A stretch of DNA of 64,000 nt from Streptomyces sp. SID13031 (lineage in GTDB: Bacteria > Actinomycetota > Actinomycetes > Propionibacteriales > Kribbellaceae). The notes under the pieces are model-generated. The model made no database searches and was not told the origin of the DNA. It worked only from the letters and a program-made list of their open reading frames with translations. The stretch lies in NCBI RefSeq assembly GCF_010548305.1, contig NZ_JAAGLV010000011.1, forward strand, positions 62,001 through 126,000. The letters are read 5' to 3'. This document shows positions 1 to 64,000 of the stretch, piece after piece. The position numbers were made by a program, and so were the translations under genes. Every line of letters begins with the position of its first letter. Positions within the stretch are counted from its first letter, which is position 1.

Positions 1-44
1 GCGCGGACCTTCAGGCACTCGTGGACGTCTGCGGGTTGTACTGA
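1..44 (+). CDS. 3' end of an unidentified gene cut by the window edge
   Basis: Reading in the frame of the TGA at 42-44 gives a tail ending ALVDVCGLY. It is too short to assign to a family. It is listed because an open frame runs to the window edge and ends about 50 bases before the convergent UvrA-like gene. Chance is a real alternative. Confidence 0.25.
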   Translation, partial: ADLQALVDVCGLY

Positions 45-91
45 AGCCAGCGAGACCGGCCCATCGAACAGCGGCGGGCCGTCGTACAGCA

Positions 92-2479
<2,388 letters not shown>

Positions 2480-2545
2480 CGGTTCTCCATCTCGTCGGGC
2501 GGAACCGTCGCCGACGGCGCCGCCTGGCAGGGGATGCGGGAGTGC

Positions 2546-2974
2546 TCAGCCGGCCTGTTGCAACCGGACCATGTTGCCCGACGGGTCCCGGAAGGCACAG
2601 TCGCGGACGCCGTACGGCTGGTCGATCGGCTCCTGGACGATCTCGACGTCGGTGGCCTGCAGTTTCGCGAAGGCGGCGTCGACGTCCGGGGTGGCCAGCA
2701 GGATGCTGGCGAAGGTGCCCTTGGCCATCATCTCGGCGATGAGCTTGCGCTCGTCCTCGGTGATCCCGGGGTCGACGGCCGGCGGGTGCAGGACGATGTT
2801 GGTGGTCGGCTGGCCGGGCGGGCCGACGGTGAGCCACCGCATGCCGTTGTAGCCGACGTCGTTGCGGAGCTCGAAGCCGAGCGCGTCGCGGTAGAAGGCG
2901 AGCGCGGCGTCGGCGTCGGTGTGCGGGAGGAAGCTTGCGCTGATCGTGATGCTCATGTCGGTGGTCATGGGCAT
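2546..2974 (-). CDS. VOC superfamily (glyoxalase/bleomycin-resistance fold) protein
   Basis: This 142-residue single-domain protein has the VOC pattern: FLPHTDADAALAFYRDALG at the N-terminus and FRDPSGNMVRLQQ at the C-terminus, the usual metal-site strand. Such proteins are small-molecule-modifying enzymes or drug-binding resistance proteins. The substrate cannot be read from the sequence. Its ATG at 2974 overlaps the stop of the upstream AraC gene by one base (TGATG), which indicates translational coupling and decided the start. ATG codons at 2968 and 2956 are alternatives. Position between a regulator and a UvrA-like ATPase suggests a role in stress or drug defence. Confidence 0.82.
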   Translation of the reverse strand: MPMTTDMSITISASFLPHTDADAALAFYRDALGFELRNDVGYNGMRWLTVGPPGQPTTNIVLHPPAVDPGITEDERKLIAEMMAKGTFASILLATPDVDAAFAKLQATDVEIVQEPIDQPYGVRDCAFRDPSGNMVRLQQAG

Positions 2975-3423
2975 CACGCTAGCTGTGCGTCGGGGGCCGG
3001 TGCTTCTCGATTCCTGATCGGTCTGGTCACCTGTTTCGAGACCAGGGACGGCATCCCGGCCAGCTCGCCGGCCGCGTCCCGCCGGTAGACACTCGGCGGT
3101 ACGCCGACGAGCTCGGCGAACCGGGTGCTGAAAGTGCCCAAGGAGGAGCAGCCGACCTCGAAGCAGACGTCGGTGACGCTCAGGTCGCCCCGGCGCAGTA
3201 GCGACATCGCCCGCTCGATCCGGCGCGTCATCAAGTAGGAGTACGGTGACTCTCCGTAGGCGAGCCGGAACTGCCGGCTGAGATGCCCGCCGGACATGTT
3301 GACCCCACGCGCCAGCGCCTCGACGTCGAGCGGCTGCGCGTACTCCCGGTCGATCCGGTCGCGGACGCGGCGCAGCAGCGCGAGATCGCGCAGATGCTGG
3401 TCCTCGTCCGTCCGGCTCGTCAC
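2974..3423 (-). CDS. AraC-family regulator, DNA-binding domain only
   Basis: This 149-residue protein is almost only an AraC-type double helix-turn-helix. The first helix pair is in VEALARGVNMSGGHLSRQFR and the second in VTDVCFEVGCSSLGTFSTRF, followed by the family's FAELVGVPPSVYRR. No ligand-binding domain is present, as in SoxS/MarA-like members, so its activity is probably set by its own abundance or by a partner. It is the first gene of the minus-strand group with the VOC and UvrA-like genes and is the likely activator of that operon. The start at 3423 is ATG or GTG in MTSRTDED. Confidence 0.88.
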   Translation of the reverse strand: MTSRTDEDQHLRDLALLRRVRDRIDREYAQPLDVEALARGVNMSGGHLSRQFRLAYGESPYSYLMTRRIERAMSLLRRGDLSVTDVCFEVGCSSLGTFSTRFAELVGVPPSVYRRDAAGELAGMPSLVSKQVTRPIRNREAPAPDAQLA

Positions 3424-3506
3424 CCCAAGATCGTGCCATATTCCCGGATCAACGGGACTGGTCCGGCAAGTAGGCGCACTATGGAACCGGCTGGAAGGAG
3501 GCTCGC

Positions 3507-3989
3507 ATGTCTGGACCTGGCACCCCCTTCGCGGTGCAGTTCGGCGAGGGCCGGAGAGTTGAGACTCCGACCGGGGACCTGGTCACCGTCAAGGCGGACA
3601 CCGCCGGTACGAACGGCTCGTTGACGGTGCTTGAATTCCTGATCGGGCCGAAGCAGGGGCCGGCGCGTCACACCCACCTCCGCGAGGACGAACTCTGGTA
3701 CGTCATCGAGGGTGACTTCCGGTTCAAAGCGGGTGACGCCATGCTCCACGCGTCGACGGGCGGGATGGCCTTCGGGCCGCGCGGCGTACCGCACGCGTTC
3801 CAGAACGTGGGAGACACGCCGGGCCGGCTGCTCGTGGTGTCGACGCCATCAGGCCTGGAACGATTCTTCGACCAGTTCGCGGAAGCGCTCCCCGGGCCGG
3901 TCGCCCCGGACCTGCTCGCGGCCGTCGGCCACGCCAACTGGGTCGAGTTCGTCGGCCCACCGGTCGGAGTCACCGACCCACTCGACTGA
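3507..3989 (+). CDS. Cupin-domain protein
   Basis: A single conserved cupin barrel is visible. Motif 1 is PARHTHLREDELWYVIEG, with the expected HxH and E ligands. Motif 2 is GPRGVPHAFQN, with the second-motif His. Length is 160 residues. Such proteins bind a divalent metal and are dioxygenases, isomerases or sensors; the substrate is unknown. A Shine-Dalgarno-like GGAAGGAGG lies just upstream of ATG 3507. The gene is divergent from the AraC gene across 83 bases, so the two could share a control region. Confidence 0.83.
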   Translation: MSGPGTPFAVQFGEGRRVETPTGDLVTVKADTAGTNGSLTVLEFLIGPKQGPARHTHLREDELWYVIEGDFRFKAGDAMLHASTGGMAFGPRGVPHAFQNVGDTPGRLLVVSTPSGLERFFDQFAEALPGPVAPDLLAAVGHANWVEFVGPPVGVTDPLD

Positions 3990-4075
3990 AGCCGGCGCAG
4001 AGGAGATCGTCGCCCGGCATAACTTTCTCGCGCTTTTGCTCATCGTGCTTCCTGTAGGGGGAGGAGCACTAGTGA

Positions 4076-6046
4076 GTGGGGGAAGTTGTGAAGGGTATGC
4101 GAGTTGTGAGTGCGGCGGTGGGGTTCGCGCTCGCGGTGAGTGGGGTCGTGGTGGGGTCGCAGGCAGTGGCTGCGGAGCCGGTGAAACCCGGAATCGCAGT
4201 ACTGCCTGACCTGCCCGAGTTGGGGTTCGCGCAGTTCGACCCGGGCACGAGTAACGTCGTACCGGCTGCCAAGGCAGCGGCGAACGACGTGAAAAGCCTT
4301 GCTGGCAAGGGAGCCGCGGTTGGCACCGGCACCGGCATCTACACCTGCCCGGGGTTCAGCACTGTCGACGATGCGACCTCCGTCGCGCAGCTTCAGGCCG
4401 ACACCTACGCCTGGGGTCCCTACGCTCCGTACAAGGTTGGCAACGGCAACGGGAACGTCAACTGGCGGCTCAATCCGTACAAGAACCCCAGCTGGTACAT
4501 GTGGTTCCACTCACTTCGTTGGCTGGGGCAAGGAATCATTGCCGGCAGTCAGGGCAACACCGCCGCCCTCAGTCGGGTGACTGCGATCACCAAGGACTGG
4601 GTCACCGACAACTCGTACTCGTGGAAGGCCGACATCGGCGCCTACGAGTCCACGATGCACCGGACCAACGTGCTGCTCTGCCTACGCCAGGCGGTTATCT
4701 CGGGGCTGGGTGTCACCGCGCTGCCGGCGTCGTACGCGTGGCTCGACACCGCGCTGGTCAACCACGCCAGGTTCCTGACCGCCAACTGGAGCGGCGCCTG
4801 GAACCACGGCACGGAGGAGAGCATCGGACTCTTCGGTGTCGGTTGCACGCTGAACCGCAACGACTACAAGACGACAGCGCAGAGCCGGCTCGCGGCCGGC
4901 ATCACCACGTCGATCGACACGCAAGGCTCGACCAACGAGCAGTCGACCGCCTATGCGCAGTTCAACTACGCACTCTGGGGACGAGCCGTCGACGCGCTCG
5001 CGGCGTGCGGAGCCGACCCCGGTACGACGATCACCAGCCGGCGGGAGTTGCTGGCCGGCTGGCTCGCGCTCGCCACGAACTCGCTCGGCAAGCTGCACCA
5101 GCTCGGCGACTCCGAGGTGGTGGCGACCAACCCGATCGCCGGTACGCCGTTGCTGTACGCGGGCACCAAGGGCGTCGAGGGACCCACTCCGGTCCGGCGG
5201 ATCGGCACCTTCACCGCCGGCTACGTCTTCGGCCGCACGGGATGGGGCGAGACGCGAACCTTCGCGCAGGAGTCGACGTACAGCATCCGGTACGGCGCCT
5301 CGCGTGCCCTGCATGGCCACAGCGACCACACCGCCATCACCTATACGTCGCGCGGTCGCGAGATCCTGATCGACGGCGGCCATGCCGGGTACCAGAACGA
5401 TGTCTGGCGCACCTGGGCCAAGAGCCCGTACGCCGCCAGCGCCATGACGACTCCGTTGGCGCCGGACAGTAACCCGGTCACGAAATTGACCCGGTCAGTG
5501 ATCAGCCCGAGCTCGGAGTTCTACCAGTTCGCGGACGTACCCGGCGCCGGGATCAGCCGCAACCGCGCAGTACTGGTGCTCAAGGACCCGGATCTGATCG
5601 TCAGCCTCGACCGGGCGAGCTCCAAGAAGGCGCAGCAGTTCCAGACGCTGTGGCACCTGCCGTCCGATCAGAAGGCGACGGTCTACTCGCGGACGACGGC
5701 GATCGGGATGAAGCCCGGCGACGCGACCCGGACCATCCTCTTCCAGGTCCCGTACCTGCAGGCGTTGCCGGCCGGCGCGATCTTGCTCAAGCAGGGCAAG
5801 ACCAGCCCGATCCAGGGCTGGCACTACCCGAACATCTTCACCCGGAACCCGGCCCCGACCCTGCTGTTCGCCAGGTCGGGGACGAGCGCTTCGATCCTGT
5901 CCGTGATCGCACCGGTGCCGGCCACCGGATCCGTTCAGTACAAGGGTCGCTGGTCCGGTACGACGTACATCGTGGATCTTGTTGTCGCAGGCAAGAAGGT
6001 CTCCTTCGGCATCACCGCGGGCGGATCGCTCTACCGGGTCCCCTGA
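4076..6046 (+). CDS. Secreted heparinase II/III-family protein
   Basis: The 656-residue protein begins with a classical signal peptide (hydrophobic VVSAAVGFALAVSGVVVG, likely cut after AVAA). The central part is rich in W and Y and resembles the alpha/alpha toroid of polysaccharide lyases. From about residue 400, ALHGHSDHTAITY and GREILIDGGHAGY match the beta-sandwich part of heparinase II/III proteins. The likely role is beta-elimination of acidic polysaccharide outside the cell; which polysaccharide is not visible. The strong GGGGGAGGAG at 4057-4066 lies 9 bases before GTG 4076; ATG 4097 is an alternative start. Its 3' end overlaps the convergent MMPL gene by 16 bases. Confidence 0.82.
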   Translation: MGEVVKGMRVVSAAVGFALAVSGVVVGSQAVAAEPVKPGIAVLPDLPELGFAQFDPGTSNVVPAAKAAANDVKSLAGKGAAVGTGTGIYTCPGFSTVDDATSVAQLQADTYAWGPYAPYKVGNGNGNVNWRLNPYKNPSWYMWFHSLRWLGQGIIAGSQGNTAALSRVTAITKDWVTDNSYSWKADIGAYESTMHRTNVLLCLRQAVISGLGVTALPASYAWLDTALVNHARFLTANWSGAWNHGTEESIGLFGVGCTLNRNDYKTTAQSRLAAGITTSIDTQGSTNEQSTAYAQFNYALWGRAVDALAACGADPGTTITSRRELLAGWLALATNSLGKLHQLGDSEVVATNPIAGTPLLYAGTKGVEGPTPVRRIGTFTAGYVFGRTGWGETRTFAQESTYSIRYGASRALHGHSDHTAITYTSRGREILIDGGHAGYQNDVWRTWAKSPYAASAMTTPLAPDSNPVTKLTRSVISPSSEFYQFADVPGAGISRNRAVLVLKDPDLIVSLDRASSKKAQQFQTLWHLPSDQKATVYSRTTAIGMKPGDATRTILFQVPYLQALPAGAILLKQGKTSPIQGWHYPNIFTRNPAPTLLFARSGTSASILSVIAPVPATGSVQYKGRWSGTTYIVDLVVAGKKVSFGITAGGSLYRVP

Positions 6047-8253
6047 GTCACCGCTTCACCGAGGGCCGGCTCGTCGAGAGCCGGCCCAGCCAGGGCCGGC
6101 TGGTCGGTGGCCGCCTGGTCGAAGGCTGCCTCGCCATGGAGGTCGATGACGGGGAGCAGCCGGTCGAGCCAGCCGGGCAGCCACCAGTTGGCGTTGCCGA
6201 GCAGTTTCATCGTCGCGGGGACCAGGACCAGGCGCACGATCGTCGCGTCCACCGCGATGGCGACGGCCAGGCCGAGGCCGAACATCTTCGCGGTCGGGTT
6301 GGAGCCCAGGACGAAACCGAAGAAGACCGCGATCATGATCAGAGCGGCCGAGGTGATGACGCGGCCGGTGACCGCGATGCCACGGACGACCGAGGCCTCG
6401 TTGTCGCCGGAGGCGACGTACTCCTCCCGGATCCGCGAGAGCAGGAAGACCTCGTAGTCCATCGACAGACCGAACAGGATCGCGAACATGAACAGTGGGA
6501 TGAAGGGCAGGATCGGCAGCGGCGCCTCTACGCCGATCAGCTCGGCGCCCCAGCCCCACTGGAACAGCGCCACCATCACACCGAAGGAGGCGCCGATGCC
6601 GAACAGGTTCATCAGCGCCGCTTTCAGGGGCACCAGGATCGACCGGAAGACCAGGGTCAGGAGCAGGAACGACAGCAGCAGGACGGCGCCGATGAACCAC
6701 GGCAGCCGGTCGGCGACCTTCTCGCCGACATCCGTGGAGTTGGCTGTCTGACCACCGACGTGGGCCTGCGCCGGGCTCTGCCGGAGTACGGCGGGAAAGA
6801 CCTCCGCCCGGAGCCGCTTGATCGTGTCGAGCGTGGCGTCGTCTTGTGGCCCGGTGGTCGGGTAGGCCAGCAGCGTGGCGACTCCCGCGGTCTGCTCGGG
6901 CGTTGCCACGGAGGCGATTCCACGGTCGGCGCTGATGGCGGTCTGCAGTGGTTGCAGGATGCCCGGATCCCCTGCGAGGTCGACCGCGATGACGAGCGGA
7001 CCGTTGGCGCCTGGGCCGAAGCCTTCGGCGACGAGGTCGTAGGCCCGGCGTTCGGTGCGCTGTTGAGGAAGCGTGCCCTCGTCGGGGGTGCCGACCCGGA
7101 GGTCGAGCGCCGGCGCGGCCACGGTGAGCAGGAGGACAGCGGCGCCGATGGCGTAGGCCTTGGCGTTCCTCGACACATGCTCGCCCCAGCGCTGCCACCC
7201 CGAGCCCGCGCGCGGGCCTGTCGCGGAGTCATGGCGGTGCCGGAACCCGAGGCGGTTGATCCAGTGCCCGGCCAGGCCGAGGAAGGCCGGCAACAAGGTG
7301 ATCGAGGCAACGACCATCGTCAGCACGATGAGCGAGACGGCGACGCCACCGGCGGTCAGGAACGGTACTCCGGCGACGGTCAGGCCGAGGATGGCGACGA
7401 CCACCGTGCCGCCGGCGATGACGACTGCCTGACCGGCGGTGGCGACGGCCCGACCGACCGACTCCTCGACGGGCAGTCCCTGAGCCAGGTACTCGCGATG
7501 CCGGGTGACCAGGAACAGGGCGTAGTCGATACCGACGCCCAGACCCACCATGCTGCCGATCACGGGTGCCCAGCTGGGGATCTCGATCAGGTAGGTGACC
7601 AGCGACAGCGAACTGATGCCGAGGGCGATGCCGAACAGGGCCAGGCCGATCGGGAGCCCCATCGCGATCACCGATCCGAACGCGACCAGCAGGATGACGA
7701 CGGCCGCGATCAGGCCGGCCAGTTCGCCGATCCCGGTATTGGCCTCCTCGAAGGCGCTCATCAGGTCGCCGCCCGTCTCGAGCCGGATCGGCGAGTCCGT
7801 CGCGGACCGGTCGGCGAAGGCTTCGAGGTTGGCGCGATCGGCCTCGGTGAGGTCCTCCATCACCGGGTATTGCAGCCGGATGATCGCCACCCGGCCGTCA
7901 GGCGAGATGGTCGTATCACCCACCGAGAGCATGTTGGGTAGCTCGGCGGCACCGGTCCGTACCGTCGACAAGGCCGCCCGCGCCTCCGGGGAGCCGGTGA
8001 AGGTCGTCTTCCCGTCGCGCGGGGTCGCCACCAGCTGGGCGGTCAGCCCGGCCTGGTCCGCGCCGGCCTTCGTCAGCAGGTCGGTCGCTTGCTGGGAGTC
8101 GAGTCCCGGCGCGCCGAAGGTGTTCTCCAGCTTCCGGCCGAAGGCGCCGGCAGCGGTGATCACCAGCACGGCGAGGACGAGCCAGGTCCCGATCACCGTC
8201 CACGGGCGGCGGGCGGCGTACCGGCCCAGGCGGTAAAGAGCGTGCGGCATCAT
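6031..8253 (-). CDS. MMPL-family RND exporter
   Basis: A 740-residue membrane protein with two repeats of six predicted helices, each preceded by an extracytoplasmic loop. The family's charged TM4-like motifs are seen as GLGVGIDYALFLVTRHREY in the first half and FGLSMDYEVFLLSRIREEY in the second. MMPL proteins use proton flow to export lipids, siderophores or drugs. No cargo gene is adjacent. The gene is transcribed away from the two-component system at 8417-10218 across a 163-base gap, so that system may control it. The start is one of two ATGs at 8253/8250. Confidence 0.9.
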   Translation of the reverse strand: MMPHALYRLGRYAARRPWTVIGTWLVLAVLVITAAGAFGRKLENTFGAPGLDSQQATDLLTKAGADQAGLTAQLVATPRDGKTTFTGSPEARAALSTVRTGAAELPNMLSVGDTTISPDGRVAIIRLQYPVMEDLTEADRANLEAFADRSATDSPIRLETGGDLMSAFEEANTGIGELAGLIAAVVILLVAFGSVIAMGLPIGLALFGIALGISSLSLVTYLIEIPSWAPVIGSMVGLGVGIDYALFLVTRHREYLAQGLPVEESVGRAVATAGQAVVIAGGTVVVAILGLTVAGVPFLTAGGVAVSLIVLTMVVASITLLPAFLGLAGHWINRLGFRHRHDSATGPRAGSGWQRWGEHVSRNAKAYAIGAAVLLLTVAAPALDLRVGTPDEGTLPQQRTERRAYDLVAEGFGPGANGPLVIAVDLAGDPGILQPLQTAISADRGIASVATPEQTAGVATLLAYPTTGPQDDATLDTIKRLRAEVFPAVLRQSPAQAHVGGQTANSTDVGEKVADRLPWFIGAVLLLSFLLLTLVFRSILVPLKAALMNLFGIGASFGVMVALFQWGWGAELIGVEAPLPILPFIPLFMFAILFGLSMDYEVFLLSRIREEYVASGDNEASVVRGIAVTGRVITSAALIMIAVFFGFVLGSNPTAKMFGLGLAVAIAVDATIVRLVLVPATMKLLGNANWWLPGWLDRLLPVIDLHGEAAFDQAATDQPALAGPALDEPALGEAVTQGTR

Positions 8254-8416
8254 TCGGGTCTCCTTGGGTGGTACCGGCGAATCTCGGTCCCAGCGTGGCG
8301 AGAGCCGGTGGCCGGTACCTCGGGCGAAGGGCCGGACTTTCCTCGGCTGTCCGGTCGACCAGCGCGCCGTACTTTCGGTCGGTACGCGAGGCGCTCAGGC
8401 TGTCTACGCTGTGGCC

Positions 8417-9568
8417 ATGGTGAAGAACGCGGTCCGTGCGCTGTTGGCCGAGCCACGCGCGCCGCAGCCGCCGAGGCGGGTCTGGCGGGACTGGGCACTC
8501 GTCGCCGTGCTGGGGCTGACGGCTCTCCTCGAAGGCGTACTGCGCGAGGACGTGGTCTGGCGGCCCGTCGCGGTGGTGGCCGCGCTGGTTGTCGTGGTCG
8601 CGCTCTTGTGGCGGCGTACGCATCCGTTGGCGGTGGTGGGCGTCGCGTTCGGCATCGCGATCGCGCTAGCTATTGCCGGGCTGGTCGGCGACGTCACCTC
8701 GGTGGGCCTGTACATGATGGTTGCGGTGGTGCTGCTGCCCTACTCACTGGCCCGCTGGGGATCCGGCCGGGAGGTCGCGGCCGGGCTGGCGATCTTACTG
8801 GTCGCCCTCGTGCTGGGGACCGCTGCGGAGTACGAAGGGATCGGCAGTGCACTGGCAGGGGGTGTGTTCCTGCTGTCCCCGGCGGCGTTCGGGGCCGCAG
8901 TCCGCTACTGGGCAACTTCCCGGCTGCGAGAGCTCGACAAGATGAGGCTGTGGGAGCGTGCGCAGCTGGCCCGCGAACTGCACGACACGGTCGCGCACCA
9001 CGTCTCGGCCATCGCTATCCGCGCTCAGGCCGGCCGGGTTGTCGCCGCGTCCCATCCCGAGGCGGCGATGGACGCGCTGGCGGTGATCGAGGTGGAGGCC
9101 TCGCGCACGCTCGCCGAGATGCGCCTGATGGTCGGCAGCCTTCGGGCGGACGAGTCGGCGGCGCTCGCTCCGCAACAGGGTGTGGCCGACCTCGAGCAAC
9201 TGGTCGCCAGTACTGTCGGAGACCGGCCGCGGGTCGAGCTGGAGCTGTCCGGAGATCTCGCCGGCCTCGTGCCTGCCGTCGGGGCGGCGATCTATCGCAT
9301 CGCCCAGGAGTCGATCACCAATGCGGTCCGGCACGCCCGCCACGCCACCCGCATCGACGTCCGGGTCGTCGGTGATACCAAGTGGATCCGGTTGACCGTC
9401 GTCGACGACGGCGACGTCGGGTCGGCCGGGAGGAACCCGCTGGGCTATGGGCTCGTCGGTATGACCGAGCGAGCCGCCCTGCTCGGTGGCTCCTTCACCG
9501 CAGGCCCCGGCCCGGATCGGGGTTGGACCGTCGAAGCGGTACTGCCGCGGACAGGGCTGGCCCGATGA
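8417..9568 (+). CDS. Sensor histidine kinase, NarL/DesK type
   Basis: A 383-residue kinase. Residues about 25-165 are hydrophobic, with five or six membrane helices. The phosphoacceptor H-box is [19 protein letters not shown] near residue 195 (HisKA_3). The ATPase domain near the end has the G-box [15 protein letters not shown]. There is no large sensory loop, so the signal is probably sensed in the membrane. ATG 8417 ([10 protein letters not shown]) was chosen because the upstream in-frame sequence is low-complexity and Arg/Pro-rich. The stop overlaps the response-regulator start (ATGA). It is divergent from the MMPL exporter. Confidence 0.9.
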
Positions 9569-10218
9569 CCATCCGGGTGCTGGTGGCCGATGACCAGGAG
9601 CTCATCCGCACCGGGCTGTCGATGATCCTCGGCGCCCAGCCGGGGATCGAGGTCGTCGGTCAGGCGGCCGACGGACTCGAAGCGGTGGAACTCGCCCGCC
9701 GGCTCCGTCCGGACGTCTGCCTGTTCGACATCCGGATGCCCGGCCTCGACGGGATCGCGGCGACCCGCGCCCTCGCCGGTCCCCAGGTCGCCGACCCGCT
9801 CGCGGTCGTGGTGATCACCACCTTCGATCTCGACGAGTACGTCCACGGCGCCCTGAAGGCGGGCGCTCGCGGGTTCCTGCTCAAGGACGCGGGACCCGAG
9901 CTGCTCGTGCAGGCGATCAACGCCGCCGCCGAGGGTGACGCGCTGATCGCTCCCAGGATCACCGCGCGGCTGCTCACGGCGTTCTCCGACACCCGCCTCG
10001 GCCGGCCAGCGGTCCAGCCCGTCGAACCGCTCACCAGCCGCGAGGAGGAGGTGCTGATCACCGTGGCCCGCGGCCGGACCAACTCCGAGATCGCCGAGGA
10101 CCTGCACATCAGCCTCAGCACGGTGAAGACCCACCTGGCGAGCGTGATGACCAAGCTCGGCGCGCGCAACCGGGTCGAGATCGTCATGTGGGCTTACGAA
10201 ACCGGCCGGATCGGGTAA
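9565..10218 (+). CDS. Response regulator, NarL/LuxR type
   Basis: A 217-residue regulator. The receiver has the acidic pair DD near residue 10, phosphoacceptor Asp in [13 protein letters not shown], Thr in [11 protein letters not shown] and Lys in LLKDAG. The LuxR-type HTH at the C-terminus reads [20 protein letters not shown], then [17 protein letters not shown] 9565 overlaps the kinase stop by four bases, so the pair is cotranslated. The adjacent MMPL exporter is the obvious candidate target. Confidence 0.93.
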
Positions 10219-10337
10219 TGCTCGCCGGTGCTGGTACCGGTGGCAACGTGTCGGCGGTGGCCGAAGGGTCGTAACTGTCCGGGGCTGGGTCTAGTGTGCG
10301 AGCGGTCAGGGCAATTCGGGCGAAAAGGGGCAAACTG

Positions 10338-10751
10338 ATGGCATCTCGACTCAATCCGTACATCAGCTACAGCGGGAATGCACGGCAGGCTTTCGAGTTC
10401 TACCAGACGGTGTTCGGGGGCGAACTGGTGGTCAACACGTTCGGGGAGTTCGGCGCCTCGGACACGGCTGACGCCGACAAGATCATGCACGCGCAGCTGG
10501 AGACCCCACAGGGGTACTGGCTGATGGGCGCGGACACCCCGAGCTACCTGGAGTTCACGCCCGGCAACACGATGTCGGTCAGCCTGAGCGGCGACGACAG
10601 CGCCGAGCTGCACGGCTTCTTCGACCAGCTGTCCGGGGGCGGCACCGTGACGACGCCACTGGAGAAGCAGATGTGGGGCGATGAGTTCGGCATGGTCACC
10701 GACCAGTTCGGCGTCGCCTGGATGGTCAACATCGGCCAACCGCAGAGCTGA
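10338..10751 (+). CDS. VOC-superfamily protein, PhnB/DUF1428-like
   Basis: 137 residues. The N-terminal pattern LNPYISYSGNARQAFEFYQ and C-terminal WGDEFGMVTDQFGVAWMVN are typical of PhnB-like VOC proteins. Function and substrate are unknown for most of this group. ATG 10338 was chosen because AAAAGGGG lies about 10 bases upstream and homology starts there. The gene is followed 77 bases later by a truncated DinB gene. Confidence 0.85.
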   Translation: MASRLNPYISYSGNARQAFEFYQTVFGGELVVNTFGEFGASDTADADKIMHAQLETPQGYWLMGADTPSYLEFTPGNTMSVSLSGDDSAELHGFFDQLSGGGTVTTPLEKQMWGDEFGMVTDQFGVAWMVNIGQPQS

Positions 10752-10828
10752 CTCACCGGATTTAATCGAGTACTCCGCGGCATGATCTGGCCGTTACCGT
10801 CGAGGGAGCCGACGGAAATGGGCAGATC

Positions 10829-11053
10829 GTGAACAAGGTCTTGTTCGACGCAGTGCGGCACAACAACTGGGCGACCCAGGAGTTGCTCACGTTCTGCCGG
10901 GACCAGGACTTCACCGCGGAGCAGCTCGAAGTGACGGGCGTCGGCACCTTCGGCGGCATCCTCGCGACGCTGCGCCACATCATCACCTGCGACGGCAGCT
11001 ACCTGCGCCGGCTGGCGTCGAGTATGCGGTCAGTTGTGCAGGTTTTGCACTAG
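10829..11053 (+). pseudogene. Truncated DinB-family gene
   Basis: The first ~65 residues, including VLFDAVRHNNWATQELLTFC and GGILATLRHIITCDGSYLRR, look like the first two helices of a DinB/YfiT four-helix metalloprotein, a family usually about 160-180 residues long. After RRLASS (about 11022) the similarity stops, and only SMRSVVQVLH remains before the stop at 11051-11053. The tail overlaps the 3' end of the convergent dehydrogenase gene. The second half of the bundle, with further metal ligands, is missing, so a working protein is unlikely. Confidence 0.7.
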
Positions 11054-12001
11054 GGCGGTGGATTCGTGGACGGGGGTCAGTGGTGCGCCGGTGGTGTACC
11101 AGGTGGTCAGGTTGTCGACTACCAGTTGGCCCATGGCGTTGCGGGTGGGGGTGGTGGCGGAGCCGACGTGGGGGAGGAGGACTGCGTTGTCGAGGTCGAG
11201 GAGGCCGGGGTGGACTTTGGGTTCGTGCTCGAAGACGTCCAGGCCGGCGCTGAGGATGGTGTTGGAGTGTAGGGCTTCCACCAGGGCCTCTTCGTCGACG
11301 ACGGTGCCGCGCGCGACGTTGATGAGGATGCCGTCGGGGCCCAGGGCCTGCAGGATCTCGGTGTTGACCAGGTGGCGGGTCTCGTCGCCGCCGGGGATGA
11401 CGATCATCAGGATGTCGACGGCCGTCGCCAGCTCGAGCAACGTCGGGTAGTAGCGGTAGGCAACGTCTTTCGGGTGCCGGTTGTGGTAGGCGATGGAGAT
11501 GCCGAAGGCTTCCGCGCGATGGGCGATCGCCTCGCCGATCCGGCCGAGGCCGAGGATGCCCATCGTGCGGCCGCTCAACGTTGCCTTGGTCAACGGATAC
11601 CCGCGCTCGGGCCATGAGCCGGCCCGCAGGTAGCGCTCGGCGCGGGAGAGTTCGCGGGCCGTCATCAGCAACAGGCCGAGGGCGGTATCGGCGACCTCGT
11701 CGTCCAGTACGCCGGGAGTGTTCGTGACGATCACGCCCCGCTCGGCCGCCGCGGCCGCGTCGATCTTGTCGTAGCCGACGCCGAAGCTGGCGACGAGTTG
11801 CAGCGCGGGCAACCGGTCCAGGAACGCACCATCGATCGTCGTACCACCGGTAGCGACCGCCGTGATGTCCTTGGCGCGTTCGGCCAGCAGCGCGTCCGGA
11901 TCGTCCGCCTCCCAGAGCCGGATCACGTCGAAGTTCTCCGCGATCCCCGTCAGTACGGTCTTGTTCATCGGGCCAGGTATCAGCACGGTGGGACGTGACA
12001 T
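11030..12001 (-). CDS. D-2-hydroxyacid dehydrogenase (glyoxylate/hydroxypyruvate reductase-like)
   Basis: 323 residues with the D-isomer 2-hydroxyacid dehydrogenase plan. The NAD(P) fold begins at MGILGLGRIGEAIAHRA. Substrate and catalytic residues follow: Arg in INVARGTVVDEEAL, Glu in DVFEHEPKVHPGL and His in VLLPHVGSAT. Sequence favours glyoxylate or hydroxypyruvate reductase, but related enzymes use other 2-oxoacids. The gene stands alone on this strand. Its 3' end touches a broken DinB gene, suggesting a past rearrangement at this point. Confidence 0.88.
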   Translation of the reverse strand: MSRPTVLIPGPMNKTVLTGIAENFDVIRLWEADDPDALLAERAKDITAVATGGTTIDGAFLDRLPALQLVASFGVGYDKIDAAAAAERGVIVTNTPGVLDDEVADTALGLLLMTARELSRAERYLRAGSWPERGYPLTKATLSGRTMGILGLGRIGEAIAHRAEAFGISIAYHNRHPKDVAYRYYPTLLELATAVDILMIVIPGGDETRHLVNTEILQALGPDGILINVARGTVVDEEALVEALHSNTILSAGLDVFEHEPKVHPGLLDLDNAVLLPHVGSATTPTRNAMGQLVVDNLTTWYTTGAPLTPVHESTALVQNLHN

Positions 12002-12335
12002 CGCAACTCCCGCAGGTCGAGGACTACCCGAACCCTATTTCGCCTCCTCTGCCGCGAGACGGACGGCCCATCCCCGGACGGCAGAGACCGGCCACCACAA
12101 CCTCGTGCTACGGCCCGGGCGCCGCCGCCCCCAGCGATCAGCTCGAAGAGCGCACAACCGCCCAGCAGCACTCCCGCCGAGGCGGCATCGACAGCTAATT
12201 CATACTCGCGCACCCAGGATTCCACCCGCTCGCCAAGCACGCTTGGCACTCTAGCCGTCTCCTCCCAACAAGCAGGGGGTACCGCGGTCGTAGTACCGGC
12301 GAGCACCATCGGGGTAGAACAGTGAGGAGCCGACC
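12002..12335. other. 334-base gap, possible remnant of a membrane-protein N-terminus
   Basis: No convincing gene is present between the dehydrogenase and corA. On the minus strand a 109-codon frame (12309-11980) includes WVREYELAVDAASAGVLL and then low-complexity Arg/Gly sequence. This slightly resembles the first membrane helix of sensor kinases, but nothing downstream supports a protein. It may be a decayed fragment or chance. Confidence 0.3.
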
Positions 12336-13337
12336 ATGATCATCGACTGCGCTTACTACCGGGACGGCCGCCGCCAGCACGTCGGGGCGATGTCGGTGGA
12401 GGACGCCGCGTCGCACTGCCGGCTGGGTGGGTTCGTCTGGCTCGGGCTGTTCGACCCGACGCCGGAGGAGCTCGCGCAGGTCAGCAAGAACTTCGGGCTG
12501 CACGAGCTCGCGGTCGAGGACGCCCAGACATTCCACCTGCGGCCGAAGGTCGAGCCGTACGAGGGGGACATCCGGCTCGTCATCCTGCGCACCGCCCGGT
12601 ACGACGACGAGCGGGAGGAGGTCGACTTCGGCGAGGTCAGTGTGTTCGTCGGGCCGTCGTTCGTGATCACCGTCCGGCAGGGAGTGGCCAGCGAGTTGCA
12701 CGGCGCCCGGACGCGGCTCGAGCAACGGCCCGAGTTGCTGGAGAACGGGACGAACTCGGTGCTGTGGGCAATCCTCGACCAGGTGGTCGACACCTATGGG
12801 CCGGTGGTGGCCGAGCTGGAGCGCGATATCGAGGAGGTCGAGCGGACCGTGTTCGCGGGAACGGTGGCGCCGACCGAGCGGATCTACTTCCTCCGGCGCG
12901 AGGTGACCGACTTCTACCGCGCGGTGCACCCGCTGCTCGCAGTACTGGCGACGATCGAGCGCGGAGCTCGGAGTACCGGGTTGTTGCCGTACTTCCGGGA
13001 CGTCCGCGACCACCTGGTGCTGGTGAACGAGGAGGTCGCCGCGCAACGCGACCTGCTCGCGACGGTGCTGGAGGCGAACATGGCGGTGATCTCGGTGGAG
13101 CAGACGAAGGTGAGCGTCCAGCAGAACGCGACCATCGAGCAGCTCACCAAGCTCGCGACGGTCTTCCTGCCGCTGACCTTCGTGACCGGCTTCTTCGGCC
13201 AGAACTTCGGCTGGCTGGTCGACCACGTCGGCGCCTTCTGGGACTTCGCCGTCCTCGGCCTGGGCGGCCTGCTGATCCCTTGTATCGCCCTCTTCATCTG
13301 GTTCCGCCGCCAGCGCGCGGCCAGAAGTCAGCTGTAG
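12336..13337 (+). CDS. CorA-family divalent cation transporter, GQN variant
   Basis: 333 residues. The N-terminal cytoplasmic domain is mixed alpha/beta, followed by the long stalk helix and two C-terminal membrane helices (about 270-290 and 300-320). The pore loop after the first helix, normally GMN, reads FFGQNFGW. CorA proteins carry Mg2+, Co2+ or, in ZntB-like members, Zn2+; the GQN change makes the ion uncertain. An AGTGAGGAG Shine-Dalgarno precedes ATG 12336. No operon partner is seen. Confidence 0.88.
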   Translation: MIIDCAYYRDGRRQHVGAMSVEDAASHCRLGGFVWLGLFDPTPEELAQVSKNFGLHELAVEDAQTFHLRPKVEPYEGDIRLVILRTARYDDEREEVDFGEVSVFVGPSFVITVRQGVASELHGARTRLEQRPELLENGTNSVLWAILDQVVDTYGPVVAELERDIEEVERTVFAGTVAPTERIYFLRREVTDFYRAVHPLLAVLATIERGARSTGLLPYFRDVRDHLVLVNEEVAAQRDLLATVLEANMAVISVEQTKVSVQQNATIEQLTKLATVFLPLTFVTGFFGQNFGWLVDHVGAFWDFAVLGLGGLLIPCIALFIWFRRQRAARSQL

Positions 13338-13426
13338 TTCGGCCCAGCCGGCCGGGTGACGGCTCCGAAATGGCATCGGTTGCGTCCGAGCTGTAACGGT
13401 TCAGGGGAGAGGGGCGATTCAGGGGT

Positions 13427-13696
13427 ATGGGATTTGATGAGCCGATGACGCGGGACCCGCTGTTCTGGGCGGGGATCGTGCTGGGGACGGTGCTGGGGAT
13501 CATCGGGGTGATCACGCGCGACCTGAGTGGCGGATCCGCCGTCTGGGCGGTGCTCTGCGGCGTGTTCGGCTTCACCTGGCTGGTGGCCGGCGGGCTCGGG
13601 GTGGTGATCCGTGGCTACTTCCGGCGTCGGCGGGATCGGAAGGCCGACATCGGGTTGCTGCTGAAAGACGGCGTACAGCTCAAAGAAGTCGAGTAG
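13427..13696 (+). CDS. Small two-helix membrane protein, unknown function
   Basis: 89 residues. Two hydrophobic segments (about 12-29 and 38-62) are followed by a basic patch, YFRRRRDRK, and a soluble tail. This suggests an inner-membrane protein with the tail inside the cell. No family was recognised. GGGGAGAGGGG lies upstream of ATG 13427; ATG 13445 is an alternative start. Confidence 0.6.
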   Translation: MGFDEPMTRDPLFWAGIVLGTVLGIIGVITRDLSGGSAVWAVLCGVFGFTWLVAGGLGVVIRGYFRRRRDRKADIGLLLKDGVQLKEVE

Positions 13697-13735
13697 AGGT
13701 CAGTAGCTGGCCGCTACTTTCAGCATGCTTGAGGC

Positions 13736-14170
13736 ATGACGGAGAACAGAGCGGCCAGCCTGCACGCGTACTTCGGGTATCGGGACGCGGTCGCCGCGTT
13801 GCGGTGGCTCGAGGATGCCTTCGGGTTCGAGACGACGATGGAGTATCCCGACGACAAGGGCGGGATCATGCATGCCGAGCTGCGGCGCGGCGAGGCGAGT
13901 TTCACCCTCTTCACCGACGAGGAGGGGTACGACAAGCCGTCGCGCAAGGGCGACAGCGTCGGGCACGGGCTCTACCTCGCGCTCGGGTCCGAGGCCGAGG
14001 TGGACGAGCTATACGCCACCGCGACCAAGCACGGCGCCGAATCGGTCTGGACCCCAGACAACACCGAGTGGGGCAACTACCGCTGCCGCGTCACCGACCC
14101 CGAAGGCTACGAGTGGACCTTCGGCACCCACGTCCCCGGTCAGCCGACCGGCGAGTGGGCTGAGGGGTAG
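13736..14170 (+). CDS. VOC-superfamily protein, PhnB-like
   Basis: 144 residues. HAYFGYRDAVAALRWLEDAFG at the N-terminus and CRVTDPEGYEWTFGTH at the C-terminus match the paired VOC modules, with likely metal ligands His, Glu and the terminal Glu of PEGYEW. It resembles the glyoxalase/bleomycin-resistance subgroup and is unlike the protein at 10338 in detail. The P-loop kinase gene follows after 18 bases and may be cotranscribed. Confidence 0.82.
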   Translation: MTENRAASLHAYFGYRDAVAALRWLEDAFGFETTMEYPDDKGGIMHAELRRGEASFTLFTDEEGYDKPSRKGDSVGHGLYLALGSEAEVDELYATATKHGAESVWTPDNTEWGNYRCRVTDPEGYEWTFGTHVPGQPTGEWAEG

Positions 14171-14188
14171 GGCGTTTAACCTGCTTCC

Positions 14189-14683
14189 ATGCCGAGTCTG
14201 ATCGTCATCCGGGGCAACTCCGGGTCCGGGAAGAGTTCTGTCGCCGAGGGGATCAGGGCGGCGTACGGGCCCGGGGTCGCCTGGATCGAACAGGACCACA
14301 TCCGGCGGATCATCTTCGCCGAGCTGGACCAACCCGACGGCGCCAACATCACCGCGATCGGGCAGCTTGCCCGGCTCTCGCTGGACCGGGGTTTCGTCAC
14401 CGTTGTCGAGGGCATCATGCCGACCGTCCGGTACGGCGAGATGCTGACCCGGCTGGCCGGTGAGCACGACGGGCCGTCGTCCTTCTTCTACCTCGACGTG
14501 CCGTTCGAGGAGACCTCGCGCCGGCACCTGACCCGGGCGAAGGCGACTGCGTTCTCGGTCGAGGAGATGCTGACCTGGTACCAGGAGCGCGACCTGCTCG
14601 GCCGACCGGACGAGACGGTCATCGACGAGACGAGTTCGCTGGCGCAGACGATCGAGAGCATCGCCAAGATCGCTGGTTTGTAA
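14189..14683 (+). CDS. Small P-loop kinase
   Basis: 164 residues. The Walker A motif is RGNSGSGKSSVAEGIR near residue 8. WIEQDHIRRIIF resembles the substrate-binding part of gluconate/shikimate-type kinases, and ETSRRHLTRAKATAF supplies basic lid residues. It is a small-molecule kinase or an AAA-like NTPase; the substrate is not evident. It follows the VOC gene closely. Confidence 0.75.
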   Translation: MPSLIVIRGNSGSGKSSVAEGIRAAYGPGVAWIEQDHIRRIIFAELDQPDGANITAIGQLARLSLDRGFVTVVEGIMPTVRYGEMLTRLAGEHDGPSSFFYLDVPFEETSRRHLTRAKATAFSVEEMLTWYQERDLLGRPDETVIDETSSLAQTIESIAKIAGL

Positions 14684-14767
14684 CGGGTTTGCTGACTTTG
14701 CAGAGGTAGTTTCAACTGCTGGTCGGCGGGGTGTGCGTTACGGGGTGAGACGAGTAAGTTACTCCGC

Positions 14768-15544
14768 ATGCCCGCCACCAGTCCGTTGTATGCGTTGTAC
14801 GTCCGTCGCCTCCGTTCCCAGCTCGCCGGGCGGGCGCTGCCTGCGCACATCGGTGTGGTGACGGATGGGAACCGGCGCTGGGCGCGGGGCAAGGGACACA
14901 GCAACCCGAGCGTCGGTCACCGGCGCGGCGCGGAGCACATCGAGAATCTGCTCGGCTGGTGCGAGACGGCCGGCGTACCGCACGTCACCGTCTTCCTCTG
15001 CTCGACCGAGAACCTCGCCAAGCGTGACGATGCCGAGGTCGCGTACCTGATGGAGGTCGTCGAGGAGATCGTCGCCGGCCGGCTCGCCCAGCCCGGCGGA
15101 CGCTGGCAGGTGCACATCGCGGGCCTGCTCGACCTGCTGCCGGACAGCACCGCGCACGCGCTGAAGAACGCGGTCGACGCGACGAAGGACGTCGCCACCG
15201 GCAACCACATCACCCTGGCGATCGGCTACGGCGGCCGCCAGGAAGTAGTCGAGGCAGTCCGCTCCCTGCTCGAGTCCGAAGCGGATTCCGGCAACGATCT
15301 CAACGGCCTGGCCGAAACCCTCAACGCCGACGACATCACCAAGCACCTCTACAACGTCGGCCAGCCGGACCCGGATCTGATCATTCGCACCAGCGGCGAA
15401 CAACGCATGTCGAACTTCCTGCTCTGGCAGAGTGCCTACTCCGAGCTCTACTTCTGCGAGGCATACTGGCCCGCCTTCCGCGAGGTCGACTTCCTCCGAG
15501 CCCTCCGCTCCTACGCCGACCGCCACCGCCGCCGCGGCGCGTAG
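14768..15544 (+). CDS. uppS: Cis-prenyltransferase (isoprenyl/undecaprenyl diphosphate synthase family)
   Basis: 258 residues. Family motifs are present: GVVTDGNRRWARGKG, with the diphosphate-binding Asp and Arg; SVGHRRGAEHIE; LCSTENLAKRDDAEV; and the C-terminal PDLIIRTSGEQRMSNFLLW. The enzyme adds isopentenyl units in cis to an allylic diphosphate. Actinomycetes often have two such enzymes, one making short Z-prenyl products and one the longer lipid carrier. Which this is cannot be told from sequence. The gene appears monocistronic. Confidence 0.9.
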   Translation: MPATSPLYALYVRRLRSQLAGRALPAHIGVVTDGNRRWARGKGHSNPSVGHRRGAEHIENLLGWCETAGVPHVTVFLCSTENLAKRDDAEVAYLMEVVEEIVAGRLAQPGGRWQVHIAGLLDLLPDSTAHALKNAVDATKDVATGNHITLAIGYGGRQEVVEAVRSLLESEADSGNDLNGLAETLNADDITKHLYNVGQPDPDLIIRTSGEQRMSNFLLWQSAYSELYFCEAYWPAFREVDFLRALRSYADRHRRRGA

Positions 15545-15565
15545 TACCAGCCGCCGGTACTGCGC

Positions 15566-16093
15566 TCAGGGGCAGTAGTCGGGGGTGAAGTCGTCCAGGG
15601 TGGTGATTCTGTACTGCGAGGTGCCGGGGGAGGCGCCGTAGGACGGGGGCTCATTGGCGGCGCGCCAGTCGTGGCGGACCTGGCCTGGTTTGAGGGTTTT
15701 CAGGTCGGCGAGGGTGAACTCGGTGCGGCGGCCGGACCAGCTGTGGCCGCTGGCCCAGGGTTTGATGACGATGATGCCGGTGGGACGCAGCTTCGGGACC
15801 GGTTTGCTCGGTGGCCAGTCGGCGGTGCCGGTCAGCAACGGGATCTCGTCGATTGCCGTGAAGGGATGCCGGTTCTCGTAGACGAGCGTGGACGGCGACA
15901 CCGGGTCGGTGAACAGCTCCAGCTGGGTGATGTCGCCCTTGCAGTTCTGCAGGACGATGACTGGGTTTCCTGCCTCGTCGACCGTCATGCCGACCACCGC
16001 GGATGACACCCGCGGCCCGCAGGCCGTCAGGGATGCGGCGCAGAGCAGGAGGCCCGCGAGTAGTACCGCTCGTTTCTGCTTTCCCCACCCCAT
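15566..16093 (-). CDS. Secreted lipoprotein, unknown function
   Basis: 175 residues with a lipoprotein signal: basic GWGKQKR, hydrophobic VLLAGLLLCAASL and the lipobox LTAC, so Cys about 25 is probably lipidated. The rest is a beta-rich extracellular domain with no recognised family. Conserved-looking features are a Cys in VLQNCKGD and a C-terminal DYCP, which could form a disulfide. It is convergent with the cis-prenyltransferase gene. Confidence 0.72.
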   Translation of the reverse strand: MGWGKQKRAVLLAGLLLCAASLTACGPRVSSAVVGMTVDEAGNPVIVLQNCKGDITQLELFTDPVSPSTLVYENRHPFTAIDEIPLLTGTADWPPSKPVPKLRPTGIIVIKPWASGHSWSGRRTEFTLADLKTLKPGQVRHDWRAANEPPSYGASPGTSQYRITTLDDFTPDYCP

Positions 16094-16131
16094 CTCGTCA
16101 GAGTAGGTGGGGTAGGGAGCGCCCGTCGGGT

Positions 16132-16620
16132 TTACAGCGTGCCGAGGTCTTCGAAGATGAGGGCCGTGCGGGTGCCGAGGACTTCGGGGATGGCCTGGAG
16201 CTTCTCGAGGACTATTCGGCGCAGGCCCTCGTTGTCGGCGGCGCGGACCAGCAGGATGGCGTCGAAGTCGCCGCCGACCAGGGCCATGTGCTTGACCTCG
16301 GGGATCGCCTGGAGCTGTTCGCGCAGCGCTCGCCAGGAGCTCTGGCGGAGACTGAGAGTGACGTACGCCGAGGTCGCCAGCCCGAGTTTGCGCGGGTCGA
16401 CCGTGGCGGTGAAACCGGTGATCACCCCGGTTGAGGTGAGGCGCTCGACCCGAGCGTAGGCGTTGGCGCGGGAGATGTGCACCTGGTCGGCCAGGGCACG
16501 GATCGAGAGCCGGCCGTCGCGGGTCAGCGCCGTCACGATCTGCCGGTCGATCTCATCGAGCGCCGGGGCGGCGACCATCTGTCCAGGCTGGGCCGCGCCG
16601 ACCGTCACGTCATCGGACAT
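16132..16620 (-). CDS. Lrp/AsnC-family regulator, divergent from the 2-oxoacid dehydrogenase genes
   Basis: The N-terminal HTH reads LDEIDRQIVTALTRDGRLSI, then ALADQVHISRANAYARVERL. The C-terminal RAM domain has GDFDAILLVRAADNE. Residue count is 162 from ATG 16620 (MSDDVTVG), chosen over the upstream ATG at 16641 because the intervening residues are not conserved-looking. Lrp proteins sense amino acids as octamers. Position back-to-back with a branched-chain/pyruvate dehydrogenase operon matches BkdR-type regulators, so branched-chain amino acid control is a reasonable inference. A palindrome at 16657-16671 is its candidate site. Confidence 0.9.
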   Translation of the reverse strand: MSDDVTVGAAQPGQMVAAPALDEIDRQIVTALTRDGRLSIRALADQVHISRANAYARVERLTSTGVITGFTATVDPRKLGLATSAYVTLSLRQSSWRALREQLQAIPEVKHMALVGGDFDAILLVRAADNEGLRRIVLEKLQAIPEVLGTRTALIFEDLGTL

Positions 16621-16656
16621 TCTGCTCCTCTGGATCACCATCTCGGACCGAACGTC

Positions 16657-16671
16657 CTGGGATTTTCCCAG
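16657..16671. promoter_or_regulatory. Candidate Lrp operator
   Basis: CTGGGATTTTCCCAG is a perfect inverted repeat (6-base arms, 3-base centre) in the 118-base divergent space between the Lrp gene and E1-alpha. Length 15 and the AT-rich centre fit the loose Lrp consensus YAGHAWATTWTDCTR. Confidence 0.5.
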
Positions 16672-16738
16672 CTATGGATCCGAATGGCTACAAGTATGAC
16701 GATGAACCATCCGTCCGTCTCCCTGCGTAGGAGGGTTC

Positions 16739-17827
16739 ATGACTACCGTCGAGGAGCGTTTGCTCCCCTCCGCCGACCCGGTCCAGCTCGTCGACGAGCA
16801 CGGCACCCGGCACGACAACCCGCAGTACGGGATGCCGGCGCCCGATGCTCTCGTCGACGGTTACACACAGTTGGTCGTGGGCCGCAGGATCAACGACCAG
16901 GCCAGCGCGCTCGTCCGGCAGGGCCGCCTCGCGGTCTACCCGTCGTCACACGGCCAGGAGGCCTGCCAGGTCGCGGCCACGATGGTGCTCGGCGAGCAGG
17001 ACTGGCTGTTCCCGACGTACCGGGACACCGTCTCCATCATCAGCCGCGGCGTCGACCCGATCGAGACGCTGACGCTGCTGCGTGGTGACTGGCACTCCGG
17101 CTACGACCCGTACGAGCGCAAGGTGGCGCCGCAGTCGACGCCGCTCGCGACGCAGCTGATCCACGCGGTCGGGGTCGCGCACGCCGCACGGCTCAAGGGC
17201 GAGGACACCGTCGTGATGGCGCTCTGCGGCGACGGCGCGACGAGCGAGGGCGACTTCCACGAGGCGCTGAACTTCGCCGCCGTGTTCAAGGCGCCGGTGG
17301 TCTTCTTCATCCAGAACAACGAGTACGCGATCTCCGTCCCGCTCGCGCGGCAGACGATCGCGCCATCCCTTGCCCACAAGGGCATCGGGTACGGCATACC
17401 GGGAGAGCGGGCCGACGGCAACGACCTCGCCGGGCTGCTCGCAGTGCTCGGCTCGGCCGTCGCGAAGGCGCGGGCAGGCGAGGGTCCGCAGCTCGTCGAG
17501 GCGCACACGTATCGCGTGCAGGCGCACACGAACGCCGACGACGCGACCCGCTACCGCAACGACGAAGAGGTCACGCCGTGGCTGGAGCGCGATCCACTGA
17601 AGCGGCTTGATGCGTACCTCACCGAGCAGGGCCTGCTGGACGAGGACAAGAAGCAAGAGGCCGCCCGGTCGGCGGATCGGGTCGCGGCGGAGCTGCGCAC
17701 CGGGCTGATGGCGGAGGTGTCGCCGGATCCGGCCGAGCTGTTCGCCCATCTGTACGCGACGCAGACTCCGCAACTCAAGGAGCAGGCGGCGTTCCTGCAG
17801 GACGAGCTCGCGCGAGAAGAGGCCTGA
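16739..17827 (+). CDS. 2-oxoacid dehydrogenase E1 component, alpha subunit
   Basis: 362 residues. The thiamine diphosphate motif runs from GDGATSEGDFHEALNFAAVF to the closing FIQNNEYAIS. It forms an alpha2beta2 E1 with the next gene and decarboxylates pyruvate or a branched-chain 2-oxoacid. The separate alpha and beta genes and the divergent Lrp regulator favour the branched-chain type, but pyruvate is possible. GTAGGAGG ends a few bases before ATG 16739. E1-beta begins two bases after the stop. Confidence 0.93.
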   Translation: MTTVEERLLPSADPVQLVDEHGTRHDNPQYGMPAPDALVDGYTQLVVGRRINDQASALVRQGRLAVYPSSHGQEACQVAATMVLGEQDWLFPTYRDTVSIISRGVDPIETLTLLRGDWHSGYDPYERKVAPQSTPLATQLIHAVGVAHAARLKGEDTVVMALCGDGATSEGDFHEALNFAAVFKAPVVFFIQNNEYAISVPLARQTIAPSLAHKGIGYGIPGERADGNDLAGLLAVLGSAVAKARAGEGPQLVEAHTYRVQAHTNADDATRYRNDEEVTPWLERDPLKRLDAYLTEQGLLDEDKKQEAARSADRVAAELRTGLMAEVSPDPAELFAHLYATQTPQLKEQAAFLQDELAREEA

Positions 17828-17829
17828 CC

Positions 17830-18816
17830 ATGACGCACCAGAAACTCACCATGGCCCAGGCGCTGAACCAGGCGCTGCGCGACGCGATGAAGGCCGACGA
17901 CACCGTGCTGATGTTCGGCGAGGACGTCGGCGCGCTCGGCGGGGTGTTCCGGATCACCGACGGGCTGACCGCGGAGTTCGGCGAGGATCGCTGCTTCGAC
18001 ACCCCACTGGCCGAGGCCGGTATCGTCGGAATGGCGGTCGGGCTGGCGATGAACGGGATGCGGCCGGTCGTCGAGATGCAGTTCGACGCGTTCGGCTACC
18101 CGGCGTTCGAGCAGGTGGTCAGCCACGTCGCGAAGATGCGCAACCGCACCCGCGGCAAGGTGACGCTACCGATGGTGATCCGGATGCCGTACGCCGGTGG
18201 CATCGGCGGCGTCGAGCACCACTGTGACTCCTCCGAGTCGTACTACGCACACACGCCGGGCCTGACGGTCGTTGCCCCGGCCACCGTTTCTGACGCCTAC
18301 ACATTGTTGCGCAAGGCAATCGAGTTCCCGGATCCGGTGATCTTCATGGAGCCCAAGAAGCTGTACTGGGCCAAGGAAGAGGTCGACCTGACCGTCGAGG
18401 AGCCGGGGATCGGCAAGGCCGTCATCCGCCGTGAAGGTGGTGACGCGACGTTGATCGCGTACGGGCCGTCGGTGCCGATCGCGCTGGAGGCGGCCGAGGC
18501 GGCTGCGGCCGAGGGGCGTCAGTTGCAGGTGGTGGATCTGCGGTCGATCGTGCCTTTCGACGACGAGACGGTGTGCGCGGCTGTCCGTAGTACCGGGCGG
18601 GCTGTCGTGGTCGCCGAGGCGAGTGGATTCGCGAGCGTCTCGTCGGAGATCGTTGCCCGGGTTACCGAAAGGTGCTTCCACTCGCTGGCGGCGCCGATCC
18701 GGCGGGTGACCGGATTCGACATCCCGTACCCGCCGCCGAAGCTGGAGCGGCACCAGCTGCCCGGCGTCGACCGGATCCTCGATGCGGTCGACAGCCTGCA
18801 GTGGGAGGACTCGTGA
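17830..18816 (+). CDS. 2-oxoacid dehydrogenase E1 component, beta subunit
   Basis: 328 residues with the transketolase-like pyrimidine and C-terminal domains. FGEDVGALGGVFRITDGL, DTPLAEAGIVGMAVGLAMNG and RMPYAGGIGGVEHHCDSSE are the usual E1-beta landmarks, the last holding the His residues near the active site. It pairs with the upstream E1-alpha. Its TGA overlaps the GTG start of E2 (GTGA at 18813-18816), so translation is coupled. Confidence 0.94.
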   Translation: MTHQKLTMAQALNQALRDAMKADDTVLMFGEDVGALGGVFRITDGLTAEFGEDRCFDTPLAEAGIVGMAVGLAMNGMRPVVEMQFDAFGYPAFEQVVSHVAKMRNRTRGKVTLPMVIRMPYAGGIGGVEHHCDSSESYYAHTPGLTVVAPATVSDAYTLLRKAIEFPDPVIFMEPKKLYWAKEEVDLTVEEPGIGKAVIRREGGDATLIAYGPSVPIALEAAEAAAAEGRQLQVVDLRSIVPFDDETVCAAVRSTGRAVVVAEASGFASVSSEIVARVTERCFHSLAAPIRRVTGFDIPYPPPKLERHQLPGVDRILDAVDSLQWEDS

Positions 18817-20093
18817 GCGGCACCCAGACCTTCCTGCTGCCGGATCTCGGCGAGGGCCTGACCGAGGCGGAGATCGTCCGCTGGCTGGTCGAGGTGGGTG
18901 ACGTCGTCGCTGTCGACGCTCCCATCGCCGAGGTCGAGACGGCCAAGTCGATCGTCGAGGTCCCGTCCCCGTACGCCGGTGTTGTCGCCGAACTCCACGG
19001 ACCGGCCGGATCCACCATCGACGTCGGCAAGCCGCTGATCACCATCGGCGTCATCGCCCCGGCCGCCGAAACCTACCGCGAGGAAGAAAAAGCCGGCTCC
19101 GGCAACGTCCTGATCGGCTACGGCACCCCGGAATCCGCAGGATCAGGCCGCCGCCGCAGACCCCGCGGTACTGCGGTTGTTCAACCTGTCGTCGAGAAGG
19201 CGACGGTGCGAACTGTTCCGTTGGTGATCTCGCCGTTGGTGCGACGGCTCGCCAAGGACGCGCAGGTTGATCTGCACATGCTGGACGGCTCCGGTGCGGG
19301 TGGATTGATCATCCGCCGGGATGTCGAGGCTGCTATCTCAGCGAAGACCGAAAATCCTTTGGTGGTTGATGAAACTACTGCTGATTCGCGCACCGGGCTG
19401 GTCGAGTTGCGACGGATTCCCATCAGCGGATTCCGGAAGGCGGTGGCGACTACTTTGAGCCGTAGTCGCCGGGAGATTCCGGAGGCGACCACCTGGGTCG
19501 ATGTCGACGCGACCGCGCTGCTCGAGGCTAGGGAGTCGTTGCGGACAGCAACGGATCCCGGCCCCGGACTGCTCGCCTTGATGGCGCGTTTCGTCACCGC
19601 TGGGTTGAAGAAGTATCCGGAGCTCAACGGGTTCGTCGACACCGAGCGCGAGGAGCTGGTCCAGTACGACGGGGTCAACCTCGGCCTCGCGGCACAGACC
19701 GAGCGCGGCCTGGTCGTACCGGCTGTGGTCGACGCTCACCTGCTGACCGCGCGGCAGCTTGACGCGGAGATCCGCCGGCTGACCGCCTCGGCGCGGGACG
19801 GGAAGCTGACGGCTCATGAGCTGGCCTGTGGGTCGTTCACGCTGAACAACTACGGGAGTTTCGGCGTCGACGGCAGCGCGGCGATCATCAACCACCCGCA
19901 GGTCGCGATCCTCGGCGTCGGCCGGATCATCGACCGCCCGTGGGTGGTCGACGGCGAACTCGCGATCCGCAAGCTCACCCAACTCTCACTCGTCTTCGAC
20001 CACCGCGTCTGCGACGGCGGCACCGCGGCCGGCTTCCTCCGCTTCGTCGCTGACGCCTTCGAATCACCGACCTCGATTCTCGCGGACCTCTGA
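18813..20093 (+). CDS. 2-oxoacid dehydrogenase E2 acyltransferase
   Basis: 426 residues from GTG 18813. One lipoyl domain (about 1-78) carries the lipoylated Lys in VETAKSIVEVPS. After an Arg/Gly linker comes the peripheral-subunit-binding domain (SPLVRRLAKDAQVDLHMLDG, about 130-165). The catalytic domain ends with the active-site LVFDHRVCDGGTAAGFL, equivalent to HxxxDG. It transfers the acyl group to CoA. No E3 (lipoamide dehydrogenase) gene lies in the window, so E3 must come from elsewhere. The 3' end faces a palindromic element. Confidence 0.94.
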   Translation: MSGTQTFLLPDLGEGLTEAEIVRWLVEVGDVVAVDAPIAEVETAKSIVEVPSPYAGVVAELHGPAGSTIDVGKPLITIGVIAPAAETYREEEKAGSGNVLIGYGTPESAGSGRRRRPRGTAVVQPVVEKATVRTVPLVISPLVRRLAKDAQVDLHMLDGSGAGGLIIRRDVEAAISAKTENPLVVDETTADSRTGLVELRRIPISGFRKAVATTLSRSRREIPEATTWVDVDATALLEARESLRTATDPGPGLLALMARFVTAGLKKYPELNGFVDTEREELVQYDGVNLGLAAQTERGLVVPAVVDAHLLTARQLDAEIRRLTASARDGKLTAHELACGSFTLNNYGSFGVDGSAAIINHPQVAILGVGRIIDRPWVVDGELAIRKLTQLSLVFDHRVCDGGTAAGFLRFVADAFESPTSILADL

Positions 20094-20102
20094 GCCGCTC
20101 TT

Positions 20103-20202
20103 GTGCACAACGACAGGAGGTAGTGCCTGTTTTGTGGCCGACCGCCGCTCCCTTGAGCGTGCAGCTCGACCGGACAGCCGACTACTTCCTGTCGTTGTGT
20201 AC
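20103..20202. repeat. 100-bp palindromic repeat element, copy 1
   Basis: Imperfect inverted arms at 20103-20124 and 20181-20202 agree at 20 of 22 positions and share ACACAACGACAGGA-type sequence. The core at 20137-20161 (GCCGACCGCCGCT...TTGAGCGTG) agrees with 40398-40422 at 22 of 25 positions, so this is a dispersed family. It fills the convergent gap between E2 and TetR and could end transcription from both sides. It has no coding capacity. Confidence 0.75.
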
Positions 20203-20206
20203 GGCA

Positions 20207-20926
20207 CTAGATGAGCTGACGCGGGCGCAATCCGATCAGGATGGCGCGGAGACCGGTCTGGAAGCGTGCTTCCGGGCCGGCTGAGTCGTCTCGGCTGAGG
20301 TAGGCGGCCAAGGTGCCCGCGCCGATGCCCAGCTGATCCCCGGCGGCCGACGCCCACTCGGCTTCTGTGAGACGGCTCCTGCGGACGGTCGCGCTCCAAG
20401 CTGCGTCCGTCACCGCGGCTCCGACGACGTAGTGGAAGACAGCAGACACGGCGGCGTCCAGATAGACGCCCTTGAACCCGGCCGACTTGAGGATGGCCAG
20501 CATCCGCTCGGCATAGGCCTGATAGTTCGGCCCGAGCCCGGCGTGGCTCGCCATCAGCTGCGCCGCCCACGGATGCTCAGCCAGTACGTCGTACGCAGCG
20601 TGCGCCAGCACCGTCAACCGGTCGCGCCAGTCGCCCTCCTCGGCCGGCACCAGCGCGTCCGCCAGCACTGTGTCGACCGCGAGCTCGAGCAGGTCGTCCT
20701 TGTTCGCCACCCGCCAATAGAGGGCCGACGTCGCCGCCGTACCGAGCTCGGCGGCCAGCCGGCGCATCGAGAGTTTCTCCAGCCCGTCCCGGCCGAGCAT
20801 CCCGATCGCGGTCCGGACGATGTCCTCCCGGCTCAGCGCCGCCCGGGTCTCACCCGCCTCGGCCCGCAGCCACACGGACCCGAGCACCGTCTTCGCATCC
20901 GCCTCGCGTGCCATGCGCCGGATCAT
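20207..20926 (-). CDS. TetR-family regulator with TetR_C-type C-domain
   Basis: 239 residues. The HTH is unusually far in (residues about 30-75): LSREDIVRTAIGMLGRDG, MRRLAAELGTAATSALYWRV and NKDDLLELAVD. The C-terminal half has TetR_C features such as LAEHPWAAQLMASHAG and YVVGAAVTDAAW, which in TetR proteins form the drug pocket. The target is unknown, since no exporter is adjacent. ATG 20926 is used; ATG 20914 (MAREADAK) is equally possible, and neither has a strong ribosome site. Confidence 0.85.
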   Translation of the reverse strand: MIRRMAREADAKTVLGSVWLRAEAGETRAALSREDIVRTAIGMLGRDGLEKLSMRRLAAELGTAATSALYWRVANKDDLLELAVDTVLADALVPAEEGDWRDRLTVLAHAAYDVLAEHPWAAQLMASHAGLGPNYQAYAERMLAILKSAGFKGVYLDAAVSAVFHYVVGAAVTDAAWSATVRRSRLTEAEWASAAGDQLGIGAGTLAAYLSRDDSAGPEARFQTGLRAILIGLRPRQLI

Positions 20927-20972
20927 AGCTGAACCAATGTCTCAGATAGCAACACGACGTTTCAGTCGAGGC

Positions 20973-21009
20973 AAAAAACAAATGGCCGGTCCCCGTGGGA
21001 CCGGCCATT
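20973..21009 (-). terminator. Rho-independent terminator of the serine protease gene
   Basis: A GC-rich hairpin at 20981-21009 (AATGGCCGGTCCC paired with its complement) is followed on the minus strand by TTTGTTTTTT. It lies 14 bases past the protease stop. It is the clearest intrinsic terminator in the window. Confidence 0.9.
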
Positions 21010-21022
21010 CGCGGGGGTGGGA

Positions 21023-21820
21023 CTAGTTGTTGATCTGAGTCGTCAGTGCCGTGGCGTACGACGCGACCTCGGAGTACACGCCCGGGTTGCCGGCGTCGGC
21101 GCAGCCGAGACCCCAGGAGACGACGCCGAACAGCCGGCCGTTCAGGACCAGCGGGCCGCCGGAGTCACCCTGGCAGGAGTCCTTGCCGCCCGCCTTGTAA
21201 CCGGCGCAGATCTCGCCGTTCGCGACATAACCCTCGCCCGCGTAGACGTCGAGGCAGTACGCGTCGCCGAGGACCGGTACGAGCACCTTCTGCAGGCGGT
21301 TCGCCGGGCCGGTGCCCTCGGTCTCGCCGTACCCGTAGGTGGTCGACTGGGCGCCGACGGCGTCCGCCGCGCGGCTGGTCTCCAGCGGCAGGGTGGTGAC
21401 GCCGGTGAACGGCGTGGTCAGGGTCAGGACGGCGACGTCGTGGCCGCTGACCTGGCCGTACTGCGGGTCCTTCCAGATCTTGGAGATCTTCGAGGTCTTG
21501 CCGCCGGTGCTCGAGTTCAGGTTGTCGCGGCCCTGGATCGCCGTGTAGGTGCTCCGCGGCTGCGTGACGCAGTGCGCCGCGGTGACGATCTTGTTCGCCT
21601 TGACCAGGGTGGCGCCGCAGTACTGGCCGACCGGGGACGACGAGTTGCTGTTGTTCAGCGCGATCATCCACGGGACCTGCGCAGTGCTGGCGGTACTGCC
21701 GCCGACGATGTTCGTGCCGGGCGGGGGCGTCCGGGCCTCGGCGGTGCCGATGGCGCCGGCTGATGCCAGGGCGACTACGGCCGCGGCGAGCACTGCACGG
21801 AACTTGAGCTTTCCGGTCAT
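21023..21820 (-). CDS. Secreted trypsin-like serine protease (S1)
   Basis: 265 residues. The signal peptide runs through VLAAAVVALASAGAIGTAEA, then a short propeptide ends at IVGGSTAS, the new N-terminus after activation. The catalytic triad is His in VTAAHCV, Asp in GHDVAVLTL and Ser in SCQGDSGGPLV. A specificity-pocket Asp in GGKDSCQGD suggests cleavage after Lys/Arg. Six cysteines allow three disulfides. It resembles Streptomyces trypsin. A strong terminator follows. No inhibitor gene is adjacent. Confidence 0.94.
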   Translation of the reverse strand: MTGKLKFRAVLAAAVVALASAGAIGTAEARTPPPGTNIVGGSTASTAQVPWMIALNNSNSSSPVGQYCGATLVKANKIVTAAHCVTQPRSTYTAIQGRDNLNSSTGGKTSKISKIWKDPQYGQVSGHDVAVLTLTTPFTGVTTLPLETSRAADAVGAQSTTYGYGETEGTGPANRLQKVLVPVLGDAYCLDVYAGEGYVANGEICAGYKAGGKDSCQGDSGGPLVLNGRLFGVVSWGLGCADAGNPGVYSEVASYATALTTQINN

Positions 21821-22021
21821 GCCTCACACTCCAGAGTTCGTCTCGGGCCGCAAATGGGCGGAGCGGCCGAATACAGAGAACAATTGAACGTTCACTGTAG
21901 GTAGCGCAAGCGATTGCCCGGGCACATCGGTGACGGCGCAGTCCCGTGCCACAGACTTAAGTTGCGGGCCGAGGTGCCGAGGACCGACGAATCCACCGTC
22001 GGGACGGCGAAAACTCGGATC

Positions 22022-23149
22022 ATGAGCGAAGACAGCCGAATGAACCGAGCCCAGTTCCTCACTCGAGCCGCAGCTCTCGGGCTGGTCGCAGCAGCCGGTA
22101 CTGCGGGCGCAGGCGCCGCGTCGGCCGCCCCGGCCAGGCGACTCGCCTTCAAAGGTGTGGCGTACGACGTGGGGACCGGGTTTCTCGGGGATGACAGCCG
22201 GGTGCGGTGGAATGTCGACTTGATGCGGGGGGAGCTCCGGGCGATCAAGGGTCAGTTGAACGCGAACTGGGTGAGTGTTTACGGGAGCCATGTCGGGCGG
22301 TTGCGGGAGACCGCTGAGGAGGCGCTCAGGCGGGGGCTGAAGGTTTCGGTGCAGCCCCGGGCGTTCGATCAGCCGCAGAGTGCCGCGCTGGAGCAGTTGC
22401 GGCAGGTCGCGCGGGATGCGGAGCGGCTGCGGCGGAGGTACCGGCCTGAGGTGATTCTGGTGATCGGGTGCGAGTTCATGTTGTTCACGCCGGGGATCGT
22501 GCCGGGGGCGAACTTCTTCGAGCGGGTCGAGTATCTGACCAAGGGTGAGTTCGACCTGGCCGAGCTGCAGCGCAAGCTCAGCGGCTACGTGAAGAAGGCC
22601 GTGAAGGTTGCCCGCAGCAACTTCAACGGCCGGATCACGTACGGTGCCGCGTCGGATCTGGAGGAGATCGACTGGTCGCTCTTCGACATCGTCGGCCTGG
22701 ACTACTACTCGTACCACGCCGATCGTGCCGGCCACACGAAGGAGCTGGCGCCGTTCCGCCGGTGGAAGAAGCCGATCATGATCCTGGAGTTCGGCTGCTG
22801 CACGTTCACCGGCGCCCCGGAGCTGGGCGGGATGGGCTGGGACATCGTCGACTTCACCGTCGACCCGGTCCAGATCAAACCCGGCTACGTCCGCGACGAA
22901 CAGGAGCAGGCCGACCATCTCCGGACCATGCTCGAGGTGTTCACCGCCGAAGGGTTCCTGGGCGCCTCGCCGTACACGTTCATCTCACCGGACGCACCGC
23001 ATCGCGAGGAACGGAAGTACGACGAGGACATCGCCGCTTTCAGCCTCTGCAAGGTGATCCGGCAGACCTCTTCGGACCCAGCGTCGAAGTACCGCTGGGA
23101 ACCGAAGAAGTCCTTCCATGCCGTCAGCAACTTCTATGCCGGTTGCTGA
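22022..23149 (+). CDS. Secreted (beta/alpha)8-barrel hydrolase-like protein, family unassigned
   Basis: 375 residues from ATG 22022. The N-terminus MNRAQFLTRAAALGLVAAAG looks like an export signal with a weak Tat-like NRAQFLTR, then AASAAPARR. Barrel-like landmarks follow: GLKVSVQPRAFDQPQS, VILVIGCEFMLFTPG with a conserved-looking Glu, DIVGLDYYSYHADR and IMILEFGCCTF, where the Glu of LEFG sits like a glycosidase nucleophile. Glycoside hydrolase activity is inference. The gene is divergent from the protease and convergent with the aldo/keto reductase. Confidence 0.65.
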   Translation: MSEDSRMNRAQFLTRAAALGLVAAAGTAGAGAASAAPARRLAFKGVAYDVGTGFLGDDSRVRWNVDLMRGELRAIKGQLNANWVSVYGSHVGRLRETAEEALRRGLKVSVQPRAFDQPQSAALEQLRQVARDAERLRRRYRPEVILVIGCEFMLFTPGIVPGANFFERVEYLTKGEFDLAELQRKLSGYVKKAVKVARSNFNGRITYGAASDLEEIDWSLFDIVGLDYYSYHADRAGHTKELAPFRRWKKPIMILEFGCCTFTGAPELGGMGWDIVDFTVDPVQIKPGYVRDEQEQADHLRTMLEVFTAEGFLGASPYTFISPDAPHREERKYDEDIAAFSLCKVIRQTSSDPASKYRWEPKKSFHAVSNFYAGC

Positions 23150-23155
23150 GCTCCG

Positions 23156-23983
23156 TCAGACGACGTTGAAGGTGTCCGGGTTCGGCCCGGTGCGCTCGTC
23201 GCGCTCGAGACCGTTGAGCGCCTCCAGATCGGCGCCGGTCAGCTCGAAGTCGAAGACCGCGAAGTTCTCCCGGACCCGGGCCGGGGTGACCGACTTCGGG
23301 ATCACGATGTTCCCGTGCTGCAGGTGCCAGCGCAGGACGACCTGGGCCGCCGTCTTGTCGTACTTCGCGGCCAGCTCGGTCACCGCTGTCTCGGTGAGCA
23401 GCGAGCCGCCCTTGGCCAGCGGGCTCCACGCCTCGGTGGCGATCCCGTGCTCGTTGCCATAGGCCCGTACCGCATCCTGCTGCAGGTACGGGTGCAGCTC
23501 GACCTGGTTGACGGCCGGGACGACGGACGAGCCCGACGCGAGCTGCTCCAGGTGGGCCGGCTGGAAGTTGGAGACGCCGATCGCGCGGACCACGCCGTCG
23601 GCGGCCAGCTTCTCCAGGGCGCGCCAGCTGGCGGCGTACTTGCCGAGCTCGGGAGCCGGCCAGTGGATCAGGTACAGGTCGAGGTAGTCGAGGCCGAGCA
23701 GGCCGCGGCTGCGCTCGAAGGCGGCGAGCGTCTCCTCGTAGCCCTGGTCGGCGTTCCACAGCTTGGTGGTGATGAAGAGCTCTTCGCGGGCGAGGCCGGA
23801 GGAGGCGAGTGCCGTCCCGACGCCGGCCTCGTTCTGGTACGCAGCGGCGGTGTCGATGCTGCGGTAGCCGGCCTCGAGTGCGGTCGTGACGGCTGCGGTG
23901 GTCTCGGCGTCGGGGACCTTGAAGACGCCGAATCCGAGCTGCGGCATCTCGACGCCGTTGTTGAGTTTCACGGTGGGAATCAT
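23156..23983 (-). CDS. Aldo/keto reductase
   Basis: 275 residues with the AKR barrel and catalytic tetrad: Asp and Tyr in YRSIDTAAAYQNE, Lys in LFITTKLWNAD and His in LYLIHWPAPE. The NADPH-binding end has VIPKSVTPARVREN. It resembles 2,5-diketo-D-gluconate/methylglyoxal reductases. It lies 26 bases after the MFS gene on the same strand and is probably cotranscribed. The pair is likely controlled by the divergent MarR protein, which suggests a carbonyl or drug stress response. Confidence 0.92.
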   Translation of the reverse strand: MIPTVKLNNGVEMPQLGFGVFKVPDAETTAAVTTALEAGYRSIDTAAAYQNEAGVGTALASSGLAREELFITTKLWNADQGYEETLAAFERSRGLLGLDYLDLYLIHWPAPELGKYAASWRALEKLAADGVVRAIGVSNFQPAHLEQLASGSSVVPAVNQVELHPYLQQDAVRAYGNEHGIATEAWSPLAKGGSLLTETAVTELAAKYDKTAAQVVLRWHLQHGNIVIPKSVTPARVRENFAVFDFELTGADLEALNGLERDERTGPNPDTFNVV

Positions 23984-24009
23984 CAGAAGCTTTCCTTCAG
24001 TAGTCAGTG

Positions 24010-25194
24010 TCAGACGGTGGTGAGTGCGGGTTCAGGAGTTACCGCTGACCGCTGGCGCCGGTCCAGCAGGCCGGAGGTCAGGGCGACCGACAGACCGGCC
24101 GCTGCCAGGGCGGCGCCGACCCAGTTCGGAGCGGTGTAGCCGAGGCCGTGTTCGATGGTCAGGCCACCAAGGTAGGCGCCAACCGCGTTGCCGAGGTTGA
24201 AGGCGGCGATGTTCGCCGCAGAAGCGAGTGCCGGAGCACCGGCCGCCTTGTCCATCACACGCTTCTGCAGCGGAGCCACGGTCGCGAAGCCGGCCGCGCC
24301 GAACAGCGCGATCGTCACCGCTGCCGGTACCCGCCCATGAGCGGTGAAAACGAAGGCCACCAGTACTACGGCGAGCGCCGCCAGGATCACGTACAGGCTG
24401 GGCATCAACGAGCGGTCGGCCAGCTTGCCGCCGAGCAGGTTGCCGACCACGAGCCCGCCGCCGAACAGGACGAGCAGCCAGGTGACGGCGCCGGACGAGA
24501 AGCCGGCCACCTCGGTCATCATCGGCGCGATGTAGGTGAAGGATGCGAACACCCCGGCGAAGCCGAGCGCGGTCATCGCCAGCGCGAGCCAGACCTGCAG
24601 GTTGCGGAAGACGGCCAGCTCGCTGCGCAGCCCGGGCCCTTCGCTGACGCTCTGCCGGGGGACCAGGAAGACGATGCCGAGCAGGCCGATCACGCCGAGC
24701 ACGGTGACCGCCCAGAAGGTCGAGCGCCAGCCGAAGGCCTGCCCGAGCGCAGTACCGCCCGGCACTCCGAAGACGTTCGCGACGGTCAGGCCGGTGAACA
24801 TCAGCGCGATCGCGCTGGCCTGCTTGGCCTTGGGGACCAGCGAGGCGGCGACCACGGAGCCGACGCCGAAGAAGGCGCCGTGCGACAGTGCCGCCACGAT
24901 CCGCCCGGTCATCAGCACGCCGTACGACGGCGCGAGCGCGGAGATCAGGTTGCCGACGATGAAGACGCCCATCAGCGCGACCAGCACGGTCTTGCGGGAG
25001 ATCTTGGACCCGATCGCGGTCAGCAGCGGGGCGCCGACGACGACGCCGAGGGCGTAGCCGGAGATCAGCAGACCGGCCGAGGGGATGCTGACGCCGAAGT
25101 CGGTGGCGACCTCGGGCAGCAGGCCCATGATGACGAATTCGGTGGTGCCGATCCCGAAGGCACCGATGGCCAGCGCTAGCAACGCGGCAGGCAT
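24010..25194 (-). CDS. MFS exporter, AraJ/Cmx (DHA1) type
   Basis: 394 residues with 12 predicted membrane helices. The first helix has LALAIGAFGIGTTEFVIMG, the signature of the AraJ/Cmx sugar-efflux/chloramphenicol-resistance subgroup. The TM2-3 loop has GSKISRKTVLVALM and the TM5 antiporter-like motif is GVPGGTALGQAFGWRSTFW. It is probably a proton-driven efflux pump. It heads the operon with the aldo/keto reductase and is divergent from marR across about 130 bases containing a palindrome. Confidence 0.92.
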   Translation of the reverse strand: MPAALLALAIGAFGIGTTEFVIMGLLPEVATDFGVSIPSAGLLISGYALGVVVGAPLLTAIGSKISRKTVLVALMGVFIVGNLISALAPSYGVLMTGRIVAALSHGAFFGVGSVVAASLVPKAKQASAIALMFTGLTVANVFGVPGGTALGQAFGWRSTFWAVTVLGVIGLLGIVFLVPRQSVSEGPGLRSELAVFRNLQVWLALAMTALGFAGVFASFTYIAPMMTEVAGFSSGAVTWLLVLFGGGLVVGNLLGGKLADRSLMPSLYVILAALAVVLVAFVFTAHGRVPAAVTIALFGAAGFATVAPLQKRVMDKAAGAPALASAANIAAFNLGNAVGAYLGGLTIEHGLGYTAPNWVGAALAAAGLSVALTSGLLDRRQRSAVTPEPALTTV

Positions 25195-25264
25195 GGCTTC
25201 TTTCTCCTTGAATGTAGTCTTGTGACTGTTACCGGCGCCCGCGATAGTTGCACACGCGGACTAT

Positions 25265-25291
25265 TGCATGAGCCTTATACTGCCTCATGCA
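25265..25291. promoter_or_regulatory. Candidate MarR operator over a promoter
   Basis: TGCATGAG and CTCATGCA form an inverted repeat with an 11-base spacer in the MFS-marR divergent region. The spacer holds TATACT, a good -10 box for marR. Binding here could silence both directions, the usual MarR arrangement. Confidence 0.65.
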
Positions 25292-25326
25292 TCGGTATTG
25301 TTCAAGTGAGGACACCAGGAGGAGCC

Positions 25327-25794
25327 ATGGGACTACCGGATGACGCTGCTGAGGCGCGTGCTCAGGGCTGGCGGACCCTGGCCGCTCTGCATGCCCGGAT
25401 CGAGGACGAGCTGGAGCGCGCGCTGCAGAAGCAGCACGGGCTTTCGGTCAGCGAGTACTCCGTACTCGACGTGCTCGGCCGGCAGGAGGAGCACCACCTG
25501 CGGATGAATCAGCTGTCGAACGCGGTCGTGCTCAGCCAGTCGGCGACCACGCGACTGGTGAACCGGCTCGAGGACCGCAAGCTGCTGGAGCGGTACCTGT
25601 GCCCGACAGACCGCCGAGGCATCTACACCGAGGTCACGGAGGCCGGCCGCGCGCTGCTGGCCGAGGCCGAGCCGACGCACGACGAAGTACTGACCGCTGC
25701 CCTGCAGAAGGCCGCTGAGTTCCCGGAGCTGGCCCCGCTCGTCGACGCTCTCGCTCAGCTGGCTTTGCCTCTGGCTGTCTCCGCGAAGGTCTGA
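25327..25794 (+). CDS. MarR-family repressor
   Basis: 155 residues from ATG 25327, preceded by AGGAGGAG. The winged helix is seen in LRMNQLSNAVVLSQSATTRL, then VNRLEDRKLLERYLCPTDRR, with the Asp-Arg wing tip. The dimerisation helices flank it. A frame extending upstream to 25222 was rejected as it would run through the promoter and operator. It probably represses itself and the divergent MFS/aldo-keto reductase operon until a phenolic or drug-like ligand binds. Confidence 0.92.
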   Translation: MGLPDDAAEARAQGWRTLAALHARIEDELERALQKQHGLSVSEYSVLDVLGRQEEHHLRMNQLSNAVVLSQSATTRLVNRLEDRKLLERYLCPTDRRGIYTEVTEAGRALLAEAEPTHDEVLTAALQKAAEFPELAPLVDALAQLALPLAVSAKV

Positions 25795-25855
25795 CACCGC
25801 AACCTTTGGACCGCTCCGTCGTCATTCTGTTGTGAGGCTGATGACAGGAGAACGT

Positions 25856-26350
25856 ATGGCGGCGGGCGCGGCACTGGGCGACCCGTCGTTCGAGGAACTC
25901 TTCCGACTGCATGCCGGCCGGCTCGTCCGGCTGGCCCACCTGCTCGGGGCGGGCGATCCGGAGGACGTCGTACAAGAGGCGTTCTGCCGCTTCTTCGTCG
26001 TGCACCGCGACCGGCGGCCCGAGAACCTGGTCGGCTACCTGAACCGGATGGTGGTCAATGAGGTCAGGACCCGGCAACGCCGCAACAAACTGGCCGACCG
26101 CAAACGGCTGCACCTGGTCAGCGCGCCGCCCGCGAGCGAGCAGGTCGAGCGGGACGAATCGGTCACCGCGCTGGTTCGCGCGCTCCGCGAGCTGTCGCCC
26201 AGGCAGCGGGAGGCGCTGGTACTGCGGTACTGGCTCGACCTGCCGCTCGCCGATATCGCCGTCGCCATGGACGTCCGGCTCGGCACGGCCAAATCACTCG
26301 TCAGCCGCGGGATCTCCCGGCTCGGACAGCAGCTCGAGGATCACCGATGA
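25856..26350 (+). CDS. ECF RNA polymerase sigma factor (SigE-like of actinomycetes)
   Basis: 164 residues. Region 2 has HAGRLVRLAHLLGAGDPEDVVQ, then EAFCRFF; region 4 has LSPRQREALVLRYWLDLPL and IAVAMDVRLGTAKSLVSRG. No SnoaL or other extension is present. ATG 25856 is supported by ACAGGAG five bases upstream. The next gene overlaps by four bases and encodes a membrane protein in the anti-sigma position. Upstream AACC (25801) and CGTC (25820) resemble ECF promoter elements, so autoregulation is possible. Confidence 0.9.
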   Translation: MAAGAALGDPSFEELFRLHAGRLVRLAHLLGAGDPEDVVQEAFCRFFVVHRDRRPENLVGYLNRMVVNEVRTRQRRNKLADRKRLHLVSAPPASEQVERDESVTALVRALRELSPRQREALVLRYWLDLPLADIAVAMDVRLGTAKSLVSRGISRLGQQLEDHR

Positions 26351-27489
26351 ACGAGACCGAAACCCGCCTGACCGCTGAGCTGAAGCAGGAAGCGGACGCC
26401 GTCCAGCCCGACCTCGACCGGATGTGGTCGGCGATCCAGGAACGGACTCGCGAGGGCAGCGCCGATGCCTCGGTCGTGCAGGGTGCCCGGCCGTGGCGCC
26501 GGCGAGCGGCGCCGTACGTGGCTGCCGCCTCGGTCGCCGCCGTGCTGGTGACCGTTGCCGTCGTCAATGATCACGGCCGCGGGCCGTCACCGGCCACCCG
26601 GACCACCCCGACGCAACCGGCCACCCCGCAACCGTCCACCCCGCAGCAGGCAAGCAAGGGTCCGACCGGTCCGGTCGACCTGCCGGTCGGGGATTGGGCC
26701 TGTCCGGACCGGACCGGCATCACCCCACGGCGCAGCCTGCAGACGTACGAGCTGCCGATGTTCTTCGTGGACCCGCGCGAGGTGCCCGATGAGGCCACCG
26801 ACCATCAGGTACCGCGCTATCACTTCACCATCGACGGGAACACCGGTGTGCTCGACTACGGCGATGCCGAGGGCCGACGCATCTCGCAGACCAAGCTGAT
26901 CCGGGCCGGCGACCGCTGGCGACTCAGCGATCGCACCGTCTGCTCCGGCGCCGATGGCCGGCCTTCGCCCAACCCAGTTGCCCTTGGCAAGTACACGGAG
27001 AAGCCGCTGCCGTTCGAGGCTCGCTCACTGGGGGTTCAAGCGACACCGCCGACGGGGACGCCGTTGCTGGTCGACGATCGGACCTACTTCGACGGGACCG
27101 GACAGCTCCACCAGACCACCCTCTACGCCTACCCGGCCAAGGGCGGCTACGCCTTCGCGCGGATGCCGGCTGACGACAGCTCATACGACTCCTCGGTGAC
27201 TCCCGAGAACCGCCTCGGCGGCGACAGCGCCCAGGTGGATTCGCGAGATACCCCCTTCGGCGCCTACGCGGGCAACCTCGACCTGATCCTCAGCTATCTG
27301 ACCAAGGACCAGGACGTGACCGGGCTCCGCATCACCAGCTCCTCCGGCCGTCCGCAGGGTCCGGCGCAGAAGCTCACCTTCCCCGGCGGCAAGACCCTCT
27401 ACACCGCGATCGCCCGCTCGAAGATCGACGGCGACACCCTCGTGACCGTACTCCGCAAGAGCGGCAACGAGCCGCCACGAAGGTACTGA
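26347..27489 (+). CDS. Single-pass membrane protein, partner of the ECF sigma factor
   Basis: 380 residues. The N-terminal ~55 residues are cytoplasmic and charged. One membrane helix follows (VAAASVAAVLVTVAVV), then a Thr/Pro/Gln-rich stalk and an extracellular domain of about 270 residues with two Cys in DWACPDR and DRTVCSG. It overlaps the sigma gene (ATGA) and is placed like an anti-sigma factor, although a zinc HxxxCxxC motif is not visible. The role as an anti-sigma or signal sensor is inference from position. Confidence 0.72.
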   Translation: MNETETRLTAELKQEADAVQPDLDRMWSAIQERTREGSADASVVQGARPWRRRAAPYVAAASVAAVLVTVAVVNDHGRGPSPATRTTPTQPATPQPSTPQQASKGPTGPVDLPVGDWACPDRTGITPRRSLQTYELPMFFVDPREVPDEATDHQVPRYHFTIDGNTGVLDYGDAEGRRISQTKLIRAGDRWRLSDRTVCSGADGRPSPNPVALGKYTEKPLPFEARSLGVQATPPTGTPLLVDDRTYFDGTGQLHQTTLYAYPAKGGYAFARMPADDSSYDSSVTPENRLGGDSAQVDSRDTPFGAYAGNLDLILSYLTKDQDVTGLRITSSSGRPQGPAQKLTFPGGKTLYTAIARSKIDGDTLVTVLRKSGNEPPRRY

Positions 27490-27567
27490 CGCCCGGGGCT
27501 GTGGGTTAGCTGAAGATGTCGCCCTGATCCTGGTCTGGCGGGCAGTCCGCTGGCCAGGATCGGGGGC

Positions 27568-28884
27568 ATGGGTGAGATCAGCGAACGAGCCGCCGTACGG
27601 CGGTTGCAGGAGCGGTTTGGGTTCGGACCCAAGCCGGGTGGGCTGGATGTGGGCTTTGATGCTGCCTTGGCGCAGTTGTTCAGTACTGCGGCCGACCCGG
27701 GCGCGACTCCGCCGCCTGCGCTGAGCCTGCCGGGCATGGTGGAGAAGGGCGACTCGGAGGCCAAGAAGGCGGCCAACAAGGCGCGGGCGGCGCAGGAGCT
27801 GAAGGCCTCGGCCTGGTGGCTGGACCGGATGGTTGCCGGGGATCGCGCGACCGAGCGGCTGGCCTGGTTCTGGCATGGGCATTTCGCGACCAGCAATCAG
27901 AAGGTGCGCAGCGCTCGGCTGATGCTGGCGCAGAACCAGATCTTCCGGGCCCAGGGGCGCGGGAGCTTCACCCAGCTCGCGCGGGCGATGATCGTCGATG
28001 CGGCGCTGATCAAGTGGCTCGACGGGAACGACAATCGCAAGGGATCCCCCAACGAGAACCTGGCGCGGGAGTTCCTGGAGCTCTTCACGCTCGGGATCGG
28101 CCACTACACCGAGGTCGACGTCTTCGAGGGCGCCCGCGCGCTGACCGGCTGGACCGTACGGCGTACTTCGGCGAAGGCCACCCTGATGCCGAAGCGCCAT
28201 GACTCCGAACCGAAGACGGTCTTCGGCAAGACCGGTGACTTCGGTGCCGTGGATTTTGCCGAGCTGGCGTTGGCGAAGCCCGGGTCGGCGGCCTTCGTGA
28301 TCGGCCGGTTGTGGTTCCGGCTCGTCTCGCCGACGTCGCCTGACTCGGCGGCGCTCGCGCGGTTGGTCGCGGCGTACGGGAGCAAGCGGGACATCCAGGC
28401 GGTACTGGCGGCGATCGTTGTCGAGCCGGCCTTCCGGGACAGCTCGTCGGCGATGGTGAAGCAGCCGGTCGAATGGGCCGTCGGCCTGATGCGTGCGCTC
28501 GGGGTGCGGCCGGCGGGGCTCGACGACAAGACGAAGCTGAAGGTGCTGGCCGGGTTGCGGGGGATGGGGCAAGTGCCGTTCCGTCCGCCGAGCGTTGGCG
28601 GCTGGCCGTCGGGCGCGAGCTGGCTGACGACCTCGGCTGGGGTGGCGCGCCTGCAGCTCGCGCAGCTGATCACCAAGCAAGCCGATCGTGGGCAGACGGC
28701 GCAGGCCGGGCAGTCGGCGTTTGGGCAGCTCGGGAAGTCGGGAGCTCGGGTCGACGGAGTACGTGTTCTGCTCGGAGTGGAGGCGTGGTCGGCGCGGACC
28801 CGGGACGCCTTGGCCGGTCTGACCGATCCTGCGCAGTTGACCGCGGTGGCGGCTTGCGCCCCCGAATACGTAGTGAGTGGCTGA
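27568..28884 (+). CDS. DUF1800 family protein
   Basis: 438 residues. Hallmarks of DUF1800 are visible: ERAAVRRLQERFGFG at the start, WFWHGHFATSNQKV, NENLAREFLELFTLGIGHY and ARALTGWTV. The function of the family is not established. It nearly always sits next to a DUF1501 gene, as here (8 bases apart), implying a joint secreted or periplasmic role. No signal peptide is evident. The sequence ends CAPEYVVSG. Confidence 0.88.
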   Translation: MGEISERAAVRRLQERFGFGPKPGGLDVGFDAALAQLFSTAADPGATPPPALSLPGMVEKGDSEAKKAANKARAAQELKASAWWLDRMVAGDRATERLAWFWHGHFATSNQKVRSARLMLAQNQIFRAQGRGSFTQLARAMIVDAALIKWLDGNDNRKGSPNENLAREFLELFTLGIGHYTEVDVFEGARALTGWTVRRTSAKATLMPKRHDSEPKTVFGKTGDFGAVDFAELALAKPGSAAFVIGRLWFRLVSPTSPDSAALARLVAAYGSKRDIQAVLAAIVVEPAFRDSSSAMVKQPVEWAVGLMRALGVRPAGLDDKTKLKVLAGLRGMGQVPFRPPSVGGWPSGASWLTTSAGVARLQLAQLITKQADRGQTAQAGQSAFGQLGKSGARVDGVRVLLGVEAWSARTRDALAGLTDPAQLTAVAACAPEYVVSG

Positions 28885-28892
28885 GGAGAATC

Positions 28893-30143
28893 ATGGACAA
28901 CCTGACCCGACGCCGGTTCCTGACCATGAGCGGAGTCACCGCCGCTGGAGCACTCGCAGTGGGTGCCACTCAGGTGAGCTGGTCCGACCTGATGAGCGCG
29001 GCAGTCCAGAATCCCTTGCAGAGTGGGGATTCCGTGCTGGTGGTCGTCACTTTGTACGGTGGCAACGACGGGCTCAACACGGTGGTACCGGCCGGTGATG
29101 CGGAGTACCAGAAAGCGCGGCCGGACCTGGCGTATCAGCCGAACGAAGTACTGGAGGTCGGGGACGGGCTCGGGCTCAATCCCGGGCTCAAGGGCCTGAA
29201 GGCGTTGTGGGACGAGAAGGCGCTCGCGATCGTCCGCGGGGTCGGGTATCCCCAGCCGGACCGGAGTCACTTCCGGTCGATGGCGATCTGGCAGACCGCG
29301 TCGCCGAAGACGCCCGTTCCGACGGGTTGGCTAGGCCGCTGGCTCGATGCGACCGGCGCCGATCCGTTGCACGCGGTGTCGGTGGAGCCGACGCTGCCGC
29401 CGTTGCTGGCAGGGGCGACGACGGCGGCAGCGTCATTACCCGTTCGTGGCTTGAAGATTCCGCCCGGCAAGCTCGGTACTGCGTTCGCTGCGCTGGGCAA
29501 GCCGAGTCCCGGCGAGGAGCATTGGCGGGCGGCCGCGGCGAAGTCACTCGGCGATCTCCAGAACGCGGTGCGGGTGCTCGGTGGTGCTGTGCATGACCAG
29601 GCTGAGCGGGACGACGACGAGGACGAGGCGAGGACCAAAGGCGCCTCAGCCGGTGGTGGGTCGCAGCTTGGCGCGCAACTGGAGCTCGTGGCCGGGTTGG
29701 TCGAGGCCGGTGTGCCGACGCGGGCGTACTCCGTATCGCTCGGTGGATTCGACACGCATGCCGATGAGCGGGGGACTCAGGAACGGTTGCTGGGCGAGCT
29801 CGACGGCGCGCTGACGCCTTTCGTGCAACGGATGCGGAAGAGCGACCGGGGTCGGCAGGTCGTCGTTCTGGTGTACTCCGAGTTCGGGCGGCGGGTGCAC
29901 GCGAACGGGAGCGACGGGACGGATCACGGGACGGCCGGGCCGCTGTTCGTACTGGGCGACCAGGTGCGTGGCGGGCTCTATGGTGAGCAGCCGAGTCTGA
30001 CCGAGTTGTCGAACGGCGATCTGGTCGCGACGACCGACTTCCGTGATGTCTACGCGACGATGCTGCGCGGCGTACTGGGCGCTGATGGGGAACGGATCCT
30101 CGACGGGCACAGCGGGAATGTCGATGGATTGCTCAAGGTTTGA
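28893..30143 (+). CDS. DUF1501 family protein with Tat signal
   Basis: 416 residues from ATG 28893 (GAGGAGAATC precedes it). The Tat signal TRRRFLTMSGVTAAGALAVG predicts export in folded form. The sulfatase-like fold of DUF1501 is indicated by TLYGGNDGLNTVVP, DRSHFRSMAIWQTA, GGFDTHADERG and VYSEFGRRVHANGSDGTDHG. It pairs with the DUF1800 protein. The activity is unknown; hydrolase relationship is inference from the fold. Its 3' end overlaps the convergent kinase gene by 11 bases. Confidence 0.9.
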   Translation: MDNLTRRRFLTMSGVTAAGALAVGATQVSWSDLMSAAVQNPLQSGDSVLVVVTLYGGNDGLNTVVPAGDAEYQKARPDLAYQPNEVLEVGDGLGLNPGLKGLKALWDEKALAIVRGVGYPQPDRSHFRSMAIWQTASPKTPVPTGWLGRWLDATGADPLHAVSVEPTLPPLLAGATTAAASLPVRGLKIPPGKLGTAFAALGKPSPGEEHWRAAAAKSLGDLQNAVRVLGGAVHDQAERDDDEDEARTKGASAGGGSQLGAQLELVAGLVEAGVPTRAYSVSLGGFDTHADERGTQERLLGELDGALTPFVQRMRKSDRGRQVVVLVYSEFGRRVHANGSDGTDHGTAGPLFVLGDQVRGGLYGEQPSLTELSNGDLVATTDFRDVYATMLRGVLGADGERILDGHSGNVDGLLKV

Positions 30144-31467
30144 CGAGTGGCACGGTCAGCAGGAACGCCGCGCCGGGTCTGCCGTCGGGACGGTCGGTGG
30201 CGATCAGGTCGCCACCGTGAGCCCGCGCGAAACCGCGAGCGATCGGGAGCCCGAGGCCGGAGCCGCGACTGCGCTCACCGTGCACGAGCCGCTGGAAGAT
30301 CCGCTCGCGATCCTCTGCTGGAACCCCAGGGCCGTTGTCCTGGACAACTACCTGGACCTGATCGTGGTTGTTGCTGAGGACAACTTCGATCAACCCCCGG
30401 GTGCCGGTGGCGTTGCGGGCGTTGTCGAGCAGGTTGGCGAGGATCTGGGTGAGGCGGTCGGGGTCGGCCTGGAGTTCGACCTCCGGACCGTTGACCTGGA
30501 TGGTGTGGCCGGGGGCCATCAGGTGGAGGCGGTCGGCCTGGGTCTGGGCGAGGTGCTTGAGCAGGACGGGTTGGTGGCGAAGTACGAGGCCTGCGTCGAT
30601 CCGGGCGAGCTCCAGCAGGTCGGCGACCAGGGTGCCGGCGCGGCGGGACTCGCGGACGAGGAGGAGTTCGAGTTCTTCGCGACGCTCGGCCGGGGCGTCC
30701 GGGCCGAGCTGGAGAAGGGTTTCGGCGGCGGTCTGCAGGCCGGTGACCGGCGTCCGGAGTTCGTGGGCGGCGTCGGCGACGAACTGGCGCATGTACTGCT
30801 CCGCGCCGCGCGCCGTCCGCTCGGCGCCTTCGAGTGAGTCGAGCATCTCGTCGAAGGCGGCGGCCGTGCGGCCGAGTTCGGTGTCGCTGCGCGTTGGTTG
30901 CAGACGGCCACCACGGCGACCGGCGGCGATCGAGCGAGCCAGCGAGGTCATCGCATCGAGGGGAGCCAGCGCGACGCGCATGCCGAGGATCAGTGCGATG
31001 GCGGTGATCACCAGGGCGGCGGCGCCGGCGATGAACAGAACGCGTTGCAGCGTGCGGCTCGCGCCATCCAGTAGAGCGGTGTCGGTGGACAGGATGAGGG
31101 TGGCGCCGCGGGTGCGCTGACCAGCGGCGAGCGTGACCTGCACTTGCCGGATGCCGCTGCCGGGGTCGACCGCCGGTGCGCCGAAGACCTGGCCGTTGCG
31201 CAGCGTCAGGGTGACTCGGATGCCATCGGCATCGATCCGCCGGACGAGGTTGTTCGGGGCAACGTTCTGCCGGGCGAGTTGCTGGGCGAGCTGGGCGCGG
31301 CCGGTCAGCAGGGTGCTGAGGTTGCGCTCGGCCTGGGCGTCGAAGATCGCCTTGACCGCCAGACCTGTGATGGGCAGGACGACGAGCAGCACCACGAGGG
31401 CGGTGAGGGTCACGCGGCGGCGCAGCGAGGTGGCGTTCAGTCCCGCGCCCCGGGTCCGGTCGCTCAC
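30133..31467 (-). CDS. Sensor histidine kinase (HAMP, HisKA)
   Basis: 444 residues from GTG 31467, which overlaps the response-regulator stop (GTGA). A first membrane helix (about 18-40) is followed by an external loop of about 110 residues, a second helix (about 155-180), HAMP, the H-box FVADAAHELRTPVTGLQ, N-box LLDNARNAT, D-box DNGPGVPAED and G-box GSGLGLPIARG. It is of the TcrY/CutS-like class. The signal is unknown. It is cotranslated with the OmpR-type regulator. Confidence 0.92.
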   Translation of the reverse strand: MSDRTRGAGLNATSLRRRVTLTALVVLLVVLPITGLAVKAIFDAQAERNLSTLLTGRAQLAQQLARQNVAPNNLVRRIDADGIRVTLTLRNGQVFGAPAVDPGSGIRQVQVTLAAGQRTRGATLILSTDTALLDGASRTLQRVLFIAGAAALVITAIALILGMRVALAPLDAMTSLARSIAAGRRGGRLQPTRSDTELGRTAAAFDEMLDSLEGAERTARGAEQYMRQFVADAAHELRTPVTGLQTAAETLLQLGPDAPAERREELELLLVRESRRAGTLVADLLELARIDAGLVLRHQPVLLKHLAQTQADRLHLMAPGHTIQVNGPEVELQADPDRLTQILANLLDNARNATGTRGLIEVVLSNNHDQVQVVVQDNGPGVPAEDRERIFQRLVHGERSRGSGLGLPIARGFARAHGGDLIATDRPDGRPGAAFLLTVPLVKP

Positions 31468-32126
31468 GCGGGGGCTCGCAGGATGTAGCCCGCGCCGCGG
31501 ATGGTGTGGAGCAGTGGGGGTGTGCCGAGCTTGCGGCGCAGGGCGCTGACGTGCACCTCGACCAGGTTGGCGGCGTAGTCGTCGTATCCCCACACTGCGG
31601 CCAGGAGTTGAGCCTTGCCGACCACCTTGTCCCGGCGGCCGGCCAGGAACAGGAGCAACTTCAGTTCGGTTGTGGTCAGGTCGATCCGGCTGCCCGCACG
31701 GCTGACCGAGCTGGCCTCGACGTCGATCACCAGGTCGGCGATCTCCACGATCGTTCGCAACCGGCCCATCCGGCGCAGTACGGCCTCGACGCGGGCGATC
31801 AGCTCGGCGAGGACGAACGGCTTGACCACGTAGTCGTCGGCGCCGGTGCGCAGACCATGCAGTCTGTCCTCGACGGCGTCCCGAGCGGTGAGCAGCACGA
31901 TCCCGGCGTTCGAGACGGCGCGGACGACCCCGAGCAGGGCGAAACCGTCCCGCCCGGGCAGCATCACGTCGAGCAGGACGACGTCGGGCCGGAATGCCGC
32001 CAGGTCGCGTTCGAGCGCGTCACCGTCGGCGCGGGTCAGTACCTCGCAGCCGGCCTCTTCCAGGGCGATCCCGACGGCGGTCCGGATCGCCTCCGCGTCC
32101 TCGACCACGAGGACTCTCGCCACCAT
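31464..32126 (-). CDS. OmpR/PhoB-type response regulator
   Basis: 220 residues. The receiver has ED near residue 10, phosphoacceptor Asp in DVVLLDVMLPGRDGF, Thr in VLLTARD and Lys in YVVKPF. The winged helix near the C-terminus ends VEVHVSALRRKLG and TIRGAGYIL. It is the first gene of a two-gene operon with the kinase. Targets are not evident. Confidence 0.93.
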   Translation of the reverse strand: MVARVLVVEDAEAIRTAVGIALEEAGCEVLTRADGDALERDLAAFRPDVVLLDVMLPGRDGFALLGVVRAVSNAGIVLLTARDAVEDRLHGLRTGADDYVVKPFVLAELIARVEAVLRRMGRLRTIVEIADLVIDVEASSVSRAGSRIDLTTTELKLLLFLAGRRDKVVGKAQLLAAVWGYDDYAANLVEVHVSALRRKLGTPPLLHTIRGAGYILRAPA

Positions 32127-32247
32127 CCGCCCATCGTGCCATCGCGGGGTCCTCCGCCCGTACTTCGGACGCCGGGCTTCAGCGCACCTTCAGCTTCCGG
32201 CCTGGCTTCCGCCTGGTGGGAGACTGGGGGTGGCGGAAGGAGTTGCG

Positions 32248-32427
32248 ATGCCGAAGCGGGACAAGCGCACGGTGTACTTCTGGCTGATGGGGACGTGCAT
32301 CGGGCTGATCGTGCTCGCCTGGTTCGTCGTCCGCCTCTTCTCGATCCCCGCCGCCATCGGGATGAGCGCGGTCGCCGCCGTCATCCCGCCGATCGCCGCC
32401 ATCGTCGGCAACCGGCCCCAGCAGTAG
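32248..32427 (+). CDS. Small DUF3099-like membrane protein
   Basis: 59 residues with two helices. RTVYFWLMGTCIGLIVLAWF and the following IPPIAAIVGN match actinobacterial DUF3099 proteins. The function is unknown. GGAAGGAG lies 5 bases before ATG 32248. The gene lies divergent from the response-regulator gene and ends 3 bases before the LysR stop. Confidence 0.75.
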   Translation: MPKRDKRTVYFWLMGTCIGLIVLAWFVVRLFSIPAAIGMSAVAAVIPPIAAIVGNRPQQ

Positions 32428-32430
32428 CTC

Positions 32431-33300
32431 CTACTCCCAGACGCCGGCCAGTACTTCGATGAACGCGGCCGCGAGTGGATCCGGGGTGCCGCGCGTGTAG
32501 GCGGTGAGCGTTCGGCGGGTCGGCGGCTCGGTTCGTAGTACATGGCCGTCGAAACCTGGCGGGAGGATGTTGGACGGGACCAGCGCCGGGCCGAGTCCGG
32601 CGGCTGCGAGTGCGGGGGCGGCAGCGGTCTGTTCGGTGTGGACGGCCGCGCGCGGCTCGAAGCCGGCCTTCGCACAGGCCTGGTTGAGTACGTCGGCCAG
32701 TCCGTGGCTGGGCGTGTAGCGCACCCAGCTGCGGTCGGCCAGATCCTTCAAGCGGACAGACTCCCGGCCCGCGAGCGGATCGTCGTTGGCGACGACTACG
32801 ACCAGCTCCTCTTCGCCCAGGACGTGGGTGCTGCCCGGCCAGTCCTTCGGCGTCGGGCCGACGGCGAGATCGGCCTGGCCGGCGTTCATCGCTTCGGTCA
32901 GCTCGTCGGTGTGCCGGTGCTCGAAGAGGCGGATACCGACGTCCGGGTGGGTCCGGCGCCAGGCTTTGAGCGCGTCCGGGAGGATGCCGAGGCTGATCGA
33001 GTAGAGGGTCGCGATCTGCAGCTCGCCGACCTCCAGCCCGGCGGCCTGGCGCGCGGCGCAGGTGGCCCGCTCGGCGTCGGCGAGCGCGGCCCGGGCGTGC
33101 GGGAGCATCGCGCGGCCGGTCGGGGTCAGCCGGATCGCGCGCGGAAGGCGCTCCAGCAGCGGGCTGCCGGTGGACCGCTCGAGCGCCCGGATCTGGTGCG
33201 AGAGCGCGGGCTGGGTGACGTGCAGGAGCTCGGCGGCCTTGGTGAACGACCCCAGGTCGACGACGGTCACCAGATATTCGAGCTGCCGTAGCGTCGCCAT
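32431..33300 (-). CDS. LysR-family regulator
   Basis: 289 residues. The N-terminal winged HTH is LRQLEYLVTVVDLGSFTKAA, then ELLHVTQPALSHQIRALE. The C-terminal periplasmic-binding-like effector domain follows. It belongs to the CynR/GltC-like group by overall pattern. It is divergent from the PRISE-like reductase across 71 bases and probably controls it, responding to an unknown small molecule. Confidence 0.92.
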   Translation of the reverse strand: MATLRQLEYLVTVVDLGSFTKAAELLHVTQPALSHQIRALERSTGSPLLERLPRAIRLTPTGRAMLPHARAALADAERATCAARQAAGLEVGELQIATLYSISLGILPDALKAWRRTHPDVGIRLFEHRHTDELTEAMNAGQADLAVGPTPKDWPGSTHVLGEEELVVVVANDDPLAGRESVRLKDLADRSWVRYTPSHGLADVLNQACAKAGFEPRAAVHTEQTAAAPALAAAGLGPALVPSNILPPGFDGHVLRTEPPTRRTLTAYTRGTPDPLAAAFIEVLAGVWE

Positions 33301-33340
33301 GAAGCGAGTTTATGGGATTGGTGATAACTATGCGTTGGAC

Positions 33341-33361
33341 TTATCCACAGGGTTAGCCACA
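33341..33361 (+). promoter_or_regulatory. Direct repeat with DnaA-box-like sequence in the lysR/reductase divergent region
   Basis: TTATCCACA (33341-33349) equals the classical DnaA box and TTAGCCACA follows at 33353-33361, 12 bases apart, just upstream of ATG 33372. It could be a DnaA-titration site or part of the LysR target. No replication gene is nearby, so this is not an origin. Confidence 0.4.
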
Positions 33362-33371
33362 GGCTGGGGAT

Positions 33372-34427
33372 ATGGAACAGAAGAAGGTCGCGCTGGTCGT
33401 CGGTGCTCGTGGAGTGATCGGTACCAACCTGGTCGAGCATTTGGAGTCCCTGCCGGACTGGCGGGTGATCGGGCTCTCTCGACGGGGTGGGGTCGACACC
33501 GCCCGCGTGCGGCACGTCGCAGTGGATCTACTGGACCCCGATGACACGCGCTTGAAGCTGTCCGGGCTGACGGACGTGACGCACGTCTTCTACGTCGCCT
33601 ACCAGGACCGCCCGAGCTGGGCCGAGCTCGTCCCGCCGAACCTCGCGATGCTGGTGAACGTCGTCGACGCGATCGAGCCGGTCGCCCGTGGACTGCGGCA
33701 CGTCAGCCTGATGCAGGGCTACAAGGTCTACGGCGCGCATCTCGGGCCGTTCAAGACGCCGGCCCGCGAGGATGATCCGCCACATCTGCCGCCGGAGTTC
33801 AATGTCGACCAGCAGCAGTTCCTGGAGCAGCGTGCGGCTGCTGGCACTTGGGAGTGGTCGGCGTTGCGGCCGTCCGTCGTCGGTGGAGTTGCCCTGGGCA
33901 ACCCGATGAACCTCGCGGTCGGAATCGCTGTGTACGCGTCGATCTCGAAGCAATTGGGGGTGCCGTTGCGGTTCCCCGGCAAGCCCGGGGCGTACGACAG
34001 TTTGCTGGAGATGACCGATGCGGGGCTGTTGGCCAAGGCAACTGTCTGGGCGGCGACCTCGCCGGCGGCGGCCAACCAGGCGTTCAACATCACGAACGGG
34101 GACCTGTTTCGCTGGAACGAGCTCTGGCCGAAACTCGCCCGGTGGTTCGGCCTGGAGGTCGCGCCGCCGCTGCAGATGTCCTTGGCCACGGTGATGTCAG
34201 GCAAGGAAGGGCTCTGGAAGGAGCTCCAGGCGACCCACGGGCTCGCGGCCACGCCGTACGCCGACGTCTCGTCCTGGCCGTTCGCGGACTTCGTCTTCGG
34301 CTGGGACTACGACTTCTTCGCCGACGGCTCCAAGGCACGGCGGGCCGGCTTCCACGAGTACGTCGACACCGAAGCGATGTTCCTCACCATCTTCGAAACC
34401 CTCCGCCGCCAACGCATCATCCCCTGA
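33372..34427 (+). CDS. SDR-family reductase, PRISE/5-beta-reductase-like
   Basis: 351 residues with an extended short-chain dehydrogenase fold. The nucleotide motif is VVGARGVIGTNLVEHL, a variant of GxxGxxG. Tyr and Lys of the active region appear in LMQGYKVYGAHLGPF, and ALRPSVVGG and AFNITNGDLFRWNELWPKLA are typical of progesterone 5-beta-reductase/iridoid-synthase-like (PRISE) enzymes. These reduce enone double bonds with NADPH. The natural substrate here is unknown. It is probably controlled by the divergent LysR protein. Confidence 0.85.
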   Translation: MEQKKVALVVGARGVIGTNLVEHLESLPDWRVIGLSRRGGVDTARVRHVAVDLLDPDDTRLKLSGLTDVTHVFYVAYQDRPSWAELVPPNLAMLVNVVDAIEPVARGLRHVSLMQGYKVYGAHLGPFKTPAREDDPPHLPPEFNVDQQQFLEQRAAAGTWEWSALRPSVVGGVALGNPMNLAVGIAVYASISKQLGVPLRFPGKPGAYDSLLEMTDAGLLAKATVWAATSPAAANQAFNITNGDLFRWNELWPKLARWFGLEVAPPLQMSLATVMSGKEGLWKELQATHGLAATPYADVSSWPFADFVFGWDYDFFADGSKARRAGFHEYVDTEAMFLTIFETLRRQRIIP

Positions 34428-34518
34428 CCCGCGGCGCCATTTCGGCGGTGTCACCCGGGAGTCACGGGTGACAACCCACAACCTGAGCGGTTAACCGCCG
34501 AAATGCGGGCGCCGCGGG
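34428..34518. repeat. Cruciform-forming palindromic element between the reductase and XRE genes
   Basis: Outer arms at 34428-34449 and 34494-34518 pair fully apart from a 3-base bulge. Inside lies a nested hairpin (GTCACCCG/CGGGTGAC, 34450-34472) and the 12-base palindrome GCGGTTAACCGC (34487-34498). It begins one base after the reductase stop, so it may end that transcript. It shares the string CTGAGCG with other palindromes in the window. Confidence 0.7.
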
Positions 34519-34534
34519 GTGGGGTGGGTGTGGC

Positions 34535-35161
34535 ATGCTCCGGGCTGTGGTGGGTCAACGGGTGGGTCAAGGGTCGGGTCAGGGCGCCGGACGGGTGTTG
34601 GGGGTCAACCTGCGGGCTCGGCGGGATGAGCAGGGGATCTCGCTGTCGGAGTTGGCGCGGCGGTCGGGGATCGCCAAGGGGACGCTGTCGCAGCTGGAGT
34701 CGGGGGCGGGTAATCCGACGATCGAGACGGTGTTCAGTCTGTCGAACGCTCTGGGCGTGCCGGTGTCGTCGCTGCTGAACGAGCCGCCGGCGTCCGACCT
34801 GGTCCATGTGCGGTCGGCCGACGTCGATGTGCTGACCGGTGACGCGGTGGATCTGCGGATGCTGCGGCGGCTGGAGCATCCGGGGTCGCTGCTGGAGGTC
34901 TACGACCAGCAGATCCGCGCCGGCGCGGTGCAGCACTCGGCCGGGCACCCGGGGACCGAGCACCACGTAGTACTGGCTGGGCGGCTGCGGATCGGGGCTC
35001 AGGGGCGGCAGTTCGAGCTGGGCGCCGGGGACTATCTGGCGTTCCGGGCTCATGGGGCGCACGAGTACGAGGCGCTGGACGGGCTGGTGCGGTCGGTGTT
35101 GCTGCTGGAGTATCCGCCGGACGTGCGGCCGGCGCCGCTCGATGGGCTGCATCTGAGCTGA
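34535..35161 (+). CDS. XRE-family regulator with C-terminal cupin
   Basis: 208 residues. The HTH occupies about 22-76: LRARRDEQGISLSELARRSG, then KGTLSQLESGAGNPTIETVF. The cupin (about 110-195) has QHSAGHPGTEHHVVLAGRL and GDYLAFRAHGAHEYEA. Such HTH-cupin proteins sense small metabolites. The first ~18 residues are Gly/Gln-rich and G-rich in DNA, so a later GTG start near 34594 is possible. It precedes the hydroxyproline genes by 83 bases and is their likely regulator, acting at 35207-35230. Confidence 0.85.
   Translation: MLRAVVGQRVGQGSGQGAGRVLGVNLRARRDEQGISLSELARRSGIAKGTLSQLESGAGNPTIETVFSLSNALGVPVSSLLNEPPASDLVHVRSADVDVLTGDAVDLRMLRRLEHPGSLLEVYDQQIRAGAVQHSAGHPGTEHHVVLAGRLRIGAQGRQFELGAGDYLAFRAHGAHEYEALDGLVRSVLLLEYPPDVRPAPLDGLHLS
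34560..34584 (+). other. Possible G-quadruplex motif at the 5' end of the XRE-cupin gene
   Basis: Five runs of three G separated by 1-4 bases occur in 25 bases on the coding strand. They lie within the first codons or, if a later start is used, the leader. Folding in DNA or RNA is possible but not shown. Confidence 0.4.
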
Positions 35162-35206
35162 GTTCGGGTGCCCGTTGACCTGGGGCCGCTGACGGACGTA
35201 CGCTCG

Positions 35207-35230
35207 GATCGTTCATTTTACTGAACGGTC
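35207..35230. promoter_or_regulatory. Candidate operator of the hydroxyproline-type operon
   Basis: An inverted repeat GATCGTTCA-N6-TGAACGGTC (8 of 9 paired) sits 15 bases before ATG 35245, in the gap after the XRE-cupin gene. Its AT-rich centre is unusual in this DNA and would overlap a promoter. Confidence 0.55.
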
Positions 35231-35244
35231 AGCGAGAGGTCCGG

Positions 35245-36402
35245 ATGGCTGAGGTCGACGTGGTGGTGGTCGGGGCGGGCATCGTGGGTGCCGCGTGCGC
35301 CGAAGCCCTGTCGGCTGCCGGCGTCCGGGTGCTGGTGCTGGATCGCGGGGCACCTGCTTCCGGTACTACGGCGGCCGGCGAGGGCAACATCCTCGTCTCG
35401 GACAAGGCGCCGGGGCCTGAGCTCGACCTGGCGATCGCTTCGCGCGCGGAGTGGCTCGCAGTACTGGATCGGCTGCCGGAGCGGGTCGCCGATGTCGAGT
35501 GGGAGCCGAAGGGCGGGCTGGTGGTCGCCACCGGCGATCCGGGGCCGTTGGAGGATTTCGCTGCTGCGCAACGGGGCGCCGGGGTCGACGCCCGGGTGAT
35601 CAAGCCTGCGGACGCTTTCGAGTTGGAGCCGCTGCTCACTCCTGCGGTGACCGTTGGCGTGTACTACCCGGACGATGCCCAGCTCCAACCGGTGCTCGCG
35701 GCGACGGCGTTGCTGGCGGCAGTACGGGCTCGTGGTGGGTCTGTCCGGGGTGGCGTGACGGCTCTGGCTGTACGCCGGTCCGCTGGGCGGGTGACCGGGG
35801 TGGAGACCGACTCGGGGGTTGTCGCTTGTGGCGCGGTGGTGAATGCGTGTGGGCCGTGGGCCGGCTCCTTCAGCTCGTTGGCGGGTGCGCCGATTCAGAT
35901 CTTGCCGCGGCGGGGGATGATCTTGGTGACCGCGCCGTTGCCCGAATGCTTTCGGCACAAGGTTTATGACGCCGACTATGTGGGTGCGGTCGGGAGTAGG
36001 AACGCGGATCTGCAGACGTCGACCGTGGTGGAGTCGACGCGGGCGGGGACCGTGCTGATCGGGTCGAGCCGGGAGCGGATCGGGTTCGATGACGCGGTGC
36101 GGGTGAAGGTGCTGAGGGAGTTGGCGCGGAAAGCCATGGGGTTGTTCCCGTTCCTCGGCGAGGTGTCGGTGATGCGGGCGTACGGCGGGTTTCGGCCTTA
36201 TGCGCCGGATCACTTGCCGGTGATCGGGGCTGATCCGCGGGTCGCCGGGTTGTGGCATGCGACTGGGCATGAGGGTGCTGGGATCGGGTTGGCTGCTTCT
36301 ACCGGGCGGTTGATCACCGAGCTGTTTCTCGGGCTCGCGCCGCATGTGGATCCTGCGCCGTTCCGGGTTGACCGGCCGGCGTTGCTGGGTGGTGTGTCGT
36401 GA
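35245..36402 (+). CDS. FAD-dependent amino-acid oxidase/dehydrogenase, probable D-hydroxyproline dehydrogenase subunit
   Basis: 385 residues of the DAO/DadA/HcnC fold. The FAD motif is VVVVGAGIVGAACAEALSAA. The flavin-binding C-terminus has GGFRPYAPDHLPVIG and ATGHEGAGIGLAASTGRL. In D-hydroxyproline, octopine and cyanide-forming dehydrogenases this subunit oxidises the amine and passes electrons to the HcnA/HcnB-like subunits, here fused in the next gene (GTGA overlap). With the downstream DapA-like and epimerase genes, D-4-hydroxyproline is the best substrate guess. Confidence 0.85.
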   Translation: MAEVDVVVVGAGIVGAACAEALSAAGVRVLVLDRGAPASGTTAAGEGNILVSDKAPGPELDLAIASRAEWLAVLDRLPERVADVEWEPKGGLVVATGDPGPLEDFAAAQRGAGVDARVIKPADAFELEPLLTPAVTVGVYYPDDAQLQPVLAATALLAAVRARGGSVRGGVTALAVRRSAGRVTGVETDSGVVACGAVVNACGPWAGSFSSLAGAPIQILPRRGMILVTAPLPECFRHKVYDADYVGAVGSRNADLQTSTVVESTRAGTVLIGSSRERIGFDDAVRVKVLRELARKAMGLFPFLGEVSVMRAYGGFRPYAPDHLPVIGADPRVAGLWHATGHEGAGIGLAASTGRLITELFLGLAPHVDPAPFRVDRPALLGGVS

Positions 36403-38459
36403 GTCCGTACCTGCGGCTGGCGTCCGGTGATCCGGCTGAGCCGCGGCTGGGTGCGGCGATCGCGATCACCGTGGATGGTCAACCGGCCAAGGCGTTGCCG
36501 GGGCAGAGCGTCGCGGCCGCGCTGATGGCCGATGGTCGCGATTCTTGGCGTACTACGCGTGGCGGCGAGCGGGCGCGTGGCGTGTTCTGCGGGATCGGCG
36601 CCTGCTTCGACTGCCTGGTCGTCGTCAACGGCTTGCCGGACGTACGCGCATGCCAGCGGACTGTCTCCGCCGGCGACTCGATCAGCACGCAACACGGCGC
36701 AGTCCTGCCTCCGACGCGGCCTCCGACGCCGACGCCGACGGCCGGGGGTCATCAGAGCGACTTTGTGCACCACCTGAGCGTTTTGCGGCAGGCCAAACGC
36801 TCAGGTGGTGCACAAGGTGCTCTGGGCAACGGAGTCCGGGTGGTGCCGGTTGTGGTGGTGGGAGCGGGGCCGGCCGGGATGAGTGCTGCGGTGGCGGCGG
36901 CTGATGCCGGTCGGGAGGTGTTGCTGGTTGATGCTGCTGCGAGTGTCGGTGGGCAGTTCAACCGGCAGTTGCCTGCGGAGTTCCGTGCGCGGCGACCGGA
37001 GAAGTTGCAGCACGGCTGGCGGGCGTTCGCGCGACTCCGCGATCGGATCGCCGCTGACCCGATGATCACCCACCTGAGCGACACCAGCGTGTGGGCGGTC
37101 GAACGGCCCACGGACGTGTGCGTCGGACGTACCCGGCTCTGGTTGCAGACTGGTCCGGCCGATGCCGCCGGGCGACAGGTCTCGGCTGTGGAGACTCCCG
37201 CGTTGGTACTAGCGACGGGCGCGTATGACCGAGTGCTGCCGTTCCCTGGCTGGGATCTGCCGGGTGTCTACAGCGCAGGAGCCGCTCAAGCACTGGCGAA
37301 GGGCCAACGAATCGCCGTCGGCAAACGAGTGCTGGTAGCCGGTACCGGCCCTTTCCTGCTCCCCGTCGCCGAGTCCCTGGTAGGCGTCGGCGCCAAGGTG
37401 ATCGCGCTACTGGAAGCCAACCACCCGATAACCGTAGCGAAGGGCTGGCTCTCGGACCCGGTAGCCGCTGCCGGCAAGTTCCTCGAAGGCGCTACCTATG
37501 CGGCTCTACTTGCCCGCCACCGAATCCCCCTGAAACACAGCCGCACAGTCATCGCCGCCCACGGCACCAACCGAGTAGAAGCAGTCACAACCGCCCGCCT
37601 CGACCGCGACTGGAACCCGATCCCCGGCACTGAAGAACGCATCGAGGTAGATGCCGTCTGCCTGGGGTTCGGCTTTACTGCCAACCTCGAGCTCGCAGTC
37701 TCCATTCGCTGTGAGCTGGCCGAAGGCGCGGTAGTAGTGGACGACAACCAGCAGACCACCGCGCCGGGCGTCTGGGCAGCAGGAGAGCTGACAGGCATAG
37801 GTGGAGCTGCTCTGGCAGCGGCCGAGGGACAGGTAGCAGGCGCGGCGGCTGCCTCGGCCTCGTCGCCTTCGGCGACCTCGGGAATGGGTGAGGGAGAAGG
37901 CGCAACCAGGGCGGTTGCGAGTGGGGGCGTATCCAGTGCGGTTGCGAGCAGGGGTGCAGCCAGTGCGGTTGCGACTGGAGGTGTCGCCAGTGCGGTTGCG
38001 GGTGGTGGTGTCGCCAGTGCGGTTGCGACTGGAGGTGTCGCCAGTGCGGTTGCGGGTGGTGGTGTCGCCAGTGCGGTTGCGACTGGAGGTGCCGCCAGAA
38101 CGGTTGCGAGTGGAGGTGTCGCCAGGGCGGTTGCTAAAGGCAAGCGGTTTGCGGTGGCTCTTGCGGCTGCTTATCCCGTGCGGGATGGGTGGCTGGGGTG
38201 GAGTGACTCCGGGACCGTTGTGTGTCGGTGTGAGGAAGTGGAGCGAGGCGCGGTCGAAGAGGCTGTGGGGGTGCGGGAGGTGGAGGGGGCGCGAAGTTTG
38301 AAGCTTGCTTGCCGGGCTGGGTTGGGGATGTGTCAGGGGCGGGTTTGTGGGCGGAATGTCGCCGCGATCAGTGGAGTGAAGCAAGGGGACGGGCGGCCTG
38401 TGGGGCAGCCGGTTCGGTTGGTGGATTTGGCTTCGGCGGAACAACTGGAGGACTTGTGA
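36399..38459 (+). CDS. Fused ferredoxin-FAD oxidoreductase-BFD protein (HcnA-HcnB-like)
   Basis: 686 residues from GTG 36399. Residues about 10-105 form a [2Fe-2S] ferredoxin-like domain with Cys in VFCGIGACFDCLVVV and VRACQRTV. Residues about 150-480 are a pyridine-nucleotide-disulfide-type flavoprotein (VVVVGAGPAGMSAAVAAADA; KRVLVAGTGPFLLPVAESL). The C-terminus is a BFD-like [2Fe-2S] domain (VVCRCEEVERGAV; CRAGLGMCQGRVCG). These modules are usually separate HcnA and HcnB subunits. Two odd linkers occur: a 53-bp palindrome at the ferredoxin-FAD joint and about eight 9-residue repeats (AVATGGVAS type) before the BFD domain. It should carry electrons from the upstream oxidase. Confidence 0.87.
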   Translation: MSPYLRLASGDPAEPRLGAAIAITVDGQPAKALPGQSVAAALMADGRDSWRTTRGGERARGVFCGIGACFDCLVVVNGLPDVRACQRTVSAGDSISTQHGAVLPPTRPPTPTPTAGGHQSDFVHHLSVLRQAKRSGGAQGALGNGVRVVPVVVVGAGPAGMSAAVAAADAGREVLLVDAAASVGGQFNRQLPAEFRARRPEKLQHGWRAFARLRDRIAADPMITHLSDTSVWAVERPTDVCVGRTRLWLQTGPADAAGRQVSAVETPALVLATGAYDRVLPFPGWDLPGVYSAGAAQALAKGQRIAVGKRVLVAGTGPFLLPVAESLVGVGAKVIALLEANHPITVAKGWLSDPVAAAGKFLEGATYAALLARHRIPLKHSRTVIAAHGTNRVEAVTTARLDRDWNPIPGTEERIEVDAVCLGFGFTANLELAVSIRCELAEGAVVVDDNQQTTAPGVWAAGELTGIGGAALAAAEGQVAGAAAASASSPSATSGMGEGEGATRAVASGGVSSAVASRGAASAVATGGVASAVAGGGVASAVATGGVASAVAGGGVASAVATGGAARTVASGGVARAVAKGKRFAVALAAAYPVRDGWLGWSDSGTVVCRCEEVERGAVEEAVGVREVEGARSLKLACRAGLGMCQGRVCGRNVAAISGVKQGDGRPVGQPVRLVDLASAEQLEDL
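36763..36815. repeat. 53-bp perfect palindrome inside the fusion gene
   Basis: Arms of 21 bases (36763-36783 and 36795-36815) are exact complements around an 11-base loop. The arm contains TTGTGCACCACCTGAGCG. It falls in the linker between ferredoxin and FAD domains, encoding FVHHLSVLRQAKRSGGAQ, and keeps the frame open. It looks like a mobile palindromic insertion. Confidence 0.85.
37911..38135 (+). repeat. Tandem array of 27-bp units (about 8.3 copies)
   Basis: Units start every 27 bases from 37911, each beginning GCGGTTGCG (unit 8 begins with A) and encoding 9 residues such as AVATGGVAS. Units 3-4 and 5-6 are identical as 54-base pairs, indicating recent duplication. The array makes a flexible Ala/Gly/Val linker before the BFD domain. 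Such arrays vary in copy number between strains. Confidence 0.93.
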
Positions 38460-39358
38460 GTGAGAAGCTTGATGGTGTGATCGTCGCGACCGCGCTGCCG
38501 TACGCGGTGGATGCGTCGGCGCCGGCGGGGTTGCGGCCGGACTATGAGAAGTACGCCGAGCATTGCCGGTGGCTGATCGAGAACGGGTGTCGTGGGGTTG
38601 GGCCCAACGGGTCGTTGGGGGAGTACTCGTCACTGACCGATGATGAGCGGCGGCAGGTGGCGCGGACCGCGATTGATGCTGTCGGCAACGATGGGATCGT
38701 GGTGGTCGGCGTGCACGGCGCCGGTGCGCACCAGGCGCGGGCTTGGGCTGAGAAGGCGGCGGAGGATGGGGCGGATGGCGTGCTGTGCTTGCCGCCGACC
38801 ATGTATCGCGCTAACCGCGGCGAGGTGATCCACCACTACACCGAGGTCGCCAAGGCCGGGCTGCCGGTGATGGTCTACAACAACCCGCACGACACCAAGG
38901 TCGACCTGACGCCCGATCTGCTCGCCGAGCTGGCGCAGATCGAGAACATCGTGGCGGTGAAGGAGTTCACCGGCGACGTCCGGCGGATCCTCGAGATCCG
39001 CGAGCTGGCGCCGAGCCTGACCGTCGTCGCAGGTGCCGACGACCTCACGCTGGAGGCGCTGCTGATGGGCGCGACCGGCTGGTTCGCCGGGTTCCCCAAT
39101 GTCTTCCCGGCCGAGTCCGTCCGCCTGTACGACCTCGCGCTCGCCGGGGACGTCAAGGCGGCGCGGGAACTGTACGAACCGCTCGTCGCCGCGTTCCGGT
39201 GGGACTCGCGGGTCGAGTTCGTGCAGGCGATCAAGTACGGGATGGACTACGTCGGCCGGTACGGCGGCCCCTGCCGCCCGCCGCGCGGACCGCTCGTACC
39301 CGAGCATCTCGCCCAGTTGGAGCTGGATATGAAGAAGGCAGTGGAGTCGCTGGTATGA
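38456..39358 (+). CDS. DapA-family lyase, probable 1-pyrroline-4-hydroxy-2-carboxylate deaminase
   Basis: 300 residues from GTG 38456 (overlap GTGA with the fusion gene). The class I aldolase-type barrel has GVGPNGSLGEYSSLTDDER, the Tyr of MVYNNPHDTK and the Schiff-base Lys in IVAVKEFTGDVRRI. DapA-like enzymes in hydroxyproline clusters deaminate pyrroline-4-hydroxy-2-carboxylate to 2-oxoglutarate semialdehyde. The neighbours support that over lysine synthesis or N-acetylneuraminate cleavage. The epimerase gene overlaps its end. Confidence 0.85.
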   Translation: MSEKLDGVIVATALPYAVDASAPAGLRPDYEKYAEHCRWLIENGCRGVGPNGSLGEYSSLTDDERRQVARTAIDAVGNDGIVVVGVHGAGAHQARAWAEKAAEDGADGVLCLPPTMYRANRGEVIHHYTEVAKAGLPVMVYNNPHDTKVDLTPDLLAELAQIENIVAVKEFTGDVRRILEIRELAPSLTVVAGADDLTLEALLMGATGWFAGFPNVFPAESVRLYDLALAGDVKAARELYEPLVAAFRWDSRVEFVQAIKYGMDYVGRYGGPCRPPRGPLVPEHLAQLELDMKKAVESLV

Positions 39359-40356
39359 GGTCGATCCGGACCTTGAGCGCGATCGACTCGCACACCGAGG
39401 GGATGCCGACGCGGGTGATCACCGGCGGTGTCGGGGTGATCCCCGGCGCGACGATGGCCGAGCGGCGCGAGTACTTCCTTGCCCACGACGACGACCTGCG
39501 GCTGTTCCTGATGAACGAGCCGCGCGGCCACTCGGCGATGAGCGGCGCGATCCTGCAGCCGCCGACCCGGCCGGACGCGGATTGGGGTGTGCTCTACATC
39601 GAGGTCTCGGGCTGCCTGCCGATGTGCGGCCACGGAACCATCGGCGTCGCGACCGTGCTGGTCGAGTCGGGCATGGTGACGGTGACCGAGCCGCTCACCC
39701 AGGTACGGCTCGACACTCCGGCAGGCCTCGTCGTCGCGGACGTTGCCGTCAGCAACGGTCGGGCCGAGCACGTGACGATTCAGAACGTACCGGCGTACTC
39801 GCACGCCTTGGACGCCACGGTGAAGGTCGACGGGCTCGGGGAGGTGACCTACGACCTGGCGTACGGCGGAAACTTCTACGCGATCCTGCCGTTGGAGCAG
39901 CTCGGGATTCCGTTCGACCGTTCGGAGAAGGACCGGATCCTGCAGGCCGGGCTGGACATCATGGATGCGATCAACGCGACCGACCGGCCGGTGCACCCGC
40001 TCGATCCGTCGATCAACGACTGCAAGCACGTGCAGTTCACCGCGCCCGGCGTCGATGGCGCCCACTCCCGCAACGCGATGGCGATCCACCCAGGCTGGTT
40101 CGACCGCTCACCCTGCGGCACCGGAACCTGTGCACGGATGGCCCAGCTCCACGCCCGCGGCGAGCTTGCCCTGAACCAGGACTTCGTCAACGAGTCCTTC
40201 ATCGGCACCCGCTTCACCGGCCGCCTCCTCGAAGAGACCACCGTTGGCAACCACCCAGGCGTACTACCAACCGTCACCGGCCGAGCCTGGATCACCGGCA
40301 TGGGCCAATACCTCCTCGACCCCACCGACCCCTTTCCCACGGGCTTCGTCCTCTGA
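39355..40356 (+). CDS. Proline racemase family, probable 4-hydroxyproline 2-epimerase
   Basis: 333 residues from ATG 39355 (ATGA overlap). Both catalytic cysteines are present, in LPMCGHGTIG (about residue 90) and SPCGTGTCARM (about 255). That marks a racemase/epimerase and not the trans-3-hydroxyproline dehydratase branch, where the first Cys is Thr. It would turn trans-4-hydroxy-L-proline into cis-4-hydroxy-D-proline for the oxidase at 35245. It ends the four-gene coupled operon; a palindromic element follows. Confidence 0.9.
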   Translation: MRSIRTLSAIDSHTEGMPTRVITGGVGVIPGATMAERREYFLAHDDDLRLFLMNEPRGHSAMSGAILQPPTRPDADWGVLYIEVSGCLPMCGHGTIGVATVLVESGMVTVTEPLTQVRLDTPAGLVVADVAVSNGRAEHVTIQNVPAYSHALDATVKVDGLGEVTYDLAYGGNFYAILPLEQLGIPFDRSEKDRILQAGLDIMDAINATDRPVHPLDPSINDCKHVQFTAPGVDGAHSRNAMAIHPGWFDRSPCGTGTCARMAQLHARGELALNQDFVNESFIGTRFTGRLLEETTVGNHPGVLPTVTGRAWITGMGQYLLDPTDPFPTGFVL

Positions 40357-40366
40357 GGGTCCTGTC

Positions 40367-40460
40367 CCTACCGACAGGACATAGTCCCCGGATGACGGCC
40401 GGCCGCCGCTACCCTGAGCGTGGCGCCCACGTGGACACCGGACTATGTCCTGTCGGTAGG
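40367..40460. repeat. 94-bp palindromic repeat element, copy 2
   Basis: Perfect 21-base inverted arms at 40367-40387 and 40440-40460 (CCGACAGGACATAGTCC type). The left arm also makes a small hairpin with GTCCTGTC at 40359-40366. The core at 40398-40422 matches copy 1 at 22 of 25 positions. It lies in the 204-base convergent gap between the epimerase and pxpC genes, again 3' to both neighbours, so it may act as a two-way terminator. Confidence 0.85.
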
Positions 40461-40560
40461 AACACCCCACCTACCCGAGGCTCCCCGCGCGGGTGCCCCG
40501 GTTGTGGCGACGCACAGGACAGGCGCCGATCTGGCGTACTGGTGGGTGCTCAAAGTGGGG

Positions 40561-41388
40561 CTAGGTGGTGAAGTGGAGGGATTGGCCGGGGCGGAGTTGG
40601 GCGCAGGCGTCCAGGTCGTTGGCGGTCACGTAGGCGATGACGGGGTAGCCGCCGGTCACCGGGTGGTCGGCGAGGAAGAGGACGGGGAGGCCGGACGGCG
40701 GGATCTGCAGGGCGCCAAGGGCCATGCCTTCGCTGGGGAGTTCGCCTAGGTGGACGCGTTCCAGCGGGACGCCCTCGAGTCGTACGCCGATGCGGTTGCT
40801 GTTGCTGCTGACGGTGTAGCTCTGGCCGATCAGCGACTTCTCGGCAAACCAGTCCGCACGCGGCCCAGGAGTCACCCGTACTACGACCTCACCCGCCGCC
40901 GGGTCCGCGACCGGGGCGAAGTCGACGCCCGGCATCGGACCGTGCTCGCGCCCGATGGGCAACGCGTCACCGGCACTCAACACTGCCGGGCCGAGCCCTG
41001 AGAGTAGATCGGTCGACCGCGATCCGAGCACCTCGGGAACCGCAATCCCACCACGTACTGCGACGTACGTCCGCAACCCACTCGTCGGCGCACCGAGCCG
41101 CAGCACCTCGCCGGCGCGGAAGGTGGTCGGCGCATTGAGTGGCGCACCGGGGCAAGGTGCACCGGTGACGGCGATCACCACATCCGCCTCGGCGCGGAGG
41201 CTGAGCCCCCCGAAGGTCGCCTCGATCGCCGCAGCGCCTGGCCTGTTACCCACCAGCCGATTCGCCAACGCGTAGGACCGCTGGTCAGCCGCCCCCGACC
41301 GCGGGACGCCGAGCGCAGCCTGCCCGAGCCGCCCACGATCCTGGACCGTTGCCAACGGCCCCGGATCGACCACCGTCAACCCCGTCAT
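40561..41388 (-). CDS. pxpC: 5-oxoprolinase subunit C (biotin-dependent carboxylase-like domain 2)
   Basis: 275 residues. VVDPGPLATVQDRGRLG at the start and VPRSGAADQRSYALANRLVG, FAEKSLIGQSYTVSSNSNRIGV-type region and FLADHPVTGGYPVIAYV are diagnostic of the PxpC/AHS2 family. With PxpA and PxpB it opens 5-oxo-L-proline to glutamate using ATP. Normally pxpB and pxpC overlap. Here a 268-base insert with a small frame lies between them, and pxpC starts in a TGATG overlap with that frame. Confidence 0.92.
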   Translation of the reverse strand: MTGLTVVDPGPLATVQDRGRLGQAALGVPRSGAADQRSYALANRLVGNRPGAAAIEATFGGLSLRAEADVVIAVTGAPCPGAPLNAPTTFRAGEVLRLGAPTSGLRTYVAVRGGIAVPEVLGSRSTDLLSGLGPAVLSAGDALPIGREHGPMPGVDFAPVADPAAGEVVVRVTPGPRADWFAEKSLIGQSYTVSSNSNRIGVRLEGVPLERVHLGELPSEGMALGALQIPPSGLPVLFLADHPVTGGYPVIAYVTANDLDACAQLRPGQSLHFTT

Positions 41389-41657
41389 CAGCGCCCCCGG
41401 ACGCTCGCCGCTGCGCGGCTCCGCCCCGCTACTGAGAGCCCCCGAGCGTTCGCCGCTGCGCGGCTCCGCCCCGAAGAGGAGGGGAAGGGCGCGCGCCCTG
41501 CTCGCCTTCGCGCCAGATCGGCGCCCGCCGCGACGCCGGCCGTCCCGAGCTCGCCACCGCGGACCGCTCCGACAACATCCCAGCTATCCGTGCCTGCGCC
41601 TCTGCGGACCGCGCCTTCGCGGCCGATCGCGCAGCGGGTTGGCCGCTCTGTGCTCAT
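41388..41657 (-). CDS. 89-codon frame bridging pxpB and pxpC, Arg/Ala-rich, unknown
   Basis: Starts in an ATGA overlap with the pxpB stop and ends in a TGATG overlap with the pxpC start. The product is basic and low in complexity, with a 15-residue repeat (GRSRAAANARGLSVA, then GRSRAAASVRG) matching a 45-bp DNA repeat. No family is recognised. It is probably an insertion kept open because it preserves translational coupling, not a functional enzyme; a real small protein is possible. Confidence 0.45.
   Translation of the reverse strand: MSTERPTRCAIGREGAVRRGAGTDSWDVVGAVRGGELGTAGVAAGADLARRRAGRAPFPSSSGRSRAAANARGLSVAGRSRAAASVRGR
41391..41473 (-). repeat. Two 38-bp direct repeats, 45-bp period, in the pxpB-pxpC insert
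   Basis: Copies at 41391-41428 and 41436-41473 share CGCCGCTGCGCGGCTCCGCC and differ at a few bases; each holds a small hairpin (GCCGCTGCGCGGC). They give the 15-residue repeat of the bridging frame. Confidence 0.85.
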
Positions 41658-42262
41658 CAGCTTGCTGTCTTTACGAAGCGGATGCGGCGGCCGGGGTGGA
41701 AGAGCGCGGCGGGGGTGCGGGGTTGGTCGAAGATCTTGAGGTCTGTGTGGCCGAGTAGTTGCCAGCCGCCGGGGGACTCTCGGGGGTAGACGCCGCTGAA
41801 CTCGCCGGCCAGGGCTACCGCGCCGGTGGGGACTTTGGTGCGGGGGGATTTGCGGCGGGGGATGTCCCAGGAGCCGGTGCCGGTGAGGTAGCCGAAGCCG
41901 GGGGAGAAGCCGCAGAAGGCTACGGTCCAGTCCTCGCTGGTGTGGCGTTTGATGACGTCTTCGATCGAGCAGCCGAGGAGTTCGGCCAGGTCGGGGAGGT
42001 CTTCGCCGTCGTAGGTGACTGGGATTTCGAGGAGGTCGCCGTCTGCGCGGACGCCGTCGGTCGGCTGGACTGAGCGCAATAGACGGGTGAGTGCGTCCAG
42101 GTCGGAGCCGTCGGTGGTGACGAGGACAGTGCGGGCGGCTGGGACGATGTCGATGACGCCGGTGGGGGGTACCGCGGACAGCGCCGCGTAGTACCCGAGG
42201 ACCTCGTCGAGATCCTCGAGCTCCACCAGTACGGCGCGGTCGCCGGCGGGCAGGATGCGCAT
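41657..42262 (-). CDS. pxpB: 5-oxoprolinase subunit B (KipI/AHS1 family)
   Basis: 201 residues from ATG 42262, which overlaps the pxpA stop (ATGA). Family marks are MRILPAGDRAVLVELEDL, IPVTYDGEDLPDLAELLG, VAFCGFSPGFGYLTG and YPRESPGGWQLLGHTD. An upstream extension to 42436 was rejected as it runs through pxpA. It forms the ATP-dependent 5-oxoprolinase with PxpA and PxpC, making glutamate from pyroglutamate in the cytoplasm. Confidence 0.93.
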   Translation of the reverse strand: MRILPAGDRAVLVELEDLDEVLGYYAALSAVPPTGVIDIVPAARTVLVTTDGSDLDALTRLLRSVQPTDGVRADGDLLEIPVTYDGEDLPDLAELLGCSIEDVIKRHTSEDWTVAFCGFSPGFGYLTGTGSWDIPRRKSPRTKVPTGAVALAGEFSGVYPRESPGGWQLLGHTDLKIFDQPRTPAALFHPGRRIRFVKTAS

Positions 42263-43014
42263 CAGCGGCCGAACGGGGTCAGCGTGACCCCCGCCCCCTC
42301 CAGCGCCTTGCGGACCTGTTGCGCGATCTCGACCGCGCCCGGAGTATCGCCGTGCACGCAGATCGAGGCCGGCGTCAGTTGGAGGGACCCTCCTGAGCTG
42401 TCCTCGATGACCCCGCCGGTCGCCATCGCAGTACACCGCGCGGCGATCTCCAAGCCGTCGTGCAGCACCGAGCCGGCTTCACGCCTCGACACCAAGGTGC
42501 CCGCAGGTGTGTAGGCGCGGTCGGCGAAGGCTTCGTGGATGACGGTCAGCCCGGCCTCGGCGGCCAGCCGGAGCCAGGCGGACCCGGGCAGCCCGAGCAC
42601 AGGCAACGACGAGTCGTAGTCGACGATCGCGCCGACTACCGCCGCTGCCTGCTCCTCGTGCGTGCCGATCGTGTTGTAGAGCGCGCCATGGGGTTTCACG
42701 TACCGGACGCGATCGCCCGCGATCCGGGCGAACGCGTCCAGCGCGCCGATCTGGTAGACGACCTCGTCGCGCAGTACGGCGGGTTCGACGTCGAGGAAGC
42801 GGCGGCCGAAGCCGGGCTTGTCGTCGTACCCGACGTGCGCGCCGATCGCGACGCCGCGCTCGACCGCCTGGCCGGTCACCCGGCGCATGATCGACGGGTC
42901 GCCGGCGTGGAAGCCACAGGCGACGTTGGCGCTGGTAACGACGTCGAGCAACGCGGTGTCGTCGCCCATCGTCCACGAGCCGAAGCCCTCACCAAGATCG
43001 GCATTGAGGTCCAT
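42262..43014 (-). CDS. pxpA: 5-oxoprolinase subunit A (LamB/YcsF family)
   Basis: 250 residues from ATG 43014. MDLNADLGEGFGSW at the start is diagnostic, with NVACGFHAGDPSIM, IGAHVGYDDKPGFGRR and YVKPHGALYNTIGTHEE carrying the conserved His and Asp residues of the barrel. The longer frame upstream (to 43170) enters the transporter gene and was not used. It follows the Nramp-like gene by 23 bases and is the first of the three pxp subunits. Confidence 0.94.
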   Translation of the reverse strand: MDLNADLGEGFGSWTMGDDTALLDVVTSANVACGFHAGDPSIMRRVTGQAVERGVAIGAHVGYDDKPGFGRRFLDVEPAVLRDEVVYQIGALDAFARIAGDRVRYVKPHGALYNTIGTHEEQAAAVVGAIVDYDSSLPVLGLPGSAWLRLAAEAGLTVIHEAFADRAYTPAGTLVSRREAGSVLHDGLEIAARCTAMATGGVIEDSSGGSLQLTPASICVHGDTPGAVEIAQQVRKALEGAGVTLTPFGR

Positions 43015-43037
43015 CAGGTGCCTCCTAAACTGAAGAG

Positions 43038-44351
43038 CTAACCGAACAGTTCGAACACGGGCTTCACGGACCGGACGGCCAGGTAGATGGTCAGCAGCCA
43101 GGCTGCGCCGCCGAGCAACAGCAACCATCTGGGGTACTCGTACCCGCGCAGCAGATCCTTGCGCTGCCATGCCACCCAGAGAAGCACACCGATCCCGACC
43201 GGGAGCAGCAACCCGTTGAAGGCGCCGGCGAAGACCAGCAGCTGGGTGGGCGCGGTGCCGATGGACAGGTAGATGACCGTGCTGACGGCGATGAACGCGA
43301 CCACGAGGATCGTCCGGGTCTTGTCCGTCGTCTTCGTCCGGGACGTCACGAAGGTGACCGTCGTGTACGACGCACCGATCACGCTGGTGATCGCCGCCGC
43401 CCAGAGCACCACCCCGAAGGCCCGCAACCCGAACTCGCCGGCCGCGTGCTGGAACGCCGAGGCGGCCGGGTTCTTGGGGTCGAGCGCCTGGCCGCCCGCC
43501 ACGACGCCCAGCACGGCCAGGAACAGCACGATCCGCATCACGCCGGTGATCAGGATGCCGGTGATCGAGCCGCGGGTGATGTCGCGGAGGTGCTGTGGCC
43601 CGGAGACGCCCGAGTCGAGCAACCGGTGCGCGCCGGCGTACACGATGTAGCCGCCGATGGTGCCGCCGATCAGGGTGGTGATCGACAGGAACTGGACCTG
43701 GTCGGGCAGCACCACGTTCTTCAGCGCCGTCCCGACCGGTGGGCTCGACGTGATCGCGATGTAGGTGGTGAGCAGGATCATCAGCGCGCCGAGGACGAGC
43801 ACCACCCGGTCCATCGCCATCCCCGCGCGCTTGGACAAGAAGATGCCGATGGCGATCAATGCGGAGAGGGCGCCGCCGAGCTTGGGATCGAGGCCGAGCA
43901 TCGCGTCCAGGCCGAGGCCGGTACCGGAGACGTTGCCGATGTTGAAGACCAGCCCGCCGACGAACAGCAGCGCGGCCATCGCGTAGCCGAGCCCGGGGGC
44001 GACCAGGTTGCCGAGCTCCTGGGCGCGCCGGCCGGAGACGCCGATCACCCGCCAGACGTTCAGCTGCAGTGCGATGTCGACCAGGATCGACAGGGCGATC
44101 GCGAATGCGAACGCGGCGCCGAGGGAGACCGTGAAGGTCGTCGTCTGGGTGATGAACCCGGGCCCGATGGCCGAGGTGGCCATCAGGAACATCGCGCCGA
44201 TCAGCGTCGACTTGGTGCTCGCCTTCATCGCGGTCTCGGGCGTTTTCCTGCCCGCCGCGGGCGGCAACTGCCGGCTGCTGCCATGGCCCGTACTGCGGGT
44301 CGGCTGCCGTCGGACGGGCTTCGAGGTCGGTTTCGTGGGTGGCTTCGACAT
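43038..44351 (-). CDS. Nramp-like transporter linked to pxpABC
   Basis: 437 residues with about 11 membrane helices after a basic, Pro/Thr-rich cytoplasmic N-terminus of about 42 residues. It belongs to the Nramp-like group often found beside pxpABC (YcsG type). The metal-binding DPGN of true Nramp helix 1 is replaced by SAIGPGFITQTT, so it may carry an organic substrate such as 5-oxoproline instead of a metal; that is inference. AGGAG 8 bases before ATG 44351 supports the long form; ATG 44228 is an alternative. Confidence 0.85.
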   Translation of the reverse strand: MSKPPTKPTSKPVRRQPTRSTGHGSSRQLPPAAGRKTPETAMKASTKSTLIGAMFLMATSAIGPGFITQTTTFTVSLGAAFAFAIALSILVDIALQLNVWRVIGVSGRRAQELGNLVAPGLGYAMAALLFVGGLVFNIGNVSGTGLGLDAMLGLDPKLGGALSALIAIGIFLSKRAGMAMDRVVLVLGALMILLTTYIAITSSPPVGTALKNVVLPDQVQFLSITTLIGGTIGGYIVYAGAHRLLDSGVSGPQHLRDITRGSITGILITGVMRIVLFLAVLGVVAGGQALDPKNPAASAFQHAAGEFGLRAFGVVLWAAAITSVIGASYTTVTFVTSRTKTTDKTRTILVVAFIAVSTVIYLSIGTAPTQLLVFAGAFNGLLLPVGIGVLLWVAWQRKDLLRGYEYPRWLLLLGGAAWLLTIYLAVRSVKPVFELFG

Positions 44352-44443
44352 GGCGGTGCTCCTGGATCTTCAGAAAGCTTTCGGTCGGTCTCCTGCAGAC
44401 GGTCGGTAGGTGTCTGAACGCCGTGAGTGATTTGAGAGTAGAG

Positions 44444-44456
44444 ATTGTTCAACAAT
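44444..44456. promoter_or_regulatory. Candidate GntR operator
   Basis: ATTGTTCAACAAT is a perfect 13-base palindrome in the divergent region between the Nramp-like gene and gntR. AT-rich palindromes with a single central base are typical FCD-type GntR sites. A related half site, TTGTTCA, recurs at 44469-44475. Confidence 0.6.
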
Positions 44457-44518
44457 CCTGCAAGACTCTTGTTCATCGAAATTTCCCACCGTGCCTGGGA
44501 GTGAGCGATGATGCAGAG

Positions 44519-45247
44519 ATGTCCATCAGTCAGCGCAGCGACGACGACGGCCGGCAGGCCTGGCTCCGGGGTGTCGCCGCCGACGTGGCCCGCCAGGACC
44601 GGAGCAGCTCGGCCGAGCGCGCGGCGAACATCCTCCGCCGCAGCATCACCGAGGGAGCCCTGCGCCCCGGCGCCCAGCTGTCTGAGGTCGAGCTCACCGA
44701 GGTCCTCGACGTCAGCCGGAACACGCTGCGCGAGGCCTTCCGCCTGCTCACCCACGAAGGACTGCTGGTCTACAAGCTGCACCGCGGCGTGTTCGTGCCC
44801 GAGCTGGACGAGCGCGATGTGGTCGACCTCTACCGCCTCCGCCGCGTCCTGGAGGTCGATGTCCTCCGTGGGCTCACCCACCGCACCCCCGAGCTTCCCG
44901 ACGAGCGGCTCGCGCCGCTGCGAGCCGAGGTCGAGGCCGCCGAGGCCGCTGCGGTCGACGGCCGCTGGGCAGCGGTCGGTACAGCGAACATGCAGTTCCA
45001 CCGCCACCTCATCGGCCTCGCCGACAGTCACCGGCTCGACGACATCACCGGCCGCCTGCTCGCCGAGCTCCGCCTGCTCTTCCACGTCATCGCCACCCCG
45101 CAGGAGCTGCACGAGCCGTACATCGCCCGCAACCGGGGCATCTACCAACTCCTCTGGGAGCGCAAGTACGAAGGGGCCGCCAACCAGCTCCAGGTCTACT
45201 TGCTCGACTCGGAGCAAGGTCTGCTGGACGCCTTCAAAGCGAGGTGA
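44519..45247 (+). CDS. GntR-family regulator, FCD subgroup
   Basis: 242 residues from ATG 44519. The winged HTH is LSEVELTEVLDVSRNTLREA, then FRLLTHEGLL. The FCD domain follows, with metal-ligand-like residues in MQFHRHLIGLADSH. It is divergent from the transporter-pxpABC operon and is the first gene before DUF1445 and the M24 peptidase, so it probably represses both sides until a proline- or glutamate-derived ligand is present. The start is uncertain: GTG 44501 is in frame and no clear ribosome site is seen. Confidence 0.87.
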   Translation: MSISQRSDDDGRQAWLRGVAADVARQDRSSSAERAANILRRSITEGALRPGAQLSEVELTEVLDVSRNTLREAFRLLTHEGLLVYKLHRGVFVPELDERDVVDLYRLRRVLEVDVLRGLTHRTPELPDERLAPLRAEVEAAEAAAVDGRWAAVGTANMQFHRHLIGLADSHRLDDITGRLLAELRLLFHVIATPQELHEPYIARNRGIYQLLWERKYEGAANQLQVYLLDSEQGLLDAFKAR

Positions 45248-45250
45248 CGC

Positions 45251-46021
45251 GTGCTGACCCCGGCCGACGCGCGAGCGCAGTACCGGGCCGGGCTGGTCGC
45301 GCCGACCTCGGGACACGCACCGGGCTTCACACAGGCGAACCTGGTCGTCCTGCCGCGCGACTGGGCCTACGACATGCTGCTGTTCGGCCAGCGCAACCCG
45401 AAACCGGTGCCACTGCTCGACGTCACCGACGCAGGATCGACCAGTACTACGCTTGCGCCCGGCGCTGACCTGCGCACCGACCTCCCGCAGTACCGGGTCT
45501 GGCGGGATGGCGAGCTGGTCGATGAGCCCGCCGAGGTGGTCGACCTCTGGCGCGATGATCTGGTCAGCTTCCTGATCGGGTGCAGTTTCAGCTTCGAACG
45601 CGCGCTGCTCGACGCGGGGGTCCCGGTCCGCAACATCGAGCAGGGCCGGAACGTGTCGATGTACCGGACGAATCGCGAGTGCCGTCCGGCGGGGCGGCTG
45701 AGCGGTCCGCTGGTGGTGTCGATGCGGCCGATTCCGGCCAGTCTGGTGGCGACGGCAGTACAGGTGACCGTGCGGATGCCGCGGGTCCATGGGGCGCCCG
45801 TGCACGTGGGTTCGCCCGAGGCGCTGGGCATCGTAGACAATGCACAGCCGGACTTCGGGGACCCGGTCGAAGCGGAGCCAGGTGATGTTCCTGTTTATTG
45901 GGCTTGCGGAGTGACACCCCAAGCTGCGTTGATTGCTTCTAGGCCCCCCTTCGCGATCACACATGCCCCTGGGCACATGTTCGTGACGGACGTGCCCGAT
46001 GCCGTCTATCGCGAGCCCTGA
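45251..46021 (+). CDS. DUF1445 (UPF0317) family protein, D-glutamate cyclase-related
   Basis: 256 residues from GTG 45251, 3 bases after gnt[41 protein letters not shown] and [14 protein letters not shown] are typical of the family (annotated as putative hydro-lyase). The family includes part of the mitochondrial D-glutamate cyclase, which forms 5-oxo-D-proline. Its place beside pxpABC makes a 5-oxoproline-related reaction plausible, but no bacterial activity is assumed here. Confidence 0.85.
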
Positions 46022-46031
46022 GGGGGAGCAG

Positions 46032-47456
46032 ATGAGTGAAGACCGGACTGAAGAGCAGCGGAAGTCCTACCGGCCGATCGACGCGGCCGGGTTCCGGGCG
46101 TCGATCGCGCGGGACTGGGGCCCGGTCGACCGGTCGGTGGTGTTGCCGGACGGGCTGGCCGACGCTGCGGCGGAGCACCGGCGCAAGCTGAGTGCCGCGC
46201 TGCCCGGCCGCCGGATCGCGGTGGCCGCCGGTCGCGCGCCGGTCCGGTCGAACGACACCGACTACAAGTTCCGCGCGGACAGCGACTTCGTCTGGCTCAC
46301 CGGTTGCCAGGCCGAGGGCGCGGTCCTGGTCATCTCGGCCGACGGCGACGCGACCCTCTACCTACGCGAGACGGCCGGCCCCGGCGAGGCCGACTTCTTC
46401 GCGAACGCGCGGGACGGCGAGCTGTGGATCGGGCCGGTACCAGGCCTGAAGGACTGGGCCGACGCGTTGCAGCTGCCGTGCCGCCCGATCGAGGAGTTGC
46501 CGGCCGCCGCGCGCGGCGCAGTGCCGGCGATGATGACGACCCACGGCGTGGAGCCGCTGCTCGACGCGTTGGTGGGTGGCAATTCGTCGAACACGCAGGA
46601 GCTCAGGCAGTCGCTGGCCGAGCTCCGCCGGATCAAGGACGACTGGGAGCTCGACCAACTGCGCGAGGCCGTCGCCGCGAGCGTGCTCGCCTTCGCCGAC
46701 GTCGCGCGCGAGCTTCCCGAGGCCGTCCGCGGTGGCGGCGAACGCTGGCTGGAAGGCACCTTCGACCGCCGCGCCCGGACCGCGGGCAACGGGCCCGGCT
46801 ATGCGTCAATAGTTGCTGCGGGCAACCATGGCCCGGTGCTGCACTGGGTCCGCAACGACGGCGCGGTCCGCGAGGGCGACGTGATCCTGCTCGACGCCGG
46901 CGTGGAGACGCGCACCCTCTACACGGCTGACGTGACCCGGACCTTCCCGGTGACGGGCGAGTACACCCCGGCGCAGCGCCAGGTGCACGACCTGGTCCAC
47001 AAGGCGCACGTCGCGGCCTTGGATGTCGTCCGGCCCGGTTCGCCGTACCGGGCCTTCCAGTACGAGGCGATGCGGGTGCTGATCGAGGGCCTGCAGGACT
47101 GGGGTGTCCTCGACGTCTCGCTCGACGAGGCGCTCGGGCCGGACGGGCAGCAGCACCGCCGGTACGTGGTCTGCGGGCTCGGCCACTACATCGGCCTCGA
47201 TGTCCACGACTGCGACGCCGCCCGCCCGGAGACCTACTTCGCCGCCGACCTCGACGTCGGGATGGCGCTCGCGGTCGAGCCGGGGCTGTACTTCCACCCC
47301 AACGACGAGACCATCCCGCCCGAGCTGCGCGGTATCGGCATCCGGATCGAGGACAACGTGGTGGTCCACTCCGACCGCCTCGAGATCCTCACCGAGGCCC
47401 TCCCGATCACCACCGACGGCCTGGAGGCGTGGACCCGCAGTCACCTCCCGAAGTGA
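46032..47456 (+). CDS. M24B aminopeptidase P-type peptidase (Xaa-Pro)
   Basis: 474 residues. The N-terminal domain has YKFRADSDFVWLTGCQ. The pita-bread catalytic domain shows all five metal ligands: Asp in LLDAGVET, Asp in YTADVTRTF, His in CGLGHYIGLDVHD, Glu in AVEPGLYF and Glu in GIRIEDNV. It removes N-terminal residues before proline, which would feed proline/hydroxyproline peptides into the pathways encoded nearby. AGGGGGAG precedes ATG 46032. Confidence 0.92.
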   Translation: MSEDRTEEQRKSYRPIDAAGFRASIARDWGPVDRSVVLPDGLADAAAEHRRKLSAALPGRRIAVAAGRAPVRSNDTDYKFRADSDFVWLTGCQAEGAVLVISADGDATLYLRETAGPGEADFFANARDGELWIGPVPGLKDWADALQLPCRPIEELPAAARGAVPAMMTTHGVEPLLDALVGGNSSNTQELRQSLAELRRIKDDWELDQLREAVAASVLAFADVARELPEAVRGGGERWLEGTFDRRARTAGNGPGYASIVAAGNHGPVLHWVRNDGAVREGDVILLDAGVETRTLYTADVTRTFPVTGEYTPAQRQVHDLVHKAHVAALDVVRPGSPYRAFQYEAMRVLIEGLQDWGVLDVSLDEALGPDGQQHRRYVVCGLGHYIGLDVHDCDAARPETYFAADLDVGMALAVEPGLYFHPNDETIPPELRGIGIRIEDNVVVHSDRLEILTEALPITTDGLEAWTRSHLPK

Positions 47457-47481
47457 GCCGCCCCTTGCGTACCGTGAGGGT

Positions 47482-48048
47482 ATGAAGCTGATCGGCTGGG
47501 GAGTCCTGGTCATCCTGCTGGACTTCCACTACCAGGGCGTCGATCTGATCGTCGACCTGGCCGGCTGGATCATGCTGTACGTCGGGCTGCGCCGGATCTG
47601 GCGACTCGACAACGCCTTCCGGGTGGCGACGGGGTTCGCCTTTGTCGGCGCGGTCGCGTCGATCCCTGAGCTGTTGCCGTTGTTCGGCGGCCCCGCCTTC
47701 GTCGGCGGTGAGGCCCGGTTGGCGCTGCTCATCTTCGTGGGTGGAGCGGTGATCATCCTGACCTGTACCGGCCTGATGCGGGTGGCCGACCAGGCCGGCG
47801 ACCGGTCGCTGGAGAGCCGGGCGCGGTGGTTGCGCGGTACGGAGGCGGTCTCGGTCGTGGTGAGCCTTCTCATCGGGCCGCGGCAGGCCATCGTGATGGG
47901 TGGTGGCGATCCGGTCGGGGGTGTCGTCGGGCTGTTGGCCTTCTTGTCGCTCGGGCTGGCCTTCGTCGCGGTCGTCTGGTTCGTGCTGCTGATGTTCTCG
48001 CAGAGCGTGGTGAACCCGACGACCGTCCGTAGTCAAGCAATCACTTAA
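47482..48048 (+). CDS. Integral membrane protein, unknown function
   Basis: 188 residues with about five hydrophobic segments, starting MKLIGWGVLVILLDFHYQGV and ending in a final helix LAFVAVVWFVLLMFSQSV. No family recognised. It follows the peptidase by 25 bases and could share its transcript. GTGAGGG precedes ATG 47482. Confidence 0.72.
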   Translation: MKLIGWGVLVILLDFHYQGVDLIVDLAGWIMLYVGLRRIWRLDNAFRVATGFAFVGAVASIPELLPLFGGPAFVGGEARLALLIFVGGAVIILTCTGLMRVADQAGDRSLESRARWLRGTEAVSVVVSLLIGPRQAIVMGGGDPVGGVVGLLAFLSLGLAFVAVVWFVLLMFSQSVVNPTTVRSQAIT

Positions 48049-48115
48049 AATAATTTGGTCACCTGCGGTAACGCCGGGCCCTCCAGCACGATGTAAGGAG
48101 CGGGGGAGGGTCAAT

Positions 48116-48164
48116 CTCGGCCTGGTGCGTGGCAGTGGGGGGCCGCGGCTACGCACCGGCCGAG
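48116..48164. repeat. Stem-loop with 14-bp stem upstream of a small gene
   Basis: CTCGGCCTGGTGCGT pairs with ACGCACCGGCCGAG (one bulged base). It lies 67 bases after one stop and 64 bases before ATG 48228 in a G-rich leader. It may be a terminator without a U-tract or a leader structure. Confidence 0.5.
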
Positions 48165-48227
48165 CTGGCCCCGAGTGGGAACCCGGGGGGGATCCCATGG
48201 TTTTGATTGCACGGGGGGATTTACGTG

Positions 48228-48464
48228 ATGAACCTGCGAGTGCGGGTAGTGCACTGCGCGTGCGCCGGAGAGCACCACTGGTACGCCGATATCGACGACA
48301 CGGACGATCCGCAGCCCGACGATCCCTACTGGTTCGTCGATCGCTGCGGAAGCCAGTCCGAAGCTCTCGAGCTCGCCTGCGCCCAGCTCCTCGAGCTGTC
48401 CGGCGAGGTGCTGGAAGCCGACTCCCTGACCCGCGTCCAGGAAGCCCGCCTCGTCCGCGTCTGA
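48228..48464 (+). CDS. Small acidic protein, unknown function
   Basis: 78 residues. RVVHCACAGEHHWYADIDDT and WFVDRCGSQSEAL give a Cys/His cluster (three Cys, three His) that could bind zinc; the C-terminal half is helical. No family recognised. GGGGGG lies 8 bases before ATG 48228. Confidence 0.55.
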   Translation: MNLRVRVVHCACAGEHHWYADIDDTDDPQPDDPYWFVDRCGSQSEALELACAQLLELSGEVLEADSLTRVQEARLVRV

Positions 48465-48524
48465 TTCAGCCGGTCGGCTGTACTGCGGCGTCCCTTTGGG
48501 GGACTTGTTAGGGTCGGTGGCCTG

Positions 48525-48857
48525 ATGACTGAGACGACGACCGCCGTAGACGCTCCCGCCGGATCGAAGCACGCGACGGTGTTCCGCGTGGTGGCGATCG
48601 CCGAGGCGCTGTCCTGGACCGGCCTGCTGATCGGGATGCTGTTCAAGTACGTGCTGTCCGACAACGAGATCGGCGTGAAGATCTTCGGCCCGGTGCACGG
48701 CGCGATCTTCATCAGCTACGTGATCACCGTCCTCGCGGTCCGCAAACCGCTGCGCTGGAGCATCCCGGTCACGCTGGCGGCGCTCGCGGCCAGCATCCCC
48801 CCGCTGTTCACCTGGTTCTTCGAGCTTTGGGCCCAGCGCACCAACCGGCTGTCCTGA
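48525..48857 (+). CDS. DUF3817 membrane protein
   Basis: 110 residues with three predicted helices. FRVVAIAEALSWTGLLIGM, VKIFGPVHGAIFISYV and PLFTWFFELWA are typical of DUF3817, which is widespread in actinomycetes and of unknown role. It ends 80 bases before the glycine riboswitch. Confidence 0.83.
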   Translation: MTETTTAVDAPAGSKHATVFRVVAIAEALSWTGLLIGMLFKYVLSDNEIGVKIFGPVHGAIFISYVITVLAVRKPLRWSIPVTLAALAASIPPLFTWFFELWAQRTNRLS

Positions 48858-48937
48858 GTTCACCCGCTACCGGATTGACGCGCGCCGTCGGTCCGCCGTA
48901 CCGTCGCGGCGAGTGATGAAAGCAGCAGCCGCATGAA

Positions 48938-49045
48938 CCCGTGCGGGAGAGACCCGGGCCTGACCCGGGCGCCGTAGGAGCAACTCTCCCCAAGAATCTC
49001 TCAGGCACCTTCACCGTACGGGCGAGGCACCTCTGGAAGGCACAC
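48938..49045 (+). ncRNA. Glycine riboswitch (gcvT motif)
   Basis: Conserved elements occur in order: CGGGAGAGACC, GCGCCGTAGGAGCAA, CTCTCCCC, AATCTCTCAGGCA, CACCGTACGGGCGAGG and CTCTGGAAGGCA. One aptamer is visible. The coding sequence of L-serine ammonia-lyase starts 58 bases later, with a ribosome site (CAGGAGG) in between, so glycine probably raises expression of the enzyme. Aptamer ends are approximate. Confidence 0.87.
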
Positions 49046-49103
49046 TGCCTGACAGAGCGGGGAGGCATACCAATCGGTCAGTGACGACCAGGAGGCCTCC
49101 AGC

Positions 49104-50477
49104 ATGGCGATCAGCGTTTTCGACCTGTTCAGTATCGGGATCGGCCCGTCGAGTTCCCACACCGTGGGACCGATGCGAGCCGCCCGCACCTTCGCTCTCG
49201 GCCTGGCCGACGACGGCTTGCTCGACCGTACTGCGGCCGTGGAGTCGCAGCTGTTCGGGTCGCTCGGGGCCACCGGCCACGGGCACGGCAGCAACAAGGC
49301 GGTCATCCTCGGTCTGGAGGGTGAGGACCCGGAGACGGTCGACACCCGCACGGTCGAGAGCCGGGTCGCCGCGGTCCGCGAGGCGGGCCGGCTACGGCTG
49401 GCCGGGCAGCACGAGATCGTCTTCGACGAGAACAGCCAGCTCATCATGCACCGGCGCAAAGCGCTGCCGTACCACCCGAACGGGATGACCTTCCTGGCCC
49501 GCTCGGCCGACGGCGCAGTACTGCGGGAGCGTACCTACTACTCGGTCGGTGGCGGTTTCGTCGTCGACGAGAACGCCGCGGCCGGCGATCGGATCGTCGC
49601 GGACCGGACACCGCTCAAGTACCCGTTCCTCTCCGGTAACGCGCTGCTCGACCGGTGCCGCGAGTCGGGGCTGCCGATCAGCGAGGTGATGCTCGCCAAC
49701 GAGCTGGCCTGGCGGACCGAGCCCGAGATCCGCGAGGGCCTGCTGCACATCTGGCAGGTGATGCAGGACTGCGTCGACGAGGGTTGCGAGACCGAGGGCA
49801 CGCTGCCGGGCGGGCTGAAGGTGCCGCGCCGGGCGCACGCGCTGCACCGCAAGCTGAGCAACGACAAGTGGTCGGTGGATCCGCTGAAAGTGATGGACTG
49901 GGTCAACCTGTTCGCGCTCGCGGTGAACGAGCAGAACGCGTCCGGCGGCCGGATCGTCACCGCCCCGACGAATGGTGCCGCGGGCATCATTCCGGCGGTA
50001 CTGCACTACTACCGCCGATTCGTGCCGGGGGCAACGGAGGACGGCGTGGTCCGGTTCCTGCTCGCGGCCGCGGCGATCGGCGTTCTGTACAAGGAGAACG
50101 CGTCCATCTCCGGCGCCGAGGTCGGCTGCCAGGGCGAGGTCGGTTCGGCCTGCTCGATGGCGGCCGCGGGGCTGTGCGAAGTACTGGGCGGCACACCCGA
50201 GCAGGTGGAGAACGCGGCCGAGATCGCGATGGAACACAACCTCGGGCTGACCTGCGACCCGGTCGGCGGGCTGGTCCAGATCCCCTGTATCGAGCGCAAC
50301 GCGATGGCGTCGATGAAGGCGATCAACGCGGCCCGGATGGCGATGCACGGCGACGGGGTGCACGTCGTCTCGCTCGACAAGGTGATCAAGACGATGCGCG
50401 AGACCGGCGCCGACATGAAGGTCAAGTACAAGGAGACGTCACGAGGCGGCCTGGCCGTGAACGTGATCGAGTGCTGA
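49104..50477 (+). CDS. sdaA: L-serine ammonia-lyase (iron-sulfur, single chain)
   Basis: 457 residues. The start [20 protein letters not shown] is the family's beta-domain signature; [18 protein letters not shown] and [20 protein letters not shown] carry the alpha-domain active site. Cys in [18 protein letters not shown] and QIPCIERN are candidate [4Fe-4S] ligands. It deaminates L-serine to pyruvate. A glycine riboswitch upstream links it to glycine excess, which reaches serine through serine hydroxymethyltransferase. Confidence 0.95.
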
Positions 50478-50582
50478 CGGATCCTCGACGTGCGCATTGT
50501 GGCCCAGCCCGGGCAAGGTGATGACCGGATCGCTTAGTGCGGTCAGGTCGGCGTCGTTGTTCATCGGGTCCAGCTCACCACG

Positions 50583-51133
50583 GGCCTGCCCGCAGGCGCC
50601 CGGCGACGAGCGCCTGGGCTCCGTCGGGAAGAGCTGGCCCAGCTTGCCGGGTTGTCGGTGGACTACATCCTCCGGCTCGAGCAGGGCCGGTCGTCCGCGC
50701 CGTCTGTCCAGGTGTTGACGGCGCTGGCCCGGGCGTTGCGGCTGAGCGACGCCGAGCGCGACCATTTGTTCGTCCTGGCCGGGTGGCGCAGACCCCTGAG
50801 CAGGCGGCTGCTTTCACCCGGGCGATGGTCACCGATCTCCGCGCGGCCACCGCGCGCTACCCGAACGACGCCGACCTCCGCGCCCTGATCCAGGAGCTCC
50901 GCACCTGCAGCGCCCGCTTCGCCGGCCTCTGGGACGACCACGTGGTCGGCTTCCACGAGTCCAACACCAAAACGATCAACCACCCGGAACTGGGCCCGAT
51001 GCTCCTCGACTGCGACATCCTCACGGCCCCCGGCAGCGACCTCCGCCTGGTCGTCTACACAGCCCCACCCGATTCCGAAGCCGCCGAAAAACTCCGCCTC
51101 CTCTCGGTGATCGGCCTGCAATCCCTCACCTGA
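50583..51133 (+). pseudogene. Broken XRE/MmyB-type regulator
   Basis: The HTH part reads GLPAGARRRAPGLRREELAQ through SVDYILRLEQGRSSAPSVQV to FVLAGWR in one frame. At about 50787-50791 the match jumps to another frame and continues TPEQAAAFTRAMVTDLRAAT to GSDLRLVVYTAPPDSEAAEK, the end of the MmyB-like ligand domain. About 100 residues in the middle are missing and the frame has shifted. The N-terminus is also lost: an in-frame TAG lies at 50535-50537. So this is a deleted, non-functional gene. Confidence 0.8.
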
Positions 51134-51385
51134 CCACTCGTGGTTAGCGGTCGCCGACACCTCGCAGATCCGGCGGCTGAGGTTCCAGGTGCCGGAGGTC
51201 GGTACCGAGATCCTGACGATCTTTGATCCTCACACGGAGGGCGCCGTTGCTCATCGGGGCGTCATGGTGACTCGGTGTTGCCGGATTTGGCGATCTTTGT
51301 GCCGGCCGGACGATCTTTCGGTGAACAACATTCCACGGTCTGTTTGAAATGAGGTGAAGCGCGTAGCCTCCGAATTCGAGGCTTG

Positions 51386-52084
51386 ATGGGGGAAATCGTG
51401 AAACCGTTCTTCAGGGAACCCGTGTTCGTCGATCCCACTGGCAGGCGAAGCCGCCGGCTCCGCCGGGCCGGTGTGGTTGTGGTGGCTCCGACGTCCGCGT
51501 ATCTGTTGTTGATGGTGAGCAGCGTGCTGGGTGGGCCGACGATCGACACCCCGCTGCTTCCGCCGGCCGCCGCAGACAAGGCGTCGTCCGGCTCTCAGGC
51601 GGAGACGGCGGCCATTCCGGAAAGCCGCATCGACAAGCCAGGACAGCAGCCGGAGGTAGTGCGGACGGGGCAAGCAGAACGGACGGCTGTGGACGACGCT
51701 GTGCAGCCGAAGACCAAAGGGACCGCTGCCGTGGTGACAGGCGAGGCCGAGCCGCAGGCCGTGGTACGGGTGCCCGCCAAGGCCAAGCCTGCCCAGGTCG
51801 TCGTCCCGGAGCCATCCGCGACAGTCCAGCAACCGGCCAAGCAACCGGTCGTGCCGACCTCGACGCCCGATCGGCCCAAGCCGGCTCCGCCCAAGTCAGC
51901 CGCGCCCAAGCCGGCCCCGCCCAAGCCCGCCCCGCCCAAACCTGCCGTACCGAGCACCCCGGCACCTGCTGCCCGGCCGCTCGCGCCGGTGGTCGACCCG
52001 GTGATCGCGGTGGTGACGCCGGTGCTCGCGCCGGTGGTGGACCTGCTTGACGGGGTCGGAGGGCTGCTGGGCCTGGGCAGGTGA
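51386..52084 (+). CDS. Single-pass membrane protein with Pro/Lys-rich domain, partner of the deacetylase/glycosyltransferase
   Basis: 232 residues. A basic N-terminus (RRSRRLRRAG) is followed by one membrane helix (VVVVAPTSAYLLLMVSSVLG), a long Gln/Ala/Pro-rich stretch, repeats of KPAPP type (about 165-195) and a short hydrophobic C-terminus ending LLDGVGGLLGLGR. The repeats suggest a cell-wall-spanning stalk. Its stop overlaps the GTG start of the next gene, so they are made together. The start may instead be GTG 51398, which has GGGGGAA upstream. Confidence 0.72.
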   Translation: MGEIVKPFFREPVFVDPTGRRSRRLRRAGVVVVAPTSAYLLLMVSSVLGGPTIDTPLLPPAAADKASSGSQAETAAIPESRIDKPGQQPEVVRTGQAERTAVDDAVQPKTKGTAAVVTGEAEPQAVVRVPAKAKPAQVVVPEPSATVQQPAKQPVVPTSTPDRPKPAPPKSAAPKPAPPKPAPPKPAVPSTPAPAARPLAPVVDPVIAVVTPVLAPVVDLLDGVGGLLGLGR

Positions 52085-54198
52085 CTCGGCGGAGCGCCAG
52101 AGACGTACCGCTGCGGACTCACTGGATCGTCCTCACGGTCTGCTTGGTGTGCCTGGTCGCCGCACTCTTGTTGCATGGCTATACCCAGCACCTGTTCGGT
52201 ACTGCGCCGGACGCCGAGCCGCCGGACCGCACGTCGTACGCGAAGGTACCCGATGAGGTCAGCCGCGGCGGGCCGGTCATCGACGCCAGCGGAGCCGAGA
52301 TCCACACCGCCGCGCCGAAGCCGAAGACGATCGCGCTGACCTTCGACGACGGCCCGGACCCGGTCTGGACGCCACTGATCCTCGACCTGCTCCAGCAACA
52401 TGATGCCAAGGCGACCTTCTTCGTCGTCGGTGTCCAGGTCGTCGACAACCAGGAGCTGACCCGGCGGATCAATGCCGAAGGCCACCAACTCGGCCTGCAC
52501 ACCTTCACCCACGCGGATCTCGCCGCACTACCCGACTGGCGTCGCTCCTTCGAGCTGCGGCAGAGTCAGCTGATCCTGGCCGGAGCCGCCGGAGTGAGTA
52601 CGCCGCTGCTGCGGCCGCCGTACTCGTCCAAGGCCGAGGCCGTCGCCGACGAGGACTGGTCGGGGATCAGGTACGCGCGGGAGCTCGGCTACCTCACTGT
52701 GCTGACCACTCAGGACAGTGAGGACTGGCGCCGGTTGGGAGTCGACCGGATCCTCGCCAGTTCGCGACCGGCGGGCGACGCCGGACAGATCCTGCTCGTC
52801 CATGACGCCGGCGGCGACCGGAGCCAGACTGTGGCTGCCCTGGCGGTGCTGATTCCCGAACTGAAGGCACGCGGCTTCCGCTTCCAGACGGTCAGTGACA
52901 CGGTCGGGATTCCGCAGCCGGTCCGGAAGGCCACGCTCAGCGAGCGGCTGCGGGGCCTGGGGATGATCGGCGCGATCAAGCTCAGCGACACCGTCCTGCT
53001 CGTACTCACCTGGCTGCTGTACCTGGCCGGCGGTCTGAGTCTGCTCCGGGCCGTGGCAACGGTCGTGGCCGCACGCAGGCATTCCAGCACCAGATCAAAG
53101 GCCTGGCTGGATCCGGTCACTGAGCCGGTCACCGTCGTCGTACCCGCCTACAACGAGAGCGCGGGGATCGAGGCAGCTGTCCGGTCGCTGGTGGCTTCCG
53201 ATCATCCGGTCGAAGTGATCGTGATCGACGACGGTTCGACCGACGGCACGGCCGACCTGGTCGAGTCGCTGGGGCTGCCCGGAGTACGAGTGATCCGGCA
53301 GGAGAACGGGGGGAAGCCTGCCGCCCTCACGAGAGGGATCCAGGAGGCCTCGCACGAACTGGTGGTGATGGTCGACGGTGACACGGTCTTCGAACCCGAC
53401 GCGGTCCGGCTGCTCGTCCAGCCGTTCGCCGACTCGGGGATGGGCGCGGTGTCCGGCAACGCGAAGGTGGGCAACCGGGAAGGAGTGCTGGGACGCTGGC
53501 AGCACATCGAGTACGTCGTCGGCTTCAACCTCGACCGGAGGTTGTTCGACCTGGCCCGGTGCATGCCGACCGTGCCAGGAGCGATCGGAGCCTTCCGGCG
53601 GAGCGCGTTGCTGCAGGTCGGCGGGGTCACTGACGACACCTTGGCCGAGGACACGGACCTGACGATGGCGCTGTGGCGGGGTGGCTGGCGGATCGTCTAC
53701 GAGGAGCGCGCGAAGGCCTGGACCGAGGCGCCCAGTTCGCTGGGATCCCTTTGGCGGCAGCGTTATCGGTGGTGTTACGGCACACTGCAGGCAATGTGGA
53801 AACATCGGGGCGCCCTGGTGCAGCGCGGCTCGGCCGGCCGGTTCGGCCGCCGTGGTCTCGGTTTCCTGCTGGCTTTCCAGGTCCTGCTGCCGTTGCTCGC
53901 GCCGGTCGTCGACGTGTTCGCGCTGTACGGCCTGATCTTCCTCGACCCGGTGCGCGTCGCGGTCCTCTGGGTAGCCTTCGTCTCCCTGCAGGCGTTGACG
54001 AGTCTGTACGCCTTCCGGCTCGATCGGGAGCCGATCGGCCCGTTGTGGACGCTGCCACTGCAGCAGTTCGTCTACCGGCAGCTGATGTACCTCGTCGTCA
54101 TCCAGTCGGTCGTCACCGCGCTGGCCGGGTCACGACTGCGCTGGCAGCGGATGGAGCGGTACGGCAGCCTGCAGGTCCCCGCGAGTCGGTCACGCTGA
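52081..54198 (+). CDS. Bifunctional polysaccharide deacetylase/family 2 glycosyltransferase
   Basis: 705 residues from GTG 52081. A first membrane helix (about 16-35) precedes a NodB deacetylase domain (about 80-275: ALTFDDGPDPVWTP; LGLHTFTHADLAALPDW; LLRPPYSSKA). After a second helix comes a GT2 synthase domain (about 350-570: VVPAYNESAG; VIDDGSTDGTADL; MVDGDTVFEPDA; LAEDTDLTM; QRYRWCYG) and three or more C-terminal helices. It probably makes and deacetylates an N-acetylhexosamine polymer during export, like fused chitin/PNAG-type systems. The polymer is not known. Confidence 0.9.
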   Translation: MTRRSARDVPLRTHWIVLTVCLVCLVAALLLHGYTQHLFGTAPDAEPPDRTSYAKVPDEVSRGGPVIDASGAEIHTAAPKPKTIALTFDDGPDPVWTPLILDLLQQHDAKATFFVVGVQVVDNQELTRRINAEGHQLGLHTFTHADLAALPDWRRSFELRQSQLILAGAAGVSTPLLRPPYSSKAEAVADEDWSGIRYARELGYLTVLTTQDSEDWRRLGVDRILASSRPAGDAGQILLVHDAGGDRSQTVAALAVLIPELKARGFRFQTVSDTVGIPQPVRKATLSERLRGLGMIGAIKLSDTVLLVLTWLLYLAGGLSLLRAVATVVAARRHSSTRSKAWLDPVTEPVTVVVPAYNESAGIEAAVRSLVASDHPVEVIVIDDGSTDGTADLVESLGLPGVRVIRQENGGKPAALTRGIQEASHELVVMVDGDTVFEPDAVRLLVQPFADSGMGAVSGNAKVGNREGVLGRWQHIEYVVGFNLDRRLFDLARCMPTVPGAIGAFRRSALLQVGGVTDDTLAEDTDLTMALWRGGWRIVYEERAKAWTEAPSSLGSLWRQRYRWCYGTLQAMWKHRGALVQRGSAGRFGRRGLGFLLAFQVLLPLLAPVVDVFALYGLIFLDPVRVAVLWVAFVSLQALTSLYAFRLDREPIGPLWTLPLQQFVYRQLMYLVVIQSVVTALAGSRLRWQRMERYGSLQVPASRSR

Positions 54199-55014
54199 GC
54201 CGTTGAGGATGGTTCTGGCCACCAGCGCCGAGTCGTCGTTCATCGGGACGTGGCCGCAGCCGTAGAGCGGGATCATCCTTGCGCCGGGGAGTTGAAGGTG
54301 GGCTCGGGCTGCCTGGCGGGGGAGGAGGATGCGGTCGTGGGTGCCCCAGGCGATCGTGACCGGGACGTCCGGTACGTCGCCGTCGAAACTCACTCCTGAC
54401 TTGCCCAGCCGGACTACTCGGTCGAAGGCCGTTGAGGCGCGCATGGCGAGGGTTTCGGCGACTACGGCTTCGGGGCTGCGTTGGGCCGGGCGGTGGTAGA
54501 TCATGCCCGTCATCACGCGCCGGCCGGACGTAGTACGGGCCATTCGGCGGATGGTCGAGTCGGGGGTGTGTTGGGCGACCCGGCGCATGTTGACCAGGAC
54601 GTTGAGGGCCCAGGTGCGCTCGCGGGGAGTCCAGAAGCCCGCGGGGGACAAGGCGGTGACGGAGCGCACCGAGCCGAGTTGGCCGAGGCGGAGGGCGACC
54701 AGGCCGCCCATCGAGTTGCCCACGACATCGGGTTTGCCGAGGTCGAGCGCAGTACAGAACGCCTCGACCGCGAGTGCGAAGGAGTCGAGCTCATCGGGGA
54801 TCCCGGCTGGTACGTCGGGAGACTCGCCGAAACCGGGGAAGTCGAGCGCGATCACGTCGCGCGACTCGGCCAGCTGCCCGATCACCGGGTCGAACGCCTG
54901 CCGGTGGTGACCGATGCCGTGCAGGAGCAGCAGCGGCGTGCCGGCGCCCTTGCGGTCGTAGGCGATCTCCACCCCGGGAACACCGGCCACGGTCACGGTC
55001 GCAGTAGCGCTCAT
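54190..55014 (-). CDS. Alpha/beta-hydrolase
   Basis: 274 residues. LLLLHGIGHHRQAFDPV supplies the oxyanion-hole HG; the nucleophile Ser is in VVGNSMGGLVALRLG, the acid Asp in WGTHDRILLP and the His in GCGHVPMNDDSAL. It resembles hydrolases of the meta-cleavage/haloperoxidase-like group, with unknown substrate. Its 3' end overlaps the glycosyltransferase gene by 9 bases. Confidence 0.88.
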   Translation of the reverse strand: MSATATVTVAGVPGVEIAYDRKGAGTPLLLLHGIGHHRQAFDPVIGQLAESRDVIALDFPGFGESPDVPAGIPDELDSFALAVEAFCTALDLGKPDVVGNSMGGLVALRLGQLGSVRSVTALSPAGFWTPRERTWALNVLVNMRRVAQHTPDSTIRRMARTTSGRRVMTGMIYHRPAQRSPEAVVAETLAMRASTAFDRVVRLGKSGVSFDGDVPDVPVTIAWGTHDRILLPRQAARAHLQLPGARMIPLYGCGHVPMNDDSALVARTILNGSA

Positions 55015-55094
55015 GAACTCATGGTGACCCCGAGGTGGAGCCCTGTCATCGTGACATGGTCGATGTCACATAGCTGTGAAGTTTCCCCGGCCGG

Positions 55095-56057
55095 CTAGAA
55101 CGGGTCGACGTTGCTCGCCGTCACGTTGCCGACGGTCGCCTGCAGCTCGATCTCCCAGGCCTTGTTCTTGGCGAAGGACGAGTCGAACTTCGAGAACGCG
55201 CAGTCGGAGCTGAACTGGCGCCGCTTCGGGTTCCAGGCCTTGCCGGTCTTGAAGTACAGCTCGTAGGTGCCACCGATCCGGTAGACCTTGGTCGTCTTCT
55301 TGGCCTGGACGTAGACCAGCACCTGCGGCTTGCTCGGTGACTTCCCGGTGTTGACGATCGCGATGGCGACGTCGGAGGACTTGCCGTTCTTGATCAGCAG
55401 CGTGGCCGGACCGCTGGGCGCGTTCCGGACCAGGATGTCGCCGTTCGACGGGCGGGTGTCGGCCGCCTCGGGGCCGACGTCGGGCAGTGTCCGGCCGACG
55501 ATCAGCCCGAGGGACCGCAACTGGGCGACGGCGACGCTCAGCGTGGTGTTGAGCTGGCGCTGCAACGACTGGGAGACGTACGCGAGCCCGCCGCAACCGA
55601 CGTCGTCGGTGTCCCCCGCCGCCAGATTGGCCGCTGCGGCCTTCAACCGCAACTGCAGAACGCGGTTGGCGACGACGGCACGAGCCGGCGGCTTCAACGA
55701 TCCGAGTGCGATCGACTCGGCGGTCAGCGTCTGGGTCAGGTTCTCCATCGCCGCGTTCAGGCTGTCCTCGGTCTTGACCGTCCCCAGGGCGTTGATATCG
55801 CCCGCGAGCCGCTGGTCGAGCCGGATCAGCGCCGTCTGGTACTGCGCCTGGGTCAGCGGCCCGGCCGGTGCTGTCGGTGTGGGAGTCGGCGTAGGCGTTG
55901 GCGTTGGATCGAAGGTCGGATCCGACGTCGGCGCCGTGGTGGGCGCAGTGGTCGTCGGGTCCGTACTCGACAACGTCTTCTTGCCGTCCGACCCACCGCA
56001 TCCGGCCACCAGTGCCAGTGCGACGACAGCGGCGGAAATGGACAGACTTCGGCGCAT
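55095..56057 (-). CDS. Secreted lipoprotein, unknown function
   Basis: 320 residues. The signal MRRSLSISAAVVALALVAGC has a lipobox VAGC, so the Cys at about 20 is lipidated. A Thr/Pro-rich spacer with a run of PT dipeptides follows, then a helical domain (about 75-190) and a beta-rich C-terminal domain with Cys in SSDCAFSK. No family recognised. A tether-plus-domain layout fits a surface sensor or binding protein. Confidence 0.75.
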   Translation of the reverse strand: MRRSLSISAAVVALALVAGCGGSDGKKTLSSTDPTTTAPTTAPTSDPTFDPTPTPTPTPTPTAPAGPLTQAQYQTALIRLDQRLAGDINALGTVKTEDSLNAAMENLTQTLTAESIALGSLKPPARAVVANRVLQLRLKAAAANLAAGDTDDVGCGGLAYVSQSLQRQLNTTLSVAVAQLRSLGLIVGRTLPDVGPEAADTRPSNGDILVRNAPSGPATLLIKNGKSSDVAIAIVNTGKSPSKPQVLVYVQAKKTTKVYRIGGTYELYFKTGKAWNPKRRQFSSDCAFSKFDSSFAKNKAWEIELQATVGNVTASNVDPF

Positions 56058-56171
56058 GAAAGCCCCCCAGGTCTCGAGATTTATCCCCTTGTAAGAACCC
56101 TATGCGGCAAGGAGGGTCCCCGCGAGCCCATTGACCGCTTCGTGTCAGACGCGGAACCTCCCGCACCGGTT

Positions 56172-56200
56172 CCCATCGATCCGGGATCCGGATCGATGGG
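56172..56200 (-). terminator. Hairpin terminator after lysX
   Basis: A perfect 13-base stem (CCCATCGATCCGG and its complement) with a 3-base loop lies 7 bases past the lysX stop. There is no U-tract, as is common in actinomycete terminators. Confidence 0.7.
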
Positions 56201-56206
56201 TGAAGG

Positions 56207-59200
56207 TCAGTTGCGCGGGGCCGGCCGGACGAACGGGAAGGCGAGGGTGGCGCGGATGTTCTGGCCGGTGAGCATCATCATCACCCGGTCGACGCCGATG
56301 CCGAGACCGCCCGTCGGGGGCATCGCGTACTCCAGTGCGCTGAGGAAGTCCTCGTCCAGCGACATCGCTTCGGGGTCGCCGGCGGCCGCCTTGAGCGACT
56401 GCTCGGTGAGCCGTCGCCGTTGCTCGACGGGGTCGATCAGCTCCGAGTACGCCGTACCGATCTCTGCTCCGAAGGCGACCAGGTCCCAGCGTTCGGCCAG
56501 TCGCGGGTCGGTCCGGTGGGTGCGCGTCAGCGGCGACGTCTCCAACGGGAAGTCGGTGTAGAAGGTCGGCACGGTGGTCGTCGGCTCGACCAGCTCGTCG
56601 TACAGCTCCAGCACCAGCTCGCCGGGCGACAAGTCGAAGCCGGCATGGACACCGTGCTCGGCGCACAATTCACGCAAACGTTCGATCGGGGTACCGGAGT
56701 CGATCGGTACGCCGGTGGCGCGGCCGACCGCGTCGTGCACGGTGATCACCGGCCACTCGCCGGAGATGTCGATCTCGCCGTCGGCCCGTTGCACCACGGG
56801 CTTGCCGAACACCGCGGTCGCGGCCTCGATCAGCAGTTCGCGGGTGAGCTCGCGCATCACGTTGTAGTCGGCGTACGGCTGGTAGGCCTCGACCGAGGTG
56901 AACTCCGGGTTGTGCGTCGCGTCGGCGCCCTCGTTGCGGAAGTTGCGGTTCAGCTCGAAGACCTTGCCCATCCCGCCGACGCTGAGCCGCTTGAGGTACA
57001 GCTCGGGCGCGATCCTCATGAACAAGTCGGTGTCGTAGGCGTTGATGTGGGTGACGAACGGCCGCGCGTTGGCGCCACCGTGCACCGCCTGCAGCATCGG
57101 CGTCTCGACCTCGATGAATCCCCGTGACTCGAACCCGTTCCGCATCGCCCGGACCGCGGCGCTGCGGTGCTGCATCATCTGCAGCGAGTCGGGATTCATC
57201 ACCAGGTCGAGGTGCCGCTGGCGGACCCGCGCCTCCGGGTCGGTGAAGCCCTTTCGCTTGTCAGGTAAGGGATGCAGGCACTTGGCCGCCATCAGCCACT
57301 CGGTCGCCGCGATCGACAACTCGCCCCGGCGGCTGGTGACGACCTCGCCGGTGATGCTGACGTGATCGCCGATGTCGACCAGGCGGCGCCAGTTCTCGAC
57401 CGCCTCGGCGCCCGTGCTGCCGGCCGACATCATCACCTGCAGGCTGGACAAACCGTCCTGCAGCAAGGCGAAAGACAGCGCGCCGTGGTTGCGCATCCGC
57501 ATCACCCGGCCGGTGACCGAGACCTCGTGGCCGGTGTGGTGATCGGGTGGCAGGTTCTGGTGGAGGGCGCGGATCCGTTCCAGGGTTTCGGTTCGCGGTA
57601 CCGAGACCGGGTACGGATCGATGCCCTTGGCAACGAGTTCGTCGAGCTTGGCGCGCCGGATCTGCTCCTGCTCGGTGAGTTTGCGATCCGGCAGGACCGG
57701 CCGCAGCAGCTCTTGCTCCTGCTCCCGGACGGCGGCCGCGAACTGTCCGCCGTCGGCCGTCATGATCGCGTGCCGCTCGGCGGTCTCCGCGCTGTCGACC
57801 CGGGTCCACGGTCGCGGGGCGGGCAGGAAGCCCTCCGCAGTGCCGGCGGCCAGCAGCACCTGGGCCAGCGATGCGCCACGGGAGTAGCAGATCAACCGGG
57901 GGGACCAGCGCGGCAGATACTTCTCGTTGGACTGGTACAGGCTCTCCAGTTGCCAGAATCTCGACGCGGCGGTCAGCAGCGCGTTGGTGAGGCGTAGCAC
58001 CGGACCGGCGCCGACGCGCTCGGCGTCGCTGAAGATCTCCCGGAACATCGCGAAGTTCAGTGAGATGTGGTGCACGCCGAGATCGCCGCACGCCTCGACG
58101 AGCGCGTTGACCATGAACTCCATCAGGCCGTTCACGGACTCGGGATCGCGCCGCATCAGATCCAGCGACACCCCGCGCACACCCCAGGGAGCGAAGGCGA
58201 GCAGACCCCGTACCGCGTTGTTGGAGTCGCGCGCGATGACCATCACACAGCGGGCGTCGGCGGGATCGCCGAGCCGGCCGAGCGCCATCGAGAAGCCACG
58301 CTCGGTCTGCGCGCCCCGCCACCTCTCGGCGAGCCGCACGTACTCCGCGAGGGCCTCGGGGGACAGATCGCCATGCCGCACCACTTCTGCGTGGTACCCG
58401 GCTCGCTGGGCCCTGGTGACGGCCTGGCGGACCGGTCGCATGGTCCGGCCTTCGAGGGTGAAGTCGGCGACGTCGATGATCGCCTCGTCGCCCATCGCGA
58501 GCGCTCGCAGGCCGGCGTCGACGTACGCGTGCGCTGCCTCCTCGCTGGCCGACAGGACGGCCGGGGACCAGCCGTAGTTCTGGGCTTCGGCGAGCCAGCG
58601 CTGGATCGCGCCGGGCCAGGCCGCTGGATCCCCGATCGGGTCGCCGCTGGCGAGACTGACGCCGTTGACCACTCGATACGCGATCGCGGCCTGGTTGTCG
58701 GGGGCGAAGACCACTGCCTTGTCGCGCCGGGTGGCGAAGTAGCCGAGCGAGTCGCGCTCGCCGTACTCGAGCAGCAATCGGCGGACCTGGAGCTCCTCGG
58801 CCTGGCTGAGGTAGCGGACCCGTTGTACCGACCGGAGGAAGATCGCGAAGGCGACCACCAGCGAGGCGGCGGAGATCGCGCCGACGGTCAGGCCGACCCA
58901 GCCGTGCCCCTCGTGGCCGGCGCCCATCTTGCTGCGGCTCTGGCCGAGCGCGGCGATCAGCGCCCAGCCGATCTTCTCCTTCTGCCCGGTCAGCGTCCGG
59001 GGGAACGCCTGGGTCAGGCTGATGCTGACCGCGATCGAGATCAGCAGGCCGGCGATCAGCGCGCCGACCGCGAGCCGCCTGGTACCGGGGGCCAGCCGGG
59101 CCGGGAAGGCGGCGCGGATCGTCCAGAGCAGCAGCACCAGCGCGGCCACCACGACCACCTGGGCGATGGCGATCTCCAGGTCCTGCGGCTTGGCCTCGCC

Positions 59201-59560
59201 GAACTCGTCGATCAGGCCCTGGTCGCGCGGATTGGCCAGCCGGATGCTGGCGAAGCCGACCGCCGCGACGGCGGTGAGCAGCCAGAGCACCTCGAAGACC
59301 CAGAGCACCCACAGCAGCGCGGCCCGCTTGCCGCGCAGCAGCGCACTGCCGATGACGGCGAGGTAGACGGCCGAGAAGAAGGTGTGCCCGGCCGGGATGC
59401 CGAAGAAGTCGAAGGCCTGGTCGACCCGCTTCACATATGCGGGTGCGAACAGATGCAGCGGGATCGCGAGGAACGACCAGATCGAGGCGAAGACGACGAT
59501 GCGCCCGACCCAGCCGGCAGCCCGCTGCTGCCACTTCGGGATGACCTGTTCCGATGACAC
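56207..59560 (-). CDS. lysX: Bifunctional lysylphosphatidylglycerol synthetase/lysyl-tRNA synthetase
   Basis: 1117 residues from GTG 59560. The N-terminus has about six membrane helices (15-230), then a DUF2156 lysyltransferase domain (about 250-590: DNQAAIAYRVVNGVSLASGD). A soluble class II lysyl-tRNA synthetase follows: OB fold (VSVTGRVMRMRNHGALSFAL), motif 2 (LNRNFRNEGADATHNPEFTS) and motif 3 (GLGIGVDRVMMMLTG). It charges tRNA with lysine and transfers it to phosphatidylglycerol, reducing negative membrane charge and sensitivity to cationic peptides. The upstream start at 59620 is possible but would reach into the divergent gene's start. Confidence 0.94.
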   Translation of the reverse strand: MSSEQVIPKWQQRAAGWVGRIVVFASIWSFLAIPLHLFAPAYVKRVDQAFDFFGIPAGHTFFSAVYLAVIGSALLRGKRAALLWVLWVFEVLWLLTAVAAVGFASIRLANPRDQGLIDEFGEAKPQDLEIAIAQVVVVAALVLLLWTIRAAFPARLAPGTRRLAVGALIAGLLISIAVSISLTQAFPRTLTGQKEKIGWALIAALGQSRSKMGAGHEGHGWVGLTVGAISAASLVVAFAIFLRSVQRVRYLSQAEELQVRRLLLEYGERDSLGYFATRRDKAVVFAPDNQAAIAYRVVNGVSLASGDPIGDPAAWPGAIQRWLAEAQNYGWSPAVLSASEEAAHAYVDAGLRALAMGDEAIIDVADFTLEGRTMRPVRQAVTRAQRAGYHAEVVRHGDLSPEALAEYVRLAERWRGAQTERGFSMALGRLGDPADARCVMVIARDSNNAVRGLLAFAPWGVRGVSLDLMRRDPESVNGLMEFMVNALVEACGDLGVHHISLNFAMFREIFSDAERVGAGPVLRLTNALLTAASRFWQLESLYQSNEKYLPRWSPRLICYSRGASLAQVLLAAGTAEGFLPAPRPWTRVDSAETAERHAIMTADGGQFAAAVREQEQELLRPVLPDRKLTEQEQIRRAKLDELVAKGIDPYPVSVPRTETLERIRALHQNLPPDHHTGHEVSVTGRVMRMRNHGALSFALLQDGLSSLQVMMSAGSTGAEAVENWRRLVDIGDHVSITGEVVTSRRGELSIAATEWLMAAKCLHPLPDKRKGFTDPEARVRQRHLDLVMNPDSLQMMQHRSAAVRAMRNGFESRGFIEVETPMLQAVHGGANARPFVTHINAYDTDLFMRIAPELYLKRLSVGGMGKVFELNRNFRNEGADATHNPEFTSVEAYQPYADYNVMRELTRELLIEAATAVFGKPVVQRADGEIDISGEWPVITVHDAVGRATGVPIDSGTPIERLRELCAEHGVHAGFDLSPGELVLELYDELVEPTTTVPTFYTDFPLETSPLTRTHRTDPRLAERWDLVAFGAEIGTAYSELIDPVEQRRRLTEQSLKAAAGDPEAMSLDEDFLSALEYAMPPTGGLGIGVDRVMMMLTGQNIRATLAFPFVRPAPRN

Positions 59561-59618
59561 CCAGCGATCATCGCATCCCCGGCAGGCGACTTTGGTTTCG
59601 TGTGCGACTCTTTCGACC

Positions 59619-60305
59619 ATGACGGCCGTCCCCGCCCGGTTTCCGTATCGCCTGATGCGGGGTGTCCTGGTGGCCGCAGGGCTGCTCTACTGCAGCCTCT
59701 TCCTGGAGTTCCTGGCCGGTTATCCATTGGATGTCCACAACTCCTTCCTCAGCGAGCTAGGCGCCCTGGACCAGCCGACGAGCTCGTACGCGCGGGCGAT
59801 GGATCTCGGGGCCGGCGTGTTGTTGCTGCTGGCGGCGATCCTCGGCCGGCCCGCCGTGCGGATGCATCGCGACGTCGCCGGGCTGCTGATCAGCGCGGCC
59901 GTGTTCGGCGCCGGGACGCTGTTCGACGCGCTGTCGCCGATGAGCTGTGCGCCATCGGTGAGCGCGCTCTGCCGGGAGACCGAGGACAGCGGGCAGAGCG
60001 GTACGGCGCTGGTGCTGCACGAGGTCACCTCGACCGTCGCGGGGATCGGGAGTGTTGCCCTGGGCATCTTTGCCGTCCTGGTACTGCGCCGCTCGGGCTG
60101 GGGTGGCGTCTGGGGCAGTGTGGTCGCCGGGCTGGCCGCCGCCGTCGCCGTCACGCAGGCCTGGCTGGGGATCGAGACGGGCCTGGAGGTCCTGACCGGC
60201 AACGATCTGCATCCGCCGGGGATCCTGCAACGCGTGTCGGTGGCACTGGTTTGCTTAATGCTGGCGACATTGCTGCCCGGTCTGAGGCAGGCTTTCACCC
60301 GATGA
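59619..60305 (+). CDS. DUF998 family membrane protein
   Basis: 228 residues with six predicted helices. HNSFLSELGALDQPTSSYAR and the pattern of helices fit DUF998. FDALSPMSCAPSVSALCRET is an external loop with two Cys that could form a disulfide. The function is unknown. It is divergent from lysX and overlaps the next hydrolase gene by four bases (ATGA). Confidence 0.8.
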   Translation: MTAVPARFPYRLMRGVLVAAGLLYCSLFLEFLAGYPLDVHNSFLSELGALDQPTSSYARAMDLGAGVLLLLAAILGRPAVRMHRDVAGLLISAAVFGAGTLFDALSPMSCAPSVSALCRETEDSGQSGTALVLHEVTSTVAGIGSVALGIFAVLVLRRSGWGGVWGSVVAGLAAAVAVTQAWLGIETGLEVLTGNDLHPPGILQRVSVALVCLMLATLLPGLRQAFTR

Positions 60306-61045
60306 GTACCAGTTGGGTTCTGCTGCCGGGGCTGGCCGAGGCTCCCGAGGAGTTCGGCGAGGTCCTCGCCCTGCTGTCCGGCAGAGAGCTTCGGGTGATC
60401 GACCCCTGGCTCACACCGGTGACCGCGCCGGTCTCGCAGTTGCGGAGCGGGATGACGCTGCCGGTGGGGCTGCTCGGGCACTCGATCGGTGGCCTCGCGG
60501 CGTTGCGATGGACGCTCGCCCATCCCGACGAGGTCGACCGGCTCGTCCTGATCGACTCCAGCCTCACCTCGGAGACCGGCTGGCGATGGCTCTACCCGGG
60601 CACCCGGGGTGATCGGGTGGTCCGGTCGGTACTACGGGGGCTGGCGCGGATCGGCGTACCGGCCCTGCTCGGTACTGCGGCGCGACGGGTGTTCATCCGC
60701 GTCGGGAGCATGCGGAACAACGACCGGCTCTCGAAGGCGACGGCGCGCTCCCGGTACGCCGCGGCCGGGTCGTGGTTGCTGTTCTGGGACGAGCTGAGCG
60801 GTAGCTGGGCGCTCGCGGCCGAGGTCGCGCGGCTGCTGGAGTCTCCGCCGGCCGTCATGCCACCCACGGTGGTCCTGGTGGCGACAGGCGGCAGCTCCCG
60901 CTTCACCGCCAACAGCTGGCTCGCCGGTCAGCGAGCCCTGGCAGCCAAGCTCAACGCCACTGTCGAAGTACTGCCCGACTCAGCACACCTGGTCCACCTC
61001 GACCGCCCCGACGCCATCGCCAAGGCCGTCACCAGCCTCGCCTGA
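60302..61045 (+). CDS. Alpha/beta-hydrolase
   Basis: 247 residues from ATG 60302. WVLLPGLAEAPEEFGEVLAL starts the fold; the nucleophile elbow is LLGHSIGGLAALRW and the terminal His is in PDSAHLVHLDRP. The small cap carries RVFIRVGSMRNN. The substrate is unknown. Coupling to the DUF998 protein suggests a membrane-linked or lipid role, which is inference. It ends one base before the ROK gene's stop on the other strand. Confidence 0.85.
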   Translation: MSTSWVLLPGLAEAPEEFGEVLALLSGRELRVIDPWLTPVTAPVSQLRSGMTLPVGLLGHSIGGLAALRWTLAHPDEVDRLVLIDSSLTSETGWRWLYPGTRGDRVVRSVLRGLARIGVPALLGTAARRVFIRVGSMRNNDRLSKATARSRYAAAGSWLLFWDELSGSWALAAEVARLLESPPAVMPPTVVLVATGGSSRFTANSWLAGQRALAAKLNATVEVLPDSAHLVHLDRPDAIAKAVTSLA

Positions 61046-61046
61046 G

Positions 61047-62276
61047 CTAGGCCGGCGTAGTGAGCGCAGGGGTCGGGAGTTTGCGCTGCCAGACCTCGTC
61101 GAGGGCCATTCGCATGGCGCCGGTGACTACGGCGTCCTCGGCCAGGGCGGAGAGCTCCAGCTTCGGGTGGTTGAGGGTCAGCAGCCGGAGCTGGTCGGAG
61201 ATGGCGTCCAGGAGGACGGCGCCGGCCCGCGCGACACCACCACCGATCACCACGGCAGTGGGGTCCAGGACCAGTACAGCGGGCGCAAGCGCGCGGGCGA
61301 AGTCGCGGGCGACCTGCTGGACGACTGCCTGGGCGACCGGGTCGCGCTCGGCCGCGGCGGCGAAGACGTCGGCGGTGTCGAGCTGGTCGCGACCGAGCTC
61401 AGCGAGGCGTGAGTCGGGGTTGGCGATCGCGGCCTGGCGGCCCAGCTCGGCGATGGCCTCGGAGCCGACGGCGCGCTCCAGCGGGCCGCGGCTGTCCTCG
61501 GGGTTGATCACGTCGTCCGGTGCGGTGGCGATGAAGCCGATCTCACCAGCCGCGCCCGTACCGCGGTGGAGGCGGCCGTCGATCACGATGCCGGCACCGA
61601 GTCGCTCACCCCACTGGATTGCGAGCAGCGTGCCCGTACCACCGCGGGCAGCGGCGATGGCCAGGGCAGCCAGGTTGGCGTCGTTGTCGAGCATGACGGG
61701 GCAGTCGAGCAGGCTGCGGACGTGCTTGGTCAGGTCGATGGCCGACCAGCCCGGTACGGACGGGACCAGCTGGACCCGGCCGGTGTGCTCGTCGACGATG
61801 CCGGGGCTGGCGGCGACGGCGGCGGCGATGTCCTCGGCGGGCACCTCTGCCTCGGCGAGCGCCTCGGTGATCACCTCACTGATGACGCCGAGCAGCTCCT
61901 GGGCCGTCCAGCCCGGGCCGGACCGGCGTACCAGGGAGAGCTTGCGGCCGGCCAGGTCGGAGACGCCCACGGTGACGCGGTGCGGGCCGACATCCAGCCC
62001 GAGCACCGGCGCCGCGCGCCCGCGCAGGGAGACCCGGATCGCCGGGCGACCCAGCGAGCGGTCCGCGGAATCAGGGCCGTGCTGCTGCAGCCAGCCGGCA
62101 TCCAGCAGCTCGTCGACCGCCTGTGCGACGGTCGGTCTGGCCAGTCCGGTGCGTTCGACCAGTTCGGCGACCCGCAGTGGTGCCGGTGCCGAGCGGCGGA
62201 CCGCGTCCAGCACAGCGGCGACGTTGATCCGCCGCAGCATCGTCGTACCGCCGCCGCCGACCGTTCCCTTGCTCAT
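61047..62276 (-). CDS. ROK-family transcriptional repressor
   Basis: 409 residues from ATG 62276 (AAGGGG upstream). The winged HTH (about 18-75: LRVAELVERTGLARPTVAQA) is followed by a sugar-kinase-like ROK domain with VLGLDVGPHRVTVGV and GERLGAGIVIDGRLHRGTGAAGEIG. The zinc-site CxCGxxGC of many ROK proteins is not visible, and ATP-site residues are partly degenerate, so it is a sugar-sensing regulator and not a kinase. No sugar operon is adjacent in the window. Confidence 0.88.
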   Translation of the reverse strand: MSKGTVGGGGTTMLRRINVAAVLDAVRRSAPAPLRVAELVERTGLARPTVAQAVDELLDAGWLQQHGPDSADRSLGRPAIRVSLRGRAAPVLGLDVGPHRVTVGVSDLAGRKLSLVRRSGPGWTAQELLGVISEVITEALAEAEVPAEDIAAAVAASPGIVDEHTGRVQLVPSVPGWSAIDLTKHVRSLLDCPVMLDNDANLAALAIAAARGGTGTLLAIQWGERLGAGIVIDGRLHRGTGAAGEIGFIATAPDDVINPEDSRGPLERAVGSEAIAELGRQAAIANPDSRLAELGRDQLDTADVFAAAAERDPVAQAVVQQVARDFARALAPAVLVLDPTAVVIGGGVARAGAVLLDAISDQLRLLTLNHPKLELSALAEDAVVTGAMRMALDEVWQRKLPTPALTTPA

Positions 62277-62306
62277 GTCCGACCCCTTGCCTGCCACTCG
62301 CCCATC

Positions 62307-62340
62307 TTATATATAAAGCGAGCGTTCATAAATTATCCGG
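62307..62340 (-). promoter_or_regulatory. AT-rich promoter/operator of the ROK gene
   Basis: The palindrome TTATATATAA (62307-62316) and the nearby TAATTTATGAACG form an AT-rich island 31-64 bases upstream of the ROK start. It suits a -10 region and an autoregulatory site. Confidence 0.5.
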
Positions 62341-62470
62341 CCAGTTGCGCGCGTGCCGCCGGACCTTCGCGGGCGGGCGGTCGCCTGGAAATCCGTGAGT
62401 CGACAACTATCACCCGAACGTCGTCCCGCGCCCCAGCACACGCACGCGACCCGGGATCAGTCCTGCAACT

Positions 62471-64000
62471 TCAGTCTTGCAGCACCGTCCGCGCAAAGCT
62501 GCTCAGCGCCTCCCGATCCGGCTGCTGAGTCTTGGTCATCAGGCTCGCGACGTGCTTCTCCACCGTCCGCGGCGAGATGTGCAACCGGGACGCGATCGAC
62601 TTGTTCCCGATCCGGTCCACCAGCAACTGCACCACCTCGAACTCCCGCGTGGTGATCCCCAGCTGCCGCAGATTCGCCGGCACCTGATCGGACCCGGTCC
62701 GCCGCTGCGACACGGTGGCCCCCAACTGCCGCAACATACTCCGGCAAGCACTAGCCACCGCCGGTACTTCGGCATTGTGGAAGTAATCCTCAGCCTGCCG
62801 AAGCCAGGCAACTGGTTCTCCCCACCCGTCGGCAGCCGCCGGCTCCGCAATCAACCGAAGCCCGAGATACCTGGCCATCGGGTAAAGCTCTGAAGACTCC
62901 AGGGCGGCGGCGACGGCCGCAGTCGCCTCGGCAGTCTTCTCATCGCGCCCGAGCAGTACCGCCTGCGCCAACTGCACGAACTGCCGATTCCACCGCATCT
63001 TGCTCCCGGCTGTCGCCGACACAGCCTCGAAGTGCGGCCAACCGTTCCGGCCCGCGAGCACGCCGAGCAGCAACGCTAGTCCGTTCTTGCCCGCCATATG
63101 AAAGACCGCCGGATTCTGCGCGTCGTAGGCGAGCGCCTGCGCCATCTCCGAGTCGGCCAGAGCCCGGTTCTCTTCGAGCAACGCGCAGAAGGTCCGCGCA
63201 AGGCCGTAGGACAAGGGCAGTTCATGCGAGGCGCGTTCGCCCCAGGTAGCCAATTCGCCGAGCGTGCTCTCCATTTCCGCACGCCTGCCCTGATGAGCGG
63301 CCAGCACGGCCATCGTCACCAGCTCGTACGGTGCCCCCCGGCTGAGCTTGAGTCGTTGAGTCACTTCCAGGCAGGCCGCGATCATCTCCTCGGCTTTCGT
63401 GTACTCGGATCGTAGGATCGCCTGCAGGCCAAGGGCTCCGTCGATCTCGTAGGCCGTCGGGATCGCGCCGATCTGGAGCGCCTGCTGCCTTGCGTGGTCC
63501 AGCTCGGTGACATCGCCTTCGGCCAGGCAGATCGTGCCGGCCTGGTACAGGTGCGACATCACTCGCTGGAGAGCGAGATTGTTCTCGGTGGCCACTTGGC
63601 GGGCCCGGCGGAAGTAGTCGACGGCCTGGTCCAGGTCGTGCTGGCGGGCCAGCATGCCGAGCTGTTGCCAGGCGTCGACGGCGACGCTCGGAAGGTTGGC
63701 GCGTTCAGCCGCGGCCGCTGCCCTGGTGGCGAATTCCGCTGCCGACTTCAGCCTTCCGGGGCTGGTCTTCGCCAGCTCCAGATGAGCAGCCATGGCGTCG
63801 ACCGGAGCCAGATCGACGTCGGCCGCGGCATCTCCGAGGATGGATCGGGCGATCGCCACATGCGTCGACGCGGACGCCCAGCGTCCGGCCAGATTCTCGA
63901 CCCCGGCGAGCCGTACGTACAGTGCGGCGACCTTGCGATGATCGAGATTCTGGTTCTCCAGTTGCTCGATCACCGCGGACTCGGCGGCAGGGTGGTCGAA
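62471..64000 (-). CDS. LuxR-family regulator with TPR-like helical repeats, N-terminus outside the window
   Basis: At least 509 residues are visible; the frame is open to the right edge, so the start, and perhaps an ATPase domain, lie outside. Most of the visible part is helical repeats (for example LKSAAEFATRAAAAAERANL, VDYFRRARQVATENNLALQR). The C-terminal HTH reads LGITTREFEVVQLLVDRIGN, then SIASRLHISPRTVEKHVASL. The layout matches large LAL/MalT-like regulators. The target is unknown. The 3' end is 194 bases from the ROK start. Confidence 0.88.
   Translation of the reverse strand, partial: FDHPAAESAVIEQLENQNLDHRKVAALYVRLAGVENLAGRWASASTHVAIARSILGDAAADVDLAPVDAMAAHLELAKTSPGRLKSAAEFATRAAAAAERANLPSVAVDAWQQLGMLARQHDLDQAVDYFRRARQVATENNLALQRVMSHLYQAGTICLAEGDVTELDHARQQALQIGAIPTAYEIDGALGLQAILRSEYTKAEEMIAACLEVTQRLKLSRGAPYELVTMAVLAAHQGRRAEMESTLGELATWGERASHELPLSYGLARTFCALLEENRALADSEMAQALAYDAQNPAVFHMAGKNGLALLLGVLAGRNGWPHFEAVSATAGSKMRWNRQFVQLAQAVLLGRDEKTAEATAAVAAALESSELYPMARYLGLRLIAEPAAADGWGEPVAWLRQAEDYFHNAEVPAVASACRSMLRQLGATVSQRRTGSDQVPANLRQLGITTREFEVVQLLVDRIGNKSIASRLHISPRTVEKHVASLMTKTQQPDREALSSFARTVLQD

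Follow-up and report, generated by a model that had tools for sequence, protein, structure and literature searches.

A dispersed palindrome of Kribbella, found in frame in an oxidoreductase linker, and its candidate AbiEi/Vsr-like nuclease partner

A palindrome that lies in frame in an oxidoreductase gene of a Kribbella soil bacterium (the source genome, G000; other G numbers denote further Kribbella genomes) is one copy of a family of short elements, two of which bracket a gene for an AbiEi/Vsr-like protein. We consider it rather probable that the palindrome is a non-autonomous dispersed repeat spread by a dedicated AbiEi/Vsr-like nuclease, the gene of which is bracketed by elements of the same class.

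Results

The palindrome and its host gene

As the earlier note had described, the palindrome at 36763-36815 is perfect, with 21-bp arms (36763-36783 and 36795-36815) that are fully complementary around an 11-nt centre, and it lies in frame in the linker between the ferredoxin and FAD domains of a 686-residue oxidoreductase (Table 1). It encodes residues ~122-139, between Fer2_4 (residues 19-99) and Pyr_redox_2 (residues 151-475). When mismatches are allowed, the inverted repeat extends over 36760-36818 (27-nt arms, 93%) and ranks first of 35 in the window, that is, the whole 64-kb stretch of DNA that was analysed; among the best 25 of these 35 inverted repeats, the second-longest perfect arm measures 14 nt. 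A relaxed search returned only four inverted repeats of this kind in the window, the palindrome being one of them. The host gene adjoins DAO-type, DHDPS-type, and hydroxyproline-epimerase-like genes, and these surroundings look like a hydroxyproline-catabolism cluster, a pathway that we infer from the apparent gene types. The second linker of the host gene (about 37890-38130) contains an Ala/Val/Gly-rich tandem repeat of ~10 residues, which is absent from the closest relative, G030.

Table 1. Positions, within the window, of the palindrome, its parts, its host gene, and a copy of a second palindrome family
Feature	Position	Strand	Remark
53-bp palindromic element, core copy (G000:C20:98763-98815)	36763..36815		sole copy in a coding sequence among 57
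61-bp conserved extent across copies (SACY ... RGTS flanking the 53-bp core)	36759..36819		profile of 114 half-sites from 57 copies
Left half-site, TTGTGCAC-CACC-TGAGCG	36763..36780	+	
Right half-site (inverted), same sequence as left half-site	36798..36815	-	
17-bp spacer between half-sites	36781..36797		constant length in 38 exact-ended copies of the source genome
Host gene, fused Fer2_4 + Pyr_redox_2 + Fer2_BFD-like oxidoreductase, 686 aa	36399..38459	+	
Copy of ~100-bp second palindrome family	20101..20202		arms 20103-20125 / 20180-20202

The palindrome belongs to a dispersed family

Using a degenerate pattern with at most one mismatch, we found 59 copies in the source genome and none for a control pattern, so the palindrome is a repeat rather than a chance occurrence; this also answers the question, raised in the earlier note, of whether it recurs elsewhere. 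A length of 53 bp is common to all 38 copies whose TTGTGCAC ends are exact, although centre gaps of 20-50 were permitted by the search. The retrieved loci provide 57 distinct sequences, a set that leaves out more-mismatched ends and three copies of weak symmetry; with genes called around them by a codon-score caller, 56 of the 57 are intergenic, and the copy in the window is the one that lies within a gene.

Beyond the source genome, the exact-ended 59-bp pattern listed 75 stretches, all of them in Kribbella, among 84,980 species genomes (one genome per species, the source genome's own record possibly lying outside the set). Elements are present in 30 of 38 Kribbella genomes, with 0 to 250 copies per genome when the 53-bp form is counted. 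Most are 53 bp long, but lengths of 52, 54, and, in a few cases, 56-59 bp occur too. Their outer motif reads mainly TTG[T/A/G]GC.C, the inner motif varies by species, and tandem arrays occur. Clustered elements with recurring spacings of 83, 104, or 175 bp were seen at L094, L095, L096, and L202 (in G003, G013, G008, and G016). In Kribbella sp. VKM Ac-2568, the 53-bp element lies within longer similar repeats of several hundred bases that are present in many copies (L110, L113, L114, L117, L152, L157, L176, and L179).

Elements bracket an AbiEi/Vsr-like gene across the genus

In the source genome, two elements bracket a 354-codon gene (G000:C102:349072-350133), the protein of which matches the PADLOC AbiEi models (best 1.1e-10) and scores just below the cut-off of Pfam AbiEi_1. 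A DUF559 match is present in 1 of 21 members of this gene family and is weak (E 0.08). The conserved positions of the bracketed protein read RVDF...EADG..K...FGWED, and those of the form RVDF...ExDG..K...W.D are common to the bracketed protein and its DUF559-type paralogues; it is on these common positions that the putative assignment as a nuclease is based. PDB profile and NCBIfam searches with the protein gave no credible match, a Pfam search did not find a Y1 domain in it, and an AlphaFold2 model of the nuclease-like protein, calculated from a three-row alignment, has a pLDDT of 41.

Relatives with >50% identity occupy 28 loci in 23 of the 38 Kribbella genomes (a count that leaves out one fragment, G032:C1:6499695). 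At 27 of these 28 loci, matched inverted repeats are found on both sides of the gene, and the 28th, in G007, begins 202 bp away from a contig end and has elements on the uncut side. Nineteen of the 27 two-sided loci, including G034, G017b, and G029b, stand beside eight at which the element sequences are different or decayed, six of these eight forming a second-locus group around TTGAGAAG-CCACCAACCA, with the remaining two represented by G022, in which the right-side element has decayed, and by G031, which has a different inverted repeat.

Elements are found in 22 of the 23 genomes with a gene of >50% identity versus 8 of the 15 without one, and 10 of these 15 hold distant relatives (34-40% identity, E <= 1e-20). 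The eight genomes with elements and no such gene include K. rubisoli (G019) and G001, the latter assembled in 590 contigs and holding 250 copies. Lost or unassembled genes could account for these eight genomes, as is seen solely in G015, which no longer has the bracketed gene and retains one complete element at the locus. In Kribbella sp. VKM Ac-2568, the bracketed gene is absent from the main locus despite the many element copies.

Element class largely follows gene clade

Element class largely follows the clade of the bracketed gene, also within genomes that have two such genes. Elements of the TTGTGC class bracket the seven genes of a supported clade (97/97), the TTGAGC/TTGGGC class brackets most of the remaining genes, and in both K. 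kalugense (G013) and K. soli (G024) there are two genes of different clades, each with its own element class. The group statistics for the clades rest on labels that were too strict, because five gene rows first labelled as element-less were later found to be bracketed by other sequences. In all five testable genomes, the half-sites that flank the gene are best fitted by the profile of the dispersed elements of the same genome, with a tie in G003 and a narrow margin in K. soli (21.6 versus 21.1).

At its main locus, K. soli has flanks that are 93-95% identical to those of G029, and no alignment above 78% is obtained between the two across the stretch that holds the gene and both elements. Relative to G017 and G026, its identity is 93-96% in the right flanks and 80-82% in the alignment that runs through the gene. 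K. soli also contains dispersed elements of both classes, as expected if the gene and its brackets were exchanged there.

Some paralogues have palindromes of their own

Five of the ten AbiEi/DUF559-type genes in the source genome (at C102, C42, C45, C31, and C9) have a palindromic sequence common to both flanks, compared with 6 of 500 random intervals, all of which were drawn from the 64-kb window; at the other five genes, no shared flank palindrome was found. Each positive gene has its own palindrome sequence, and the palindromes at C9 and C31 resemble each other. For L185 (C42) and L182 (C9), gene bounds were set by hand after the motifs had been seen, and the right copy at L185 is one arm only, near the contig end. 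Four paralogues of the source genome exceed the Pfam DUF559 cut-off, and three of them (C9, C31, and C45) have their own palindromes. Among divergent relatives in other genomes, two of seven qualified, weakly, on short self-palindromic sequence.

One such sister family, of ~100-bp elements, is represented in the window (Table 1), and its arms match 19 times, at 16 places of the source genome; two other copies flank the DUF559 gene at G000:C9. The earlier note had remarked that the palindrome in the linker begins like the left edge of the 20103 element, and this holds for that copy, which shares the TTGTGCAC edge, and not for most ~100-bp copies, which differ there (GTGCATAACG, GTACACAACG); the 20103 element belongs to another family of palindromes of that kind. 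Nine near-identical 103-bp copies lie in otherwise unrelated flanks (L235, L236, L239, L241, L243-L246, and L249), which is strong evidence for a recent spread of the ~100-bp family. A further left block, GTTGCGGAATGGGA, is present in seven of these nine copies and missing from two.

Half-site symmetry and alternative explanations

The 114 half-sites of the 57 copies share the consensus C-S-A-C-Y-TTGTGCAC-SRSS-TGAG-YR on both sides, and the arms covary only weakly. Arms pair at 915 positions, somewhat above the 883 (s.d. 12.6) obtained for randomly recombined half-sites, and the excess is found mainly at positions 9-12 (97 versus 81, s.d. 6). Strand-specific wobble amounts to 361 versus 241 by fair-coin expectation, an excess that vanishes against permuted half-sites once near-copies have been removed (z 0.7). 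Because the half-sites vary nearly independently, a symmetric protein site on double-stranded DNA is favoured over a selected hairpin; the data point to such a site and are still compatible with some coupling between the arms.

Near-independent half-sites at a fixed spacing resemble the site of a dimer, and the elements might be just that, i.e., fixed operator or chromosome-organising sites of an AbiEi-like DNA-binding protein, immobile and kept by selection, with the bracketing of the gene reflecting self-regulation. The location of copies between genes and the lack of target duplications agree with this. We nevertheless regard it as rather unlikely, given that the copy number ranges from 0 to 250 between species, that tandem arrays occur, that the same gene holds an in-frame copy in two lineages, in a different linker in each (see below), and that the nine near-identical copies of the sister family sit in flanks otherwise unrelated to one another.

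Alternatively, an ordinary DDE transposase that has escaped notice could mobilise the elements as miniature transposons, the nuclease-type genes being passengers. Short inverted-repeat elements in dispersed copies are what such a transposase would leave; however, no target duplication was found in a set of 42 distinct copies (best z 2.8 among 1152 combinations of boundary and length), and all 38 exact-ended copies in the source genome have a single length. Moreover, one gene subfamily is bracketed at 28 loci, with an element class that largely tracks the gene tree, and paralogues have palindromes of their own; we hold this reading to be improbable. The lack of target duplications also weighs against the reading that we favour, and so does the lack of an empty site resolved to the base or of a precise insertion junction; an alignment of ten genomes downstream of the nuclease-like locus revealed variable intergenic DNA and no clean element insertion. 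Further points on that side are the eight genomes that have elements and no gene of >50% identity, the deviating class of the in-gene copy of K. antiqua (see below), the slight surplus of arm pairing, and the five AbiEi/DUF559-type genes of the source genome at which no shared palindrome was seen.

Very improbable, finally, is a role as transcription terminators or RNA hairpins selected for pairing. The orientation of neighbouring genes would suit it, the 51 intergenic copies with both neighbours called being distributed as 19 convergent, 27 co-directional, and 5 divergent, as would an arm pairing slightly above random; yet the sequence common to the half-sites accounts for most of the pairing, the wobble excess is gone against permuted half-sites, and no Rfam match was found in seven element loci.

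The palindrome lengthens a linker in a gene that was already fused

The host protein was matched in all 38 Kribbella genomes searched, and at all 30 orthologue loci (30 loci of the 38 genomes), the ferredoxin and Rossmann (FAD) motifs lie in one open frame; none of these relatives has separate ferredoxin and FAD genes. The palindrome is present at two of the 30 loci, in G000 and, with a diverged left arm, in its closest relative G030, and an arm-motif search did not find it at the other 28; 11 of the 30 loci were also aligned, with K. antiqua as a twelfth row. On this comparison of sequences, the fusion is older than the insertion of the palindrome. The proposal in the earlier note that the palindrome created the ferredoxin-FAD fusion, made plausible by its position exactly in the linker, can thus be virtually dismissed, with all 30 orthologue loci fused and 28 of them lacking the palindrome.

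The distance from motif to motif is 97 residues in G000 versus 69 in G007 and 78 in G028, the nearest orthologues without the palindrome (i.e., 28 and 19 residues more, respectively). Shorter linkers in relatives that lack the palindrome are thus found, as had been suggested, yet linkers of 115 (L020), 99 (L016), and 99 (L022) residues exist without it, and linker length is therefore naturally variable. The earlier interpretation is borne out in part: the palindrome is a dispersed repeat, keeps the reading frame, and contributes residues to a linker that already existed, and its supposed role in the gene fusion is not supported. Conservation of the palindrome-encoded residues in all fused orthologues, which would have spoken against the earlier interpretation, was not found, 28 of the 30 loci being without the palindrome.

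The same gene of K. antiqua also holds an element in frame, in this case in the second linker, ahead of the Fer2_BFD-like part. It is of the CCGTAC class and differs from the elements that bracket the nuclease-like gene of K. antiqua itself. At the G030 orthologue (L010), the left arm of the shared element starts with TTGTGCTC, and the right arm is identical to that in G000; the elements that bracket the nuclease-like gene of G030 (TTGTGCTC, TTGTGCTT) resemble the left arm at L010. An arm-wise adaptation of the shared element in G030 is possible.

Discussion

If the palindrome is spread by the AbiEi/Vsr-like protein, its recognition unit would be the inverted pair of half-sites of 53 bp (61 bp with flanks), and the putative nuclease, acting as a dimer, would recognise these half-sites in double-stranded DNA. 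The nuclease-like protein would then spread copies, probably by cutting and by copying during repair. The copy in the window most likely entered the linker after the fusion and before the split of G000 and G030, and was most likely tolerated because the reading frame stayed open. From the arrangement of genes and elements, we infer nuclease activity, the binding, cutting, and mobilisation of the elements by the protein, and the way in which they would be copied.

The same proposal can be extended to the paralogues, and here we see the chances as evenly balanced: Kribbella may harbour a set of palindrome-nuclease partnerships in which each AbiEi/Vsr-like gene is bracketed by its own double-stranded palindrome, which it recognises and spreads. 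These partnerships would be convergent with REP/RAYT and of PD-(D/E)XK type; a joint exchange of a gene and its brackets would switch their specificity, and they would occasionally contribute protein sequence in frame.

Short palindromes are common in bacterial genomes. In Kribbella, a repeat and its candidate partner co-vary across the genus, within single genomes, and between paralogues, and the question of what spreads palindromes therefore becomes testable. If true, the proposal would suggest a role for AbiEi/DUF559-type proteins, and the copy in the window illustrates how a repeat can extend a protein linker without breaking the frame.

Literature searches on Kribbella palindromic or inverted intergenic repeats returned nothing on these elements, and searches on repetitive extragenic palindromes and transposases in actinobacteria returned nothing about these repeats, in both cases judged by titles and the starts of abstracts and with most subscription journals outside their reach. 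The matches listed for the string TTGTGCAC were unrelated by title. No literature linking DUF559 with dispersed palindromes was found by title and start of abstract, nor any on REP sequences and RAYT in actinobacteria, most subscription journals again lying outside both searches.

The closest known systems are REP/REPIN repeats, which together with RAYT (TnpA-REP) transposases make up 'REPtrons'. REP/RAYT systems are described as multi-copy short palindromes, mostly between convergent or co-directional genes and occasionally in genes, that form species-specific families with a cognate gene flanked by repeats (PMC3733652, PMC8266576). The Kribbella elements are likewise multi-copy and mostly intergenic (56 of 57), with a copy number and an inner motif that vary by species, and copies of the repeat flank their candidate cognate gene, at 27 of 28 loci on both sides. 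They differ in that the foot consensus, C-S-A-C-Y-TTGTGCAC on both sides, contains no GTAG (or CGTC) tag, in that the half-sites are symmetric and nearly independent whereas the REP hairpin is recognised as a single strand, and in that the bracketed protein is AbiEi/Vsr-like. No Y1 (RAYT) transposase was found as a partner: a search of the source genome for the Y1 HUH transposase (PF01797) gave no match at E <= 0.001, while the control was matched in 5 of 14 genomes. Because we found no Y1 transposase in the source genome, no GTAG foot, and at most a weak coupling of the arms, we do not file the elements under REP/RAYT.

Rickettsia palindromic elements (RPE) can sit in frame inside protein genes, and in this they resemble the copies in the window and in K. 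antiqua. The Kribbella element, by contrast, lies in a gene in just 1 of 57 copies and has a candidate cognate gene. R. conorii RPE are tagged CGTC, and CGTC REPs are described as having no known partner (PMC3733652). With the miniature inverted-repeat elements (MITEs) of insertion sequences, the Kribbella elements have in common that they are short, non-autonomous, dispersed, and built as inverted repeats, but no target-site duplication stands out in them. On the side of the protein, DUF559 is described as Vsr-like PD-(D/E)XK (PMC12907096), and the bracketed protein is like AbiEi antitoxins and Vsr-like DUF559 endonucleases in matching AbiEi models and in having the positions of the DUF559 paralogues. 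The pair matches none of the known families tested here in its defining features, and the palindrome and the nuclease-like gene may represent a previously unrecognised kind of repeat/protein pair.
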